Shown one piece after another: positions 1-64,000 of a stretch of 64,000 bases of DNA. The stretch spans positions 1 through 64,000 of the forward strand of contig JARRPX010000017.1 in the NCBI GenBank assembly GCA_037382465.1, read 5' to 3'. The notes under the pieces were generated by a model, which did no database searches, was not told the DNA's origin, and was given only the letters and a program-made list of their open reading frames with translations. Source of the DNA: Anaerolineales bacterium. GTDB taxonomy: Bacteria; Chloroflexota; Anaerolineae; Anaerolineales; E44-bin32. Made by a program: the position numbers and the translations under genes. How positions within the stretch are numbered: position 1 is the stretch's first letter; every line of letters begins with the position of its first letter.

Positions 1-335
1 CTGTTTGGACAGTTTGAAAGCCGGCGCGGGATGAGATAATACTGCATTAAACCAACGTGTCCCAAAATTTCATCGAGATCCGCAGGAGGAATCAGCAGCA
101 CCGCGTTCTCCGGGGTGTTCTCCCGGATCCACGCAAAATACTCCGCATAGCGATCACCAAAGGCAATCACCGCACTGCGGTCTTGGGCCGTCAGGTTATG
201 CGTGTCGCGTATCAATCCGATCGAAGGCAGAACGAAAGATCGCGCGACCAGGTAGATCTGAATCAATATCGCCAGGCATAGAATAACGACTTCGAACCTG
301 ATCTGTGGGAGTTTTGTGTCACGATTGATCTTCAT
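1..335 (-). CDS. Membrane-anchored hypothetical protein (partial, C-terminus beyond window start)
   Basis: An open frame runs on the minus strand from an ATG at 333-335 off the left edge, giving 111 visible residues. After a charged start (MKINRDTK), residues about 14-33 form one strongly hydrophobic segment, so the protein should be inserted in the membrane with the rest outside. A motif near residues 72-84 (ENTPENAVLLIPP) resembles the soluble tails of bacterial membrane glycosyltransferase-like proteins, which often speak of conditions for an individual chain residue, but I cannot name a family from this piece. The ATG follows a weak purine-rich stretch and lies one base after the stop of the small frame at 337-507, suggesting translational coupling. 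Codon use looks like that of the neighbouring real genes. Confidence 0.6.
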   Translation of the reverse strand, partial: MKINRDTKLPQIRFEVVILCLAILIQIYLVARSFVLPSIGLIRDTHNLTAQDRSAVIAFGDRYAEYFAWIRENTPENAVLLIPPADLDEILGHVGLMQYYLIPRRLSNCPN

Positions 336-336
336 C

Positions 337-507
337 TCAAGTTCCTGTCACGAGTGTCTTCAAAGCGTCCAGGACATCTCGCGCATCGATACGCATACGC
401 CTACCGCTGCAAGGGTCTTCAACCGAACCCACTTGTCCCAGAGACGTGCTTTGGTTTCTTTCCACCGGGACGTATTTCGAGCATGTCGAAATAATGGCAA
501 CATTCAC
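337..507 (-). CDS. Possible small ORF coupled to the downstream membrane protein
   Basis: A 56-residue frame starts at GTG (505-507) and ends with TGA (337-339), one base before the ATG of the membrane protein. The product would begin VNVAIISTCSKYVPVERN and end ARDVLDALKTLVTGT. The end looks like an ordinary protein C-terminus, so this may be a short gene or the tail of a disrupted one. The ribosome-binding site is poor. A competing 50-residue frame at 419-571 (begins MARFLLFAVN) has an excellent GGAGGTGG site seven bases upstream but an odd composition and overlaps in another frame. Both could be real, or together they could be a frameshifted gene. No family recognised. Confidence 0.25.
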   Translation of the reverse strand: MNVAIISTCSKYVPVERNQSTSLGQVGSVEDPCSGRRMRIDARDVLDALKTLVTGT

Positions 508-571
508 CTTGGCTTTGGATCAAGACATAATCATATCTCAGATTTACTGCGAAAAGGAGAAATCGTGCCAT

Positions 572-800
572 TCTTCCACCTCCGCCGAATTCCGATACCG
601 GCGCGCTCGAATGAATTAAGGACCAACTTTTTCCCAATCTGTGAGTAACGATCCTCATGCTACAATGTTGGCGATTTTCAACGGCTTGTACGAATTCGAA
701 TTGAAAGTCAGAATAGTGTCGCCCACTGCCCTCGAATGATTCATCCTTGATGGCGAGAAAATGCGCCCGGTGTTCGAGCTTCGTATGAGGAGTAGATAGC
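572..800. other. Intergenic stretch without a convincing gene
   Basis: Between the small minus-strand frames and the gene starting at 801 I see no frame with a credible start and composition. The minus frame continuing through here into the 801 gene is its antisense shadow. The only functional signal is the GAGGAG ribosome-binding site at about 787-792 for the 801 gene. Confidence 0.5.
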
Positions 801-1799
801 ATGCCCGCAGTGAAGGAATTGAATTTCAAATTCCGCTTCGTACGCAATAAAAACCCGATCGGGGTGTTCGCCAAGAACGCCATCGCTACTGACAAAGTCC
901 TCATCCTCGACCAGGAGCCTATCGACTACGCCGATATTCGTGACAGCAACTGCCGGGATCAACGCCTGGCTTTCACACTTTCTCCGGGTGCATCCGTGGG
1001 AGAAAAAACCCGTGATTCACTCCACGAAGAAAATCTCCTCGTATTGGAAGTGTCGCGGGTCAAGGGTACGGAGTTGGAGAAGCACATCGCTCGAGTCTCG
1101 TCTGCGATCCAGACCGAACAGCACCGGCAAGAACTGATCGAGGCGGGTCAAGCGGATCGATTCCACAGCGTTGTTTGCTCGAACTGCCAGGCGACGATCG
1201 ACCTCTCGGACTTCAATCGCACGAGCTACGTGTACTGTCGCTACTGTGAATCGCTCATCAAGTACAGCGGGGGAATCGTCACCCCGGGCGATTCGTACCG
1301 CATCTGCGATGAGTGCGGCATGTTCGATCGGGTGCGTGGATACACCCTCCTTCATTTTTACTTTCTGATCGTCGTCTACGGCTACTCCGCCCGCCGCATT
1401 CACGTCTGTGATAACTGTGCCGTACGTATGGCGAAAGGCGCATTGCTGCGGAATTTACTCTTTCTCTTCGGCGTCCCCTCGGCGATCTACATGTGGGTGA
1501 AGGCCGTCACCGGCCGGGACAAGTCGCTGCAGGCCTTGGCCAGGGCCAATGCACTCGCTCGCAAGGGCAAATTCAAAGAAGCGGATGAAATATACGTCCA
1601 ATTTTCAGGAGCCTATCCCGAACACCCTGCCATCTTGCGCAACCGCAGCCTGGGGCATCTATATGGCAACAACATCAACGCAGCGATGACTCTCCTCAGC
1701 CGCTCGCTCAAATCCTGTAACAATTACCTGCCCTCGCTGCTGCTGGCTCGCCGATTAAAACAAGTGGCTTCGAGAGTCGGCGGACAGAAACACGCATAA
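801..1799 (+). CDS. Zinc-ribbon / TPR-like hypothetical protein
   Basis: A 332-residue protein of unknown function. Four CxxC pairs are visible: C126/C129 (CSNC), C146/C149 (CRYC), C169/C172 (CDEC) and C203/C206 (CDNC), arranged as two successive zinc-ribbon-like units. A hydrophobic stretch around 181-195 and another around 216-230 could touch or cross the membrane. From about residue 240 to the end the sequence has the helical, Ala/Leu-rich pattern of tetratricopeptide repeats (for example KGKFKEADEIYVQFSGAYPE). The ATG is preceded by GAGGAG with eight-base spacing, which fixes the start. It stands alone between the minus-strand genes and the Hdr module. A zinc-binding scaffold is the most that can be said. 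Confidence 0.75.
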   Translation: MPAVKELNFKFRFVRNKNPIGVFAKNAIATDKVLILDQEPIDYADIRDSNCRDQRLAFTLSPGASVGEKTRDSLHEENLLVLEVSRVKGTELEKHIARVSSAIQTEQHRQELIEAGQADRFHSVVCSNCQATIDLSDFNRTSYVYCRYCESLIKYSGGIVTPGDSYRICDECGMFDRVRGYTLLHFYFLIVVYGYSARRIHVCDNCAVRMAKGALLRNLLFLFGVPSAIYMWVKAVTGRDKSLQALARANALARKGKFKEADEIYVQFSGAYPEHPAILRNRSLGHLYGNNINAAMTLLSRSLKSCNNYLPSLLLARRLKQVASRVGGQKHA

Positions 1800-1909
1800 G
1801 CTCTATCTTGCACACGAAATCCGGCCTTTGTCTTCCGTTCCTGATTTTTCTATTGGAAGGGAAGGCAGCCATGCACGTTCTGATGATTTGAAGAACCTCC
1901 CCATATACT

Positions 1910-1925
1910 TGTGACTTATTTCACT
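1910..1925. promoter_or_regulatory. CRP/FNR-type palindrome upstream of the first Hdr module
   Basis: TGTGA-N6-TCACT, matching the TGTGA-N6-TCACA consensus of CRP-family regulators at nine of ten positions. It lies 110 bases before the HdrA start. If the TACCAT at 1948-1953 serves as the -10 element, the site is centred near -42, a class II activator position. Family consensus is established knowledge; use here is inference. The rest of 1800-2034 holds no gene. Confidence 0.35.
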
Positions 1926-2034
1926 ATCCACGTCCGACTCCAGGGTCTACCATATTGGACAGGATTAGGCCAAATTTCCCACATGCCTGGCGCCTGGCGC
2001 GCCATCCGGGCTGTTGCTAGTGAAGGTATAAAAG

Positions 2035-5000
2035 GTGCCAGGAGATCCTCGTCACTTCCCCAGGAACGGTAGAGAGAAGGCTGAAAACGTCCTCGTGATC
2101 GGAGGCGGTGTCGGTGGGATGCGTGCCGCCATCGATCTGGCCGAAGCCGGTATCCACACCTACTTGCTCGAAAACTCGCCCTCGCTGGGCGGACGCGTCG
2201 CCCAACTCGGTTTCATGTTCCCGACACACGACTGTGTATTATGCCGGGGCACCTCCGACCATGGATTCGGCTGTACCCGGCCTTCGATCACCCCGGCCTT
2301 ATTGGATCAAAACAAACACCCCAACATCACCGTGCTCACTTCCACAGATCTGATCAGCTGCGAGGGACAGGCTGGCGACTTTACCGTAAGGCTTTGTGAG
2401 CGGGCCAAAATCGTCGATCCAAACCTCTGCATCAATTGCGGTCGATGCGCCGATGTATGCACGCAGGTCCGTCCCAGTGGATTCCAACTTGGATTGAGCA
2501 CCCGCAAAACCATCGACAAATCAGCGCCGCGCTCCCTGCCGAATGCGTATTACATATTGGAGAAAAGCGAGCACTGCGACGACTGCCAAAAATGCCTGGC
2601 CGTCTGTCCGACACAGGCTATCGATCTCGACGCTCAACCGAGAAACCACGAAATTCGCGTCGGCGCGCTGATTCTGGCGATGGGATTCCAACCCTTCGAT
2701 CCGTCCTCGATGCCGGAATTGGGCTACGGCCGGATCCCGAACGTGATCACATCGATGCAGTACGAGCGCCTGGCCTCCCGTTCGGGCCCGACGGAGGGCA
2801 TCGTCAAGCGCATTTCGGACGGGAAAATCCCAAAACGCATCGCCTGGCTGCAATGCATCGGTTCACGCGATCAAGTCAATCCTTACTGCTCATCCATCTG
2901 CTGCATGTACGCCACGAAAGAAGCCATGCTGGCCAAACAACGCGACTCCAGCATCAACTGTCATATTTTCACGATGGACGAGCGGGCCTTCAACAAGGAA
3001 TACAATCACTACTACCACCAGGCTCGAGATGATTTCGGCATCCGCTACACGCGCTGCCGCATCTCTTCTATCGATGAAGATCCGTTGACAGGGGAAGTTA
3101 TCCTGCGTTATCCCTCCGGACGCATGCACGGGGAATCTGCACCCGGCCAGGGCAAAGTGCAAGAATCGCGTTTCGATCTGGTCGTACTCGCCGTTGGTAT
3201 CCGCCCGCCAAAGGGATCCATCGACATTGTCAACAAGCTGGGAATCGCCACCAACGAGTACGGGTTCTGCGAAACGGATAAATTCTTCCCCCTGGCCACT
3301 TCCCGCCCGGGCGTATTCGTCTGCGGCGCTTTTGCCTCTCCAAAGGAGATTGCAGAAACCATTCTGGATGCCTCCGGCGCGGCGGCCGAAGCGATGCGCA
3401 TCATGCACGACCAGCTCGGGGAAAGCACCTTCAGCAGAGCACAACCCTTTCTGACCTCTCATGATCCCGTCCAGGCGGTGGAAGCAGATCAGGATGACCT
3501 GAAAGTTGGAGTCCTGCTCTGCGGATGCGCAGGTGAAATATCGCAAGTCGTCGACTTGCAAGAGGTTGCCGATTTCGCCGGCGCGTTGCCGGCGGTGAGT
3601 CAAGTCGAGATCCATCCCCTCGCTTGCCATGCAGACGGGCAAACGCATCTACAACGTTTGGTGACCGAGGGTGGCGCCAACCGCATCGTAATTGCCGCCT
3701 GCAGCCACCGGATGCACGAGCCGCTTTTCCAGCGACTGGCATCAGAAGTCGGCCTCAATCCCTACTGGATCGAAATGATCAACCTGCGCGAACACTGCTC
3801 CTGGGTGCATGCCAGCGATCCGGTAGGCGCCACGCGCAAGGCATGCGAAATGCTTCGCATCGGCGTCGAGCGCGTCCTCCAAGCGGACACCGTTTATAAA
3901 TTCCAGCGTCAACCCGAACGGGCCGCGCTGGTGATTGGCGGTGGTGTGGCCGGGATGACGTCCGCGCTGGGTATTGCGGATGCAGGCTTCGAAGTACACC
4001 TGGTGGAGAAAAGCGGCGAATTGGGAGGCAATCTGCACCACATTTACTTCGTCGCCGAGAACGCCAATCCCCAACGCCTTCTGCGAGACCAGGTTAACCG
4101 TATCCTCAGTCACAAGCGCATCACCCTCCACCTGCACAGTCAAATTGTCCATCACACGGGAAGTGTGGGCGATTTTCGCGCACGCATTCGCACAGACAAC
4201 GGAGATGGCACTTTTCAAGAGACAGAAATTCGGCATGCGGCCGTAATCGTGGCAACCGGGGGGCAGGAAGCCAGGGCGGACCGCTACCTGCTTGGAAAAG
4301 ATCCGAGCATCCTGCGCATGTCTGAATTGGAGGAAATCCTCGCTCACCAACCCGAGCGCGTAACGCAACTTAAATCCGTGATTCTCATCCAGTGTGTGCA
4401 GCCCGAGGGCGAGGAAGAATACTGCTCACGTATATGCTGCACCAATACGATCAAAAACGCCTCGCGTTTGAAAATGCTCAACCCGGACTGCCAGGTAATC
4501 ATCCTCTACAAGAACATCATCACCTACGGATTCCGAGAAAAATTTTATCTGGACGTGCGTAGAAGAGGCGTGCTCTTCGTGCGCTACACCGATGCCGCTC
4601 CGCCTCGAGTTCGTCTCGAAGAGACCAACGCAGGCGCGAAAGTCGTCGTCGAGGTGGACGAACATATCTTTGGGGAAACACTGGTGTTCGAGCCCGACAT
4701 GATTGCACTGAGCATGTCGATCCAACCATCGTCAGGAACGGGTGAGTTAGCGAAAGTACTGGGCGTTCCCAGATCAAACGAAGGTTTCTTCCTCGAGAGT
4801 CACTTGAAGATGCGGCCGATGGAGTTTTACGACGATGGCATCTTCCTGGCCGGCATGGCACATTATCCCAAATTCATCGAGGAGACAATCACGCACGCCA
4901 TGGCCTGTGTCGGAAGGGCGCTGACGATCTTGAGCCGCCCCAGCATTCAATTGGGCGGCGTTGTGGCAGAGATCGACCCACAGCGCTGCACCGGCTGCCT

Positions 5001-5271
5001 CACCTGTGTTCGTACCTGCCCATTCGGCATCCCTGAAATGCGATACGATCAATGTGGAGTAGGACAACTCGGTGGAGCGGCCTGGATCGATCCGGCTCGC
5101 TGCCAGGGCTGTGGCACCTGCACGGCCGAATGTCCGGCTCGCGCCATTCAACTCACTCAATATCGCGACGAGCAAATCAACACCGGCCTGGGATCGTGGG
5201 CGCCCAACCTGCCCGCGGAGAACGGAACAAAATCCAAATCCCTGAGACTCGAGGGGCAGGGTAAAATGTGA
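2035..5271 (+). CDS. hdrA: Tandem HdrA-like FAD/iron-sulfur protein (HdrA-HdrA fusion)
   Basis: At 1078 residues this is larger than a single HdrA (about 650) because two HdrA-type flavin units are fused. The first Rossmann motif (GGGVGG) is at about 23-28, a [4Fe-4S] motif CINCGRCADVC starts at 132 and a second, CDDCQKCLAVC, at 181. The CCMYATKE region typical of HdrA follows near 290. A second Rossmann motif (GGGVAGM) begins near 635, with its own Cys-rich CSRICCTNTIK region. Two [4Fe-4S] motifs close the protein at 985 (CTGCLTCVRTC) and 1023 (CQGCGTCTAEC). Unlike the two fusions downstream it lacks the GltD-type insert, and its N-terminal Cys motif (HDCVLCRG) differs from their NDCAMC. Start is GTG with AAGG about nine bases upstream. 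It should be a cytosolic flavin-based electron-bifurcating or electron-transfer subunit, encoded with a ferredoxin and MvhD. Confidence 0.88.
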   Translation: MPGDPRHFPRNGREKAENVLVIGGGVGGMRAAIDLAEAGIHTYLLENSPSLGGRVAQLGFMFPTHDCVLCRGTSDHGFGCTRPSITPALLDQNKHPNITVLTSTDLISCEGQAGDFTVRLCERAKIVDPNLCINCGRCADVCTQVRPSGFQLGLSTRKTIDKSAPRSLPNAYYILEKSEHCDDCQKCLAVCPTQAIDLDAQPRNHEIRVGALILAMGFQPFDPSSMPELGYGRIPNVITSMQYERLASRSGPTEGIVKRISDGKIPKRIAWLQCIGSRDQVNPYCSSICCMYATKEAMLAKQRDSSINCHIFTMDERAFNKEYNHYYHQARDDFGIRYTRCRISSIDEDPLTGEVILRYPSGRMHGESAPGQGKVQESRFDLVVLAVGIRPPKGSIDIVNKLGIATNEYGFCETDKFFPLATSRPGVFVCGAFASPKEIAETILDASGAAAEAMRIMHDQLGESTFSRAQPFLTSHDPVQAVEADQDDLKVGVLLCGCAGEISQVVDLQEVADFAGALPAVSQVEIHPLACHADGQTHLQRLVTEGGANRIVIAACSHRMHEPLFQRLASEVGLNPYWIEMINLREHCSWVHASDPVGATRKACEMLRIGVERVLQADTVYKFQRQPERAALVIGGGVAGMTSALGIADAGFEVHLVEKSGELGGNLHHIYFVAENANPQRLLRDQVNRILSHKRITLHLHSQIVHHTGSVGDFRARIRTDNGDGTFQETEIRHAAVIVATGGQEARADRYLLGKDPSILRMSELEEILAHQPERVTQLKSVILIQCVQPEGEEEYCSRICCTNTIKNASRLKMLNPDCQVIILYKNIITYGFREKFYLDVRRRGVLFVRYTDAAPPRVRLEETNAGAKVVVEVDEHIFGETLVFEPDMIALSMSIQPSSGTGELAKVLGVPRSNEGFFLESHLKMRPMEFYDDGIFLAGMAHYPKFIEETITHAMACVGRALTILSRPSIQLGGVVAEIDPQRCTGCLTCVRTCPFGIPEMRYDQCGVGQLGGAAWIDPARCQGCGTCTAECPARAIQLTQYRDEQINTGLGSWAPNLPAENGTKSKSLRLEGQGKM

Positions 5272-5341
5272 GCATCGTGGATTCCTGTCCAGCGATCGAC
5301 CTGCCCTTCCACCTTCAAGGTATAAACGTCGAGATTGAGAA

Positions 5342-5569
5342 ATGCAGCGTATAGAAACCCAAACCAGACAGCAGTACTACATTGAACTGGATGCAGCCAA
5401 CTGCGACGGATGCCGCAAATGCCTGCCTTCATGCAGTTACACGGCGTTGATTTGGGTGCATGCAGAGAACGAGTTGTTGGTCGATACCTGGGCTTGCACC
5501 GGGTGCGGAAGCTGTGTGACGGTCTGCCCGCAAAAAGCACTCTCACTCCGGCCCAGGGACGTCAGATGA
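5342..5569 (+). CDS. 2x[4Fe-4S] ferredoxin-like protein
   Basis: A 75-residue protein with two complete C-x2-C-x2-C-x3-C motifs, C21/C24/C27/C31 and C52/C55/C58/C62, each binding one [4Fe-4S] cluster in this family. The first motif lacks the usual trailing proline (CSYT), while the second has it (CPQ). It lies 70 bases after the tandem HdrA and its stop overlaps the ATG of the next gene (ATGA at 5566-5569), so the three genes form one translation unit. Its likely role is electron transfer between the HdrA protein and MvhD or an outside partner. Confidence 0.85.
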   Translation: MQRIETQTRQQYYIELDAANCDGCRKCLPSCSYTALIWVHAENELLVDTWACTGCGSCVTVCPQKALSLRPRDVR

Positions 5570-6015
5570 CTACCTCTGAAGATTTCTCCCCCGAAATCAC
5601 TGTTTTCTCCTGCATCTACTGCGCCTACATGGCCGCCGATACAGCCGGTGCGCTGCGGCACGAATATCCCGCCAACATTAAGATCATCCGCCTGCCCTGC
5701 ACAGGAAAGACCGACATACAATATCTTCTCAACGCTTTTGAAGAAGGCGCCGATGGTGTCTACATCGTTGCCTGCAGCATGGGGAACTGTCACCACGAAC
5801 GGGGCAACGAGCGTGGATTCGCCAGAGTGCAGCGTGCAAAACAACTGCTGGAAGACATCGGTATCGAATCGGAACGATTGGAGATGTACTTCGTCTCAGG
5901 CGGGATGGGAGCTACCTTCGCCGAGATCGCCCTGGACATGACTTACCGTATCCACGAGCTCGGTCCCAATCCTCTGAAGAAACAGCCTTCCCTCTCCCAG
6001 CAAGTTCGGGCGTAG
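5566..6015 (+). CDS. mvhD: MvhD-family [2Fe-2S] electron-transfer subunit, cysteine form
   Basis: A 149-residue protein of the MvhD/VhuD family, which links F420-non-reducing hydrogenase or other electron donors to HdrA through a [2Fe-2S] cluster. Family cysteines are seen in CIYCAY near the N-terminus, LPCTGK, and CSMGNCHH (C70 to C75). C70 aligns without a gap with the residue encoded by in-frame UGA in the two paralogs at 19787 and 26775, so this is the cysteine version. The start at ATG 5566 overlaps the ferredoxin stop; the frame also stays open upstream, but only this start gives the family N-terminus. No hydrogenase genes are nearby, so its partner is probably the tandem HdrA. Confidence 0.9.
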   Translation: MTTSEDFSPEITVFSCIYCAYMAADTAGALRHEYPANIKIIRLPCTGKTDIQYLLNAFEEGADGVYIVACSMGNCHHERGNERGFARVQRAKQLLEDIGIESERLEMYFVSGGMGATFAEIALDMTYRIHELGPNPLKKQPSLSQQVRA

Positions 6016-6126
6016 ATACTCCCTGAGCATCGTTCCGCTTGGCCCTGGAACATGCGGCAAGCACAATTCACTTATACGAATTTCAAATGGGGTTTCCGCA
6101 AAGCATCGCTGGATGGATGATCCACA

Positions 6127-7149
6127 TCACGTGGCGATTTCGAGCGTTCGCAGACGTTCCGCAGCGGTTTCGGCCGTCAAATCTCGCTGTGCTTCGGCCA
6201 GCATTTCGAAGCCCACCAAGAATTTCCTCACCGTCGCCGAGCGCAAAAGTGGCGGGTAATAATGAGCGTGTAATTGCCAATGATCGTTGGGTTGCTCATC
6301 GAACGGTGCGCCATGCCAGCCCATTGAATATGGAAAGGAGACATTGAAAAGCGAATCGTAGCGCAGTAACAACGATTTCATGACCTGCGCAAGCAGATTC
6401 CGTTCATCATGACTCAAATCCGGAAGCCTTAAAACATGACGTTTGGGCACAACCATCGTTTCGAAGGGCCAAATCGCCCAATACGGAACCAATGCTACCC
6501 AGGCCTCGTTTTCCACAACGACACGCTCACGCGTTTCAAGCTCTTCCTGCAGGCAATCCAGAAGCAGCACACGCCCGCTGCCTTCGCCGTACACTCTCTG
6601 ATTGGCGTCTTCCTTTAGCGGCTCGTTGGGCAGCGCATCCAATGCCCAGATTTGACCGTGAGGATGTGGATTGGACGCGCCCATCATCTCTCCCTTATTC
6701 TCGAAGACTTGCACCCAACGGTACGTCTGGCCAAGATCAGCGGACTGCTCCGCCCAGCAGTCGATCACGCTCCGGATCGTTTGCACGTCCATTTCGGCCA
6801 GAGTCAAATCGTGTCGCGGGGAGAAACAAACGACCCGGCAGGTCCCGCGTACGCCGGCGGAACGCAGCAGTCCGCCATCTTCAACGGACGGATCAGCACC
6901 ATCCGGCAACAAGGCCTGAAAGTCGTTGGTAAAGACGTACGTATGTTCGTACGCAGGATTGACCGCGCCACTCACTCTTTGATTTCCCGGACAAAGATAG
7001 CAATCCGGATCGTACGCAGGGCGATCTTCCCGTATTCGATCCTCGACCTTTCCCAGCCACGGCCGTTGGGCACGATGAGGGGAAACGAGCACCCATTCTC
7101 CAGTCAAAGCATTGTAACGTCTGTGCGGCAGCGTATAAATCGATTTCAT
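6127..7149 (-). CDS. galT: Galactose-1-phosphate uridylyltransferase
   Basis: A 340-residue enzyme of the Leloir pathway that exchanges UMP between UDP-glucose and galactose-1-phosphate. The hallmark NPHPHGQIW motif carries the catalytic HPH triad, and the N-terminal [19 protein letters not shown] matches bacterial GalT proteins. I place the start at ATG 7147-7149 because it leaves the few residues expected before PHRRYN; an upstream GTG at 7194 would add 15 residues. It is divergent from the LacI-type regulator, with a sigma70-like promoter at 7250-7279 and an operator at 7205-7222 between promoter and gene. galK is in the same island on the other strand; galE is not in the window. Confidence 0.95.
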
Positions 7150-7204
7150 GTCATCCGTACCTATCTGCGTCCGAATGGGATGCGACTCGATCACCCAACT
7201 GTTT

Positions 7205-7222
7205 ACGGTAACGTTATCGGTA
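7205..7222. promoter_or_regulatory. LacI-type operator in front of galT
   Basis: ACGGTAACGTTATCGGTA has a TAACGTTA core with central CG, typical of LacI-family operators. Its reverse complement shares TACCGATAACGTTACCG with the operator in front of the regulator at 7365. It lies downstream of the galT promoter, where a bound repressor would block transcription. Confidence 0.7.
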
Positions 7223-7249
7223 TCATTTCAACGCTTTTGGACCATCTCG

Positions 7250-7279
7250 ATTGTACAATTTCCCGTGTCTTTTCGTCAA
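7250..7279 (-). promoter_or_regulatory. galT promoter (TTGACG-18-TACAAT)
   Basis: On the minus strand, TTGACG (7274-7279) and TACAAT (7250-7255) are separated by 18 bases, close to the sigma70 consensus. Transcription would start near 7243, just before the operator at 7205-7222. Confidence 0.55.
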
Positions 7280-7364
7280 AACCAGTAATTCCACTCCGTA
7301 ATATGATTTAAATCACTTGATTCGCACGGCCCATCTGTTGCATGCTAATATCACGATTGCCTGT

Positions 7365-7387
7365 TACCGATAACGTTACCGATAACG
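7365..7387. promoter_or_regulatory. LacI-type operator, regulator side
   Basis: TACCGATAACGTTACCG followed by ATAACG (7365-7387) carries the same core as the galT operator in inverted orientation, with an extra half site. It lies 13 bases before the regulator ATG, which points to autoregulation and joint control of both divergent units. Confidence 0.7.
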
Positions 7388-7400
7388 ATTACTGGGAAAC

Positions 7401-8435
7401 ATGGATCCAAAGCCACGAATCACAATCAAGGACGTTGCACGCGCCGCAGGAGTCTCGACTCAAACCGTGTCGCGCGTACTGAATGAACGGCCGGACGTCT
7501 CCTCCGAGACGCGCATGCGCGTCCAGCAAGTGATCGCCGAATTGGGGTACTCACCCAACGTGATTGCGCGCAACTTGAGCCGCGGACGCTCGAATACACT
7601 TGGCGTCATCGGCTACGGCCTGATTTATTTCGGCTCATCGGGCGTAATTGCGGGGATTGAGAGCAAAGCCAACGAACTCGGCTATTCTCTCACCCTCAGC
7701 CTGATCGATCAGGTCGAACCTTCTCGCGTCGACAGAATTCTGTATGACTTCCTATCGCGTCGCGTGGAAGGCATCATCTGGGCCGTTCCGGGCAACATCA
7801 ATGCCATCGACTGGTTGACCGAAAGATTTTCCGACGTACACACACCGATTATCTCCATCAATATGGGTCACGATGGATTGGATCACGTGGTTGCTCTGGA
7901 CAACCGACTCGGCGGGAAACTCGCCACGGAGCATCTGCTTCAGGGTGGGTATCAAGACATCGGGATCATTACCGGGCCGCGGCATTGGTGGGAAGCTAAG
8001 GAACGGTTGATGGGATGGCAGGAGACCGTTGAAGAGGCGGGATATTCCGACATCGACAGATTGATCGTCGAAGGCGATTGGAACGCTCCCAGCGGAGACG
8101 TCGGACTGCATTCGCTGCTCGACCAAAATCCGGAAGTAGACGCAGTCTTCGTTTCCAACGATCAAATGGCGCTCGGCTCGCTTCAAGCTGCGCGACGTCT
8201 GGGATTGAAGGTTCCTGAAGATCTGGGCATCGTCGGCTTCGACGACATCCCGGAGGCAGCTTACTTCTATCCCTCCCTGACCACCGTCCGTCAAAACACC
8301 CAAAAGCTGGGCGCCATGGCCGTAGATCAAATCCATGCCCTGATCCAGGTCGAACAACACGGGAAAGCCCTTGAACCCGAGATCGCATGGGTCAAGCCCC
8401 GATTGATCGTCCGGAAGAGTTCCGTACGAAAATGA
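7401..8435 (+). CDS. LacI-family transcriptional regulator
   Basis: A 344-residue regulator. Residues about 8-54 form the LacI helix-turn-helix plus hinge (KDVARAAGVSTQTVSRVLNE, then GYSPNVIARNL). The remainder is a periplasmic-binding-like effector domain with the usual C-terminal GFDDIPEAAYFYPSLTTV. The ATG follows a weak GGGA site. The position between galT and a sugar ABC transporter with galK, plus shared palindromes on both flanks, makes it a sugar-responsive regulator of the island. The inducer is probably galactose or a galactoside, by inference from galT and galK. Repressor action is typical of the family. Confidence 0.92.
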   Translation: MDPKPRITIKDVARAAGVSTQTVSRVLNERPDVSSETRMRVQQVIAELGYSPNVIARNLSRGRSNTLGVIGYGLIYFGSSGVIAGIESKANELGYSLTLSLIDQVEPSRVDRILYDFLSRRVEGIIWAVPGNINAIDWLTERFSDVHTPIISINMGHDGLDHVVALDNRLGGKLATEHLLQGGYQDIGIITGPRHWWEAKERLMGWQETVEEAGYSDIDRLIVEGDWNAPSGDVGLHSLLDQNPEVDAVFVSNDQMALGSLQAARRLGLKVPEDLGIVGFDDIPEAAYFYPSLTTVRQNTQKLGAMAVDQIHALIQVEQHGKALEPEIAWVKPRLIVRKSSVRK

Positions 8436-8541
8436 GGCTGCAATCGTACTTCACGCCTTAACTATTCGCATACGGAGCCCGATGAAGACTGTGAGTGTGC
8501 GTGCAAAATAACTTTGCCAACCCGAAACCCTCGCCGGAGAA

Positions 8542-8579
8542 GCGGCGCTCGAGCGCCGCGACGTTTCGCAAGAGCGAAA
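8542..8579 (+). terminator. Double hairpin after the LacI-type gene
   Basis: A perfect 18-base palindrome (8542-8559) is followed by a second small hairpin, TTTCGC-AAGA-GCGAAA (8564-8579), and an A-rich tract. It lies in the 256-base gap between the regulator and the binding-protein gene and may end the regulator transcript or shape the leader of the transporter. There is no U-tract, so an intrinsic terminator is only one possibility. Confidence 0.35.
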
Positions 8580-8691
8580 AAACAACGATTTGCCCGTATC
8601 GAACAGCGTAGGAGGAGGTGAAAATAGATCGATCACGACAGATCCCGCTTTGCAACAATAGTGATACGTTGAATCTCAAGAGGAGGATAGG

Positions 8692-9780
8692 ATGAAGAAG
8701 TTATACTGGCTCTTGGCTGCGCTGTTGGTCTTCAGCATGGTCCTGACGGCCTGCGCTCCAGCCGCAACCCCCACCGAAAAACCCGTAGTCGAACAACCAA
8801 GCGGAGAAACGGTGGTGGCACCCGCGGAACCAACCGACACCGAAGGCCCCGCTCCTGCGGCGGAAGATAAGTGGTGCTCGGGCACCGATATTGTCTTCTT
8901 CCCCGGCGGTTCACCCGGCGGCCCGTTTGCTACCGTCGTTTACAACGGCGCTCTCCAGGCCGCGGATGACCTGGGCCCGAACGTCGAATACGTTTGGTCC
9001 GATTGGAATCCGCAAAACATGATCACGCAATTCTCCCAGGCCGTCGCCACCAATCCGGACGGCATCGCGATCATGGGACACCCCGGCGATGAGGCATTTG
9101 CCCCGTTGGTCGACGACGCCGAAGCAAAGGGCATTGTCGTCACCAGCATGAACACCCAGTTGCCTGAACTTCAAAAGAAATATGCGTCCAAAGGCTTTGG
9201 CTACGTCGGCGCAATCCTCTATGACGCCGGTTATGCACTCGGCTCAGAGTCGGTCAGGCGCTTCGACCTGCAGCCCGGCGACAAGGCCTTCGTCTGGGGT
9301 CTTCTGGCGCAAGCCGGACGCGGCGAACGCACGCAAGGCGTGATCGATGCCCTTGAAGAATCCGGCCTTGAAGTAATCTACCAGGAAATCGACGACGCCA
9401 CGAACGCGGACGCTGCTGCAGGCACGGCCACCTTCGTGGGCATCATGTCATCGAACCCTGACATCAAATTGGTCGTCACCGACCACGGCGCCCTTACAGC
9501 CACTCTGGAGACTTACCTGAAGAGTGCCGGCCTGGGCCCGGATGACGTCTACGCCGTCGGTTTCGATCTCTCTTCCGCCACGGTGGAAGCCGTACGCGGC
9601 GGTTGGACCGACCTGGTCATCGATCAGCAGCAGTGGTTACAGGGGTACCTGGCCGTGCTGCAAATCTGCCTGACCCACAATTACGCTTTCACGGGCCTGG
9701 AGATCAACACAGGCGCGGGATTCCTCGATAAGGACAACGTAGACATTTTGGCAAGTCTCGTGGAACAGCAAATTCGCTGA
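8692..9780 (+). CDS. Sugar ABC transporter substrate-binding lipoprotein
   Basis: A 362-residue binding protein of the ribose/galactose-binding type (Peripla_BP_4). The N-terminus is a lipoprotein signal with lipobox LTAC and acylated C21, then a Pro/Glu/Thr-rich linker to about residue 55, then two alpha/beta lobes (GGSPGGPFATVVYNG near the first lobe, VYAVGFDLSSATVEAV in the second). A strong AGAGGAGG site precedes the ATG. It is followed by a single-domain ATPase and one permease, the set of a carbohydrate importer. The neighbouring galT, galK and LacI-type regulator suggest galactose or a galactose-containing sugar, which is inference. Confidence 0.9.
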   Translation: MKKLYWLLAALLVFSMVLTACAPAATPTEKPVVEQPSGETVVAPAEPTDTEGPAPAAEDKWCSGTDIVFFPGGSPGGPFATVVYNGALQAADDLGPNVEYVWSDWNPQNMITQFSQAVATNPDGIAIMGHPGDEAFAPLVDDAEAKGIVVTSMNTQLPELQKKYASKGFGYVGAILYDAGYALGSESVRRFDLQPGDKAFVWGLLAQAGRGERTQGVIDALEESGLEVIYQEIDDATNADAAAGTATFVGIMSSNPDIKLVVTDHGALTATLETYLKSAGLGPDDVYAVGFDLSSATVEAVRGGWTDLVIDQQQWLQGYLAVLQICLTHNYAFTGLEINTGAGFLDKDNVDILASLVEQQIR

Positions 9781-9845
9781 CCCTACCGAACCGTTCCTGA
9801 CGCTCGTGAGTGACTTACGCATGTAGCAAGCGTATGGACGGAAAA

Positions 9846-9920
9846 GAGGGCTAGATGGTTGCAACCCTACTTCAACAATTGCAGATACAGACCAAGCTAC
9901 AAGGCAACCATCTAGCCCTC
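9846..9920. repeat. 17-bp perfect inverted repeat with 41-base loop
   Basis: Arms GAGGGCTAGATGGTTGC (9846-9862) and its exact complement (9904-9920) could form a strong stem-loop in the 306-base gap between the binding-protein gene and the ATPase gene. A T-run occurs about 12 bases after the second arm. A likely role is partial termination or 3-prime stabilisation, so that the binding protein is made in excess of the transporter. I see no other gene in 9781-10086. Confidence 0.55.
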
Positions 9921-10086
9921 ACCTGGAATAATCCTTTTTCATTATTTCATCATAGCCGTTGCACGCAGAAACCTTAAGAATAAAATGTACCTTACCCCTT
10001 TCCGCCGCAACAAATCAATGGATATGTGTGTTTGTGCAACGAGACGGCACTAGGCGACATAGAATACACACAAGGGAGCTAAATCT

Positions 10087-10842
10087 ATGGATTATCGACT
10101 GGAGCTGAGGAAAGTATCCAAGTCCTTCGGAGAAGTCCGTGCTCTGCGGGATGTAGACTTTCAATTGGGGCGCAACGAAGTCGTTGGTCTGTTGGGGGAT
10201 AACGGTGCTGGTAAATCCACGATGATCAAGATCATGAACGGCTGTTACCAACCAACGTCCGGCAAGTTGCTTTTCAACGGCAAAGTCGTCCATCATCTTA
10301 CCGTGCCCATGGCACGCCAGTTGGGCGTTGAAACCGTCTACCAGGAACGTGCGCTTGCCGAACTGCAAACCCTCTGGCGCAACATCTTCCTGGGACGTGA
10401 ATTGAAAAACCGCTGGGGATTGCTGGACGTAAATAAGATGAAAGCCGAAACGCACCGCTTGATGACTCAATCGATGGGCTTCACATCGCACGCCGTGAGC
10501 CCCGATTCGAAAGTCGGCAAGTTTTCCGGAGGCGAGCGTCAGGGGGTCGCCATCGTGCGCGCCCTCTATTTCGACGCTGAAATCATCATCCTGGACGAAC
10601 CCACGATGGGCCTGTCGCTGAAAGAAACCGAAAAGCTGCTCAACTTCGTGCGCGGGATCAAGGAGGCCGGTAAATCCGCCGTCTTTATCGACCACAATAT
10701 CTACCACGTCTATTCGGTATCCGATCGCGTGGTGGTCATCGACCGCGGCCGGGTGGCCGGTGAGTTCCAGACCAAAGATATCAGTCTGGAGACCTTGATG
10801 GAAAAAATGATCCTCGTTGCTGAAACAGGCAACCTGGACTAA
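10087..10842 (+). CDS. Sugar ABC transporter ATP-binding protein
   Basis: A 251-residue ATPase of the sugar importer. Walker A is GDNGAGKST near residues 38-46, the Q-loop is VYQER, the signature is FSGGERQG, Walker B is IIILDEPTMGL and the switch histidine is in IDHN. It has one ATPase domain, unlike the double-domain RbsA/MglA proteins, resembling FrcA-type importers. A GGGAG site lies before the ATG. The permease gene starts 26 bases after it, so the two are co-transcribed. Confidence 0.92.
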   Translation: MDYRLELRKVSKSFGEVRALRDVDFQLGRNEVVGLLGDNGAGKSTMIKIMNGCYQPTSGKLLFNGKVVHHLTVPMARQLGVETVYQERALAELQTLWRNIFLGRELKNRWGLLDVNKMKAETHRLMTQSMGFTSHAVSPDSKVGKFSGGERQGVAIVRALYFDAEIIILDEPTMGLSLKETEKLLNFVRGIKEAGKSAVFIDHNIYHVYSVSDRVVVIDRGRVAGEFQTKDISLETLMEKMILVAETGNLD

Positions 10843-10868
10843 TCCCTCGAACAGACAAGGATGGATCA

Positions 10869-11888
10869 ATGACCTCTCAAACGAAACAGATCAATTCCGA
10901 GACCGGCGCGCGCTACAAAGAGAGTTTCAATCTGAAGAGATTCTTGAGGACGTACGGCACGCAATTCGGCATCCTGACCGTTTTCGCCGCCATGTGGTCG
11001 TTCTTCATCATCATGGCTCCGGACACCTTTCTCTCCGCCCCAATCTATTACGCCTACATGTCGACGATCCCCTTCTTCGCCATGATCGCCATGCCGCTGA
11101 CCATCCTCATCATCGCCGGTGAAATCGATCTTTCCTTCACCTCCATCATGGCCATGGGCATGATCATGTTCATCCTGACCTACAACGCCACCCAAAGCGT
11201 CTGGCTGGCTTTTATCGTTTCCCTGGTTACAGGGTTATTCATCGGTTGGTTGAACGGAATCATCGTGGTCAAATTCGGCATTCCATCCCTGGTCGCCACG
11301 ATCGGCACCCAATTTTTCTGGCGGGGCGCAGTCCTGGTACTATCACAAGGCAAGAGCGGCACCCTGGTATATACCAAGGATACCCTCCTGTATCCGCTTC
11401 TGGTCGGCAAGATCGGCGGCGTGTTTCCCGTACAGATGCTGTGGTTGATATTCATCGCCGTCGGATCGTGGGTGCTGCTCAATCGCCATCAATTCGGGGC
11501 GCACATGTATTTGATCGGAGATAACCCCAACAGTGCAAAATTGATGGGCGTCAATACGGGACGGGCACGCATCAAGGGTTTCATGCTCGTCGGTTTGGTC
11601 TCCGCTTTCGCCGGGGTCGTCGCCAGCTTACACGTCACCTACTTCTGGCCGAGCCTGGGCGAAGGCTATCTGATGCGCACCCTGGCTTCCATCTTCCTGG
11701 GCGGAACTTCAGTATTCGGTGGTGTGGGCACGATCCTGGGCTCGTTTATCGGCGCCTTCATGATCGGCGCCATCGAGGCTGCCACCGTCGCCATCGGCTG
11801 GACAGGTTTCCTGACGCAGTTGATCTATGGACTCATCATCGTCCTCTCGGTCGTCATGCATACCTACCTGGGGAAACGGTTATCTTAG
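10869..11888 (+). CDS. Sugar ABC transporter permease (RbsC/FrcB type)
   Basis: A 339-residue integral membrane protein with about eight to ten hydrophobic segments, of the BPD_transp_2 family that forms the channel of ribose/galactose-type importers. Recognisable family stretches include AGEIDLSFTSIMAMG and GGTSVFGGVGTILGSFIGA. AAGGATGG precedes the ATG. It completes the binding protein-ATPase-permease set and is followed 72 bases later by galK. Confidence 0.92.
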   Translation: MTSQTKQINSETGARYKESFNLKRFLRTYGTQFGILTVFAAMWSFFIIMAPDTFLSAPIYYAYMSTIPFFAMIAMPLTILIIAGEIDLSFTSIMAMGMIMFILTYNATQSVWLAFIVSLVTGLFIGWLNGIIVVKFGIPSLVATIGTQFFWRGAVLVLSQGKSGTLVYTKDTLLYPLLVGKIGGVFPVQMLWLIFIAVGSWVLLNRHQFGAHMYLIGDNPNSAKLMGVNTGRARIKGFMLVGLVSAFAGVVASLHVTYFWPSLGEGYLMRTLASIFLGGTSVFGGVGTILGSFIGAFMIGAIEAATVAIGWTGFLTQLIYGLIIVLSVVMHTYLGKRLS

Positions 11889-11960
11889 CCAGATTCTAGC
11901 CTGGTAGATCGCGCAACCAACCTGCTTGCTTGATGATCGCCGCCGACACAAGGGGACGCA

Positions 11961-13133
11961 ATGCAGCGCCAACAACGCAAAGAACTCATTAAAGCCGAAT
12001 TTACTCAACGATACGGATCGTCCCCAAGTGTATGGGTCCGGGCTCCGGGCCGTGTTGATCTCATCGGCAGCCACACGGACTACAACCTAGGTTTCGTCCT
12101 CATTCAAGCCATCGATCGTGACACCTGGATAAGCGCCGCACCGCGCGACGACGATGTCGTGCGCATCACTTCGCTCAACGCAGCAGGACGATCGGAGTTC
12201 GAGCTGCCGCACGTCGAGCACGACTCAGAGACCCCCTGGAGCAACTACGTGCGCGGCGTGGCGCATATCCTTCAGGGTGAAGGCTATCGCCTCTCGGGAT
12301 TCGATGGCCTGGTCCACAGCACCATTCCCTTCGGCAGCGGGCTGAGTTCCTCAGCCGCGCTCGAAGTCGCCACGGCCGTGTTGTTCGAAGCTCTGGCCGA
12401 CTGGAAAATCGAGCCTCTCGAACGCGCCCTGCTCTGCCAGCGAGCCGAAAACGAATTTGTAGGCGTGAACTGCGGAATCATGGACCAATACGCCTCCGCG
12501 ATGGGAAAGCAGGACAGCCTGCTGCTGCTCGACTGCCGCGCCATCACCAGCCAGGCCAAGCCCATCGCACCCGGCATGCACATCGTGGTATGCGACACGC
12601 GTGCCGAGCGCACCCTGGCAGACTCGGCCTACCAGGAACGGCGCTCGCAATGTGAACGCGGCGTCCAAATCCTCTCCGGTTTTGATCCCGACGTTCACAC
12701 CCTGCGCGACGTCACGCTGGAACTACTGAATGCGCATCGAACGGACATGGAACCCGTGGTCTACAACCGCTGCCGTTTCGTGATCGAGGAGAACCTACGC
12801 GTGCTGGCCATTGCAGATGCGGTGACGGTTGGTGAACACGAACGAGCCGGCGAGATGATGTTGGAATCATTCCGCGGCGCACGTGACCTGTACGAGATCG
12901 TCTCCGGCGAAATGATCGCCATGAAAGAGGCCATCATGTCTGCCCCGGGCGCGCTGGGCACGCGCGGCGCCGGCGCCGGTTTTGGCGGCTGCATGGTGGC
13001 CCTGGTGGCCCAGGGACACTTGCAGTCTTTCGAGGAGCACGTTTTCAAAGCCTACAAGGACAGTACGGGAATCGAAGCCCAAATCTTCCCCGTCAGCGCC
13101 GTCGATGGCGCTTCGCTGCTGACATTTTCCTGA
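11961..13133 (+). CDS. galK: Galactokinase
   Basis: A 390-residue GHMP-family kinase that phosphorylates galactose at C1, feeding GalT. The galactokinase signature (GRVDLIGSHTDYNLGF) is near residues 30-45, the ATP-binding loop PFGSGLSSSAALEVA near 117-131, and the third GHMP motif GAGAGFGGCMVAL near 337-349. The ATG has AAGGGGA upstream. The position at the end of the transporter genes implies uptake followed directly by phosphorylation. The usual ENHTDY is here SHTDY, a small variation around the sugar-binding loop. Confidence 0.95.
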   Translation: MQRQQRKELIKAEFTQRYGSSPSVWVRAPGRVDLIGSHTDYNLGFVLIQAIDRDTWISAAPRDDDVVRITSLNAAGRSEFELPHVEHDSETPWSNYVRGVAHILQGEGYRLSGFDGLVHSTIPFGSGLSSSAALEVATAVLFEALADWKIEPLERALLCQRAENEFVGVNCGIMDQYASAMGKQDSLLLLDCRAITSQAKPIAPGMHIVVCDTRAERTLADSAYQERRSQCERGVQILSGFDPDVHTLRDVTLELLNAHRTDMEPVVYNRCRFVIEENLRVLAIADAVTVGEHERAGEMMLESFRGARDLYEIVSGEMIAMKEAIMSAPGALGTRGAGAGFGGCMVALVAQGHLQSFEEHVFKAYKDSTGIEAQIFPVSAVDGASLLTFS

Positions 13134-13176
13134 ATCGATCAATTTCAAGCAGAAAATACCGAGACGACAGACGCGC

Positions 13177-14148
13177 TCACGGCAGAAACAAGATATCCCA
13201 CCCGGCGTCCTGCACGCGGATTTCCGTGCTGTTCCCGGGCCAATAGAGATGCGACCAGTAGCTGGCGCCGCGCAAGGTCGAGGGGTTGCGTCCAAGGGTA
13301 ACGATGATGTGATCGGCTGTGTGATGCGCGAAATAACGCTCTCGCTGTGAGGCGCTTCGTCCCAGCGTGGGGTCCATCGCCACCCATCCGATACCCGGGA
13401 GGTAAGCCTCCAGCCAGGCATGTTCGACGGGTATGTCGCCGCGCTCTTCTTCCGGAAGATAGCGCAAACCGGTAATGTAACGGGCCGGGATTCCCGCAGC
13501 CCGGCTGAGGGCGATGGTCAGAGAGGCATACTCCGTACAATCGGCGCCCATGGCGCCGAACGTTGCCTGTGCGCCCCAATCGTCTTCGTTGTAGCTGTAA
13601 ACCAATTCGTCGCCGGCATAATCGTAGAAAGCCCGCACCTCTTCGCATAACGTGTCCTTGCCGGCGGAAAGCTCCTGCGAGAGCGCGACGATTTGTGGAT
13701 TGCGGGACTCGATGTGCAGTTCGGGCCGCACGAACTTATCGAGCACAGGGCCTTCACACTGCGACCATTCGTAGGCGACCTCAGACACTTCGACGAGTGT
13801 CTCGATCTCCACCTCGATCGTAATTCCTGGCGGGTGATCGGAGAGATCGAATTCGGCGTACAGATTTCCGTTTTCGTCGGAAAACAACACGTACGATTCG
13901 GGTGAAATCAACCGCTCACGCACCCGTTGGTAGGGTTCAAAATCGCGGATCAGCGCCACCCACAGATTTTGTTTCTCCGGCTTTCCCGCGCCCACGTTGG
14001 AAAGTGACAGATGCTGACGTACGAGGTACCGCTGTGTTTCCTCCGTTGTAACGCCGTAGGGAAGTACTGTGTCCGTTGATATTTCCGCCGGGGAAGAACA
14101 AGCAGCAAGAAAAAGTATGAACGACGCGACGTGCAACGCTTTTCGCAT
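13177..14148 (-). CDS. Transglutaminase-like lipoprotein
   Basis: A 323-residue exported protein. The N-terminus has a lipoprotein signal with lipobox LAAC (Cys17). A transglutaminase/protease-like core occupies about residues 165-275: the catalytic Cys is in GADCTEYASLTIALSRAAG, the His in VEHAWLEAY and the Asp in GWVAMDPTLG, so the triad is complete. The N-terminal 130 residues resemble the beta-rich domain that often precedes this core. It is convergent with galK, with only 43 bases between stops and no obvious terminator. Substrate unknown; an extracytoplasmic peptidase or amidase role is possible. Confidence 0.82.
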   Translation of the reverse strand: MRKALHVASFILFLAACSSPAEISTDTVLPYGVTTEETQRYLVRQHLSLSNVGAGKPEKQNLWVALIRDFEPYQRVRERLISPESYVLFSDENGNLYAEFDLSDHPPGITIEVEIETLVEVSEVAYEWSQCEGPVLDKFVRPELHIESRNPQIVALSQELSAGKDTLCEEVRAFYDYAGDELVYSYNEDDWGAQATFGAMGADCTEYASLTIALSRAAGIPARYITGLRYLPEEERGDIPVEHAWLEAYLPGIGWVAMDPTLGRSASQRERYFAHHTADHIIVTLGRNPSTLRGASYWSHLYWPGNSTEIRVQDAGWDILFLP

Positions 14149-14198
14149 GGCTTCATTATAGAAGCAATACTTGTTTATGGTTAATACAATCCAAACGA

Positions 14199-14732
14199 TT
14201 ACGATCTAAACAATAATTTATACTTCAACGGACCAGACCAGACGTGATCGGTTCGATCCACCTCACCGGCATTCTCGAAATCTTCGATCGGACATATCAA
14301 AGTCTCTTCGTCCCCCATGCGAAAGACGATCTCATCCCTGAGCACCTTGTCTACGAAATCGAACGCCGTTTCCGTCGTTTCAAAGCGCAGCTCTGTGTGT
14401 TTCCCAACTTGTACGATCGCTTCCTGCCACATAAACATCATACGCAAGTCCCCGATGACAGAATTGGCTTGAGGGATCACGTACGGCTCATCGCTCGGGT
14501 GTTCGAAGCATCCCCAATGTTCTTCCGGCAAAATGGCTACAAACCGTGACAGGCCGATTTCGGGCACAAACGGGTCATCCGCAAGATGCTCATCACGCTG
14601 GAGATCTTGGTCTTGGAAGTCCTCACCGATGCTTATTTCAGAGTCAATATCGTCCGTCGGTTTTACGGAAAGCAGGATGCCGACGATCAAGGTTATTACC
14701 AATAGGATGATCAACAGCGTAGCAATTTCCAT
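14199..14732 (-). CDS. Membrane-anchored hypothetical protein
   Basis: A 177-residue protein with one N-terminal hydrophobic segment (about residues 3-22) followed by an acidic linker and a mixed alpha/beta domain rich in aromatic and acidic residues. It is in the same direction as the transglutaminase-like lipoprotein, 50 bases upstream, so both may be co-transcribed. No domain is recognised. Confidence 0.7.
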   Translation of the reverse strand: MEIATLLIILLVITLIVGILLSVKPTDDIDSEISIGEDFQDQDLQRDEHLADDPFVPEIGLSRFVAILPEEHWGCFEHPSDEPYVIPQANSVIGDLRMMFMWQEAIVQVGKHTELRFETTETAFDFVDKVLRDEIVFRMGDEETLICPIEDFENAGEVDRTDHVWSGPLKYKLLFRS

Positions 14733-15054
14733 CTTTTCCTATACCCTTAGAAGAGACACACCAGCGAATGACACTCCCCACTTACAAAAAATTAACCCTG
14801 ATGGAGATGATTCGTTCCAACAACCATTTATTGTCATAAGTCTCGTGCGCTGTGTGATTGAAAACACTTCATAAGAACACGCTTCGCTCGTCCGAACTGC
14901 GAATGTAATTATTCAAAATCGGACGAAGTTTGTCCACTCTGCAGGTGACATCCTGCACTGCCCCACATTCCGCCGTACTTCTATCATTATTCCATACCGA
15001 ATCTCGTCGTAGAGCGCCCTGAAATCTGGCGCTCCCAGCCCACGGGAGGGGCCC
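14733..15054 (+). promoter_or_regulatory. Upstream region of the large Hdr operon
   Basis: This 322-base stretch holds no credible gene. TGCAGG-TGACAT-CCTGCA at 14940-14957 is a perfect 6-bp inverted repeat with a 6-base spacer and could be an operator. A longer imperfect hairpin pairs TCGGACGAAG (about 14919-14928) with CTTCGCTCGTCCGA upstream, with a 4-base bulge. GGGAGGGG at about 15044-15051 is the ribosome-binding site for the TTG start at 15055. No clear sigma70 hexamers seen. Confidence 0.35.
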
Positions 15055-18000
15055 TTGTCATCAAAGCAAAGGGCGCAGGCAGACCCCCTCGTTCGGGCTC
15101 AAAACGACCCGCCCGCTCCCATCGGAGCGGTCCTGGTCGTTGGCGGTGGCATCGCCGGCATGCAGGCCAGCCTCGATCTGGCCGACCAGGGTTACAAGGT
15201 CCACCTGGCAGAGACGAAGTCCGCCATTGGCGGACACATGGCACAACTCGACAAGACGTTTCCTACCAACGACTGTGCCATGTGCACCATCAGTCCGAAA
15301 CTCGTCGACACCGGCCGCCACCTCAACATCGATCTGCACGTCGATACTGACGTGCTCAAGGTCGATGGCCAGCCCGGCGATTTCACGGTCACCCTGCGTC
15401 ACAAGCCACGCTACATCGATCCCTTGAAGTGTGTCGGCTGCGGCGATTGCGCCGAAGTCTGCCCGGTCGTGCTGCCCGACCCCTTCAACGAAGGCCTCGC
15501 GCCTCGCCGCGCGGCCCACAAACTCTACCCCCAAGGCGTTCCCAACGCATATGCCATCGCCAAACTGGGTATTTCTCCCTGCCGTGACGCCTGCCCCGCC
15601 GGGCAGCGCGCCCAGGGTTACATCGCCCTGATTCGCGAAGGTCGTTACGATGACGCCCTGCGCGTGATCAAGGAGGACAATCCGTTTCCGGGGATTTGTG
15701 GCCGTATCTGCAACCATCGCTGCGAGGCTGCCTGCAACCGCGGCCTGGTCGACGAACCGATCAACATTCGCGCCCTGAAACGCTTCGTCACCGACAAAGT
15801 CTACGAGAAACCGCGCCAGGCGCGCGAAGCGGCCGAAATTACCCGCAAATCCAGAGTCGCCGTGATCGGCGCCGGTCCCTGCGGCCTGACCGCCGCACAG
15901 GACCTGGCCTTGTTGGGCTATCCGGTCACGGTTTTCGAAGCGCTGCCCGTCGCCGGCGGCATGCTGCGCGTCGGCGTTCCCGAGTACCGCCTGCCCACGG
16001 AGATCATCGAGCGCGAGATCGCCGATATTCTCGATCTCGGAATCGACCTGAAGCTCGACACCAGGGTCGAGGATCTGGATGACTTGTTCGACCAGGGCTT
16101 TGAGGCGGTTCTCATCGCGGTCGGCGCCCACGAGGGGATCCGTCTGCCGATCCCGGGCGCCGACCTCGAGGGCGTATTGATCAATACCCGCTTCCTGCGC
16201 GACGTACGCCTGGACAACCCGCCGGCAATCGGGGATCGTGTTCTCGTGCTCGGGGGCGGCAACGTGGCCTTCGACTGCGCACGTACCGCCGTACGCATGG
16301 GCGCCGAAGTGCACATGGCCTGTCTCGAGCCGCGCGATAATTTACCCGGCCATGCCTGGGAAGCCGATGCCGCCGAGGAGGAAGGCGTCGTCATTCACGC
16401 CGACCGCACGTTCCTACGCGTCGTCGACGACGGCAGCGGGCACGCGGCCGGAGTCGAATGCGAGCGGGTGGCCCACTTCGATTTCGACCACGAGGGCCGC
16501 TTGTCCGTCGAGACCGTACCCGATTCCAAACACGTGATCGAAGCGGATACCATCATATTCTCCGTCGGTCAGCGTGCCGGTCTGGCCTTCATCCCCGATG
16601 ACGCCGGAGTGGGCGTCACCACCAAACGCACGATTGCCATCAACCCCAACACCATGGCCGCAACCCGGCCGGGCGTTTTCGCCGCCGGCGACAGCGTCTC
16701 CGGCACGGCGTTTGTGATCGAAGCCGTGGCCTCCGGCCATCAAGCGGCCGAAAGCATTCACCGTTATCTGCGCGGCGAGGAACTCGAGCCGGAACCCAAG
16801 CCTGAACTGCCGGTGGTGAAATTCACTCGCGCCGAACTTCAGGCGCGTATCAACTCCGGCGAGATCCAGCCCACGGGCCGGATCCCCATGCCCGAGCTTC
16901 CCGTCGAACAGCGGACGAGCTGCTTCGCCGAGGTTGAGGGGGGTTACAGCGACGAATCGGCACAAGCCGAAGCGGCTCGCTGCCTGGCTTGCGCACAGTG
17001 CTCCGAATGCCTCTCCTGCCAGTACGTCTGTGGGCGTGATGCCATCAACCACAACGATGTCGCGAAGATCGAGCAGCTTCGAGTGGGCGCCGTGATCCTG
17101 GCGCCCGGCTACGAAATCTACAACGCCGAGTTATCCGCCGAGTACGGATTGGGGCGCTACCCCAACGTGATCACCGCCCTGCAGCTCGAGCGCCTGCTCT
17201 CCGCCTCCGGTCCCACGCAAGGCCACGTCAATCGTCCCTCCGATGGAACACCCGCGAAAAAAGTCGCCTTCCTGCAGTGCGTCGGCTCGCGCGACAAGAG
17301 TCACGATTACTGCTCCTCCGTGTGCTGCATGTACGCCGCCAAAGAAGCGATCATGATCAAGGAGCACGATTCCGAGGCCGAGGTGCACGTGTTCATGATG
17401 GACATGCGCGCCTTCAGCAAGGGCTACGAAAGCTACTACCGCCGTGCCAAACAGCAGTACAACATCGAATACACACGCTGCCGGATTTCTGAATTCAAGG
17501 AAGACGCGGACAGTCAGGACATCATACTGCGATACGTGCAGCAGCCGTCGACGAACGGAAACGGTAAATCTGCCGCCGGTTCGCCGACTCCCGGGTCGCT
17601 GCTCACCGAAGAGCACTTCGATCTGGTCGTCCTTTCCGTCGGCATGGAGATTTCCGAAAGCGTAAAGGCTTTGGGCAGGGACCTCGGCATCCAGCTGGAC
17701 GAGTACGGATTCTGCCACACGGCTTCGTTCAATCCACTCGAGACCACCCGGCCGGGAATCTACGCCGTCGGACCATTCCGCGAACCGAAGGACATCCCCG
17801 AATCGGTGGTCGACGCCAGCGGCGCTGCTGCAATGGCGGCCGGCCTGCTCGCCCCGGCACGCCACTCACTCACCACTTCCCCCGAATATCCTCCCGAGCG
17901 CGACGTGACGGGCGAAGAACCGCGCGTGGGCGTTTTCGTCTGCCACTGCGGTTCGAACATCGGCGGCTACCTCGACGTGCCCAGCGTGGCCGAGTACGCC

Positions 18001-19677
18001 AAAACGCTGCCCGGCGTGGTCCACGCCGAAGACAATCTGTATACCTGCTCGCAGGACACCGTGGCTCACATCACCGAGACGGTGAAGGAGGAGCATCTCA
18101 ACCGCGTCGTGGTGGCTTCCTGCACACCACACACCCATGCGCCGCTCTTTCAAGACTGCATCCGCGCCGGCGGCCTCAATCCAGCATTGTTCGACATGGC
18201 CAACATCCGCAACCAGTGCTCCTGGGTGCATTCCCACGACAGGAAAGCCGCCACGCACAAAGCGCGCGACCTGGTGCGCATGGCCGTAGGCCGTGTCGCG
18301 ACATTGGAACCGATCCACACCAGCAAAGTCGAGATCGAACACAGCGCCCTGGTGGTCGGCGGCGGAGTAGCCGGCATGACCGCCGCCCTCTCGCTGGCAG
18401 AGAACGGTTTCGACGTGCACCTGGTAGAGCGTGAAGGGCAACTGGGCGGGAATCTAAATAAAGTGCATTACCTGACCTCCGGCGACGAACCGCGTGAACT
18501 GCTGGAAAACCTGACCGCCGACGTCGAAGCTGAGCCGAGGATCGAATGTCACCTCAACCACGAAGTCGTCAGCACCAGCGGTTTCATGGGAAAATTCACC
18601 ACCACACTACGCAGTGGCGCAGGTGAGAAGCAGATCGCACACGGCGTGACCATCATCGCCACCGGCGCGCAGGAGTACCGCGGGCCGGAGTACGGATACG
18701 AAAACAATCCCCGCGTGGTTACCGGTTTGGATATGGAAGCGCTGCTCGCCAATGCACACGGTTCGCAAATCGATCTCGAGGGCCGTGCCGCCGAAGCCTG
18801 GAAAGCGATCGGCGAACAGCTCCCCGATGAAGTGACCATGATCCTGTGCGTCGGACCTGCGGAGCGTTTCTGCGCCCGTATGTGCTGCACCACGGCGCTG
18901 AAACAAGCCATGACGCTCAAACGTCTCAAGCCCGAAGCCCGCATTACCGTGCTCTATAAAGACATCCGCACTTACGGTTTCAAGGAGTCGCTCTACACCG
19001 GGGCGCGTGAAGCCGGCGTGCGCTTCGTACGCTACGATGGCGAACACAAGCCCGTGGTTCGCAGCGATGGCCGGGATTTGGAAATCGACATCCACGATCA
19101 CGTCCTGGGAGAGAAACTGACCTTGCACCCGGATCTGCTCATGTTGAGCATGCCAGCCGTACCGGCCGAAGGATCCCGCGAGCTGGCCTCGAAATTCAAG
19201 GTTTCGCTCGATCAGGACGGATTCTTCCTGGAAGCGCACATCAAACTGCGCCCTGTGGATTTCGCCTCCGATGGCTACTTCATGGCCGGCATGGCGCACT
19301 ACCCCAAATTCGTCGACGAGAGCATCGTGCAGGCGCAGGCGGCTGCTTCGCGCGCGGCGCGCATCCTCTCACGCACTACACTGACCGCCGGCGGCGTCGT
19401 CGCCCAGGTCGACCCGACGAAATGCGTCGGCTGTCTGACGTGCGTGCGCGTTTGCCCCTACGGGGTGCCGCAGGTTATCCAGGACAGAACCGGCGTAGGC
19501 GAGATCAGCGGCGCAGCGTACATCGAACCTACCGTGTGTCACGGCTGTGGTTCGTGCGCTTCCGAGTGCCCCGCCAAAGCCATCAGCGTCGTCAGCCAGC
19601 GCGACGACCAGATCACGATCAAATTGGATGCCTTGTTGTCGGAGAAATTTGGAGACGAGGTCAAGGAGAAGGTGTAA
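15055..19677 (+). CDS. hdrA: HdrA-GltD-HdrA giant fusion flavoprotein (copy 1)
   Basis: A 1540-residue fusion. It opens with an HdrA flavin unit (GGG from about 29; NDCAMC; CVGCGDCAEVC from C126), interrupted after about residue 170 by a complete GltD/NfnB-type module. That module has a Cys cluster region from C176 (CRDACPAGQ, then CGRICNHRCEAACN), an FAD Rossmann motif IGAGPCGLTAA near 271, an NAD(P)-binding motif GGGNVAFDCA near 399 and AAGDSVSGTAF near 544. HdrA resumes with the six-Cys stretch CLACAQCSECLSC from C643 and CCMYAAKEA near 756. A second HdrA unit starts near 1100, and two [4Fe-4S] motifs end the protein (C1457, C1495). The start is TTG supported by GGGAGGGG. The GltD module would let NAD(P)H enter an HdrA bifurcation scaffold; this function is inferred. 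It is followed by a Sec-MvhD. Confidence 0.88.
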   Translation: MSSKQRAQADPLVRAQNDPPAPIGAVLVVGGGIAGMQASLDLADQGYKVHLAETKSAIGGHMAQLDKTFPTNDCAMCTISPKLVDTGRHLNIDLHVDTDVLKVDGQPGDFTVTLRHKPRYIDPLKCVGCGDCAEVCPVVLPDPFNEGLAPRRAAHKLYPQGVPNAYAIAKLGISPCRDACPAGQRAQGYIALIREGRYDDALRVIKEDNPFPGICGRICNHRCEAACNRGLVDEPINIRALKRFVTDKVYEKPRQAREAAEITRKSRVAVIGAGPCGLTAAQDLALLGYPVTVFEALPVAGGMLRVGVPEYRLPTEIIEREIADILDLGIDLKLDTRVEDLDDLFDQGFEAVLIAVGAHEGIRLPIPGADLEGVLINTRFLRDVRLDNPPAIGDRVLVLGGGNVAFDCARTAVRMGAEVHMACLEPRDNLPGHAWEADAAEEEGVVIHADRTFLRVVDDGSGHAAGVECERVAHFDFDHEGRLSVETVPDSKHVIEADTIIFSVGQRAGLAFIPDDAGVGVTTKRTIAINPNTMAATRPGVFAAGDSVSGTAFVIEAVASGHQAAESIHRYLRGEELEPEPKPELPVVKFTRAELQARINSGEIQPTGRIPMPELPVEQRTSCFAEVEGGYSDESAQAEAARCLACAQCSECLSCQYVCGRDAINHNDVAKIEQLRVGAVILAPGYEIYNAELSAEYGLGRYPNVITALQLERLLSASGPTQGHVNRPSDGTPAKKVAFLQCVGSRDKSHDYCSSVCCMYAAKEAIMIKEHDSEAEVHVFMMDMRAFSKGYESYYRRAKQQYNIEYTRCRISEFKEDADSQDIILRYVQQPSTNGNGKSAAGSPTPGSLLTEEHFDLVVLSVGMEISESVKALGRDLGIQLDEYGFCHTASFNPLETTRPGIYAVGPFREPKDIPESVVDASGAAAMAAGLLAPARHSLTTSPEYPPERDVTGEEPRVGVFVCHCGSNIGGYLDVPSVAEYAKTLPGVVHAEDNLYTCSQDTVAHITETVKEEHLNRVVVASCTPHTHAPLFQDCIRAGGLNPALFDMANIRNQCSWVHSHDRKAATHKARDLVRMAVGRVATLEPIHTSKVEIEHSALVVGGGVAGMTAALSLAENGFDVHLVEREGQLGGNLNKVHYLTSGDEPRELLENLTADVEAEPRIECHLNHEVVSTSGFMGKFTTTLRSGAGEKQIAHGVTIIATGAQEYRGPEYGYENNPRVVTGLDMEALLANAHGSQIDLEGRAAEAWKAIGEQLPDEVTMILCVGPAERFCARMCCTTALKQAMTLKRLKPEARITVLYKDIRTYGFKESLYTGAREAGVRFVRYDGEHKPVVRSDGRDLEIDIHDHVLGEKLTLHPDLLMLSMPAVPAEGSRELASKFKVSLDQDGFFLEAHIKLRPVDFASDGYFMAGMAHYPKFVDESIVQAQAAASRAARILSRTTLTAGGVVAQVDPTKCVGCLTCVRVCPYGVPQVIQDRTGVGEISGAAYIEPTVCHGCGSCASECPAKAISVVSQRDDQITIKLDALLSEKFGDEVKEKV

Positions 19678-19786
19678 ATCATTTACGATTTCCATCGGCT
19701 CCGCTAAGGATGATGTTCTGTCGCTTGATTAAATAGCGATTTTAGAAAAAGATTAACGTAGCAGGAAACGGGATCAGGAAGGGAAC

Positions 19787-20263
19787 ATGGCCGAATTCGA
19801 ACCACAAGTCGTCGCATTTTGCTGCAGTCACTGCGCCTACAACGCCGCCGACCTCGCCGGCAGCCTGCGAATCCAGTACCCCTCGTCGATCAAGATCATC
19901 GAGGTCCAATGCACGGGGCGCGTCGACATCGAACACATGCTGCACGCTTTCGAAGACGGTGCCGACGGCGTGATGGTGGCAGGTTGACTGCCCGGCGATT
20001 GTCATTACCTGGAAGGTAATACGAACGCAAGACGACGGGTGGAATTTGCCCGACAGTTGTTGGAAGAGATCGGCCTAGAAAGCCAACGGCTGCAGATGAT
20101 CAACATTTCGGCGGCCATGGCCGGTGAATTTACCTTTGCTGCGGCCGAAATCACGGCCGAGATTCAACGATTGGGCCCCAATCCGCTGCGCGCTGACGGC
20201 GCAAATCGATCCGATGTCAAGGCGCCCGTCGTCGAGATAGCGAAAGAGAATGGCGAAGCTTGA
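19787..20263 (+). CDS. mvhD: MvhD-family subunit, selenocysteine form (UGA at 19985-19987), copy 1
   Basis: The frame from ATG 19787 stops formally at TGA 19985-19987, but homology continues in the same frame to the stop at 20261-20263. Read with Sec at residue 67, the 158-residue product contains GVMVAG-Sec-LPGDCHY, matching the family motif CHPGDCHY; the Cys paralog at 5566 has Cys in the aligned place. Other family Cys are in CCSHCAY and QCTGR. Sec at this position is established for the VhuD subunits of methanogens. A compact stem-loop follows the UGA (separate entry). The gene starts 109 bases after the HdrA fusion and its last 14 bases overlap the histidine kinase start, so kinase translation may depend on UGA readthrough. 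Standard gene callers would annotate only a 66-residue fragment. Confidence 0.9.
19985..20020 (+). promoter_or_regulatory. Bacterial SECIS-like element in mvhD copy 1
   Basis: Sixteen bases after the UGA, ATTACC (20004-20009) and GGTAAT (20015-20020) pair, and the T and A inside may add a seventh pair, leaving a small GGA loop. Placement and a G-bearing apical loop agree with bacterial SECIS elements recognised by SelB. The same stem is present, nearly base for base, in the paralog at 26979. Confidence 0.75.
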
Positions 20264-21434
20264 TTCCCTCAAGCGTTTCGATGTCTTCGCAGAGCTTCCC
20301 GAGGAAGCTCTAAAGGAAATCGCGCGCCTGGCCAAAAATGAAACGCATCCTGAAGGAACGGTTCTTTTCAAGGAAGGCGCCGCAGCGGATAAACTCTACC
20401 TGCTGCTCGAGGGCAAGATCTCGCTCGAGATGCTCGTGCAGCTCGGCAGCACGGGAACGCCGCGCCGTGCAACGTTCAGCGTCGCCGGCCCCGGAAACGC
20501 CGTCGGTTGGTCCAGTCTGGTCCCGCCGTACATCTACACCTCTTCCGGCGTTTGCATCGAAGACGTCAAATTACTGGCGCTTTCCGGCGATGACTTGCGC
20601 GCCTACATGAACGAGCACCCGGATATCGGCCACGCCATTTGTCAGCGCACGGCTTCTATCATTCGCGGGCGTATGACCAACGCCACGTCGATGCTCACCT
20701 ATTTCCTCTCCATCGTCTCACACGAACTGAAACGTCCGCTCGCTGCGGTCGAAAATTACCTGCAGATCCTCTCCGGCGGCTACGCCGGCGAACTGAGCCC
20801 CAAGCAAACCCGGCTGATCGAGCGCAGCACGCTGCGCATCGCCGATCTGCGCAACTTGATCAGCGACATCCTCGACTTCGCCCGCATGCAGCCCGAGCAG
20901 ATTCGCGCAGACTTCGAGGAGCTCGATCCGGCCGAACTCGGCGCCGAAGCGATCGAGGAAGTCCGCCTGGCGGCGTCGCAGAAGAACGTGCAGCTCAAGG
21001 TCATCGGGCCGACCGAATTTCGTTCCATCGTCGCCGCCCGGCGCCGGCTGCGGCAGGTCATCGCCAATCTGCTGGCCAACGCCGTCAAATTCTCACCCGA
21101 AGGCAGCACCGTGACCCTCAGCGCACACGACAAACCTGAGGCCCTGGTGATCCAGGTGATGGACGAGGGCATCGGCATCCCCGAGGACGAACAGGAACAC
21201 ATATTCGACGATTTCTTCCGCGCCAGCAACGTCGGCGATTTCCAAGGCGCCGGCCTGGGGCTCTCCATCGCACACAAGATCATCGAGGCACACGAAGGCA
21301 GTATCGAGGTCGAAAGCCCCTACCAAGAAGGAAAATCCGGCACCAAATTCACCATCACGATCCCTCGGACGCTTCCTGTTCCCGGAATGGGCAGGTCGGC
21401 CGAACCCGCAGTCACCCAGGAGAGAGGGGGGTAG
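20250..21434 (+). CDS. Sensor histidine kinase with N-terminal cyclic-nucleotide-binding-like domain
   Basis: A 394-residue soluble kinase. Residues about 5-125 form a cNMP-binding-type beta-barrel (FAELPEEALKEIARLAK at its start, LYLLLEGKISLEM inside). HisKA follows with phosphoacceptor H158 in SHELKRPL, and HATPase_c has N-box ANLLANAVKFS, G1 DEGIGIP, an F-box FDDFFRAS and G2 GAGLGLSIAHK. No membrane segment, so it senses something in the cytosol; the cNMP fold can also bind haem, Fe-S clusters or small molecules in the related FNR/CooA group. The first 14 bases lie inside the end of the Sec-MvhD gene, and the response regulator starts three bases after its stop. Confidence 0.9.
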   Translation: MAKLDSLKRFDVFAELPEEALKEIARLAKNETHPEGTVLFKEGAAADKLYLLLEGKISLEMLVQLGSTGTPRRATFSVAGPGNAVGWSSLVPPYIYTSSGVCIEDVKLLALSGDDLRAYMNEHPDIGHAICQRTASIIRGRMTNATSMLTYFLSIVSHELKRPLAAVENYLQILSGGYAGELSPKQTRLIERSTLRIADLRNLISDILDFARMQPEQIRADFEELDPAELGAEAIEEVRLAASQKNVQLKVIGPTEFRSIVAARRRLRQVIANLLANAVKFSPEGSTVTLSAHDKPEALVIQVMDEGIGIPEDEQEHIFDDFFRASNVGDFQGAGLGLSIAHKIIEAHEGSIEVESPYQEGKSGTKFTITIPRTLPVPGMGRSAEPAVTQERGG

Positions 21435-21436
21435 AC

Positions 21437-22201
21437 ATGCGCGATAAACCGTATGTATTGATCGTGGACGACGACCCGGACATCGTGGAAGGGATTATTG
21501 CCGTTCTGGAGACGCGCGATTACCGCCTGGCCAGCGCCGGTGACGGCATCGCCTGCATGGAACGCATCAAAGAGGAGCCGCCCGATTTATTGATCCTGGA
21601 CATGATGATGCCGCGCATGGATGGTTTCGCCGTCATCCGCGAACTGCGCGGCGATCCGAAGTACGCCGGCTTGCCCGTCATCATCCTCACCACGGTCATC
21701 GAAGACGCGGCCTACCGCCGCTACGAGCTGGAGACGGGCCTGGCGATGGACGTGCAGGCCTACATCGAGAAACCGGCACCGCCGGATGAGCTGCTGCGTT
21801 ACGTCACCGCCGCGGTCGAGCTGCCCTACATCATCGTCGCCGACGACGATCCGGACATTGTTGCCGGGATAACCACGGTCCTCGAATCGAAGCCCTATCA
21901 GGTCAGTTCGGCGTCGGACGGCCAGACCTGCGTGGAGTTGGTCCGCAAGCGAAAACCCGATCTGCTCATCCTGGATCTGCTCATGCCGCGCATGGACGGT
22001 TTCGCCGTCATTCGCGAGCTGCGTAGCGAACCGCAGCTCGCCGACCTGCCGATCATCATTCTCACCACCGTCGTCGAAGACGCCAGCCGCCGGCGCTACG
22101 AACTCGAAACCGGCCAGGACATGGCCGTCACGCTGTACATGCAGAAACCCGTTCCGCCCAAGATGCTGCTCAAGCAAGTTGGAGAGGCACTGCAGGCATG
22201 A
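21437..22201 (+). CDS. Response regulator with two receiver domains and no output domain
   Basis: A 254-residue protein made of two CheY-like receivers. Each has the acidic pocket (DDDPD), a phosphoacceptor Asp (D55 in LILDMMMP, D180 in LILDLLMP), the ILTT switch Thr and a Lys-Pro (EKP, QKP). No DNA-binding or enzymatic domain follows, so signalling must go through protein contact, perhaps with the Hdr proteins themselves or a separate output regulator. The two halves are similar enough to be an internal duplication. The stop overlaps the ATG of the next HdrA fusion (ATGA at 22198-22201), tying its synthesis to the metabolic genes. Confidence 0.92.
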   Translation: MRDKPYVLIVDDDPDIVEGIIAVLETRDYRLASAGDGIACMERIKEEPPDLLILDMMMPRMDGFAVIRELRGDPKYAGLPVIILTTVIEDAAYRRYELETGLAMDVQAYIEKPAPPDELLRYVTAAVELPYIIVADDDPDIVAGITTVLESKPYQVSSASDGQTCVELVRKRKPDLLILDLLMPRMDGFAVIRELRSEPQLADLPIIILTTVVEDASRRRYELETGQDMAVTLYMQKPVPPKMLLKQVGEALQA

Positions 22202-25200
22202 AGCCCGACAAGGTTACCGGTGCGGTGATGGTCGTCGGCGGCGGGGTCGCCGGCATGCAGGCCAGCCTCGATCTGGCCGAGCAGGGCTTCCGCGTCTACC
22301 TGGTGGAAAGTAAATCCGCCATCGGTGGACACATGGCCAAGCTGGACAAGACCTTCCCCACCAACGACTGCGCCATGTGCATCATCAGCCCCAGGCTGGT
22401 CGAGACCGGGCGTCATCTCAACATCGATTTGATGGTCGACAGCGAAGTCGAAAAGATCGCAGGGCAGGCTGGCGATTTCACGGTAACCGTGCGCCGCAAG
22501 CCGCGCTACATCGACATCGACAAATGCGTCGGCTGCGGCGATTGTGCCGAAGTCTGCCCCGTCGTGCTCACGGATGCGTTCAACGAAGGCCTGGCGCCGC
22601 GCAAAGCGGCCTACAAACTCTATCCGCAGGCGGTGCCCAACGCCTACGCCATCGACAAGCTGGGCATCGCGCCCTGCCGCAGCGCCTGCCCCGCCGATCA
22701 GCGCGCCGAGGGCTACATCGCCCTCATCGGAGAGGGACGCTATCGCGAAGCCTACCGCGTGATCAAAGAGGACAATCCCTTCCCCAGCGTGTGTGGACGC
22801 ACCTGCCACCACCCCTGCGAGGGACACTGCGCCCGCGCGCTTGTGGACGAACCCGTGAGCATCATGGCGCTGAAACGTTTCGTGATGGATTACGCCCTGG
22901 CTTACGGTCGTGAGAAAGTCGAGCCCGTACCGCGCACGCGCCCCGAGTGGGTCGCCGTGGTCGGCGCCGGCCCGGCCGGACTTACTGCCGCCCACGATTT
23001 GGTGAAAATGGGCTACGGCGTGACCGTTTACGAGGCGCTGCCCGTCGCCGGCGGGATGATGCGCGTGGGCATCCCCGCCCACCGACTGCCCAAAGGCGCC
23101 TTGCAGGACGACATCGACGACATCCTCGCCCTGGGCGTGGTGCTGAAGACCGACTCGCCAATTTCCGATCCGACGAAATTGTTGAAAGAAGGCTACGACG
23201 CCGTATGTCTGGCGACGGGGATTTCCAGCCGCGATCACTCGCTGGGTGTGGAGGGCGAAGACGCCGAGGGCGTACTTTCCGCGGCGACTTTCTTACGCAA
23301 AGTCAATCTGGGAGAACCCGTCACCGTCGGCGAGCGCGTGGCCGTGATCGGCGGCGGCGTGACGGCGCTCGACGCAGCCGCCGTCGCCCGCCGGTTGGGC
23401 GCCGAAGAAGTCATCCTGGCCTACGACCGGCCGCGCGGCGAACTGCCCGCCTACCAGTGGGAAATGGACGCCGTCGAAGCCGAAGGCATCCGCCAGTTCG
23501 AGCACACCACGCTGAAGCGCATCCTTACCCAGGACGGCAAGGTCACCGGCGTCGAACTGGCCCGCACCGGCCGCGGCATGACCCAGGACGAGCAAGGCCG
23601 GCGGCGGCCCAAGATCGAAGCCGGCAGCGAATTCAGCCTCGAAGTCGACACCGTGATCGGCACCGTCGGCCAGCAGTCGGATTTGAATTATCTCCACCCG
23701 GTCTTCGACGATTTGAGCGCCGACAAAGAAACCCTGGCGTGCGAGAACGCACCCGGCCTGTTCGTCGTCGGCGGGCGCAAGACCGGCGCCAGCTTCATCG
23801 TCGAAGCCATCGCCCTGGGACACCGGGTGGCGAAATCGATTCACCATTATTTACAGGGCACGCTCGACGAATTGGAGAAACCCACGCCGCCGGTGGTCAA
23901 GGTCACCCGTGAGGACATCGAACGCCGCGTCAAGCGAGGGGAAATCGAACTGCTGCCGCGCAGCGAACCCAAACTGCTTCCCATGGAGGAGCGCGTCACC
24001 AGTTTTCGCGAGGTCGTGCTGGGACTGACCGAACGCCAGGCTCGCGCCGAAGCCAAGCGCTGCCTGCAGTGCGGGAACTGCTCCGAATGCCTGGCCTGCG
24101 TCTACGCTTGCGGTGTGGACGCCATCGACCACGAGATGGTCGAATCCTATGAAGAGATCAACGTCGGCGCCGTCATTCTGGCTCCCGGCTACCAGGCATA
24201 TCAGGCCGAGCTCTCCGCAGAATACGGTTTGGGCCGCTACCCCAACGTGATCACGGCGCTGCAGCTCGAACGCCTGCTCTCCGCTTCCGGACCCACCACG
24301 GGACACGTGGTGCGCCCTTCGGACGGACGTCCGGCGAAGAAAATCGCCTTCCTGCAGTGCGTCGGTTCGCGCGACCAGAATCACGATTACTGCTCTGCCG
24401 TGTGCTGCATGTACGCCACAAAAGAAGCCATCCTGGTGCGCGACCACGATCCTGAGGCCGAGGTGGACGTCTTGATGATGGACGTGCGTGCCTTCAGCAA
24501 GGGTTACGATGCCTACTACCGGCGCGCCCGGGAACAGTACGGCATCCGCTACACCCGCTGCCGTGCGTCCGAAATCAAGGAAGTCCCCGAATCTCAGAAC
24601 ATCTCGATCCGCTACGCCAAGGAACAAGGCATCGGGACGGGAATTGAGAACGACTCCAAGCTGCCCGCGACGCACATGGCGGAAGCGGAGTACGACCTGG
24701 TCGTGTTGTCGGTGGGCATGGAGATCTCGCAATCCGTCAAGGATCTTGGCCAGCGCCTGGGAATCGAACTCGACGACTACGGTTTCTGCCGCACGGCGTT
24801 CTTCAATCCGGTGGAGACATCCCGGCCGGGGATTTACGCAGCAGGACCGTTCCGCGAACCGAAGGACATCCCCGAATCGGTGGTCGACGCCAGCGGCGCG
24901 GCGGGACGAACGGCGGCGCTGCTCACCACCGCCCGCGGACAGTTGACGCGCGAACCCAGCTATCCGCCTGAAAAGGCGATCGCGGACGAGCCAGCCCGCG
25001 TTGGAGTCTTCGTCTGCCACTGCGGCACGAACATCGCCGGGTACATGGACATCGAAGCCGTGACCGGCTACGCAGCGGAGCTGCCCCACGTAGTCCACGC
25101 CGACCATCTGCTGTACACCTGCTCGCAGGACAGCACGGCGCAGATTCAGGCTTGTATCGCAGAGCACGATCTAAACCGCGTCGTCGTGGCTTCCTGCACG

Positions 25201-26766
25201 CCGCGCACCCACGGCCCGCTCTTCCGCGACGTGATCCGCCAGGCGGGATTGAACGGGTACCTGTTTGCGATGGCCAACATCCGCAACCATTGTTCGTGGG
25301 TCCATTCCCATGCGCCCGAGATAGCCACAGAAAAGGCGCAGGATTTGATCCGCATGGCCGTCGCCCGCGTGGCGGCGCTCGAGCCGCTGCACACGCAGCC
25401 GGTTCCCGTTTGCCAGCAAGCGCTGGTCATCGGCGGCGGTGCGGCGGGCATGAACGCCGCACTCACCCTGGCCGAACAGGGTTTTCCCGTCCACCTCGTC
25501 GAAAAGGAAGCGGCCCTGGGCGGCAATCTGCGCAACGTATTTTTCAACCACGATCCCGGAGATTCGGCTGCCGCACACGATCCCCAAAAATACCTGCGGG
25601 CGTTGATCCAACAAGTCGAAGCACACCCTGCGATCACCACGTACCTTTCGAGACGGATGCAGCATACCTCAGGTTTCATGGGTGATTTCACCACGACGCT
25701 GAAGGGCGAAGATGGCAGCAAGGTGGTAATCAAGCACGGCGCCACGATCGTCGCCACGGGCGGCCGGGAGTATCGCGGCGAGGAATACGGCTACACGGAA
25801 AGCGCGCGCGTGGTCAGCGGATTGCAGTTTGAAGCCCTGCTGGCCAAATGCAGCCGCAAACGGGTCAAGCTCGACGATAAGACGAAAGCGACCTGGAAGC
25901 TGCTCGATGAAGCCCCGCCGGACGAGGTGCTGATGATCCAATGCGTCGGTCCGGCGGAGGAGACCTGCGCCCGCACCTGCTGCACCACAGCGTTGAAGCA
26001 AGCGCTGAAGTTGAAGGCCTTGAATCCTGAAGCGCGCCTCGTCATGCTGCACCGCGACATGCGCACGTACGGATTCAAGGAACGCCTCTACAAGCAGGCG
26101 CTCGACAGCGGCGTGATCTTCGTGCGCTACGACCCGGCTCACAAACCGCAAGTGCAGGTGGCAGCGGACGGTGCTTTGCAGGTGAACGTACGGGATCCCG
26201 TGCTCGGTGCGCCCTTGAACTTCGAGCCCGATCTGCTGGTGCTTTCCACGCCGCTCGTCCCTGCGGAGGACAGCAAGGCGCTGGCTACGAAATTGAAGGT
26301 GCCCGTCGATCTGGACGGTTGGTTCCTGGAGGCGCACGTCAAGCTGCGGCCGGTGGATTTCTCCAGCGAGGGCGTGTTCCTGGCCGGTGCGGCGCACTAT
26401 CCCAAGCTGCTCGACGAGACCATCGTGCAGGCCCAGGCCGCCGCGGCCCGCGCGGCGACGGTATTGTCGCGTCAGACGTTGAATGCGGGCGGCTCCGTCG
26501 CCCGCGTCGATCCCGAAGCCTGCGTCGGCTGTCTGACCTGCGTGCGCATCTGCCCCTACGGCGTACCGCAGATGCAAATTGATTTCACCGGCGCCGGCGG
26601 CATCGTGGGCGCGGCGTACATCGAACCCGCCGTGTGCCAGGGCTGCGGCACGTGCGTCGCCGAATGCCCCGCCTACGCCATCGAACTGCTGCATTATCGC
26701 CACGAGCAGTTGGAAGACGAGGTGGGCGCCCTGTTCGAGGCGCAGATTCAAGCGCAGGAAGGGTGA
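22198..26766 (+). CDS. hdrA: HdrA-GltD-HdrA giant fusion flavoprotein (copy 2)
   Basis: A 1522-residue paralog of the 15055 protein with the same order: HdrA unit (GGGVAGMQ near 15-22, CVGCGDC from C110), GltD/NfnB module (CRSACPADQ from about C160, VVGAGPAGLTAA near 253-264, IGGGVTALDAA in the 380s, VVGGRKTGASFIVEA before the end), six-Cys CLQCGNCSECLAC from C622, second HdrA unit (GGGAAGMNAA near 1079) and two terminal [4Fe-4S] motifs (C1442, C1480). The NAD(P)-loop region differs from copy 1, and the module ends in GGRKTG rather than AGDSVSG, so the two copies may prefer different nucleotides or partners. It starts within the response-regulator stop and is eight bases before the second Sec-MvhD. 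Confidence 0.88.
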   Translation: MKPDKVTGAVMVVGGGVAGMQASLDLAEQGFRVYLVESKSAIGGHMAKLDKTFPTNDCAMCIISPRLVETGRHLNIDLMVDSEVEKIAGQAGDFTVTVRRKPRYIDIDKCVGCGDCAEVCPVVLTDAFNEGLAPRKAAYKLYPQAVPNAYAIDKLGIAPCRSACPADQRAEGYIALIGEGRYREAYRVIKEDNPFPSVCGRTCHHPCEGHCARALVDEPVSIMALKRFVMDYALAYGREKVEPVPRTRPEWVAVVGAGPAGLTAAHDLVKMGYGVTVYEALPVAGGMMRVGIPAHRLPKGALQDDIDDILALGVVLKTDSPISDPTKLLKEGYDAVCLATGISSRDHSLGVEGEDAEGVLSAATFLRKVNLGEPVTVGERVAVIGGGVTALDAAAVARRLGAEEVILAYDRPRGELPAYQWEMDAVEAEGIRQFEHTTLKRILTQDGKVTGVELARTGRGMTQDEQGRRRPKIEAGSEFSLEVDTVIGTVGQQSDLNYLHPVFDDLSADKETLACENAPGLFVVGGRKTGASFIVEAIALGHRVAKSIHHYLQGTLDELEKPTPPVVKVTREDIERRVKRGEIELLPRSEPKLLPMEERVTSFREVVLGLTERQARAEAKRCLQCGNCSECLACVYACGVDAIDHEMVESYEEINVGAVILAPGYQAYQAELSAEYGLGRYPNVITALQLERLLSASGPTTGHVVRPSDGRPAKKIAFLQCVGSRDQNHDYCSAVCCMYATKEAILVRDHDPEAEVDVLMMDVRAFSKGYDAYYRRAREQYGIRYTRCRASEIKEVPESQNISIRYAKEQGIGTGIENDSKLPATHMAEAEYDLVVLSVGMEISQSVKDLGQRLGIELDDYGFCRTAFFNPVETSRPGIYAAGPFREPKDIPESVVDASGAAGRTAALLTTARGQLTREPSYPPEKAIADEPARVGVFVCHCGTNIAGYMDIEAVTGYAAELPHVVHADHLLYTCSQDSTAQIQACIAEHDLNRVVVASCTPRTHGPLFRDVIRQAGLNGYLFAMANIRNHCSWVHSHAPEIATEKAQDLIRMAVARVAALEPLHTQPVPVCQQALVIGGGAAGMNAALTLAEQGFPVHLVEKEAALGGNLRNVFFNHDPGDSAAAHDPQKYLRALIQQVEAHPAITTYLSRRMQHTSGFMGDFTTTLKGEDGSKVVIKHGATIVATGGREYRGEEYGYTESARVVSGLQFEALLAKCSRKRVKLDDKTKATWKLLDEAPPDEVLMIQCVGPAEETCARTCCTTALKQALKLKALNPEARLVMLHRDMRTYGFKERLYKQALDSGVIFVRYDPAHKPQVQVAADGALQVNVRDPVLGAPLNFEPDLLVLSTPLVPAEDSKALATKLKVPVDLDGWFLEAHVKLRPVDFSSEGVFLAGAAHYPKLLDETIVQAQAAAARAATVLSRQTLNAGGSVARVDPEACVGCLTCVRICPYGVPQMQIDFTGAGGIVGAAYIEPAVCQGCGTCVAECPAYAIELLHYRHEQLEDEVGALFEAQIQAQEG

Positions 26767-26774
26767 AGGCATAG

Positions 26775-27191
26775 ATGAGCGAGAACGGGAACGATATGCA
26801 GATCGTCGCCTTTTGCTGCCATCATTGCGCCTACGCCGCAGCAGATCTGGCCGGCGTCCTGCGCATCCAGTATCCGGCGCAGGCCAAGATCGTCGAGATC
26901 CCCTGCTCCGGGCGTTTGGACGCGCTCGAGGTGCTGCATACATTCGAACGCGGCGCCGACGGCGTGATGGTCGCCGGTTGACTGCCCGGCGACTGCCATT
27001 ACCTGGAAGGTAATGCCAACGCCAAAATTTTGGAGTCGATCGGTTTGGAATCCGAGCGAGTGGAAATGTTCAATCTCTCATCGGCGATGGCCCAACAATT
27101 CGCCGAAACGGCGAAAACCATGGCGCAGCAGATTCAAAATTTGGGCCCGAATCCACTGCGGCTCGCCGCTGAGGAAAATAACAAAGTATAG
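26775..27191 (+). CDS. mvhD: MvhD-family subunit, selenocysteine form (UGA at 26979-26981), copy 2
   Basis: As in copy 1, homology runs through an in-frame TGA (26979-26981) to a TAG at 27189-27191, giving 138 residues with Sec69 in GVMVAG-Sec-LPGDCHY. Family Cys are in CCHHCAY and PCSGR. After LEGN this copy reads ANAKILESIGLESERVEM, eight residues shorter than copy 1 and than the Cys paralog, an in-frame loss of 24 bases in a helix after the Sec motif. The gene lies eight bases after the HdrA fusion and 54 bases before metV, so it is the candidate link between the fusion and the MetVF reductase. Read as a stop, the UGA would leave a useless fragment lacking the second half of the cluster motif. 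Confidence 0.9.
26979..27015 (+). promoter_or_regulatory. Bacterial SECIS-like element in mvhD copy 2
   Basis: ATTACC (26998-27003) pairs with GGTAAT (27009-27014), closed by an extra C26997-G27015 pair, beginning 15 bases after the UGA. The UGA-to-stem bases equal those of copy 1 except for two synonymous third-position changes. Confidence 0.75.
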
Positions 27192-27245
27192 GGAAACAGG
27201 ATCCGGAAGCGTGCGTAAACGCTCCGGCATCAGGGAGAGTGAAGT

Positions 27246-27932
27246 ATGATCATCGCGGAACAAAAACCATTGGAGGAGATCAAGGCCTTGATCGCCGACG
27301 CCAAAGACGTGCTGGTCGTCGGCTGCGGCACCTGTGTGACGGTGTGCTTTGCCGGCGGCGAGAAGGAAGCCGGCATCCTGGCCAGCAGCCTGCGCATGTC
27401 GACCAAACTCGACGGTGGGCCCAAGGCCGTGGAGCACGTCACCGTGCAGCGCCAGTGCGAATGGGAGTACATCGACCCCATTGGCGAACGCGTCGATCAG
27501 GTGGACGTGGTGGTTTCGATTGGATGCGGCATCGGCGTGCAGGCACTCGCCGAACGCTTCCCCAAAGCCGTCGTCGTCCCCGGATTGAACACTTCGTTTC
27601 TGGGGCTGCCCACCGAACAGGGCGTGTGGGAGGAACGCTGCGCCGCCTGCGGCGAATGCATCCTCGGTCTGACGGGCGGTATCTGCCCCATCGCCCGCTG
27701 CGCCAAACAACTGCTCAACGGACCCTGCGGAGGCTCGCAGAACGGCGTCTGCGAGATCAACCCGGATACGCCCTGCGCCTGGCAGTTGATCTACGACAAA
27801 CTAAAGGATCAGGATCGCCTGCACCTGCTGACAGAAGTACAGGGTCCCAAGAACTGGTCCACCAGCCGCGACGGCGGTCCGCGCAGAATTACCCGCCAGG
27901 ATCTGCGTCTCGCAGCCGAAGAGTCTGAGTAG
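27246..27932 (+). CDS. metV: MetV, methylenetetrahydrofolate reductase partner subunit
   Basis: A 228-residue protein of the MetV (methylene-THF reductase C-terminal-like) family, which pairs with MetF in acetogens. Conserved cysteines are visible in GCGTCVTVC near residues 28-36, QCEWE, CAACGECIL and GPCGGSQNGVCE, positions that bind zinc and Fe-S in characterised complexes. The start has GGGAGAG upstream. It sits between the second Sec-MvhD and metF in the same orientation. In Moorella, metVF is encoded with hdrCBA and mvhD, which supports the same functional grouping here. Confidence 0.92.
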   Translation: MIIAEQKPLEEIKALIADAKDVLVVGCGTCVTVCFAGGEKEAGILASSLRMSTKLDGGPKAVEHVTVQRQCEWEYIDPIGERVDQVDVVVSIGCGIGVQALAERFPKAVVVPGLNTSFLGLPTEQGVWEERCAACGECILGLTGGICPIARCAKQLLNGPCGGSQNGVCEINPDTPCAWQLIYDKLKDQDRLHLLTEVQGPKNWSTSRDGGPRRITRQDLRLAAEESE

Positions 27933-27950
27933 GCGAGAAGGAGTGAAGCC

Positions 27951-28940
27951 ATGACAAAAACATCGAGCAACGGTTACAAATCCGGCTCTCGCCTGGAACG
28001 CCTGCTGCGCGCCGGTGAATTCGTCGTCACCGGCGAGTTGGGCCCTCCGCAGGGCGCCGACGGCGGCGTCATCCGCGAGAAAGCCGCCCTGTTGAAGGGC
28101 GTGGTCGATGCCACCAACATCACCGACAACCAAACCGCCATCGTACGCATGTCATCGATCGGCGCCGGCACCATCGTGGTCCAGGAAGGCCTGGAACCGA
28201 TCATCCAGATGACCTGCCGCGACCGCAATCGCCTGGCGATCCAATCCGACCTGCTGGGCGCCTACGCCCTGGGAATGCGCAACGTGCTCTGCCTGACCGG
28301 CGATCACCAATCCTTCGGCAATCACCCCACGGCCAAGAACGTCCACGATCTGGATTCCGTGCAGCTGATCCAGATGGTGGTGAAGATGCGCGACGAGGGC
28401 AAATTCGAATGCGGCGACGAGATGAAAACTATCGAGCCGCGCTTCTTCGTCGGAGCGGCGGCCAATCCCTTCGGCGACCCCTTCGAATACCGCCCCTACC
28501 GCCTGGCGAAGAAAGTCGCCGCCGGTGTGGATTTCATCCAGACGCAGTTGATCTACAACATCGAGCGCTTCGCCGAATACATGCAGAAAGTGCGCGAACT
28601 TGGCTTGCACGAGAAGGCGTACATCCTGGCCGGCCTGGGTCCGCTGAAATCCCCCGGCATGGCGCGCTACATGCGCGATCAGGTCCCGGGCCTGGACGTA
28701 CCCGACATCTACGTCGACCGCATGACCGAAGCTGCGAAGGGCATCGACAAAGCGGACAAGAAAGCCCGCACCCAGGCCTGGCGCGAGGAGGGCATGAAGA
28801 TCACCATCGAGCAGATCCAGCAGATGCGCGAGATCGAAGGCGTTGCCGGCGTGCACGTGATGGCCATCGAATGGGAAGAAGCGGTCAAGCCGATCGTCGA
28901 GGGCGCAGGCCTGCTGCCGCGTCCGGAACCGGCGAAGTAG
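27951..28940 (+). CDS. metF: 5,10-methylenetetrahydrofolate reductase
   Basis: A 329-residue TIM-barrel flavoprotein that reduces methylene-THF to methyl-THF, the last step of the methyl branch of the Wood-Ljungdahl pathway. Family motifs include GELGPPQGAD near the N-terminus, ATNITDNQTA, NVLCLTGDHQ, the barrel segment GVDFIQTQLIYN and a C-terminal GVHVMAIEWE. AAGGAG precedes the ATG. It lies 18 bases after metV and 10 before the HdrC-HdrB fusion. NADH may not be the direct donor in such MetFV-Hdr sets; the neighbouring Hdr/MvhD genes suggest an enzyme complex. Confidence 0.95.
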   Translation: MTKTSSNGYKSGSRLERLLRAGEFVVTGELGPPQGADGGVIREKAALLKGVVDATNITDNQTAIVRMSSIGAGTIVVQEGLEPIIQMTCRDRNRLAIQSDLLGAYALGMRNVLCLTGDHQSFGNHPTAKNVHDLDSVQLIQMVVKMRDEGKFECGDEMKTIEPRFFVGAAANPFGDPFEYRPYRLAKKVAAGVDFIQTQLIYNIERFAEYMQKVRELGLHEKAYILAGLGPLKSPGMARYMRDQVPGLDVPDIYVDRMTEAAKGIDKADKKARTQAWREEGMKITIEQIQQMREIEGVAGVHVMAIEWEEAVKPIVEGAGLLPRPEPAK

Positions 28941-28950
28941 GGAGATGCCT

Positions 28951-30345
28951 ATGGAAACCAAACTCAGCACCGATCTGGCCGACCGTATCCGCGAAGCCAC
29001 AGGCGAGAACGTGTTTCTCTGCTATCACTGCGTGAAATGCACCTCTGGCTGTCCCCTGATGGAACACTTCGACATGGGCCCCAATCAGGTCATGCGCGCC
29101 GCGCAGTTGGGTATGGAAGACCTGATCTTCGAGAGTAAATCGCCCTGGCTGTGCGCCTCCTGCCAGACCTGCACCACGCGCTGCCCGCAGGGCATCGATA
29201 TCGCCCGCGTGATGGACTTCATCGTCGGCGAGGCGATGGCCAAAGGCATCAAACCCAAGGTGCCCGAAGTCGCCCTGTTCAACAAGGTATTTCTGCGCGA
29301 CGTCGACCTGCTGGGCCGTTCTTACGAACTGGGCCTGATGGTAGAAATGAACATGCGCACCAAGCAGCCTTTCAAGGACGTCGACCTGGGGCTGGATATG
29401 ATCAAACACGGTAAGATCGCCTTCCTGCCCTCGGTGATCCGTAAACGCAAACCCAAGACGAAAGAATCCCCGCCGGAACGGGAGGCCAACGAGGTCGGGT
29501 ATTACCCCGGCTGCTCTTTACATTCCCTGGCCAGGGAATTCAACCTTTCCGCCCTGGCGACACTGGAAGCACTCGATCGAGTGCCCGTAGAACCGAAGAA
29601 TTGGATTTGCTGCGGATCTTCGCCCGCCCACCGTGTGGACCACGAACTTTCGGTGCAGCTGCCGCTCGAAAGCCTGGCGCTGTACGAGATGGAAGGCGTA
29701 AACGAAGTCACCCTGCCCTGCGCCATGTGCTTCAACCGCTTCAAGGCCGCGGCGCGCGAAATGCGCCTCGATCCTGAATTGAAAAAAGAGGTCGATCGAG
29801 AACTGGGTTACGAGTATCAAGACAGTCTGGCGATCTCGTCACTTTTGGATTACGTCGTCGAGAATGTCGGTCTGGAGGCCGTCGCCGAGCGTGTCGAAAA
29901 GCCGCTGGAGGGGCTGAAGATCGCCTGCTACTACGGCTGCCTGCTCACGCGCCCTCCAGAAATCACCGGCTCGAAGGAACCCGAATACCCCATGGCCATG
30001 GACCGTTTGATGAAGGTCCTGGGTGCAGAACCCATCGACTGGGACCGCAAGGTGTCATGCTGCGGCGCTTCACTTTCCCTGACCGCCACTGAGATCGTGC
30101 TCGAGATGAGCGCCGAGATTCTGGAGAACGCCCGCGCCCGCGGCGCCGATCTGCTGGCCGTGGCCTGCCCGATGTGCCACGCCAACATCGACGGGCGGCA
30201 GGCGCAGATGGATATCACGCAACCCACGCCGGCGCTGTACTTCACGCAGCTCATGGCGCTGGCTTTCGGCATGCCTGAAGAAGCCGCGCTGAAGTTCAAC
30301 ATGGTAGACCCACGGCCGCTGTTGAAAGAGCGAGGTTTGCTATAG
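28951..30345 (+). CDS. HdrC-HdrB fusion (HdrD-like) reductase subunit
   Basis: A 464-residue fusion. The HdrC-like N-terminus carries two [4Fe-4S] motifs, C24/C27/C30/C34 and C68/C71/C74/C78. The HdrB-like part has two CCG domains: one from YYPGCSLHS through WICCGSSPAH to PCAMC, the other from CYYGCLL through VSCCGASLS to CPMC, which in HdrB bind the noncubane [4Fe-4S] clusters that cleave disulfides. The fused order equals HdrD of Methanosarcina. I start at ATG 28951 because GGGAG lies six bases upstream; ATG 28945 would fall on the site itself. In this operon it probably contacts MetVF or HdrA rather than a CoM-S-S-CoB disulfide. Confidence 0.9.
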   Translation: METKLSTDLADRIREATGENVFLCYHCVKCTSGCPLMEHFDMGPNQVMRAAQLGMEDLIFESKSPWLCASCQTCTTRCPQGIDIARVMDFIVGEAMAKGIKPKVPEVALFNKVFLRDVDLLGRSYELGLMVEMNMRTKQPFKDVDLGLDMIKHGKIAFLPSVIRKRKPKTKESPPEREANEVGYYPGCSLHSLAREFNLSALATLEALDRVPVEPKNWICCGSSPAHRVDHELSVQLPLESLALYEMEGVNEVTLPCAMCFNRFKAAAREMRLDPELKKEVDRELGYEYQDSLAISSLLDYVVENVGLEAVAERVEKPLEGLKIACYYGCLLTRPPEITGSKEPEYPMAMDRLMKVLGAEPIDWDRKVSCCGASLSLTATEIVLEMSAEILENARARGADLLAVACPMCHANIDGRQAQMDITQPTPALYFTQLMALAFGMPEEAALKFNMVDPRPLLKERGLL

Positions 30346-30392
30346 ACTACCTGCGCACGACGCAACGCTCCATACGCAGAGCCCACACCAGG

Positions 30393-31007
30393 ATGGTCCT
30401 GGCGGCCAGGGAGCGCAAGACGAACGTATCCTCCCGGCTGCGTGAATTGAAGCTGCCGCGGCGAAGCCGTGAGCGGCCGCCGATTGGCGAGAGCTTGTGG
30501 CAGTTGGTCGACCGCTGGCAGTTGAGCAACTTCATTCAGCGTATTTCATCACTCCAATCCGAAACCGGCGAACGCGGGCCGCTGCCGTTCATCATCCTGG
30601 CCGAGACCGGCCAGGACGTACGAACGTGTTCCAACTGCCGCAACTGCGAAAGTTGGATGGCCCCCGGCATGGATCTCACCTTCGGGGAAATCCTGCGCGC
30701 CGCTGCGCGTGACGATCCGCTGGCGCTGCAGAATCGTTCCCTGTGGAACTGCGACGACGCCTTCACCGACGGCATCTCCTGCCAGGAAGGTTTCGACATC
30801 ACCGCCGTGATCCGCACGCTGCGGCGTGAAGCGAAGCTGCGCGGCTACCACAAGCATTTTTACCGCCTGCGCGCCCTGCGCTCGCGCATCCGCGATATCC
30901 CCAACTGGCGGCCAACGACGCCATCCTGGAGCGTCCCCAGCTTCGACCGGGAGCGGATAGAATCTTTACGAGAGAAGCTGGAGAATTTAGGCCGCTTCAA
31001 ATCATAG
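30393..31007 (+). CDS. Degenerate HdrC-like protein
   Basis: A 204-residue protein whose middle resembles HdrC but with lost ligands. The first motif keeps C79, C82 and C85 but has Met at the fourth place (89). The second keeps C120 and C130, exactly the first and fourth positions of C-x2-C-x2-C-x3-C, while the two middle Cys are replaced (Ala123, Asp126). The stretch after it (QEGFDITAVIRTLRRE) still follows the HdrC pattern PxGVDI. The ends are very Arg-rich. The start is uncertain, since the frame is open upstream into hdrB and the ATG has a poor site. It may be a structural or regulatory relative that cannot hold two cubane clusters. Confidence 0.7.
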   Translation: MVLAARERKTNVSSRLRELKLPRRSRERPPIGESLWQLVDRWQLSNFIQRISSLQSETGERGPLPFIILAETGQDVRTCSNCRNCESWMAPGMDLTFGEILRAAARDDPLALQNRSLWNCDDAFTDGISCQEGFDITAVIRTLRREAKLRGYHKHFYRLRALRSRIRDIPNWRPTTPSWSVPSFDRERIESLREKLENLGRFKS

Positions 31008-31026
31008 ATCGATCCGAGGAAACGCA

Positions 31027-31806
31027 ATGAAAATCGCCATCACCGGAAAAGGCGGTGTGGGCAAGACCACACTCACTTCACTGCTGGCCTACGCTTACGC
31101 CGAAAAAGGCTTCCAGGTCCTGGCCATCGACGCCGACCCGGCGCCCTGCCTGGCCGACGCGCTGGCCTTCCCGCAGGAACTGCTGGAGGAATTGACCCCC
31201 ATCGCCCGCATGGACGATCTGATCTACGAACGCACCGGCGCGCAGCCGGGCACAACCGGCGGCTTTTTCAAGATCAATCCTCGCGTGGACGACATCCCCG
31301 ACCGTTTCTCGGCCGTGCATCGCGGCATACGCTTGCTCGAAATGGGCGCCGTCGAGCTGGGCGGTTCGGGCTGCATCTGCCCCGAGAGCGCTATTCTGCG
31401 TGCCTTGACCACTTACATTCTGCTGCAGCGCAACGAAGTCATACTGCTCGACATGTACGCCGGGGTCGAGCACCTCGGCCGCGCCACGGCCTCCGCCGTG
31501 GACGCCATGCTGATCGTGGTCGAGCCCACGAAGCGCAGCATGGGCACCGCGGCGCAGATCAAGTCGCTGGCCGAGGACATCCGGCTGAAGAATCTCTACA
31601 TCGTGGGCAGCAAGGTCCAGGGGGAAGAAGACGAAAAGTTCATCGAGGACAACAGCCCCGGGCTGCCGGTGATCGGGTATTTACCCTACGATCCTCACGT
31701 GCGCCAGGCCGATCGCGAGGGCACGGCGCTCTACGATCTGTCACCCGAATTGGCCAAAGCCACGCAGGCCATCGTGCAGGCGCTGGAAGTAGGCCGTGAG
31801 GATTAG
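31027..31806 (+). CDS. cooC: CooC-type nickel-insertion ATPase
   Basis: A 259-residue MinD/NifH-like ATPase. The deviant Walker A loop is GKGGVGKTT at residues 7-15, with IDADPAP for switch I and LLDMYAGVEHLG for switch II. C116 and C118 form the CxC metal site seen in CooC proteins, which insert nickel into CO dehydrogenase. GAGGAAACGCA precedes the ATG. It ends the operon and is followed by a strong terminator. No CODH/ACS gene is in the window, so the client must be elsewhere; AcsF, a close relative, is an alternative name. Confidence 0.88.
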   Translation: MKIAITGKGGVGKTTLTSLLAYAYAEKGFQVLAIDADPAPCLADALAFPQELLEELTPIARMDDLIYERTGAQPGTTGGFFKINPRVDDIPDRFSAVHRGIRLLEMGAVELGGSGCICPESAILRALTTYILLQRNEVILLDMYAGVEHLGRATASAVDAMLIVVEPTKRSMGTAAQIKSLAEDIRLKNLYIVGSKVQGEEDEKFIEDNSPGLPVIGYLPYDPHVRQADREGTALYDLSPELAKATQAIVQALEVGRED

Positions 31807-31852
31807 AAACACTCTCTGGGACGGAATGGCTAAGTCTCGAGGATCGGGAAAA

Positions 31853-31875
31853 AAGACGCCCGGACCGGGCGTCTT
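31853..31875. terminator. Bidirectional intrinsic terminator
   Basis: AAGACGCCCGG and its exact complement face each other around one A, with an A-run before and a T-run after, so it works on both strands. It separates the Hdr operon (+) from the convergent aldehyde oxidoreductase gene (-), which ends 22 bases further on. Confidence 0.9.
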
Positions 31876-31896
31876 TTCGTCACGTCTCACGAGAGT

Positions 31897-34059
31897 CTAT
31901 TTATGCTGCTCGATCAATTCGACCACGTCCGGGAAATCGATGCCCAGCTGTTTGACGATCTCCAGTGTCGGCACGCCGTCCTTGTCCCAGCCGCGGCGCT
32001 CGTAGACGGCGTCCATCAACTGCTCGTAGCGCGCCTCTCGCTGTGCGCGCAGTTTGGCCATCTTCTCCTCGGTCGATAGCCCCTCGATGCCGATCCCCAA
32101 TTCCTTGAGCTGCCCGTCGTAGCGCTCGGCGCGCGATTCGTACTCCTCCACCGTCACCGGACCCATGGCGCGGTAGGGTGGATAATCGTGCCGGCGCGTG
32201 CCGAAGCCCAGCTTCAAATTGAAGATGCGCTGGAAGTTGTACACACGCTCGGATTGACGCACCAGATCCTCTCCGGTCACCGACGTGCCGGTGAGTCCCT
32301 CGTAGAGCCAGGTGTAGTTCTCGACGTGCTCGGGGACCTTGCCGGGCTCGTCCGTCTCGGCATTGTTCTCCGGCGTGATGTCATTCCAGGGCAGCTTGCA
32401 CAACCCGTGCAGGCTGAACCAGGTGCGCCACATGGGGAAGTAGTGCAGCGCTTCGGCCTTGTCCTCGAAGGTCGGAAACAGTTTGTGAATCTGGTCCATG
32501 AAGATCAACCAGGCCTCGTCGTGCTGCGCGCCTTTCAGCGTCATGGCGTAGCCGCCCTGCTGCGCCAGCGATTCCTTGGTGACGTACTCCGAGAATTCCA
32601 GGCCTTTGTTCTCCATACCGATGTCCTGCAGATAATCGGGATCGGCGCCGAAGTTATCGGCGAAGTACTTTTTCATGTAGCGCACGCCCTGTCCGATGAC
32701 GGCGCCGAAACCCTCGCCGTTGGCCATCTGGTGGATCAGCTCGAGTGCCGCTTCGGCGTCTCCCCATTCCAGGGCCAGGCCGCCGGTGTGTTCCTCGGTG
32801 AGGACGCCTGCGGCGTAACACTCCATGGCAAAAGCGATCGAATCGGCCAGGCTGATCGTGTCGATGCCGTAGGTATCGGCGTAGAAATTCATCTCGATGA
32901 TCGCCAGCGGGTCGAATACCCCGATGTTAGAGCCCAAACCGGCCACGGTCTCGTACTCCGGCCCGTCCACGATCACCACCTCGCCGGCGTACGGTCCCGT
33001 ACGCAGATGGAAATGGTCCACGGCGTGCGCGCAGGACAGCGTGCAGCCCACCCAGCAGCCGTCGAACACGTCCTGGGTGAACGTCGATTTCCACACCGTC
33101 GAATCGATCTTCGGCGACTCGGGATGCGAACCGAAGCGGAAATTGTGCACCGGCAGCAGGTCGAAGTGATCCATGATCTCGACCAGGTAAGGCGTGCCAA
33201 TCTTGCGCATCTGGTTCTGCGCATCGTCGAAGGCGATGATCTCCTTGTTGATGCGCTCCCCAGCCTTATGGAGCAGCGCTATGTCCGCCGGGTTGTTGCT
33301 CGTGCTGTCCAAATCGCTGTAGCGGACGACGATTCCTTTCAGTTTCTTGTCGCGGAAGACGCGTCCCGTCCCGCCTCGCCCGGCCTGCTTCACCCGCATC
33401 TCTTTTCGCTGCGGATCGTACCAACTTACGTTGAGGCAGGCGTAGCGGATGTGACGCGCAGCCTGGCCCGTCGATATAACGGACAGATTCTTCTTATCCC
33501 GATCGTCCTGCGCATACATCCCCGCCAGCTGCTCCCCGAGGAGATGGGTGTTCAGCTCCTCCAGCGGGGCTTCCTCGATGGTCACCCTGCCCGCATCGCC
33601 GTCGATCACGACGATGACATCCTTCTCGGCCTTTCCGCAGATTTCCAAGGCATCGAAGCCGGAGAATTTCAGGTAAGGCCCAAAATGGCCGCCGACGTTG
33701 CTGTCGATCACCGAATGGGTCAGCGGGGAGATGGTGACCACCGTCGATTTCCCCGATCCGGGATAGGTCGTGATGCCGCCGATCGGGCCACCGGCGATGA
33801 CCAGCGCGTTCTCGGGATCGTCCCAGCGCGTGTCCCCATCCACCGCGTTCCACAGCAGCCGGAGGGCGAAACCGCGCCCGCCGGTAAACACGTCCTTCAT
33901 CTGCTGCGTCACGGGTTTTTCGGAAATAGCGTTGGTGGAAAGATCGATCGCCAGCGTGCGGTTGGCGTAGCCGTGCTCTACAGGTCGTTTCTCGTACTCA
34001 TATACAGCCAACCTGCGGTGTGCGGCTTTGATTTTTTCCAATTCCATTACCGTCTCCAT
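31897..34059 (-). CDS. aor: Aldehyde ferredoxin oxidoreductase (tungsten type)
   Basis: A 720-residue enzyme of the AOR family, which oxidises aldehydes to acids (or the reverse) with ferredoxin and a tungsten bis-pterin cofactor. The N-terminal barrel holds GGRGFALRLLW and AGGPIGG; three ligands of the [4Fe-4S] cluster lie in CWVGCTLSC (C-x3-C-x3-C) and the fourth in LHGLCKLPWN. I prefer ATG 34057-34059 because GGAGG sits five bases before it; a GTG at 34065 would lie inside that site. It is convergent with the Hdr operon. In acetogens AOR links ferredoxin to acetate/acetaldehyde conversion, so a metabolic tie is plausible. The 724-residue frame open on the other strand is its shadow. Confidence 0.93.
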   Translation of the reverse strand: METVMELEKIKAAHRRLAVYEYEKRPVEHGYANRTLAIDLSTNAISEKPVTQQMKDVFTGGRGFALRLLWNAVDGDTRWDDPENALVIAGGPIGGITTYPGSGKSTVVTISPLTHSVIDSNVGGHFGPYLKFSGFDALEICGKAEKDVIVVIDGDAGRVTIEEAPLEELNTHLLGEQLAGMYAQDDRDKKNLSVISTGQAARHIRYACLNVSWYDPQRKEMRVKQAGRGGTGRVFRDKKLKGIVVRYSDLDSTSNNPADIALLHKAGERINKEIIAFDDAQNQMRKIGTPYLVEIMDHFDLLPVHNFRFGSHPESPKIDSTVWKSTFTQDVFDGCWVGCTLSCAHAVDHFHLRTGPYAGEVVIVDGPEYETVAGLGSNIGVFDPLAIIEMNFYADTYGIDTISLADSIAFAMECYAAGVLTEEHTGGLALEWGDAEAALELIHQMANGEGFGAVIGQGVRYMKKYFADNFGADPDYLQDIGMENKGLEFSEYVTKESLAQQGGYAMTLKGAQHDEAWLIFMDQIHKLFPTFEDKAEALHYFPMWRTWFSLHGLCKLPWNDITPENNAETDEPGKVPEHVENYTWLYEGLTGTSVTGEDLVRQSERVYNFQRIFNLKLGFGTRRHDYPPYRAMGPVTVEEYESRAERYDGQLKELGIGIEGLSTEEKMAKLRAQREARYEQLMDAVYERRGWDKDGVPTLEIVKQLGIDFPDVVELIEQHK

Positions 34060-34250
34060 TACCACCTCCGGCAGTTTGCAGTGACGATCTTACATTCTAT
34101 TGTACATTGTCTTGCCCACTCAATTCTTCGTGTTTTCGATGTGGCCTTTGTCATTTTACGAGTAATCTCACCACCTTTGGGTGCGAAACGATCCCAGCCA
34201 TTAAGGCAGGCGGATCTGAATCCTCGATCGCCGCGAGGTTTGGCCCGTGC
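34060..34250 (-). promoter_or_regulatory. AOR promoter region
   Basis: On the minus strand TTGAGT (34118-34123) and TAGAAT (34094-34099) are 18 bases apart, a fair sigma70-type promoter, with GGAGG near 34066-34070 as ribosome-binding site. The rest of the 442-base gap to pstS has no gene; its right half belongs to pstS control. Confidence 0.5.
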
Positions 34251-34291
34251 TTGTTACCCTTTTGTTACGGCCCTATCACCTTTCCTGTTAT
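34251..34291 (+). promoter_or_regulatory. Pho-box-like direct-repeat array upstream of pstS
   Basis: Four 7-base units repeat with an exact 11-base period: TTGTTAC (34251), TTGTTAC (34262), CTATCAC (34273) and CCTGTTA (34284). PhoB and PhoP sites are 7-base direct repeats with 4-base spacers, so this fits control by a PhoB-like regulator in phosphate starvation. Spacing is seen; the regulator is inferred from the downstream pst genes. Confidence 0.6.
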
Positions 34292-34318
34292 CCACTCACG
34301 TGAAAATAAGGTGGAATC

Positions 34319-34363
34319 CGGCCGACAAACAGGTCGGCTTTGCTTTCAATTCACCCGGGTGAA
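34319..34363 (+). promoter_or_regulatory. Hairpin and palindrome in the pstS leader
   Basis: GCCGAC-AAACAG-GTCGGC (34321-34338) followed by TTTGCTTT looks terminator-like, and a perfect 14-base palindrome TTCACCCGGGTGAA lies at 34350-34363. Both are in the long leader before pstS and might attenuate or bind a regulator. Confidence 0.35.
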
Positions 34364-34501
34364 CAACCGTTATTGCACGCGGCGAATACCTTATGTTATT
34401 GCTGCAGGCGGCTTGGGAACCCGAATGATCTGCGAAGGCAACGAACCCAACAAATCTGAGTGAGTGCCTTGGACGAGGCACACGAATAGGGAAACGTCAC
34501 A

Positions 34502-35470
34502 ATGATCGCTTCAGCATGCAGACGTTGGTTAGGTCTATGTTGCGTCTGTTGTTTATTCATCGCCAACTGCGCCACTACCGCGCCGCAAGAATTCGATGAA
34601 GATGCCGTGAAGGGCACCATCACCATCTCCGGCGCCTGGGCGCTGTACCCCCTTATGGTCCGTTGGAGTGATGAGTTCCAGAGTATTTATCCGGATGTGC
34701 GCATTGACGTCTCTGCGGGCGGCGCAGGGAAAGGCATGTCGGACGTCCTCGCCGGCGTCGTAGACATCGGCATGGTTTCCCGGGAAATCTATCCCGAAGA
34801 GATTGAGAAAGGAGCATTCTGGATCCCCGTAACGAAAGATGCCGTCTTTCTCACTGTAAACGCGGGGAATCCGGTTTGGCAGGAGTTGCGCCGGATGGGA
34901 TTGACTCGGGAGCAACTCATTGGAATCTACATCACTGGAACGATTACCAACTGGGGACAACTGGTAGATCGGCCCGAGGTAACCGATGCCATCCATGTTT
35001 TCACGCGGTCCGACGCCGCCGGTGCGCCGGCAACCATTGCAGAGTATTTCGGCGGTCTACAGGAGGATCTGCTGGGTATCGGCGTGTATGGGGACCCAGG
35101 ACTGCTCGAAGCCGTCATTCAGGATCCACTCGGTATCGGCTACAACAATTTGAATTATGCCTTCGACACCGACACCGGGCTGCCGGTTCTCGGCGCCCAG
35201 GTGATTCCGTTGGATCTCGACCAGAACCGTCAAATCAACGAACAAGAAACGCTCGACACGAAGGAACAAGCGATAGGCGCAGTTTCTACCGGAACTTATC
35301 CTTCCCCGCCGGCGCGCGAGTTGAATCTTGTGACTTTAAACCAACCCTCAGGACTGACGCGCTTCTTCCTCATGTGGGTCTTGCACGAAGGACAAGCATA
35401 CGTCGGCGAAGCAGGATACGTACCGCTACTGCCGGCTAAACTTGAAGAAGCCATCGCGACCATCGAATGA
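34502..35470 (+). CDS. pstS: Phosphate-binding lipoprotein of the Pst transporter
   Basis: A 322-residue PstS-type binding protein with a lipoprotein signal (lipobox IANC, C23). Phosphate-binding family stretches include ISGAWALYPLMVRWSDEF, SAGGAGKGMSDVLAG, and TRSDAAGAPATIAEYF in place of the usual RSDGSGT loop. The Ser-Asp pair that holds phosphate is retained. Two permease genes and an ATPase follow, and a Pho-box-like array precedes it. Confidence 0.88.
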   Translation: MIASACRRWLGLCCVCCLFIANCATTAPQEFDEDAVKGTITISGAWALYPLMVRWSDEFQSIYPDVRIDVSAGGAGKGMSDVLAGVVDIGMVSREIYPEEIEKGAFWIPVTKDAVFLTVNAGNPVWQELRRMGLTREQLIGIYITGTITNWGQLVDRPEVTDAIHVFTRSDAAGAPATIAEYFGGLQEDLLGIGVYGDPGLLEAVIQDPLGIGYNNLNYAFDTDTGLPVLGAQVIPLDLDQNRQINEQETLDTKEQAIGAVSTGTYPSPPARELNLVTLNQPSGLTRFFLMWVLHEGQAYVGEAGYVPLLPAKLEEAIATIE

Positions 35471-35591
35471 AGGCGGGACAAGCGACCCCGGATTGAAAAC
35501 GTAATGGGAAAGCCATTGTTCTCCTCCTCAGACCCCAACCAGTTTTCCCGCCATAACGATATCGCAACCGGCAACAAGTGAAGGTTGACCG

Positions 35592-36575
35592 ATGCAGGAG
35601 ATCCTGGAACAGACTCCCTCCCAACAAGATTTTCGAGCCCCGCGCTTCTCGATCGGCCTCGACCGGGTCGACGCTGACGACATTGCAAGAAGATTGACAG
35701 GGTTTCTCGCTTGGGCCGCCAGCTTTCTCGTGCCCATCATCGCCCTCGTACTGCTGCTCAGAGCATGGCCCATCCTATCCGCCAAGCCCCTAAAAGCAAA
35801 TCTTCTTGGTACGAGCTGGCAGCCTTATCGAGGGATCTTCGGGTTTCTGCCCTTCATCGTGGGCACGATGTGGGTAACGATACTGGCCATGATCATCACA
35901 GTACCTCCTTCGCTGTTGACTGCGATTCACCTCGCAGAATATACCCCCTCACGTGCGCGCGCACTCATAAAACCCCTCATCGACTTATTGGCAGGAATAC
36001 CGTCCGTGGTTTATGGGGTATGGGGCGTCCTCGTGCTGGTGCCGCTCGTCGAACACACCGTAATACCTTTCTGCAGCGTACATCTACGTTGGATTCCGTT
36101 CTTGAACAGCGAAAATCCCACGGGGTTTGGAGTCTTGTCGGGCGGACTGGTGCTAGCCGTTATGGTTTTTCCCATCATCATCTCCGTCTCCGAAGAAGTG
36201 ATTCACGTAGTGCCCCAAGGTCTGCGGGAGGCATCTTTGGCATTGGGAGCCACCCATTGGCAGACGACCAAGCACATCGTCCTGCGCAAGGCACTCCCCG
36301 GGGTGGCGGCTGCTGTCGTCTTGGGCTTCTCACGGGCTTTCGGCGAAACCATGGCCGTCATGATGGTGGTAGGCAACATCGCGCAGCTTCCGCAATCGCT
36401 TTTTGACGCAGCCTATCCCCTCACAGCGCTGATCGCCAACAACTATGGAGAGATGCTTTCCGTGCCCATGTACGATTCTGCGCTCCTCGCCGCGGCCTTG
36501 ATCTTGTTGGTCGTCGTCTTAATCTTTAACATCCTTTCGCGTTTGGTACTGTTGCGCTTGCATCGATATCAATAG
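35592..36575 (+). CDS. pstC: Phosphate ABC transporter permease PstC
   Basis: A 327-residue membrane protein with about six transmembrane segments and the family EAA-like loop in VPQGLREASLALGATHWQ, where the ATPase docks. The region YTPSRARALIKPLIDLLAG and GFSRAFGETMAVMMVVGN matches PstC. GAAGG precedes the ATG. The pstA gene begins 11 bases after its stop. Confidence 0.93.
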   Translation: MQEILEQTPSQQDFRAPRFSIGLDRVDADDIARRLTGFLAWAASFLVPIIALVLLLRAWPILSAKPLKANLLGTSWQPYRGIFGFLPFIVGTMWVTILAMIITVPPSLLTAIHLAEYTPSRARALIKPLIDLLAGIPSVVYGVWGVLVLVPLVEHTVIPFCSVHLRWIPFLNSENPTGFGVLSGGLVLAVMVFPIIISVSEEVIHVVPQGLREASLALGATHWQTTKHIVLRKALPGVAAAVVLGFSRAFGETMAVMMVVGNIAQLPQSLFDAAYPLTALIANNYGEMLSVPMYDSALLAAALILLVVVLIFNILSRLVLLRLHRYQ

Positions 36576-36586
36576 AGGCAGACGGC

Positions 36587-37435
36587 ATGAATCGACGAAT
36601 GATCGAGGAGAAATTCTTCAAGGGCTTGATGTTCGCATCGTTGTTGATCGTACTCGGCAGCCTGGCGATGATCTTCCTGACGGTTCTCAAACACGGCTTG
36701 CCGGCACTGAATCTGGCGATGCTGACTCAGACGCCCAAAGGTGGATACTATCTCGGGAGGGAAGGCGGTATCCTCAACGCAATTGTCGGCTCCCTCTGTC
36801 TCGCGGGGGGAGCCACAATGATCGCCTTTCTCGTTGGTTTCCACGTCGCCATCTACCTGCATTTCTACGCCACGCGCAGACGAACAGCGGAAGTCGTGCG
36901 GCTCTCGATGGACGTACTCTGGGGGATACCCAGCATCGTCTACGGCGCCTTTGCTTTCATCTTGATGCTTTGGCTGGGAGTCCGGGCGTCGCTGTTAGGA
37001 GGCATATTGGCACTCGCTTGTCTCGAGCTGCCCATTCTGACCCGGGGTATGGACGAAGCCTTTACGATGGTACCGTCGGAATTGAAGGAGGCTTCCTATG
37101 GGCTCGGCGCCACAAAGATCGAGACGGCAGTGAAAGTAGTCATTCGCCAGACGGCCCCGGTGCTTCTGACGGCCACCCTCCTTGCTTTCGGCAGGGGTAT
37201 CGGCGATGCGGCATCCGTACTTTTCACGGCGGGCTTTACCGATCGGCTGCCGGATTCGCTTTTCCGGCCGGCAGCGTCGCTGCCACTGGCGGTTTTCTTT
37301 CAACTGGCAACTCCTTTCCCCGCCGTGCAGCAGCGCGCCTACGCCTCCGCACTCGTACTTACGGCACTCATCCTTGTCATCAGCGTCTTTTCCCGCGCCC
37401 TGGCAAACAAGATGAAAAAACATATCATTCGCTAG
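36587..37435 (+). CDS. pstA: Phosphate ABC transporter permease PstA
   Basis: A 282-residue membrane partner of PstC with the family coupling loop VPSELKEASYGLGATKIE and the stretch GIPSIVYGAFAFILM. About six hydrophobic segments are visible. It is closely linked to pstC and to pstB, which starts 17 bases later. Confidence 0.92.
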   Translation: MNRRMIEEKFFKGLMFASLLIVLGSLAMIFLTVLKHGLPALNLAMLTQTPKGGYYLGREGGILNAIVGSLCLAGGATMIAFLVGFHVAIYLHFYATRRRTAEVVRLSMDVLWGIPSIVYGAFAFILMLWLGVRASLLGGILALACLELPILTRGMDEAFTMVPSELKEASYGLGATKIETAVKVVIRQTAPVLLTATLLAFGRGIGDAASVLFTAGFTDRLPDSLFRPAASLPLAVFFQLATPFPAVQQRAYASALVLTALILVISVFSRALANKMKKHIIR

Positions 37436-37452
37436 GAAAGAGGCAAACGACA

Positions 37453-38223
37453 ATGGCTCACTTACGGGTACGAAATCTAAACGTCTGGTACAACGATCAA
37501 CATACACTACGAAACCTGTCCTGCGAGATACCGGATCGCGGTATCACCGCCATTCTCGGACCTTCCGGATGCGGGAAAACCACGCTGCTCAAAAGCCTCA
37601 ACCGCCTGTTGGAAGAGACAGAGAATACCCGCATCACGGGAGAAGTATTTTTAGATGACAAGAATATATATCACCCAGAAACGTGCGTAACGGAACTGCG
37701 AACCAAAATCGGATTCCTTGCCCCCAAGCCGTTTCCACTTCCCATGTCGATCTACGATAACGTCGCCTATGGTCCACGCGTACACAGCCGCATTCCCGGA
37801 GAAAACGGTTCGAAAAAAGAACGACTCGACGAAATCGTCGAACGCAATCTGCGTGCCGCCGGCCTCTGGCAGGAAGTACACGACCGGCTTCGCTCGCCGG
37901 CATCCCATCTATCCACGGGTCAACAGCAGCGTCTGTGCTTGGCGCGGGCTCTCGCCGTTCAACCGGAAGTGCTTCTGTGTGACGAACCGACGTCGGCCCT
38001 CGATCCAATTGCAGCCCAGCGAATCGAAGCTCAACTGATGGCATTGAAAGAGGAGGTGACCATCATCGTCGTAACCCATCTTCTGCGTCAGGCGCGCCGC
38101 CTTGCAGACCATATTCTCGTACTATGGATGGGCGAATTGATCGAGCACGGGTCCAGTGCGCAGGTGTTCAGCCGACCGATGGACGAGAGAACCAATGCAT
38201 ACCTGGCAGGGGACATCGGATAA
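37453..38223 (+). CDS. pstB: Phosphate ABC transporter ATPase PstB
   Basis: A 256-residue ATPase with Walker A GPSGCGKTTLLKSLNR, signature LSTGQQQRLCLARAL, Walker B VLLCDEPTSALDP and switch His in VVTHLLRQARRLAD. The start at ATG 37453 gives the PstB N-terminus, although the frame is open much further upstream through pstA. The family LSGGQ Gly is Thr here (LSTGQ). No phoU follows. Confidence 0.93.
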   Translation: MAHLRVRNLNVWYNDQHTLRNLSCEIPDRGITAILGPSGCGKTTLLKSLNRLLEETENTRITGEVFLDDKNIYHPETCVTELRTKIGFLAPKPFPLPMSIYDNVAYGPRVHSRIPGENGSKKERLDEIVERNLRAAGLWQEVHDRLRSPASHLSTGQQQRLCLARALAVQPEVLLCDEPTSALDPIAAQRIEAQLMALKEEVTIIVVTHLLRQARRLADHILVLWMGELIEHGSSAQVFSRPMDERTNAYLAGDIG

Positions 38224-38249
38224 CCTGCGCTTCCGCCGCCGCTTGTTCG

Positions 38250-38918
38250 CTAACGACGTCCAAACAACCTGGTTCCGATACGCACGATATTGGCGCCTTC
38301 GTCCAACGCCACTTCGTAACTGTTGCTCATTCCCATGGAGAGGTAGCGCATGGTGACATTGGGCAACGTCATATTCGACAGGCGGTAGAAAATCTCCCTG
38401 GCTTGCTGGAAGTACGGCCGGGCAAGCTCGGGATCGCCGAAGCGCGGCCCCATGGTCATCACGCCGAGTACACGCAGGTGCTCGAATTGAGACATTTCCT
38501 CAACGAGTTTATCGACGTTCTCCGGCATCACCCCCGTTTTGCTGCTTTCGCGCCCGATGTTGACTTCCACCAACACCTGCATGGTCCTGCCACAGTTCGT
38601 ACAGTGCCGGTTGAGCGCCTTCGCCAATCGAACCGAATCGACGGTCTCGATCAAATCGAATGTGGCTGCCGCAATCTTCGCCTTGTTGCGCTGCAAATGG
38701 CCGATCATGTGCCACGTCGCGGTATCTCCCAACGCTTCGACCATCGGTTCCGCTTCTTGAACGTAGTTGTGGCCGATGTGTGTTACGCCGGCCCGAAGTA
38801 CGGCTTTGACCTCGTCGATGCTTCTACCCTTCGCCGCGGCGACGAGAATCACGTGCGGGGGAATCGTCTCGAGTAGATTGCGTGCGTTTGCGGTTATCCC
38901 GGCTAAATCTGTTCCCAT
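38250..38918 (-). CDS. YggS/PLPBP-family pyridoxal-phosphate homeostasis protein
   Basis: A 222-residue TIM-barrel protein binding PLP. K30 in VILVAAAKG is the Schiff-base lysine; IGHNYVQEA, WHMIGHLQRNK and SMGMSNSYEVALDEG with VRIGTRLFG are the family motifs. The first is usually GENYVQE, so one position differs. I start at ATG 38916-38918, which fits the family length; longer in-frame starts upstream add unrelated residues. Convergent with pstB. Confidence 0.9.
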   Translation of the reverse strand: MGTDLAGITANARNLLETIPPHVILVAAAKGRSIDEVKAVLRAGVTHIGHNYVQEAEPMVEALGDTATWHMIGHLQRNKAKIAAATFDLIETVDSVRLAKALNRHCTNCGRTMQVLVEVNIGRESSKTGVMPENVDKLVEEMSQFEHLRVLGVMTMGPRFGDPELARPYFQQAREIFYRLSNMTLPNVTMRYLSMGMSNSYEVALDEGANIVRIGTRLFGRR

Positions 38919-39210
38919 ACCCCACTGCCAACATGCACATGAAATTGAACGGAGTCGGATGTCGTTCACCTTCCAATGAGCCTCTGCACAGCGCGAGACC
39001 GATTGAAATTTAACTCCCATCGGAGCCCGTCCACGAACCGATGGGGGCTACATCTATTATAGCCTTGACCTCATACACTATGCGACTCGTTGGTAAAACG
39101 CGCCACAAACCGGAGGCAAACTGTGATTTAATTGGTTTCGAGTCACGACGAGCGGGAAAATCGGCCACTGCCCTCGTTCTGCCAGAGTGACCTCGCACAA
39201 GGACGGCACG

Positions 39211-41001
39211 ATGAAGGACGACCCAAAGAACGCCCCTCAAAAAGAAAAACGCCGGCTGCGGGATATCCTTCGCGGCGTTACAAACCGGATCGCCGGTCGA
39301 AATGTCTCTCCGGCCATCCTCCTGTTCGTCATCAACCTGGTATTGATTTACCCGCTCATGTTAATAAGTTTGAAGGATCTCGGTCCTTTCGACGAGATGA
39401 TCTACATAGACCGAGGCAGACAACTCGTGGAAGGGAATCTACCCGAGTTCGCCGGAAATCCGTTTCTCGCCCTGCTGTACGCCGTCACCTATCTCCCCTT
39501 CCAGGCTTCCCCGTTTTGGATCGTTCACAGCGCCTGCGCAGCGCGTTTGATCCTGTTTTCATTGACCTGGCTCGCCGGCTATCTCGTCGCACGGCAATAC
39601 GGCAAGTTTGCCTCTCCTCTCATAGCGGCAGGATTGCTCGTCGTCTCCCCGCTGCTGACGGATTTGTTCCTGAATCCAAGTGATGCATTGTTCGCCGGCT
39701 TGTCGGGCCTCACCTTCTGGCAGGTGTTGAAGTACTACAATACCCGAGAACGCCGGCATGTGTGGCAAGCATCTGCCCTGCTCGGACTGGCCGCGCTTTC
39801 GCGTAACGACGGTCTCGTGCTCTTCGCCCTGTTCCTGCTGCTCACACTGCTGATCGCCCTCAACAACGAACGCTCGATAAAATCATCCCTTCGGGCGATC
39901 GTGGCGGGCGTTTTACCTTTCTCGCTTCTCGTCGCAGGCTACGTGCTGTTTTACGGCAGCGTCACGGGAAACTTCAGCCTGGGAACGGCAAAAAGGACCT
40001 ACATGGCGTTCGAGCAGGGACAACCGCTGCAAACACAGCCGGAAGCCGGAAACCTGACCATCGAGGCCCAGCTCCAGGCGCGCCAGATCTTTGGTTCTCC
40101 TGAAGAGAACGGCTACTCCATCTTCCGGGCCATTCGACGCAATCCCTCGGCCTACTTCGATCGTCTGAAAGGGATCGTCACCTCGCTGCCGTCCACCCTG
40201 CTGCACGCCTATGACATCCGCCTCGGGGCACTCCTGTTTCTGTTTGCCCTGGTCGGCGTCGTCGAGCTGCTCAGGAAGAAGGCATACTTACTCACGGCCA
40301 TCACGCTCCTTTGGCCTGCCCATCTGGCCGTGTACTTCCTCACGTTTTTCCGGGGCGGCTATTTGCTGCTGCCGTTCTTTATTACGATCGCGCTGGCTGC
40401 CATTGGCCTGCGCCGCACGGTCGCAAGCTTTGACAGCCGCCGTTACAAGATGCTGATTTCGTTTGCGCTCGTGGTGTTGTGCGTATACGGCCTGGCAGAC
40501 AATAAACTCGCCATCTTCCTCGCCGCATCCGTCTTTCTGTTCGGAATATGGGCGGTATGGATCGTCCTATCCAGCCGGAGCGAAATCGTGAACCGGCAGC
40601 TTTTCGGGCTACTGGTCTTGATGTGCCTGGGATTGATCTTGAGAGGCGCCTATCCCTCCCCGGGATTCCGCTCGCTGGGCTCATCTTCGGACGAACAAGC
40701 GGTTCTATTCATGATCGACAATCTCGAACCCGGATCGCGCGTCGTATCCTTCGCACCGGGACACGTATTGGCCGCGCGCATGACCTACGTTCGTTTTCCC
40801 GAGGAGTTACGCAGCTACGATACGGGCGAAGAACTCTACCAGTGGCTCATCGAGAACGACATCGACGCCATCCATTCCATTAATCTACTGCGGAATCAGG
40901 AAGCGCACATTTGGGGGTTGGTCGAGGAACAGATCGGGGTACACCTCGAGCGCGCCTTCAGGCAAGACCCCGGGGACATTCAGATCATCCTGGTGCATTA
41001 A
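39211..41001 (+). CDS. Polytopic membrane glycosyltransferase-like protein
   Basis: A 596-residue protein with about ten or more hydrophobic segments and an early DLGPFDEMIYIDRGRQLVEG loop, resembling the acidic first-loop motif of dolichyl-phosphate-mannose-type (PMT/ArnT-like) transferases. A soluble tail of about 95 residues from near 500 ends the protein. ATG 39211 has AAGGA seven bases upstream and is preferred over the GTG at 39187. Probably transfers a sugar from a lipid carrier outside the membrane; the acceptor is unknown. Confidence 0.75.
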   Translation: MKDDPKNAPQKEKRRLRDILRGVTNRIAGRNVSPAILLFVINLVLIYPLMLISLKDLGPFDEMIYIDRGRQLVEGNLPEFAGNPFLALLYAVTYLPFQASPFWIVHSACAARLILFSLTWLAGYLVARQYGKFASPLIAAGLLVVSPLLTDLFLNPSDALFAGLSGLTFWQVLKYYNTRERRHVWQASALLGLAALSRNDGLVLFALFLLLTLLIALNNERSIKSSLRAIVAGVLPFSLLVAGYVLFYGSVTGNFSLGTAKRTYMAFEQGQPLQTQPEAGNLTIEAQLQARQIFGSPEENGYSIFRAIRRNPSAYFDRLKGIVTSLPSTLLHAYDIRLGALLFLFALVGVVELLRKKAYLLTAITLLWPAHLAVYFLTFFRGGYLLLPFFITIALAAIGLRRTVASFDSRRYKMLISFALVVLCVYGLADNKLAIFLAASVFLFGIWAVWIVLSSRSEIVNRQLFGLLVLMCLGLILRGAYPSPGFRSLGSSSDEQAVLFMIDNLEPGSRVVSFAPGHVLAARMTYVRFPEELRSYDTGEELYQWLIENDIDAIHSINLLRNQEAHIWGLVEEQIGVHLERAFRQDPGDIQIILVH

Positions 41002-41021
41002 CCCTGGCAAAAAAAGAAAAC

Positions 41022-41037
41022 GAGGCGGGGCCGCCTC
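41022..41037. terminator. Hairpin at the end of the hyp operon
   Basis: GAGGCGG-GG-CCGCCTC lies beside an A-rich tract (41009-41019) and overlaps the hypE stop. On the minus strand the U-rich side follows the stem, as in an intrinsic terminator; it may also end the membrane-protein gene on the plus strand. Confidence 0.7.
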
Positions 41038-42109
41038 AGCAGATGCGGGGCAGCATCTCTCCGGCCAGCACGTCGATCACACGCGTGCCACCGATGGCCG
41101 TTTTCATCAACACCCGCCCGGCTGGAGCGTCTGCCACGACGCCGATCCTGCAGGCATCCTCACCATATTTCGTCTTACGCATCGCCGCCAGGACGACTTG
41201 CGCATCTTCAGCGGGAACGCAGGCGAGCAATTTGCCTTCGTTGGCAATATAGAGTGGATCGAATCCCAGCATCTCACACGCCGCTGTAACCGCAGGGCGT
41301 ACCGGAATGGTCGTTTCCTCCAGGATGATCGCCACACCACTCTGCCGTGCGATTTCGTTGAGCGTCGTCGCCACACCGCCTCGAGTCGGATCACGCAACA
41401 CGTGAATGGACGGACTTACAGTAAACATCGCTTCGACCATGCCGTTGAGCGGGGCGACGTCCGATTCGACCTCCGCCTGAAAAGCCAGTTCGCCTCGCGC
41501 GGCGAGTACGGCGATGCCATGATCTCCGATCGTTCCCGAAAGCAGGACCGCATCGCCGGGTCGGGCGTTTGCCCCACTCACATTCCGGTGGGCGGGAATC
41601 CACCCGACTCCGCTGGTCGTGATGAAGAGACCGTCCGCCTTGCCGCGTTCGGCAACCTTTGTGTCGCCGCCGACGACGATCAATTCGCACTCCGCTGCGG
41701 CCTCCTTCATCGATTGGGTGACGCGTTCGAGTAGGAAGCGCGGCAGCCCTTCCTCGATGATAAAACTGGCCGTCATCCAGAGCGGCTGCGCACCGACCAT
41801 GGCCAAATCGTTCGCCGTTCCACAAATCGCCAACCTGCCGATGTCCCCGCCGGGGAAAAAGAGCGGAGAGACGATGTGCGCGTCCGTCGATACGGCGAAC
41901 CGTCCTCCTGCCGGCGATTCCACCACAGCGGAATCGTCGCCGCGCAGCAGAGCCGGGTTTTCGAAGGACGGATAGAACGTCTGCTCGATCAGACGCTGGG
42001 TCATTCGTCCCCCGCTTCCGTGTCCCATGACGATCGTCTCTTCGTGCGAAAGCGGCAGTGGGCAAACCAGCCCGTGAATCACGACTTCGTCTTTGCGATC
42101 ATCCGTCAT
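41036..42109 (-). CDS. hypE: Hydrogenase maturation protein HypE
   Basis: A 357-residue PurM-like protein that dehydrates a thiocarbamate on its own C-terminal Cys to make the cyanide ligand of [NiFe] hydrogenase. The C-terminus is PRIC, with the reactive final Cys, and [14 protein letters not shown] and [16 protein letters not shown] are family motifs. The start overlaps the hypD stop (42106-42109). SelD belongs to the same fold, but the PRIC end decides for HypE. Confidence 0.96.
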
Positions 42110-43212
42110 CTTGCTTCAGCCTCGATCTCTATGCGACCGTATCGATAGTAGGCCGCGCAGGCGCCTTCGGAAGAGACCATCGTCGCGCCCAACGGCGACT
42201 CGGGCGTACATTGATTGCCAAAAGCCGTGCAGTCGAACGGTTTTTTCAAGCCCTGCAGAATCTCGCCCGCGATGCACAACGGCGACTCCCTGGGCTGGAT
42301 CGCCTGCACGTCGAAGCGCGTTTCGGCGTCGAAAGCGGAGAATTCAGGCCGCAGGCGCCATCCGCTTTGCGGGATCATGCCGATTCCGCGCCACTTGCGA
42401 TCGCAGGATTCGAAGACGCGTTGGATCAACTCCTGAGCCGGCCGATTGCCTTCCAACGTCACGGCTCGCTTGTAAGCATTCTCAGCCACGGCTTGATCGT
42501 TCTCCAGCAAACGCACGACGTGCAGTATTCCCCGGGCGATATCCACCGGTTCGAATCCGGTCACCACGATCGGAACGCCGTACTGCTCGGCGATGGGGCC
42601 GTATTCCCAATATCCCATCACCGCGCACACGTGGCCCGCCGCCAGGAAACCCTGCACGCGATTGCGCGGCGAACCCAGAATGGCGTGCATGGCCGGAGGC
42701 ACCCGCACGTGCGAAACCAGCATGCTGAAATTCTCGAGCCCCAGCGCCTTGGCCTGAACGACCGCCATCGCATTGGGCGGCGCTGTGGTCTCGAAACCGA
42801 TGGCGAAAAAGACCACTTCCCGATCCGGATTCTCCTGGGCGATCCTCACGGCGTCCAGGGGGGAATACACCACGCGCACGTCGCCCCCGGAAGCCCGCAC
42901 GGAGAACAAATCCCGTCCAGATCCCGGAACGCGCAGCATATCGCCGTAGGATGTCAGGATGACGTTGGGCATGGAAGCGATGGCCAGAGCTTTGTCGATG
43001 AGTTCCAAAGAAGTGACACAAACCGGACAGCCCGGTCCGTGAACCAATTCGATCTCTTCGGGCAGCAATTGATCGAGACCGTGGCGTACGATGGCGTGCG
43101 TCTGGCCGCCGCAGATTTCCATGATCACCCATGGCTGCGTGATCGTCTCGCGAATCTGCGTCAAAATGCCCCGTACCAGGTCGGCGCCGCGATACTCCGT
43201 GACGTACTTCAT
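42106..43212 (-). CDS. hypD: Hydrogenase maturation protein HypD
   Basis: A 368-residue Fe-S protein that assembles the Fe(CN)2CO unit with HypC. Motifs: [31 protein letters not shown] and the Cys pattern near the end ([16 protein letters not shown]). Overlaps hypC by four bases at 43209-43212. Confidence 0.97.
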
Positions 43213-43469
43213 GTGGCTTGCGCCTCCGGTCCCACCTCGTCTTCAACGTCGACAATTTCGCGCAGCATCTCGAGCGTTTCCTGCGCCTCCTCTTCGCTCA
43301 ACATGCTGATGGCGAAGCCGACGTGAACGACGACGTAATCTCCAACCTCCGCTTCCGGCACGTATTCCAAACAGGCTTCACGGACGACTCCCCCGAAGTC
43401 CACCTTGCCCATTTTCAGACCTTCCATTTCGAATATCTCGGTGATTATACCTGGCACACCCAGACACAT
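43209..43469 (-). CDS. hypC: Hydrogenase maturation chaperone HypC
   Basis: An 86-residue protein beginning MCLGVPG, with the essential Cys2 of the family that binds the iron-ligand unit, and [13 protein letters not shown] in the barrel. ATG 43467-43469 is chosen because Cys must be residue 2; upstream extension is spurious. It follows hypF by 31 bases. Confidence 0.95.
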
Positions 43470-43500
43470 ACCCAAATCCTCCTTCGCAGACTCGCTGCGA

Positions 43501-45834
43501 TCACCTACTCTCCACGGCGAACGACGCAAACTCCGTCGAATCTGTGGGCTTCTGCTGCAAGCGATGAGCTGCAATCGCCGCCTGGCCCAGGGCGATGCCG
43601 CCATCGTTCGTCGGGACTCGCCGGTGGAGATAGACCTGCAGACCGCTTTGATCCAGCAGTCGCATTGTATGAGACAGCAGCACCTGATTCTGCCACACCC
43701 CACCGCTCAACACGACGTCACCGATGCCCTCCTTCTTCTGCAGCAGACGGCACACATTATCGACCATCCGGGCCACAGCGAGATGGAAACGAGCGGCGAT
43801 GCGTCCCTTGGACACGCCTGCGCGGGCATCGGCGACAATGGCCTGAATCACGGGAAGCGGATCGATTTCCGTCTCGCGCAGTTCGAACGTGTATGCGCTC
43901 TCTTCGTCCGGGATCACTGTGGCTTCTAGTTCGATCGCCGCCTGGGCTTCGTAATTGATTCGCTGACGCACATCGGCGAGCGAAGAAACCGCATCAAAAA
44001 GGCGGCCCATACTGGATGTCAGCGGCGTATTCAATTCAATGTTCAACATCCGGCGCAGCGCCTGGCGTTCTTCGCCGGAAGAGGCACGCACGGGCGCGAG
44101 CTCATCTTCCCATTCCAATCCTGCCCGCCGCAGCCAGGCCAAGGCCAGGCGCCACGGTTCACGCACGGCTGCGTCTCCTCCCGGCATGGGAACGTACGTC
44201 AGGTGGTAAGGACGCCGGAAATTTGCATAGTCGGCCAACAGGAACTCACCGCCCCAGATGGCGCCGTCCTCACCGTATCCCGTGCCGTCGAAGGCCACGC
44301 CGATCACCGGACGATCTTCAGGCAGCCCATGCTCGGTCATACAAGCGGCGATGTGCGCATGATGATGCTGCACGCCAACGGCGGGCAATTGCTCCTGCTC
44401 CGCGCGTACAAAGGCGTAGCGCGTGGCCAGATAATCGGGATGCAGATCGTACGCCAGAACGGCAGGCCGGACCCGGAACAAGCGCTCGAAGTGGCGCACA
44501 CCTTGCTCGAAAGCCTGCAGCGTCTCGAAATTCTCCATGTCCCCAATGTGATGGCTGAGAAAAGCGTAGCGCTCGCGAGTAAGGCAGAAGGTGTTCTTCA
44601 GTTCGCCGCCTGTGGCCAGAATCGACGGCGAATCCCATCCCAGGCGGATGTGATACGGCGCATAACCGCGTGCACGCCGCAGCGGATAGACGTCCTTTTC
44701 GGAAATACGCACCACGGAGTCGTCGCAGCGGGTTTGAATTCCGCGATTGTGCATCAAGAAGACATCCGCAAGCGGTGCAAGACTCTCGCGAGATTCTTCG
44801 TTCTGTGTAACGATCGGCTCTTCACTCATATTGCCGCTGGTCATCACCAACGCCGCAGGAAAATCCTGCGCCGGTTCGAGCAGCAGCACGTGCAAGGGCG
44901 TGTAGGGCAGCATCACGCCGAGGGTATGCTGCTTGGGCGCGACCGACTCGGCGATATTGGATTCCGGCCGACGTTCGAGTATCACGATCGGGCGTTCGCG
45001 AGCCGACAACAACGCCCGCTCATCCTCGTCCACAATACAATAAGCTTCTACCGCCGTAAGATCAGGCATCATCAAGGCAAACGGTTTCTCGACGCGCAGT
45101 TTTCGCTCCCGCAAGGTTTCGACGGCTTCAGGATTCGTCGCATCACAAGCCAGATGAAAACCGCCGAGTCCCTTGATGGCGACGATTTTTCCTTCCACCA
45201 AGCTCTTGCGGGCGTACGCCAGTGCGTCCTCCCGCTCTGCCACGATCGCGCCCTGGACTTCGCACCAGATATGTGGTCCACAAACCGGGCAGGCGATGGG
45301 TTGGGCGTGGAAACGGCGGTCTTCGGGATCGTGGTATTCGGCGGCGCAATCCGCACACATCTCGAAAGCCGCCATCGTCGTGTTGGGTCGATCGTACGGG
45401 ATGCCGGTGATGATCGTGAAACGCGGCCCGCAGTTCGTGCAGTTGATGAACGGATATCGATAGCGGCGGTCCTGGGGATCGTTCAGTTCGCGGAGACAAT
45501 CCGCGCACACGCTCACGTCCGGGGAAATGGGTTGAAAAGCGCCCTCGATTTCTTCCGAATGCACGATCTCGAAAATAGAAAACCCGTTTGCCCCCGTGAC
45601 TTCGGACTGAATGCCGTCGATGCGCGCCAGAGCCGGCGCGTCATTCTCCAACGCAGCCAGGAACGCCGAGATCGCCTCCTGCGTGCCATCGACCAGGATG
45701 TCCACGCCGGCGGACGTGTTGCGAACCCAGCCCGTCAACTGCAAGCGCTGCGCCAGTCCATGCACGAAGGGACGGAAACCGACCCCCTGCACGACTCCGT
45801 CGACGTGAATGCGTGCGCCTCGAATCTCACTCAT
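43501..45834 (-). CDS. hypF: Carbamoyltransferase HypF
   Basis: A 777-residue protein: acylphosphatase domain at about residues 5-90 (VVQGVGFRPFVHGLA), two zinc fingers (CADC to CTNC, CADC to CPVC), a YrdC-like domain from about 190, and a Kae1-like domain with HHHAHIAACM near 475. It makes thiocarbamate for HypE from carbamoyl phosphate. Start is ATG, 42 bases after the stop of the hypB remnant. Confidence 0.97.
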   Translation of the reverse strand: MSEIRGARIHVDGVVQGVGFRPFVHGLAQRLQLTGWVRNTSAGVDILVDGTQEAISAFLAALENDAPALARIDGIQSEVTGANGFSIFEIVHSEEIEGAFQPISPDVSVCADCLRELNDPQDRRYRYPFINCTNCGPRFTIITGIPYDRPNTTMAAFEMCADCAAEYHDPEDRRFHAQPIACPVCGPHIWCEVQGAIVAEREDALAYARKSLVEGKIVAIKGLGGFHLACDATNPEAVETLRERKLRVEKPFALMMPDLTAVEAYCIVDEDERALLSARERPIVILERRPESNIAESVAPKQHTLGVMLPYTPLHVLLLEPAQDFPAALVMTSGNMSEEPIVTQNEESRESLAPLADVFLMHNRGIQTRCDDSVVRISEKDVYPLRRARGYAPYHIRLGWDSPSILATGGELKNTFCLTRERYAFLSHHIGDMENFETLQAFEQGVRHFERLFRVRPAVLAYDLHPDYLATRYAFVRAEQEQLPAVGVQHHHAHIAACMTEHGLPEDRPVIGVAFDGTGYGEDGAIWGGEFLLADYANFRRPYHLTYVPMPGGDAAVREPWRLALAWLRRAGLEWEDELAPVRASSGEERQALRRMLNIELNTPLTSSMGRLFDAVSSLADVRQRINYEAQAAIELEATVIPDEESAYTFELRETEIDPLPVIQAIVADARAGVSKGRIAARFHLAVARMVDNVCRLLQKKEGIGDVVLSGGVWQNQVLLSHTMRLLDQSGLQVYLHRRVPTNDGGIALGQAAIAAHRLQQKPTDSTEFASFAVESR

Positions 45835-45876
45835 CGGAGACAGCCTCTCGCCGAGAACGACTCCCGAGTGGTTTCC

Positions 45877-46487
45877 TCAGGAAGCCTTTGATTCATGCTC
45901 CGAATCCTCCTGGGGCGCGGCCGCATCCGTTGATGCGGCTCCCCGACGGTGTGATTCCGTCATTTCCGTTACCCAATCCATCCATTCGGCCAAACCTTCT
46001 TCCGTGCGGCAGGACAGTGGAAAGGTCACCAAATCCGGGAAGGTTTATCGTCACCTTCCGGGACGGAAGCGATCAAAACGCTCTTATGCACACCGAGTTG
46101 AAAGCTCGCCGGACAAATCAGATTGCCGACGTTCTCTACGATCAACAGATCGATCTGCTTCAAATCTATCTCGTTCAATGCACCCTGCAGCATCACCGCA
46201 TCGAGATGGCATTCCCCGCCGGTGTTGATCTGCACGGCCAATGCACCCGCGGCGCTGGCTCGATCTGCGTCGATCGACGTTGCGATGTCCCCGTCGATCA
46301 CGCCCAATCGCATCTGTTCGGTGAGGCCGCGGATGGTGTGTTCGATGAGCGACGTCTTGCCGGCTCCGGGTGACGCCATCAAGTTCAGGGAAAAAACGCC
46401 ATGCGCGTCGAGCCGGGCGCGATTTTCCTGCGCCAACCGATCGTTGGCGCTCAAGATTTTCTCTGCAACAGGGATTCGTTCACTCAT
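45877..46487 (-). pseudogene. hypB: hypB, broken by internal deletion and frameshift
   Basis: HypB is the GTPase that delivers nickel to [NiFe] hydrogenase. The frame from ATG 46487 encodes 153 residues: P-loop ASPGAGKTSL, GDIATSIDADR, ENVGNLICPASF and VPEGDDKP, then ends at TGA 46026-46028 after SRIW. The expected C-terminus continues in a different frame to TGA 45877-45879 (DLVTFPLSCRTEEGL then AEWMDWVTEM). Compared with E. coli HypB, about 40 residues between are missing, including the NKxD guanine-specificity motif. This is either a true mutation or an assembly error. hypA overlaps its start by four bases. Confidence 0.8.
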
Positions 46488-46870
46488 GCTTCTGCTCCCG
46501 CAGGGTCGATCTCTTCGGAGACCACGCTACTGTCGACGTCGATCGCTTCGACGAAAAATTCATCGCCCGCCACGACGCGCACCACTTCGCTTCCGCAAGC
46601 CGGACAACCCATGTTGTCTTCCGAAGGTGGGTAGCGCTGATGGCATTCCAGGCACTCGATCTCGGCAGGTATGCGGCGAAATTGCAGGCGAGCACCTTCG
46701 GCGATCGTCCCTTCGGCCACCAGTCCCCAATAGAATTGTACCGACTCATCGACGACCGTAGAGAGTTGACCGATGACCAGGTAGATATTGCGAATGCGCC
46801 GTGCATCTGCAGCTTGGGCGTGGCGCAGCGCAATTTCAAGGATGCTTTCTGTGATCGGCAGTTCGTGCAT
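46484..46870 (-). CDS. hypA: Hydrogenase nickel chaperone HypA
   Basis: A 128-residue protein starting MHELPITESI, where Met1-His2-Glu3 bind nickel, and with the zinc site CLEC and CPAC near residues 74 and 91. I choose ATG 46868-46870 because family function needs His2; GGGTG lies about six bases upstream. It is first in hypABFCDE. Confidence 0.94.
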   Translation of the reverse strand: MHELPITESILEIALRHAQAADARRIRNIYLVIGQLSTVVDESVQFYWGLVAEGTIAEGARLQFRRIPAEIECLECHQRYPPSEDNMGCPACGSEVVRVVAGDEFFVEAIDVDSSVVSEEIDPAGAEA

Positions 46871-46891
46871 GACATTCACCCGCTATCATGG

Positions 46892-46919
46892 AGGATACCG
46901 CCCCGACCCTCGCTGTCAA
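46892..46919 (-). promoter_or_regulatory. Promoter of the hyp operon
   Basis: TTGACA (46914-46919) and TATCCT (46892-46897) are 16 bases apart on the minus strand, 22 bases before the hypA start: perfect -35 and fair -10 elements. Confidence 0.65.
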
Positions 46920-47007
46920 TAGTGGTTTATGTAACCCTATAAGGATGTATTCAGTCCAATTAGTTTGAATTTCCACAACGAATACGGCAAACGGTTACGA
47001 AAAGAGA

Positions 47008-47037
47008 AAAGGGCCGTCCATTCTGGATAGCCCCTTT
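47008..47037 (-). terminator. Intrinsic terminator after the cytochrome gene
   Basis: On the minus strand GAAAGGGGCTATCCA and TGGACGGCCCTTTT form a stem with a small bulge, followed by a U-rich tail (complement of 47001-47010). It lies just after the stop of the cytochrome gene at 47071. Confidence 0.8.
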
Positions 47038-47070
47038 CGGAAACGAAGAACAGACACTGAACCGACAAAT

Positions 47071-48810
47071 TCATTGGGTTTCAGACGTTACACTGGCGAC
47101 CACGATCGGCATGTTGGGAACGGTGTTGTAATAACCGATAAAACGATCCACGAGTGGATCGGAGTGCCCGGCGAGATTGTTGGCCCAGCGGTAGCCGATC
47201 GATTGATAGACAAGCTCAGCCGTTACTTTGAACGGACCCGGATGGTCGCCCAGGTTGATGATGTATTGAATTTCATCCCCACCGCCTTCGAAATCGTCGT
47301 CTTCCTTCGCTTCGCCGCGCACCGCGATATCTTGATAGGGCGCTTGCTTTTCGAACCCGGAAGGCAGCAGGCGATTGTCCTTGCGGTAGCTGGCCGCATT
47401 GAGCAGCACGGTGGTGACGTGCTTCTCGGTGTCCTGCATGATGGCCTCGTAGATCTGCACCTGTTCGGGTTGTACGATGGCATCGTAATGCTGTTCGAAC
47501 GTCGTCGCGTCTGCGTCGTTGTCGTTGCCCACGATGGAGCCGTCCGGATTGACGGCGCCCGATTCGAAAACCACGTCGCCGTTGGCGTCGTGCACGACGA
47601 AGTGAATCCAGGCACGCCGGGCCGGAAAACCGGTGGGGAATTTATGACCCGCCAGATTTTCGATCTGCAGATCGGCGGTGAGGTAAACGCCGGACAAGCG
47701 TAAGTCCTCGAAGTCGATCGTGGCCGTATCGTTTTGCAGTTGATCGAGGGTGCGGTCGATGGTCGCCTGGAACTGCTCGCTCGAGGCGGTCAGCGCCAAT
47801 TCATCGGGGAACGTGTTGAACATCTCAAGCATGTACACATTTCCCCCCACAAATACGTGTGTCGAGAAAGGACTGCGCAGCACTTCACTGGTGCTGGCGA
47901 TTTTCACGCCGCCTTGCGCCTCGGGCATGTGACAATCCTGACAGGCGTTGGTGCGGCGATAATCGCTGTAAAACCATTCGTAGTACGGAACTTGCTCGGG
48001 AAACTCACCGGCGAGCTGCCCGCTGGCATCCACGTACGTCGTATACAGCGTGTGGCACGTGGCGCAGAAAGTGGAATTCGAAAGATGCAATCCTTGCTCC
48101 GGCCGGTAGCCGACCGAATTTTGCATCAGATCCGCCTGAAAATCGTCGATGCTGAATATCCCGAAGATCAAACGATCGGGTGTTCGCAGTTCCGAGTCGA
48201 TGAGAAAATCTCCGCTGTTGGTCGTGGCCGATCCAAGTCCATCCGCTCGAATTTGATGGCACAGCGAACACGAAACCCCATCCATGGCCAGGTTGTGGAG
48301 GGGATGCTCTTCGGAGAGAAAGCCTCGCCCTCCGACAGCGGTAACCTGCTCGCCTTCCGTCATTGCTGTGAATCGCGCCATGGGCATGTGGCATTTGGCG
48401 CACAGGTCCTGGGTCGAATCTTCGATCTCGGGATTTTCGAGAATCTCCCCTGCCAGCGAAGCCTGCCAGTACGGATCGCGCGCTGCGTTGGCCATCATCG
48501 TCGAACGCCAGAAGCCAATCAGCGACACGTCCTCGCCGGTTTCATCCATCATTTTATCGTGGCAGACAGCGCAGGCGCCGGAGGCAGCGAAATAATCTCC
48601 GCGATCCTGGAGAAGGGGAAGTCCGGCATGCGCTCCTTCTTCCAGTTTCTCGGGAGTGGGCGTGACATACACCGTCGCCGTCGGAGGTGGAGTCCTGGTC
48701 GGCCGTTGAGGCTGTTCCGGTGTACTTGCCGTCTGGTCCGTTTCCGTTCCCGCGCCACACGCAGTCAACGCGAAAAGCAGCAACAGCGCATAGAATTTCG
48801 ATCGTTTCAC
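47071..48810 (-). CDS. Five-haem c-type cytochrome lipoprotein
   Basis: A 579-residue exported protein. The N-terminus is a lipoprotein signal (lipobox LTAC) and a Pro/Thr-rich linker. Five CxxCH haem motifs are seen: CAVCHD, CAKCHM, CSLCHQ, CATCHT and CQDCHM, within about residues 75-300. The C-terminal half is a beta-rich domain holding NLAGHKFPTGFPARRAW, a stretch common in multihaem proteins. GTG 48808-48810 has GGAGG five bases upstream and is preferred over an upstream ATG. Likely extracytoplasmic electron transfer; no partner gene is adjacent. Confidence 0.88.
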   Translation of the reverse strand: MKRSKFYALLLLFALTACGAGTETDQTASTPEQPQRPTRTPPPTATVYVTPTPEKLEEGAHAGLPLLQDRGDYFAASGACAVCHDKMMDETGEDVSLIGFWRSTMMANAARDPYWQASLAGEILENPEIEDSTQDLCAKCHMPMARFTAMTEGEQVTAVGGRGFLSEEHPLHNLAMDGVSCSLCHQIRADGLGSATTNSGDFLIDSELRTPDRLIFGIFSIDDFQADLMQNSVGYRPEQGLHLSNSTFCATCHTLYTTYVDASGQLAGEFPEQVPYYEWFYSDYRRTNACQDCHMPEAQGGVKIASTSEVLRSPFSTHVFVGGNVYMLEMFNTFPDELALTASSEQFQATIDRTLDQLQNDTATIDFEDLRLSGVYLTADLQIENLAGHKFPTGFPARRAWIHFVVHDANGDVVFESGAVNPDGSIVGNDNDADATTFEQHYDAIVQPEQVQIYEAIMQDTEKHVTTVLLNAASYRKDNRLLPSGFEKQAPYQDIAVRGEAKEDDDFEGGGDEIQYIINLGDHPGPFKVTAELVYQSIGYRWANNLAGHSDPLVDRFIGYYNTVPNMPIVVASVTSETQ

Positions 48811-49146
48811 GTACACCTCCGCCAACCTCGCATTAAAGCGCTTTCCGTCCTTGCGCCAGCAGGCGCCGTATCTGAATCCATCCGTTGCGGCGACGCTGAA
48901 TTATAACATCGCGAAGAACCGCCAGAGAAATCACCTCGAACGCGAAGCGCACGGCCGCAGCAGGCTGGGTGCGATCAGAAAGCGCCTGCGGGCTTCCCCC
49001 GCCGCAGCCGAACCATCATCATCTGCCCTTAATATTGGGGCGGTAAATTCATATCAGATCGAACGCAGATCCTGCCAATCCGTCAATATCGGGTTTCTTT
49101 GGATGAGCCAAGCCCAATCGTCTCTCAATACTGTGAGGTATTCGAC
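48811..49146. other. Intergenic region with extended -10 promoter
   Basis: On the minus strand TGTTATAAT (48900-48908) is an extended -10 element for the cytochrome gene about 90 bases before its start. I see no gene; the long plus-strand frame over this region is read against msrB and has unlikely composition. Confidence 0.45.
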
Positions 49147-49557
49147 ATGGAGAAAATCGAGAAAACCGACGCAGAATGGCGTCAGCAACTTTCGGCAGAG
49201 CAATACCGCATCATGCGCAAAAAGGGCACCGAAGCGCCCTTCAGCGGCAGATATAACAATTTCAAGGGGGAGGGGATATTTCGCTGCGCAAGCTGCGGCG
49301 CCCCGCTCTTCGATTCGGACACCAAATTCAACTCAGGAACCGGCTGGCCGAGTTTCTATGAGCCGTTCGACGAGGAAAACGTCCGCACCGAACGAGACGT
49401 AAGCCACGGCATGCTGCGGGAAGAAGTCCTTTGCAGCCGCTGCGGTGGGCACCTGGGACACGTCTTCGACGACGGGCCCCGGCCAACAGGTTTACGCTAC
49501 TGTATCAATTCTGCCGCGCTGCAGTTCGAGGATCGAAAAGAAGACGATTCGGAATGA
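49147..49557 (+). CDS. msrB: Peptide methionine-R-sulfoxide reductase
   Basis: A 136-residue MsrB that repairs oxidised methionine. The catalytic Cys is in RYCINSAAL; zinc is bound by two CxxC (CASC and CSRC); GTGWPSF is the family loop. ATG 49147 has GAGGT eight bases upstream. It stands alone, divergent from the cytochrome gene. Confidence 0.95.
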
Positions 49558-49582
49558 GGTCGGATGTGGAGATTACGCTGGC

Positions 49583-50875
49583 CTAATCCCCGGCGGCGAG
49601 CATCTCCGCCGCCGTCCGGCGCGCAATTTCGACGGCAAAGTTCGTACCCCGATCCCACGGATAGACTTGGCTCATGCTGGCAAACCATAATCCGGGGATC
49701 GGCGTCCGGACGTCGGGAATCGCTTCGGAGTGATTCAGTTCGGGAATGGGCTGCGCGTAACGCGTGCGAAACATCCAGGAATCTCGAACCCATTCCGCCT
49801 TGAATTTGGGATTGAAGCGCGTCAGCGACGGCAAGAATCTATCCAGCAACTCCGCCTTACTCAACGAGAAATATTCATGGTCCGGAGCCAGATAATCGCC
49901 ACAGTAAACGATGTGATCCCCACTGAAGAAAGCCGGGGAAATGAAATTCGTGTGTTCCACGAGGGAAAGAAAAGGAAACCCGGCCTCCTTGGGGAGGTTG
50001 TGCCAGTAGATTCCTTTTTCTGAAAGCCGATGTGTGAGCGCCAGAATCAACACCACCGCGCCCATCGACTTCATCGCCAACAGCCGTCCGAGATAGTCTT
50101 CCGATAAACTCGGCGCCAATTTGGCCATCACAGCCGGCGAACTCGTCACCAGGCACTGGTCCACCCCGATCGAGTCGTTTTCCAGAGTCAGCGAAATCCC
50201 GCCACCTGGCTCGGCGGCGATATGCTGCACAGGCGTGCGCATTCGAATCGTCACGCCCTCCTGGCGCACACGGTCTGCGAAGGCGTCGATGAAGGCCTGG
50301 AAGCCACCTTCAAACGTCCCCAGGCGCGGTGTGCGTGCCTTGAAGCGCGCCCACATCCAGGCCATATTGACGTCGGCGTAATGATCGCCAAACTTGCTGA
50401 ACAGCAACGGCTTCCACAATCGTTCGTAGGACGTATCGCCCATCCAACGCCGCAGCCAGGAATCCGCCGTCACCGATTCCAGCGGTTTCCAGCGGGCGAT
50501 GTACTTCAAATAGGCGATCACCATGCCCATCCACAAGCGATTCAAGGGCGGCAGACCCGGAAAACGCAGTACGGACAGCGGGGAATCCAGCGCATAGAAA
50601 TCACCTTCGTAATAGACGGCCGTGATCGGCCGGAGGAACATCAGACGGTGACTCCAGGCCAACTCGTCGATTAATCCCAGGATGTGCCGGTCGCTGGCGA
50701 ACCAATGGTGGTAGTACTTCTCGACCGACCAATCCCACCGGGGAATTTTAAAGCCGCCTGCGAGCCCGCCCAGGGAGTCGCTCGCTTCGAACAAGGTTAC
50801 ATCTGCGCCTGCGCGTGCCATGTCATGCGCCGCCGATAGGCCGCCAACTCCCCCACCGACGATCGCCACGTTCAT
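49583..50875 (-). CDS. FAD-dependent amine-oxidase-like protein
   Basis: A 430-residue flavoprotein. Rossmann GGGVGGLSAA is near residues 7-16, with a protoporphyrinogen-oxidase/HpnE-like FAD-binding fold (GGLAGGFKIPRWDWSVEKYYH) and a C-terminal FAD motif near GLWFASMSQVYPWDRGTN. The substrate is unknown; such proteins act on carotenoid, squalene or sugar-nucleotide substrates. The start at ATG 50873-50875 is inside the flippase-like gene stop (ATGA overlap), making a two-gene unit. Confidence 0.85.
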   Translation of the reverse strand: MNVAIVGGGVGGLSAAHDMARAGADVTLFEASDSLGGLAGGFKIPRWDWSVEKYYHHWFASDRHILGLIDELAWSHRLMFLRPITAVYYEGDFYALDSPLSVLRFPGLPPLNRLWMGMVIAYLKYIARWKPLESVTADSWLRRWMGDTSYERLWKPLLFSKFGDHYADVNMAWMWARFKARTPRLGTFEGGFQAFIDAFADRVRQEGVTIRMRTPVQHIAAEPGGGISLTLENDSIGVDQCLVTSSPAVMAKLAPSLSEDYLGRLLAMKSMGAVVLILALTHRLSEKGIYWHNLPKEAGFPFLSLVEHTNFISPAFFSGDHIVYCGDYLAPDHEYFSLSKAELLDRFLPSLTRFNPKFKAEWVRDSWMFRTRYAQPIPELNHSEAIPDVRTPIPGLWFASMSQVYPWDRGTNFAVEIARRTAAEMLAAGD

Positions 50876-51885
50876 GCTTCTTCCTCCCGTTCGATTTCGC
50901 TTTTCACCCGTTCCCAGGTGAGCCCTTCCCGCGTCATATAGTATGCACCCAAAAGTGTGATGGGCAACCACAGCGCGGCGTGCAAGACGAGTGTATAGCT
51001 TGTCGCCAGGGATTTTTTCACGCCGTAAGCTTCGAGGACGGCAATTCCCGGCCGGTCGAACGTTCCCACATATCCGGGCGCAGAGGGAATCGTCGTCGCC
51101 AGATTGACGATGCCATTCATCAGCATCAAGGCAAAAAAGCTCACCTGGAAAGGAAACGCATGCATTACGAACCAATACTTCCCGGTCTCGAGCAGCCAGA
51201 TCACGATCGAGGTGATCAAAACCATGAAGACATCCAGCGGCGAACGTAGTGCAGCAAAACCTTCCAAGAAGCGCTCACTCAAATCGTTCACCTGTGAACG
51301 GAAACGCTCGGGCAAAAGCCGCGCAGTAAACCACTCGATCAGCTGCATGGCGCGCTTTGGAAAGACCGCCATGAGGATAAAAACCAGCACCGCACTGAAG
51401 AACACCACGGTGCCGATGATGGCCAAAGTCTGGATGCTTCCGGCAAAACCGGAATCCGCCGTGAGCGTAGCGAGTTCGGGGAGATTGATGAACACGAAAG
51501 CCAACATCACCACGCCATCCAGGCCGCGTTCCACGAGGATCGTGGCCAGTGAAGCGGAGATGGCGACATCTTCACGATGCCGTAATATGTATGCCCGCAG
51601 GAGCTCTCCCGCCCGCGCAGGATAGATGTTGTTGCCCATGTATCCGATGGCGACGACGGGGAACATGGCCTTCGTGGAAATGGATTTGATGGGGCGCAGC
51701 AGGTAATGCCAACGCCAGGCGCGTGCAACGACGGCCAGGAAATAGATGGCGACACCCGGTATCAGCCACCAATAATGCGCGCTGCGGATGATTTCCCAGG
51801 CCTCGGCCAGCTGAAAACCTCGCAGCGCGTCCCAGAGCAGGACGGCGCTGATGGCCATGCCCAGCCAGAACTGCCAACGTTTCAA
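50872..51885 (-). CDS. Flippase-like membrane protein (UPF0104 / LPG-synthase TM region)
   Basis: A 337-residue protein with about eight hydrophobic segments, related to the membrane part of lysylphosphatidylglycerol synthases (AglD/MprF N-terminal-like). Family stretches are RAWRWHYLLRPI and GYMGNNIYPARAGELLRAY. The start is TTG with GGAG six bases upstream. Coupled to the flavoprotein gene; probably moves a lipid-linked compound across the membrane. Confidence 0.82.
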   Translation of the reverse strand: MKRWQFWLGMAISAVLLWDALRGFQLAEAWEIIRSAHYWWLIPGVAIYFLAVVARAWRWHYLLRPIKSISTKAMFPVVAIGYMGNNIYPARAGELLRAYILRHREDVAISASLATILVERGLDGVVMLAFVFINLPELATLTADSGFAGSIQTLAIIGTVVFFSAVLVFILMAVFPKRAMQLIEWFTARLLPERFRSQVNDLSERFLEGFAALRSPLDVFMVLITSIVIWLLETGKYWFVMHAFPFQVSFFALMLMNGIVNLATTIPSAPGYVGTFDRPGIAVLEAYGVKKSLATSYTLVLHAALWLPITLLGAYYMTREGLTWERVKSEIEREEEA

Positions 51886-51900
51886 TGCCGCTCCTATAAA

Positions 51901-51932
51901 AGCGGCGGGGATACGAGTGCCCCGCCGCCGCT
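51901..51932. repeat. GC-rich hairpin in the flippase gene leader
   Basis: AGCGGCGGGG and CCCCGCCGCCGCT face each other around ATACGAGTG. It lies 16 bases before the TTG start on the minus strand, and could lower translation or end upstream transcription. Confidence 0.5.
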
Positions 51933-52028
51933 GGATTCTACCATCGAATCAGGAATTGCCAATTGGGTGAAAGTGCAGGTTCGGCATCGTCAACGCATTC
52001 GCAAAGCAGTCCTCTCTGAGATAAGTAA

Positions 52029-52057
52029 GGGCGATTTCAAGTGGATTGAAATCGCCC
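52029..52057. terminator. 12-bp perfect hairpin after the SWIM protein gene
   Basis: GGGCGATTTCAA and its complement with a GTGGA loop. It follows the stop of the SWIM-domain gene on the minus strand but lacks a U-run, so termination is only likely. Confidence 0.5.
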
Positions 52058-52095
52058 ATCTACAAGCTTTTATGGAGACTCCGGCAAGTTGCCGT

Positions 52096-52341
52096 TCACG
52101 TCACTTCGATCGGTACGGGCAGCATGCCCTCGAGAATGCGCTCGAGAGCCATCGTGTGGCTGCACACACCCCGGGTCAGGAAGAAATTGCAGTCGCAGGT
52201 CCAAAATCCGTCATTAAATTCAACAGTATGGGGATTGTTTTCCCCGTCAAACGTTGCGCGGAAATCTTGAATGCATATCCGATCCCGTTCTTCCGCGTAG
52301 CGCTTCGCTTTTTCGATCTTGCCAATCATTCCATAATCCAT
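52096..52341 (-). CDS. Small SWIM zinc-finger protein
   Basis: An 81-residue protein with a SWIM motif, CxCx(n)CxH, in CDCNFFLTRGVCSH, a zinc site that in larger proteins helps bind DNA or protein. GGAGGAG is seven bases before ATG 52339-52341; the upstream extension is discarded. It lies after a promoter, leader ORF and terminator (separate entries). Confidence 0.75.
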   Translation of the reverse strand: MDYGMIGKIEKAKRYAEERDRICIQDFRATFDGENNPHTVEFNDGFWTCDCNFFLTRGVCSHTMALERILEGMLPVPIEVT

Positions 52342-52374
52342 CGCTCCTCCTTTTTTTCCTGACGGTAAGAAATC

Positions 52375-52404
52375 AAAAAGGCACGCGCGTCTCAGCAGCG
52401 TGCC
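52375..52404 (-). terminator. Intrinsic terminator or attenuator before the SWIM gene
   Basis: GGCACGC (52398-52404) pairs with GCGTGCC (52380-52386) on the minus strand, followed by TTTTTGATTT. It lies between the leader ORF and the SWIM gene, so transcription of the gene must pass it. Confidence 0.65.
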
Positions 52405-52445
52405 CCATCGAGGCAAGTATTCACCTGTCGGTCCAATCCGCTCAT
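52392..52445 (-). CDS. Candidate leader peptide ORF
   Basis: MSGLDRQVNTCLDGARC (17 residues) begins at ATG 52443-52445 with GGAGGA nine bases upstream, and its stop falls inside the terminator stem. Downstream of a strong promoter, it looks like an attenuation leader; no run of one amino acid reveals a sensed metabolite, though it has two Cys and two Arg. Confidence 0.35.
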   Translation of the reverse strand: MSGLDRQVNTCLDGARC

Positions 52446-52469
52446 GGCGAACGTTCCTCCTCTATACGT

Positions 52470-52498
52470 AGTATAGATAGCACGGGCGTCGAAGTCAA
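52470..52498 (-). promoter_or_regulatory. Strong sigma70-type promoter for the leader/SWIM unit
   Basis: TTGACT (52493-52498) and TATACT (52470-52475) are exactly 17 bases apart on the minus strand, followed by GGAGGA and the leader ATG. Confidence 0.7.
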
Positions 52499-52562
52499 TC
52501 AACGCTTTCCATACGCACCCTCGACGCTCGTGACGTCTTCCCAGGATGATTCACCGAAGAGG

Positions 52563-53330
52563 TCACCGCCGATCATCGAGTAAGTTAAGCAGTTCACGCA
52601 TCTGCGAGATGATCACACAATCGGCATCAGGGAAAATGCCCTTCGGGTCGTAAAGAATCGGCGTCATTCCAGCCTGGCGCGCGCAAACGACGTCGGCGGA
52701 GTCGTTGTCGCCCACGTAGACGATCTGCTCAGGTCGAGCAGCGGCGATCGAAGCTGCGTGCAGCAGCAGGCGCGGATCGGGCTTCCAATAATCCACCTCA
52801 CCTGCTGCAAGTGAAAATTCAAAGTAGTTCCCCAAGCCCAGTTCGTCGAGTATCGGCCCCAGGGCTTCGGCGCGGTTGGAGACCACCGCCAGCGTTCGCC
52901 CGCTCGTTTTCAGTTCCCGGAGCGTGGATCGGACGTCATCGAGAACGAAATCCACGGGGTTGTATTCCGCCAACATCGACTCTGTGATGATCGGTGCCAA
53001 ACGTGCAGCTTCCGCATCCGAAGCGCCCAGGACTTTCAAATGGCGGCGAGCGTGATTCTGCCAAAATGCACCGTTGTTGTTCCAATTGCCGAACGTCGCC
53101 AAATCTTGCAGCAATTCGGAAGACGAGGCCCAATAAACGTGAGTCCAGCGTTCCGCCTCGCGCCGCCGCTCCGGTGTGGAATGGATCCCAAACTTCTCCA
53201 CTTGATCGTAGAAATACCCGGTTGCGTCTGGTTCGTTGAGCCGCAGGGTGCCATCCAGATCGAAGAACAGCAATTCTATCGATCCTCTTATTTCCTCCAA
53301 CTGCTTTACGGGTGCACTCCGTGGATCCAC
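52563..53330 (-). CDS. HAD-superfamily hydrolase
   Basis: A 255-residue phosphatase-like enzyme with HAD motif I DLDGT near residues 24-28, motif II in VVSNRAE, the Lys in YWKPDP and motif IV GDNDSAD. The cap domain is helical (residues 40-120). The start is GTG with GGAGG five bases upstream. Substrate unknown. Divergent from the large membrane glycosyltransferase. Confidence 0.9.
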   Translation of the reverse strand: MDPRSAPVKQLEEIRGSIELLFFDLDGTLRLNEPDATGYFYDQVEKFGIHSTPERRREAERWTHVYWASSSELLQDLATFGNWNNNGAFWQNHARRHLKVLGASDAEAARLAPIITESMLAEYNPVDFVLDDVRSTLRELKTSGRTLAVVSNRAEALGPILDELGLGNYFEFSLAAGEVDYWKPDPRLLLHAASIAAARPEQIVYVGDNDSADVVCARQAGMTPILYDPKGIFPDADCVIISQMRELLNLLDDRR

Positions 53331-53476
53331 GCAAACCTCCAGTGAACGTGAAACGATTCGAGGATTCTATCACACGGATTACTGGCCCCCTCCAGGTCCA
53401 GATACCTCTCCAGATTTTACGTAACTCTTGCATAGCCATAACACGCGGATTACCTGCGCGCAGGAGAATTCGAGTG

Positions 53477-55459
53477 ATGACTGAGATACTGAATCGCCTC
53501 AAACGCACAGATCTTTTCTTGAGCCTGGCCCTGGCAATTTTGGCCTTTCTCGCCTACCTTGCGACACTGACTCCCGGCCTTTCCTATCAGAGCCCGGACG
53601 GCAACGAACTTGCCACCATCCCCTACGTCCTCGGCCTGGCACATCCGCCCGGTTATCCACTCTATACCTGGCTGGGAAAAATCTTCACCTGGCTGCCTTT
53701 CGGTGACGTCGCTTATCGCATGAATCTGATGAGCGCCATTTGTGCCGCATGCGCCGTGGCTGGCCTGTATCTGATCGTTTGCATGCTTCTACAACCTGGC
53801 GTGGCGTCTCCGGCCACACGCCGTGCGGGCGCAGCCTTCGCTGCTTTGATTCTGGCCTTCTCCCCGACCTTCTGGTCACAAGCGGTGATTGCCGAGGTCT
53901 ACGCAGCGAACGCCGCCATGATCGTCATCAGTTTGCTCCTGCTGCTCCGCTGGGAGAGGATGCGCCGTGATCGTGATTTCTTCCTCTTCGCTTTGGTCTA
54001 CGGACTTTCGCTGGGCACGCACATTTCCAATCTGGGCTTTGCGCCTGGAATTGCGCTGTACGTACTGCTGACCGAGCGCTCCGCATTGAAACGACCTTCC
54101 TGGTGGGTCGCTGCTGCGGCTGGATTCTCGCTGGGTGCAGCACAGTACTTGTGGCTTCCGCTGCGCGCCGCGGCGCTCAGCGAGCAGGGGCTGCTGCGCA
54201 ATGCACCGTTATCGCTCAAAGAATTCTATGACTACACCCTCGGCGCCTTTCCGCAATTGAAGTTCGCATTCGAACCGTCTGAACTGCCCGATCGCGTCGT
54301 CGTGTACATCTACCTGTTGTGGAACCAATTCGGCTTGTTCGGCGTACTGCTCGGTGTAACCGGACTTTTTACGCTGCTCTACCGGAGAACCCGTCACTAC
54401 TACCTGTTGATGGGTATGTACCTGGTCCACACCTGGTTTTTCATCCAGTATCGCGCTTTCGACCTGGAAGTGTTCTTCATCCCGGTTCACATCCTCTGGG
54501 CGATTTTCATCGCCTTCGGAATGGTCGAAGTGATGCGCATCATCGAAAACTGGCTGCGCCGCTTCAGTGCGAGGCAGGTTGCCAAAGCCGCGGGTTGGGC
54601 GTTGGCCTGCGTCGTCGTCGCCACGGGTTTCTATCCGTTGACGGAAAACTTTTCCTCCAGCGATCGATCGGACGATGTCAATACGAACGATTTTTATGCC
54701 AACGTGTGGGAGTACCTGCCTGAAAACAGCACCTTGTTATCTCAGGGCGGCGTCATGGGGTACGATGCCTTTTACTGGAGGCTGGTGTACGACACACGCC
54801 CCGACGTCGTCCTGCCGGCCCTGCCGACACACACGCCGTCACTGGCCGACGTACAAACCGGAGAACTTTTCAGCACCACTCCCCTGAACGGGATCAATCA
54901 AAGCCGAAATCCCGGCGCGTTACCGAAAGACGTCCTCCCCACCGACCTCTGGCAAACACCGCTGCTCGTTGGAAACGTGGTTGTGACACGCACACGCAAC
55001 CGATTAGTGCTCTACCGGCTCAGCCGTGAGGCGCCAAATCTCGTGGTGGAAGCCGCACAACCGAATCTCGAAATCCATGCCGAATTTGGAAACCTGACCC
55101 TTCTCGGCGCCGACATCCCCGCGGAACCGTTGGAAAGCGGCGCACGCCTGCACCTGGCTCTCTACTGGACCCTTCAAAGTCTGGAACCGGTCACCCTGAC
55201 AACCTATCTGGATCAGCAGCCCCTCGAGACCCACGACCTCGGCTTTGGTAATCTACCGCGCTACACAGCGGAAATCAGGCCCCTCACCGACGGCGTGATC
55301 GTCGAAGATTATTGGCTGGTCGTCCCCTCGACCGTTCAACCCGGTTCGCATACATTGAACATCCAGATTCAGGGATCCACAGTCTCGCTCGAGATCGGAA
55401 GTGTCGAAGTAATGAATGAAGAGGAGACAATGGAACGATGGTTAAGAATCGCAAACTGA
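53477..55459 (+). CDS. DUF2723-type membrane glycosyltransferase
   Basis: A 660-residue protein with about ten hydrophobic segments and the family N-terminus PGLSYQSPDGNELATIPYVLG, AHPPGYPLYTWLGKIF, as in DUF2723 (protein O-mannosyltransferase-like) proteins. The C-terminal 170 residues are soluble and beta-rich. The start at ATG 53477 (or GTG 53474) has GGAG upstream. The next gene overlaps by 22 bases. It probably glycosylates exported molecules. Confidence 0.85.
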   Translation: MTEILNRLKRTDLFLSLALAILAFLAYLATLTPGLSYQSPDGNELATIPYVLGLAHPPGYPLYTWLGKIFTWLPFGDVAYRMNLMSAICAACAVAGLYLIVCMLLQPGVASPATRRAGAAFAALILAFSPTFWSQAVIAEVYAANAAMIVISLLLLLRWERMRRDRDFFLFALVYGLSLGTHISNLGFAPGIALYVLLTERSALKRPSWWVAAAAGFSLGAAQYLWLPLRAAALSEQGLLRNAPLSLKEFYDYTLGAFPQLKFAFEPSELPDRVVVYIYLLWNQFGLFGVLLGVTGLFTLLYRRTRHYYLLMGMYLVHTWFFIQYRAFDLEVFFIPVHILWAIFIAFGMVEVMRIIENWLRRFSARQVAKAAGWALACVVVATGFYPLTENFSSSDRSDDVNTNDFYANVWEYLPENSTLLSQGGVMGYDAFYWRLVYDTRPDVVLPALPTHTPSLADVQTGELFSTTPLNGINQSRNPGALPKDVLPTDLWQTPLLVGNVVVTRTRNRLVLYRLSREAPNLVVEAAQPNLEIHAEFGNLTLLGADIPAEPLESGARLHLALYWTLQSLEPVTLTTYLDQQPLETHDLGFGNLPRYTAEIRPLTDGVIVEDYWLVVPSTVQPGSHTLNIQIQGSTVSLEIGSVEVMNEEETMERWLRIAN

Positions 55460-55872
55460 TCTTCGCCGGCGGCGTGGTGCTGGTTTTGGTTTTGATCGTC
55501 GGCGCTTTCTCACTCGGTGTGTACATCGGCCGCTACGGCGTCAGTGCCCAGGGTCTTCACTACCAGGCTGCTGGCGGCGCGCCGCAGATCGATCGAAGCC
55601 GGCTCACCCGGCCTGCGGGCATCCCCGCAGGTGAAGCGGACATCGTCGGATTGGTTCGCGGAGGCACCCGGGACGGGATCCAGCTCGCCACGCAGCAAGG
55701 ACCCAAGTGGATCGAGGTCGATGCGGACACCTCCATCATGGAAATTTCCGGCAGCGAACTCGGCTTGAAGGATTTGCGCCCCAGGGATCTCGTCGCCGTT
55801 TTCGGTGAGTTCTCGGTGGACGACGGCAGTACGCTCCTGGCAACGTACATCGTACGGCTTCCCCAGCGCTGA
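55438..55872 (+). CDS. Membrane-anchored small beta-domain protein
   Basis: A 144-residue protein with one N-terminal transmembrane segment (about residues 8-29) and a beta-rich domain of about 80 residues resembling DUF5666/OB-like units (ADIVGLVRGGTRDGIQLAT). It overlaps the end of the DUF2723 gene, so the two are co-expressed. Function unknown. Confidence 0.75.
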   Translation: MVKNRKLIFAGGVVLVLVLIVGAFSLGVYIGRYGVSAQGLHYQAAGGAPQIDRSRLTRPAGIPAGEADIVGLVRGGTRDGIQLATQQGPKWIEVDADTSIMEISGSELGLKDLRPRDLVAVFGEFSVDDGSTLLATYIVRLPQR

Positions 55873-55931
55873 CCTACGAAACCCCTCCGGGACAAGGTAT
55901 AATTCACCAACTCGCATCCCTGAGGAATACC

Positions 55932-56273
55932 TTGAGCGATCCTGAACCACGCAGACGATCGGGCAGCAACAGCAGCAGTTTTTTCGATGGCCTCTCGATG
56001 AGAATCCGGTTGATTCTGCGTCTGATGCGTGACCCGCGTATCAATCCCATCCTCAAACTCCTTCCCATCGGTGCCTTGCTCTACCTCGTAATTCCGGAAC
56101 CCATCGTCGGTCCCATCGACGATGCTTTTTTACTCTGGCTGGGAACGACGCTGTTCGTCGAACTCTGCCCCCAGCAAATCGTCCAGGAACATTGGGCGGA
56201 ACTCACCTCCGTCATCGATGCGGAATGGCATGAGGTTAAAGATACCGAATTGGATAATCCGGATGCCGATTAA
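55932..56273 (+). CDS. DUF1232-like small membrane protein
   Basis: A 113-residue protein with a hydrophobic segment in LKLLPIGALLYLVIPEPIVG and a following DDAFLLWLG, the pattern of DUF1232 (YkvA-like) proteins. The start is TTG with GAGGA six bases upstream. It may be in the same unit as the previous gene. Function unknown. Confidence 0.7.
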   Translation: MSDPEPRRRSGSNSSSFFDGLSMRIRLILRLMRDPRINPILKLLPIGALLYLVIPEPIVGPIDDAFLLWLGTTLFVELCPQQIVQEHWAELTSVIDAEWHEVKDTELDNPDAD

Positions 56274-56280
56274 TAATCGG
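56266..56280. repeat. Short inverted repeat at the end of the DUF1232-like gene
   Basis: CCGATT-AAT-AATCGG overlaps the stop codon at 56271-56273. It has no T-run, so it may be a transcript-stabilising hairpin or an operator for metK. The 138 bases from here to metK show no recognisable SAM riboswitch. Confidence 0.4.
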
Positions 56281-56411
56281 TCAGGATCGCAAACGCAGGT
56301 CGTAGTGCATTATCCGCAAGTCTACGGCCGAAGTAACGCTTCTTCCATGTGTAAATTGTACTGATGTAAGCAGAGTTTCAATCCTAAAAAATCGCCCAAA
56401 AGGAGATCTTC

Positions 56412-57629
56412 ATGACAACAACCTTCATGACCTCCCCAAAGCACTTCATCACCTCCGAGTCCGTGACGGAGGGTCACCCGGATAAAATCTGTGACCAAAT
56501 CTCCGACGCGGTTCTGGATGCGATTATTGCCCAGGATCCTTCCGCCAGGGTGGCCTGTGAATGCGCCGTGACGACGGGTCTCATCTTCGTCACCGGCGAA
56601 ATTACGACGAACACCTACGTCGAGATCGCCGAAATCGCCCGGCAAACCGTGCTCGATATCGGCTACGACCGCGCCAAGTATGGTTTTGACGGAGAGACAT
56701 GCGGCGTGATCGTCTCGATCAAAGAACAAAGCCCGGACATCGCCCTCGGCGTCGACAAGTCACTCGAATCCAAGAAGGGCGAAATGAAAGCCCAGGACGA
56801 TCTCGAGACTCTCGGCGCCGGAGATCAGGGCATGATGATCGGATTCGCCTGTACGGAGACGCCGGAATACATGCCCCTACCGATCTCCCTGGCGCATAAG
56901 CTATGCAAACGCCTATCCGTGGTTCGCAAGGAAGGCATCCTGCCGTACTTGCGGCCGGACGGCAAAAGCCAGGTGACCGTGGAATATTGCAAAGGCGTAC
57001 CGGCGCGCCTGGACACAGTGCTCATCTCATCCCAGCATCACGCGGACATCACCAGCGAACAAATCTTCGACGACATCGTCGCCAACGTAGTGAATCCCAT
57101 CGTCCCTGCCGAACTGCTCGATGATAAGACCCGTCTGCTCGTCAACCCCACCGGGCGGTTCGTGACGGGTGGGCCAAAGGGTGACTCCGGGCTTACCGGC
57201 CGGAAAATCATCGTCGACACCTACGGTGGAGTCGCCCGGCACGGTGGCGGCGCATTCTCCGGTAAAGACCCCACGAAGGTCGACCGCTCGGCGACGTACA
57301 TGGTGCGCTACGTTGCCAAGAATTTAGTCGCCGCGGGCGTGGCCGAACGTATGGAAGTGCAGGTCAGCTACGCCATCGGCGTTGCCCATCCCACCAGCAT
57401 CTCCGTGGAAACTTTCGGCACCGGCAAGATTCCGGACGAGAAAATCATCCAGCTCATTCGCGACAACTTCGACATGCGCCCCGGCGCGATCATCCGCCAC
57501 CTGGACCTTCGACGCCCGATTTACCTGGCGACGGCCGCCTACGGGCACTTCGGTCGGGATGACATCGATGCGCCATGGGAACGCCTGGACATGGTCGACA
57601 AGCTCAAAAAACAAGCCGACCTGGAATAA
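56412..57629 (+). CDS. metK: S-adenosylmethionine synthetase
   Basis: A 405-residue enzyme making SAM from methionine and ATP. Motifs: [15 protein letters not shown] near residues 17-31, [12 protein letters not shown], and [23 protein letters not shown] precedes the ATG. The next gene is a MetE-like methyltransferase, so a methionine/SAM cycle is grouped here. Confidence 0.97.
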
Positions 57630-57751
57630 CGGCGACCTCCACGATAGATTGAGTAAATCGCTCGATTCAGCGCGACGACGCGATTTCGCGCGCATCGTAG
57701 TCAAATTGAGGGATACGCCGTAAAGACAGAAACGGGAGAAAACCCAAGGAC

Positions 57752-58861
57752 ATGCAACCCGGCGCCATAACCCCACCAACCTTCGAACCTCGCTGTCAAG
57801 CGACGACGATCGGCAGTTTGCCCCACAAAGATGTCGAGCGAGGCACACGGCTCATGTTCGCCAGCACCCCGAGCATTCCCTCCTGGGTTCAATTTCCGCG
57901 GCGCGCCTTCCAAGAAAATATGATGGTCCAATTCACGGAAGGTCTGCCCGGCTTGGTCAAAGATGGGGACCGGGTATATTTCGACACGCAAGCCGCCGAC
58001 TATACCGAGCAGCTCACGCTTTTTTACGATCGCTATCTCAAAGTGGTGGAAGCGGACGATTCAGACGCTCTGGCTCATTTTCGCATCTCGACGGAGTACG
58101 CCGCCGGGTTCGACGCCTTCCTGCGCCACTTACCCTCGGCTGTCGATTCGGCAATCATGCTCAAAGGACAAGTCACCGGCCCGTTCACACAGGGAATCAA
58201 TCTGCTGGATGAAAATCGGCGCTGCGCATATTACGACGAGACTCTGCGCGATGTGATCGTCAAAACGGTGGCACTCAAAGCCAAATGGCAGCTCACGCAG
58301 CTCGGCAGGTTCCAAAAACCGCTCATCCTCTTCATCGACGAACCTTCGCTGCTCGGCTTCGGCTCCCAAACCTTCATCACCGTAAGCGAGGAAGACATCA
58401 TCGGCGACATCAACGAGGTGGTCGCCTGGATCCACGCACATGGCGCCCTCGCCGGTGTACACTGCGAGGAAGATACGGATTGGTCGCTGCTCATGGCAAC
58501 GGACCTGGACATATTGGACTTCGACGCCTATGACCATCTGCGCGCGATGACACTCTATCCGGATGACCTGAACGAGTTTTTCGAACGAGGCGGTGTATTG
58601 GGTTGGGGCATCGTACCCACCCTGGATCCAGGAGCTGCTTCGACCGAAACCACCGAAACGCTTCTTGCTCGTTTCGAGGCAGGACTGGAGCGTTTCGAGA
58701 AGAAAGGTTTCGAACGTATGGCCCTTCTGTCTCGAGCCTTGATCACACCCAGCTGTGGCGCCGGAGGCGTACTCACCGAACCACTGGCCGAACGTGTCTT
58801 ACAGATCCTGCCGGAGTTTTCCCAAACGCTGCGAGAGCGTTATGGTCTGGAAGCAAAATGA
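57752..58861 (+). CDS. MetE-like (UROD/MetE superfamily) methyltransferase
   Basis: A 369-residue TIM-barrel protein with the family start ATTIGSLPH and two zinc-ligand stretches like those of cobalamin-independent methionine synthase, VHCEEDTDW (His, Cys) and TPSCGAGG (Cys). It is only half the length of full MetE and lacks its N-terminal half, as in core-MetE (MesD-like) proteins that take a methyl group from a corrinoid protein. It follows metK by 122 bases, which supports a methionine-forming role; that it does so here is inference. Confidence 0.75.
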   Translation: MQPGAITPPTFEPRCQATTIGSLPHKDVERGTRLMFASTPSIPSWVQFPRRAFQENMMVQFTEGLPGLVKDGDRVYFDTQAADYTEQLTLFYDRYLKVVEADDSDALAHFRISTEYAAGFDAFLRHLPSAVDSAIMLKGQVTGPFTQGINLLDENRRCAYYDETLRDVIVKTVALKAKWQLTQLGRFQKPLILFIDEPSLLGFGSQTFITVSEEDIIGDINEVVAWIHAHGALAGVHCEEDTDWSLLMATDLDILDFDAYDHLRAMTLYPDDLNEFFERGGVLGWGIVPTLDPGAASTETTETLLARFEAGLERFEKKGFERMALLSRALITPSCGAGGVLTEPLAERVLQILPEFSQTLRERYGLEAK

Positions 58862-58879
58862 TAATGGATTAAATAAAAC

Positions 58880-58921
58880 GTGGGTTGGCGGCACTCGGGT
58901 GCAGATGCCACCAACCCACTC
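58880..58921. terminator. Bidirectional terminator
   Basis: GTGGGTTGGCGGCA pairs with TGCCACCAACCCAC (one mismatch) around a short loop. It lies between the convergent MetE-like gene and the PKD protein gene. Confidence 0.75.
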
Positions 58922-58952
58922 GTCTTTGGAGTTCGAGCAAACTCCGCAGTTG

Positions 58953-60443
58953 TCACTTGTTCTTCTGATAATATTTACGCACGCATCCCCAGTCGGAATT
59001 GCAGGTTCCTTTATACAAGGCCCAAACCGCATCTTCACCGATACCAAATTTACTCGCAATCTGTGCCGCCGTCCGCTGGTCCTTTTCATCCTGGCGTGGG
59101 GTTCGATCCTGTTCACGGGCTTGTTTGCGATACTCCTTGATGCCCATGGCCAGAATCTCATCGGCGCTCATGTTCTCGTTGGCCAACTTATACGCCTGTT
59201 TGATATCACCCCAGCCATTTCCGGCGTTGTACGCATCTAGCAGCGTTTCCCAATCGACACGCAGCTGATCGGCGGATTTTGCCGCATGGCGCACGTCGCT
59301 CAGACTAACGCCCTCAGCGAGATAGGCATCGAGGACCGACAGATCGACGCCTAATTCCTGCGCCGTGCGGTATAGTTGTCCGATCTCCCCGGGACTGGCG
59401 CCGGCATCCAGACGTGCCAGCACGTCTTCAAAATCCGTATCGAAGCGAACCGCATAGCGTAACGCAGCACGGATATCCGCGTATTCATAATCTCCGCTCT
59501 TGACGAGTTCCAGCAGATCACCGATGCCGATCCCGTCTACCACATCTGCATAACGGTCGAGTTGAGCCAGCATTCCCCAACCTGTACCCTCCAGATGCCA
59601 ATCGCGAATCTCCTCCCAGGTCAAACCTTCGATTGACTCTGCCAGCTTGATGGCATGGTTGAGGATGCCGAAACCCAATTGCGATCCCGTGAGGCCGCCG
59701 ACGAAAATATCGTAGATCTCTTCGCACGTATACAGCGTCTCGGCTTGGTCCGGAAAAAGCACGTTGATGCCGTCGGCGATTTTCTGGGCTGCCGGGTGAC
59801 AGCTACCCTCGCCATCCTCGTCTTCTTCCGGATCGTTGAGTAGAACGGGTAATGTGGCCGAGGCCGAGAGGCCGCAGGCATCGGTCACCTGGACTCGCAC
59901 CACGACCTTGCCGGGTTCGGAATAAACGTAGCTGGCAGCGCCGGGCGTATCCGGGTCACCAGGCTCATCGAGAACGCCGTCTCCGTTCAAATCCCATGCA
60001 TAGGAATACGGAGTCTCACCGCCCTCAACCTCCGCCAGGAAGGTGACCAATCCATCGCTCTCCGCGTTGAGCAGTGGCGGGAAGGGTTCGCTCGTCAAGT
60101 TCACAGAGGGTCCTTCAATCGAGACGACGCCGCCCGTCTGTTCACTCGCCGCGCCGTCCGTCACGCTGACGGACCAGACGTACTCGCCAGCCGCCAGGTA
60201 ATCGTGAACGAGGACGTGAGGGAACTCGCTGATCCCTTCTTCTACAAGCAAGACGTCGTCTCCGAGGTTCCAGGTCAACTCGTATGCGGGTGAATCTCCG
60301 GGCGAGTCCACTACAAACTCGGCGCTCGAACAACTCACCGTCGTACCCACAACCAGTGGGGAATTTATCTGCGCGCCGGCGGCAGCCGTCGGCACCAGGA
60401 GCGTCGCCAATGCGATGTAAGTGAATAGTCGCGCTCGCGTCAT
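58953..60443 (-). CDS. Secreted PKD-domain protein with helical repeats
   Basis: A 496-residue exported protein. A signal peptide (about 1-24, ending AAAGAQ) is followed by two PKD-like beta domains (about residues 30-110 and 115-205, with YSYAWDLNGDG in the second), an acidic linker, a Cys-containing section (CHPAAQKIADG), and from about 250 to 480 a series of degenerate helical repeats of about 35 residues (for example GSQLGFGILNHAIKLAES, SLSDVRHAAKSADQL, GWGDIKQAYKLANEN). The C-terminus is Lys/Arg-rich. Divergent from the ECF sigma gene, which may control it. Confidence 0.75.
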   Translation of the reverse strand: MTRARLFTYIALATLLVPTAAAGAQINSPLVVGTTVSCSSAEFVVDSPGDSPAYELTWNLGDDVLLVEEGISEFPHVLVHDYLAAGEYVWSVSVTDGAASEQTGGVVSIEGPSVNLTSEPFPPLLNAESDGLVTFLAEVEGGETPYSYAWDLNGDGVLDEPGDPDTPGAASYVYSEPGKVVVRVQVTDACGLSASATLPVLLNDPEEDEDGEGSCHPAAQKIADGINVLFPDQAETLYTCEEIYDIFVGGLTGSQLGFGILNHAIKLAESIEGLTWEEIRDWHLEGTGWGMLAQLDRYADVVDGIGIGDLLELVKSGDYEYADIRAALRYAVRFDTDFEDVLARLDAGASPGEIGQLYRTAQELGVDLSVLDAYLAEGVSLSDVRHAAKSADQLRVDWETLLDAYNAGNGWGDIKQAYKLANENMSADEILAMGIKEYRKQAREQDRTPRQDEKDQRTAAQIASKFGIGEDAVWALYKGTCNSDWGCVRKYYQKNK

Positions 60444-60644
60444 GATCGTATCCTCCGCATTGTTCGTGGTTTCGCCTTGCCGTTAAATATCTTGACACCA
60501 ACAGGACGTGTATAATCGATTCCGATTTCAATCTGGCTAACGTCCGGACGACGCCGTTGTTACTCGAGTGAACAAGGTACCATAGTCCTATAAAACTTTC
60601 GGTGTAACAATTGCAGACACCTTACGTTGTTATGAGTAGAACAA
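60444..60644. promoter_or_regulatory. Divergent control region of PKD gene and sigma factor gene
   Basis: TTGACA (60492-60497) and TATAAT (60511-60516) are consensus hexamers on the plus strand but only 13 bases apart, too close for normal sigma70 use. An imperfect palindrome around ACTCGAGT (about 60556-60574) may be an operator. No gene here. Confidence 0.35.
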
Positions 60645-61190
60645 GTGCATCCATTATCCGATGACGCCCGCTTGATTTCTCTGGCGAAAGCCGGAGACAT
60701 CGAGGCATTTGGAGAGCTTTACACCCGCTATCTCGATCCAATTTTCCGGTACATCCGCACGCGGGTAAGCGAAGACCAGACAGCCGAGGATCTCACCGAA
60801 GAAGCCTTCCTGAGAGCGTTCAAGGCGCTGGGCAAGTACGAAGAGCGAGGTCTGCCATTTTCAGCGTATTTGTATCGGGTGACGAAGAACTTACTGGCGG
60901 ACTACTATCGAAAACACAAGGAGGAAACGGCGCTCGAAGATGCCCATCACGCACCTGCACCAGGCATCAACGCGGACGAAAAACTCATTCGAGCGGAAAG
61001 GTACATCATGTTAGGTCGGGCGTACGCACAACTGCCAGATGATTATCAGGAGGTCATCCGCCTGCGCGTCATCCTCGGCATCTCCACTTCGGAGGCGGCA
61101 ACGTGGATGAACCGTAGCGAAGGCGCGCTTCGAGTTCTGCTTCACAGGGCGCTCAAAGCCTTACGCGAGCAAATGCTGAACGATGGATAA
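60645..61190 (+). CDS. ECF-subfamily RNA polymerase sigma factor
   Basis: A 181-residue sigma factor. Region 2 is in LYTRYLDPIFRYIRTRVSE, DLTEEAFLRAFKAL near residues 50-63; region 4 is in LPDDYQEVIRLRVILG, then a helix-turn-helix with SEAATWMNRSEGALRVLL. The start is GTG; the site is weak. The next gene overlaps by eight bases and is the expected partner. Confidence 0.92.
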   Translation: MHPLSDDARLISLAKAGDIEAFGELYTRYLDPIFRYIRTRVSEDQTAEDLTEEAFLRAFKALGKYEERGLPFSAYLYRVTKNLLADYYRKHKEETALEDAHHAPAPGINADEKLIRAERYIMLGRAYAQLPDDYQEVIRLRVILGISTSEAATWMNRSEGALRVLLHRALKALREQMLNDG

Positions 61191-62139
61191 AAAACCGAGT
61201 TTGCGTACCGAGGAAATTTTAGACGATTGCATCACCCGCCTTCAAAACGGCGATGATGGCATAAAAGCCTTGCGGCGCGATTTCCCGCAACAAGCTCAGG
61301 AACTGGCTCCCCTGGCGGAGATCGCTCGCCAGATGCAATCGGTTTTTCATGCGCCTGCAGCCAGCGCCGATTTCGCACACAATTCCAAAATCCGGCTGCT
61401 CAATCGCCTCCGCGCCGCTCAGACACCTACGACGGCGGCCAAACGACGGATGCCCGCAGTTAAGCGACTATCGTGGCGCCCGGCCCGCGCGATCGCAACG
61501 TTGGTAATCACATTCGCACTTCTACTCACCTCCACGGGCGTTGCCCGAGCTTCGAGCGACGCCCTGCCCGGAGATGTGCTCTACCCCGTTAAACGCGGGG
61601 TGGAAGAAATCCGCCTCGCCATTACCTTCAGCGAAAGCGGTGACGCCGAACTACTGAATGACTTCACGACCGAACGAGTGGACGAAATCGAAGCGCTCAT
61701 TCTTACCGGCCGTGACGAGTACCTCGACGAGGCTCTCGAGGATTACGAAGTCATGCTCGATCGGCTCGTCACACAGGTCACACAGTTGTCCCAAAGCGAA
61801 GATCAGAAATCACTCGACCGTCTCGCCCTCAGCCTTTTGCATCAAGTTGAGGTCCTCGAACGTGTGAAAGCCAACGCACCGGATGACGTTCAAGTGAAGA
61901 TGGAAGAAGTCAAAGAACAGACGCAGCACGGAAAGGATGTTGTCGAGACTATTCGTCAGGGCGGAGATCCAAGCGATCTGGCGCCCGGCCAGGTAAAGAA
62001 ACAGACTCCCCAATCCGATTCAAGCGAGGAAGACCACGTCCCGGGTAAGACGAAAACCCCGAAACCGAAAGAGAAGAAAACACCCGGCCCGCCACCGTGG
62101 GCGAATCCGGGCGGCCAGGATAAAAAGGACGAAGATTAG
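61183..62139 (+). CDS. DUF5667-type membrane protein, probable partner of the ECF sigma factor
   Basis: A 318-residue protein. The cytosolic N-terminus (about 1-95) could hold the sigma factor; one transmembrane segment lies at about 103-122; the DUF5667 stretch DALPGDVLYPVKRGVEEIRL follows outside, then a helical, acidic domain and a Pro/Lys-rich tail (KTKTPKPKEKKTPGPPPW). Anti-sigma or signal-transducing function is inferred from the overlap and topology. Confidence 0.8.
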   Translation: MDKKPSLRTEEILDDCITRLQNGDDGIKALRRDFPQQAQELAPLAEIARQMQSVFHAPAASADFAHNSKIRLLNRLRAAQTPTTAAKRRMPAVKRLSWRPARAIATLVITFALLLTSTGVARASSDALPGDVLYPVKRGVEEIRLAITFSESGDAELLNDFTTERVDEIEALILTGRDEYLDEALEDYEVMLDRLVTQVTQLSQSEDQKSLDRLALSLLHQVEVLERVKANAPDDVQVKMEEVKEQTQHGKDVVETIRQGGDPSDLAPGQVKKQTPQSDSSEEDHVPGKTKTPKPKEKKTPGPPPWANPGGQDKKDED

Positions 62140-62186
62140 CCTTAAGTCGGGCAGATCGACCGCAGCAAGCTCATATTCCCAGCCGA

Positions 62187-62801
62187 TCAAGTGCGCATCA
62201 ACAAACGCAAACCAAGACCAACGACAACCAGGTTGCCCGCCAGACTCAACGCGAGACGGATGCGGTCTGAAATTCCCTTTCGTAATATCGCCCCGATGAA
62301 CGCCAACAAGCTTTGCCATGAGAAGGATGCAAATCCGGCGCCAAGCACGAACACCGTTCGCTCCAGGATCGTGCTGGAATCCCCCAGCGTGCCGCCGAGG
62401 ATCAGCGCACTGAAATAAACGACGGTCAACGGATTGAGCGCCGTAAGCAGCAAGAATTGCACGTAGAGTTTCCAGTATCCGGCCTCGGGATTCGCATTCT
62501 CGATCGGATCTGCGATCCGCAGAGAACGCCGCATGCCGAAAATCCCCAGCCCTACCAGCAGGATCGAGCTTGCGAGACGTACCGGGTCTGCGTATGGTTC
62601 CAGAAAAGTGGCCAACACACTCCCCACTGCAGCAGCCAGTGCGGCGAAGAGAAAATCGACCGTCGCAGCGCCGCTTCCGGCGACGAAACCTGCAGTAAAT
62701 CCCTTGCGCAGTGTCGTTTCCACAATCAAAAGAGAGATGGCGCCAACCGGAATGGCAATGCCGTATCCGGCCAACAAACCCTCAACCAAAATTGTAGTCA
62801 T
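62187..62801 (-). CDS. LysE-family exporter
   Basis: A 204-residue membrane protein with about five to six hydrophobic segments and the LysE/RhtB opening GYGIAIPVGAISLLIVE, then GFVAGSGAATVDFLFAALA and LLTALNPLTVVYFSALI. The family exports amino acids and related solutes. The substrate is not fixed by sequence. Confidence 0.88.
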   Translation of the reverse strand: MTTILVEGLLAGYGIAIPVGAISLLIVETTLRKGFTAGFVAGSGAATVDFLFAALAAAVGSVLATFLEPYADPVRLASSILLVGLGIFGMRRSLRIADPIENANPEAGYWKLYVQFLLLTALNPLTVVYFSALILGGTLGDSSTILERTVFVLGAGFASFSWQSLLAFIGAILRKGISDRIRLALSLAGNLVVVGLGLRLLMRT

Positions 62802-62853
62802 CTTCCTTCAGCATTCCGTTCTTCGATGTTCGAGCGTGGAAGATTTCACGTCA

Positions 62854-64000
62854 TCAGTCGGCTGCTGCTCCGACGAGATCGTAGGGCATGGCGCTGTCGA
62901 TTCTCACGGGCAGCATTTCACCCAGCGGATGCTCGCCGTCGATGATCACCAAACCATCGATCTCGGGTGCATCCCGGAACGACCGGCCCAATGTGATGCC
63001 GTCTCCAACACCTTCCGTCAAAACCGGAAGGATGCGCCCGACGAAGGTTTGATTTTTCTCCAGGGAGATCTGTTGCTGCAGAAGCATCAAACGACGCTGC
63101 CGCTCGACTTTCACCTCTGACGAAATCGGATCTCCCAGCGCTTCACTCTCCGTCCCCACTTCCGGAGAAAAAGTAAAAACGCCCACCCGATCGAAGCGAA
63201 CCTCCGAGACGAAATCCAGCAGAGTCTCGAACGCCTGCTCCGTTTCGTTGGGATAGCCCACGATGAACGTGGAGCGCAAAGCCACATCCGGCACAGCGCT
63301 TCGTAATTTCTCCAGCGTACGATGCACCCACTCGAGGTTCGCCGGTCGCCGCATACGCCGCAGCACCTCGGGATGCGCGTGCTGCAGCGGCATGTCGATG
63401 TAGGGGACGATCTGGGGATTCCCGGCGATCACCTCGATCAGGCGATCTGTCACGCAACCAGGATAAGCGTAGAGAATGCGCAGCCAATCGATATTCGGGA
63501 CCGCCTTCACCAGGTCCTCGATCAACACAGCCAACCCGTCCTGGATGCCCAAATCATGTCCGTAATCCGTCGTGTCCTGCGCAATGAGATTGATTTCCCG
63601 CACGCCGCGATCCTGTAAAAGTCTTGCATCGGCGAGAATCCGTTCGGGCGGCCGGCTCACGGCCGTTCCCTTGATCAAAGGAATGGCACAGAACGCACAT
63701 GGACGTCGGCATCCATCGGCGATCTTCAGGTATGCGCTTGCACCCTGAACCGCCGTGCGCGGGACGGCTAGGTCCTCGTCACCGACTTCAGTTTCTTCAG
63801 GGAGATAGAAGATGGTTTGGGGTGTCTTTCGATTCCGCAGCACTTCGACGAGCTGCACGATGTCCATCCAGCGCCGGGTTCCAATCAATCCATCGATGCC
63901 CGGCACCTGCTGAGCGACCGCTGCGCCAAACCGCTGGGTGAGACAACCGGCAGCGATCAGCATTTGCCCGGGTTGTTTGAGATTTGTGAGACGTTGGAGT
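62854..64000 (-). CDS. rimO: Ribosomal protein S12 methylthiotransferase RimO (N-terminus beyond window end)
   Basis: A partial frame of 381 residues running off the right end. The radical-SAM motif is CRRPCAFCAIP, with an upstream Cys in AAGCLTQRFG, and the C-terminal TRAM-like domain begins near EKNQTFVGRILP. The frame remains open to 64000 with sensible sequence (LTNLKQPGQ), so the ATG at 63963 is internal. RimO rather than MiaB by the S12-type C-terminus (ISLEKN and GRSFRDAPEIDG). Confidence 0.93.
   Translation of the reverse strand, partial: LQRLTNLKQPGQMLIAAGCLTQRFGAAVAQQVPGIDGLIGTRRWMDIVQLVEVLRNRKTPQTIFYLPEETEVGDEDLAVPRTAVQGASAYLKIADGCRRPCAFCAIPLIKGTAVSRPPERILADARLLQDRGVREINLIAQDTTDYGHDLGIQDGLAVLIEDLVKAVPNIDWLRILYAYPGCVTDRLIEVIAGNPQIVPYIDMPLQHAHPEVLRRMRRPANLEWVHRTLEKLRSAVPDVALRSTFIVGYPNETEQAFETLLDFVSEVRFDRVGVFTFSPEVGTESEALGDPISSEVKVERQRRLMLLQQQISLEKNQTFVGRILPVLTEGVGDGITLGRSFRDAPEIDGLVIIDGEHPLGEMLPVRIDSAMPYDLVGAAAD

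Follow-up and report, generated by a model that had tools for sequence, protein, structure and literature searches.

The MvhD/VhuD/FlpD protein is listed among the known prokaryotic selenoproteins (PMC13188914). An hdrABC-mvhD-metVF arrangement is described in Anaerolineae (DscP3 and relatives), in which a putative two-component system (phoBR) flanks metF_1 (PMC5736913). Incorporation of selenocysteine (Sec) at UGA depends on selenium supply. In E. coli, recoding reaches 30-40% and requires sufficient selenium (PMC4513850). Even for a Sec-using archaeon that has been studied well, the way in which this supply is sensed is an open question (PMC11097638). In Methanococcus, electron-transfer genes with both Sec and Cys isoforms respond to selenium in their expression, and HrsM, a LysR-type transcriptional repressor, takes part in the selenium-dependent isoform switching (PMC11097638). 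A separate body of work concerns termination-reinitiation coupling between adjacent genes. Such coupling is typical for spacings of -8 to +6, and in reporter experiments it disappears once about 20-40 nt separate the upstream stop from the start that follows. Long phase-1 overlaps (-11, -14, -17 and so on) typically arise without coupling (PMC10666635).

The locus analysed here lies in a 64,000-nt stretch of an Anaerolineales bacterium (GCA_037382465.1, contig JARRPX010000017.1, positions 1-64,000, forward strand), referred to below as the window; all features described in it are on the plus strand. Its MvhD protein shares the PF02662 domain of MvhD/VhuD/FlpD, with Sec replacing a conserved Cys, but differs by an unconserved C-terminal tail that enters a histidine kinase gene. 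HdrA, MvhD, and MetVF-like genes are common to the window and to the Anaerolineae cluster as presented in PMC5736913. In the window, however, an HdrA-MvhD unit lies on either side of the kinase, which overlaps the Sec-mvhD gene; no description of such an overlap was found in the kinase and regulator passages of that paper. As in known coupled pairs, the two genes are co-directional and overlapping, and in most family members the second has a weak ribosome site. Here, however, the family's overlap of 14-20 nt exceeds the -4/-1/-8 class that couples efficiently, and a Sec UGA lies within the first gene. Where Methanococcus uses a transcriptional repressor, the window may offer no more than a translational influence on a single kinase. 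No precedent for Sec readthrough gating a downstream gene or kinase through overlap coupling was found in the open-licence literature searched; the report that comes closest is the one of a two-component system beside the Anaerolineae cluster (PMC5736913).

Organization of the operon

The cluster forms a single tight, co-directional gene run. It begins with an HdrA-like flavoprotein gene (15055-19677), followed by the Sec-MvhD/FlpD gene (19787-20263), whose frame runs from ATG 19787 to the TGA stop at 20261-20263 by direct reading. This gene has 158 codons, with Sec at codon 67 (UGA 19985-19987) and an unconserved tail past the LGPNPL motif. The histidine kinase gene (20250-21434; cNMP_binding-HisKA-HATPase_c in Pfam) starts within the last 14 bases of the mvhD frame, as the preliminary description had noted and direct reading bears out, giving a phase-1 overlap at 20250-20263. 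Because ATG 20250 is the sole ATG, GTG, or TTG among codons 1-60 of the kinase frame, the start is secure. The response regulator gene (21437-22201) encodes two REC domains, and the Pfam scan returned no output domain; a partner protein could possibly supply the output. A second HdrA-like flavoprotein gene (22198-26766; Pfam) overlaps the regulator by 4 nt and precedes a second MvhD/FlpD gene (26775-27191). This copy also carries Sec (UGA 26979) and an identical hairpin, and is separated by a 54-nt gap from putative MetV-like and MetF-like genes (27246-28940), assigned by position and by comparison with the Anaerolineae hdr-mvhD-metVF cluster (PMC5736913).

Both HdrA proteins exceed 1500 aa and contain an inserted Fer4_20/Pyr_redox_2 segment resembling GltD/NfnB, which suggests a built-in pyridine-nucleotide site in each.

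This layout has a bearing on how selenium could act on the downstream genes. A consensus scan of positions 19600-21500 found no promoter-like site from which the kinase could be transcribed on its own. Together with the tight co-directional arrangement and the generality of Rho-mediated polarity in bacteria (PMC12548453), this would be compatible with transcriptional polarity. Termination at the UGA would leave the rest of mvhD untranslated, and Rho, if present, would lower all downstream expression whether or not the genes overlap. The outcome would be similar to that of translational coupling, reached by another route (PMC12548453). Polarity nevertheless leaves the conserved overlap and the open mvhD tail, both described below, unexplained, and we regard it as an unlikely account of the locus.

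Selenocysteine decoding and a putative SECIS element

Several lines of evidence converge on the UGA at 19985. When it is read through, PF02662 spans the whole MvhD protein (156.6 bits) with one TGA inside, and HMMER aligns the solved MvhD structures (5odc, 7bkb, and 9sfi) across it. The UGA falls at a position occupied by Cys in homologs (GU..GDCH versus GC..GDCH). The genome contains the required machinery, namely tRNA-Sec (75 bits), selB, selD, and selA, the last on the same contig as the window. The selD gene (G000 C18:20860-21789) itself contains an in-frame TGA, and selenophosphate synthetase is for this reason probably a selenoprotein here as well.

A hairpin of 7 bp with a GGA loop (AUUACCU-GGA-AGGUAAU, 20004-20020) lies immediately 3' of the UGA, its loop about 24 nt past that codon. 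Since an Rfam scan of the window at the gathering cut-off yielded no SECIS and no further RNA family, frozen codons and covariation served as tests of the hairpin. The codons that form it (CAT, TAC, GGT, and AAT) are invariant in all 37 distinct Sec copies and variable among the 19 Cys copies. Its closing pair covaries between genomes, occurring as U-A, G-C, or A-U, and a U-G wobble or mismatch is present at this pair in some other Sec copies. The hairpin is thus conserved beyond coding need and constitutes a putative bacterial SECIS element. On this comparative evidence, UGA 19985 is a selenocysteine codon, beyond chance, and the Sec reading adopted in the preliminary description holds.

Conservation of the overlap and of the open mvhD tail

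Kinase orthologs were gathered at the levels of family, order, class, and phylum. Among same-family genomes with a readable junction, Sec-MvhD overlaps the kinase ATG in ten out of ten, by 17 nt in eight of them and by 14 nt and 20 nt in one each. The ten overlapping kinases form one clade with a support of 100/100. Across these genomes, the overlap is lineage-fixed in the window's family of uncultured Anaerolineales, beyond chance.

The segment between LGPNPL and the kinase start measures 58-70 nt in the ten genomes. Amino-acid identity between genomes falls to 17% in this tail versus 83% in the MvhD core, and all three codon positions have diverged about equally. Its length modulo 3 is nonetheless constant, always in one phase, and the MvhD frame is free of stops in all ten genomes, whereas the two alternative frames have 8 and 9. 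The chance of such a stop-free frame is about 0.0004, or 0.0025 once two near-duplicates are removed. A tail that stays free of stops without being conserved implies that something keeps the MvhD frame open up to the kinase start.

This pattern has to be weighed against the simplest view of the junction, in which the overlap is an evolutionary leftover. According to this view, mvhD extended into the kinase gene in phase 1 after losing its stop codon, and the overlap persists because phase-1 overlaps are hard to shorten. The kinase would then start independently at a weak, Shine-Dalgarno-poor site, and selenium would matter little. The same route has been given for long phase-1 overlaps, typically without coupling (PMC10666635). 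Overlaps of 8-14 nt behind Cys-mvhD genes, the moderate Shine-Dalgarno sequences of some family kinases, and ordinary opening energies at the kinase start also fit an independent start. Against it stands the tail itself. Being saturated with changes, a free tail should have acquired shortening stops, yet none occurs in the ten genomes, where the mvhD stop always remains 14-20 nt from the kinase start. The open, unconserved tail therefore argues against a pure leftover, although coupling is not thereby proven. We consider the leftover explanation possible but rather doubtful.

Long MvhD tails also occur without overlap in three genomes outside the family (L031, L092, and L096), which weakens the idea that a long tail is exclusive to overlapping genes.

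Ribosome sites and dependence of the kinase on readthrough

The kinase and its response regulator differ in how they appear to recruit ribosomes. Among the ten genomes, the kinase starts have a median Shine-Dalgarno energy of -3.0 kcal/mol, the value also found in the window and equal to background (-2.9 for random window ATGs); three of the ten have a moderate Shine-Dalgarno of -6.9 to -7.6. Response regulators reach a median of -7.55 kcal/mol, and that of the window has a strong site of -12.4 kcal/mol (paired p 0.016 for kinase versus response regulator). Masking of the kinase start by mRNA structure was considered and rejected, as the opening energies resemble those of shuffled sequences. 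With its weak ribosome site, the kinase is a candidate for coupling. The response regulator is not, since it has a strong Shine-Dalgarno of its own, and its distance from the kinase varies between -4 and +69 nt in relatives. The suggestion in the preliminary description that the regulator would be coupled together with the kinase is consequently not upheld.

The reading that we favor is a compact operon for electron bifurcation (HdrA, Sec-MvhD, kinase, response regulator, HdrA, MvhD, and MetVF-like genes), in which the kinase would be translated mostly by ribosomes that finish mvhD and are coupled across the 14-20 nt overlap. Since mvhD would require SECIS-directed readthrough of the UGA, only Sec-inserting ribosomes would reach the kinase start. 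Under scarce selenium, ribosomes would halt 263 nt upstream and kinase translation would decrease, while the response regulator would keep its own start. Such gating would be a passive consequence of placing the kinase behind a selenoprotein gene and would involve no dedicated sensor. This is, in our judgment, the best reading of the locus, held with confidence that is evenly balanced.

Its individual steps differ in strength. A stop at the UGA lies beyond the reach of reinitiation as measured in reporters (PMC10666635), hence ribosomes halted there should not feed the kinase, in agreement with what had been proposed from the first inspection. The conserved overlap, the mostly weak kinase Shine-Dalgarno, and the open tail together make it plausible, at about even chances, that the kinase depends on readthrough of the Sec codon; we infer that coupling operates and would make the kinase selenium-dependent. 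The main doubt concerns spacing. The overlap of -14 here, and of -14 to -20 in the family, falls outside the -8 to +6 coupling window and within the phase-1 class deemed typically uncoupled (PMC10666635). The earlier proposal that selenium supply sets the kinase level thus survives as a plausible reading of the junction, weakened by an overlap length that is usually not associated with coupling.

Overlap and selenocysteine in other lineages

The preliminary description went further and interpreted the junction as a selenium-sensing device built from gene overlap. In the strongest form that such a reading could take, the overlap would have been selected as an obligatory element, with the mvhD UGA acting as a selenium gauge and readthrough setting both the kinase level and the kinase:regulator ratio. 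Such a translational sensor would need no ligand-binding protein, and it would adjust the electron-transfer enzymes that depend on Sec or Cys. Within the family, the distribution is compatible with this proposal, as every kinase-bearing member has both Sec and the overlap. The regulator has its own Shine-Dalgarno and the kinase mostly does not, so that their ratio would shift with selenium. Cys-type MvhD genes, which are also found in genomes with Sec-MvhD, represent possible targets, and selenium sensing is unsettled in Methanococcus (PMC11097638).

Comparison beyond the kinase clade, however, dissociates these features. Outside the family, kinases next to Sec-MvhD are separated from it by gaps of +7, +10, +16, or +176 nt or overlap it by 4 nt, and in some cases a REC gene lies between the two. 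The kinase also follows Cys-MvhD in two loci (L154 and L155); its linkage to MvhD thus needs neither Sec nor overlap. Conversely, Sec-MvhD occurs in the same family without an adjacent kinase, running into metV (L138-L140), and its overlaps with this non-regulatory gene measure -4 and -1. Cys-MvhD genes of the same family overlap a hydrogenase small-subunit-like gene by 14 nt (L124 and L135) or 8 nt (L133), which indicates that overlaps of this kind do not need selenium. The expectation that Sec genes overlap their neighbors more often than Cys genes was rejected outside the kinase clade, where the frequencies are equivalent (5/26 versus 4/16, p 0.71; simple ORF calls read by eye), so that Sec does not predict overlap there. 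The lack of an output domain in the regulator also speaks against a dedicated switch, unless a partner protein supplies the output. The interpretation as a sensing device is therefore not sustained, and we judge both an evolved switch and a UGA gauge of this kind to be improbable.

Passive gating of the kinase retains some broader relevance. A kinase translated through a Sec codon would, if true, offer a simple route to selenium sensing. Even if passive, a selenium shortage may alter signaling proteins besides selenoenzymes, and the window's family illustrates that a lineage can fix an overlap located downstream of a Sec codon.

Two of the loci compared may also record changes in the genes themselves. 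The Cys-MvhD gene of L154 (6179-6595) carries TGT at 6356 together with a SECIS-like hairpin that is still perfect, and this combination makes a recent Sec-to-Cys conversion likely. In the window, the second MvhD gene (26775-27191) has Sec, whereas the corresponding downstream position encodes Cys in seven same-family genomes (L067-L073), which suggests that the gene was recently altered, or underwent gene conversion, in this genome. Gene order varies as well. Other families (L075-L081 and L152-L154) show the order MvhD, single REC, kinase, compared with MvhD, kinase, double REC in the window's family, a contrast indicating that the regulator moved and doubled.
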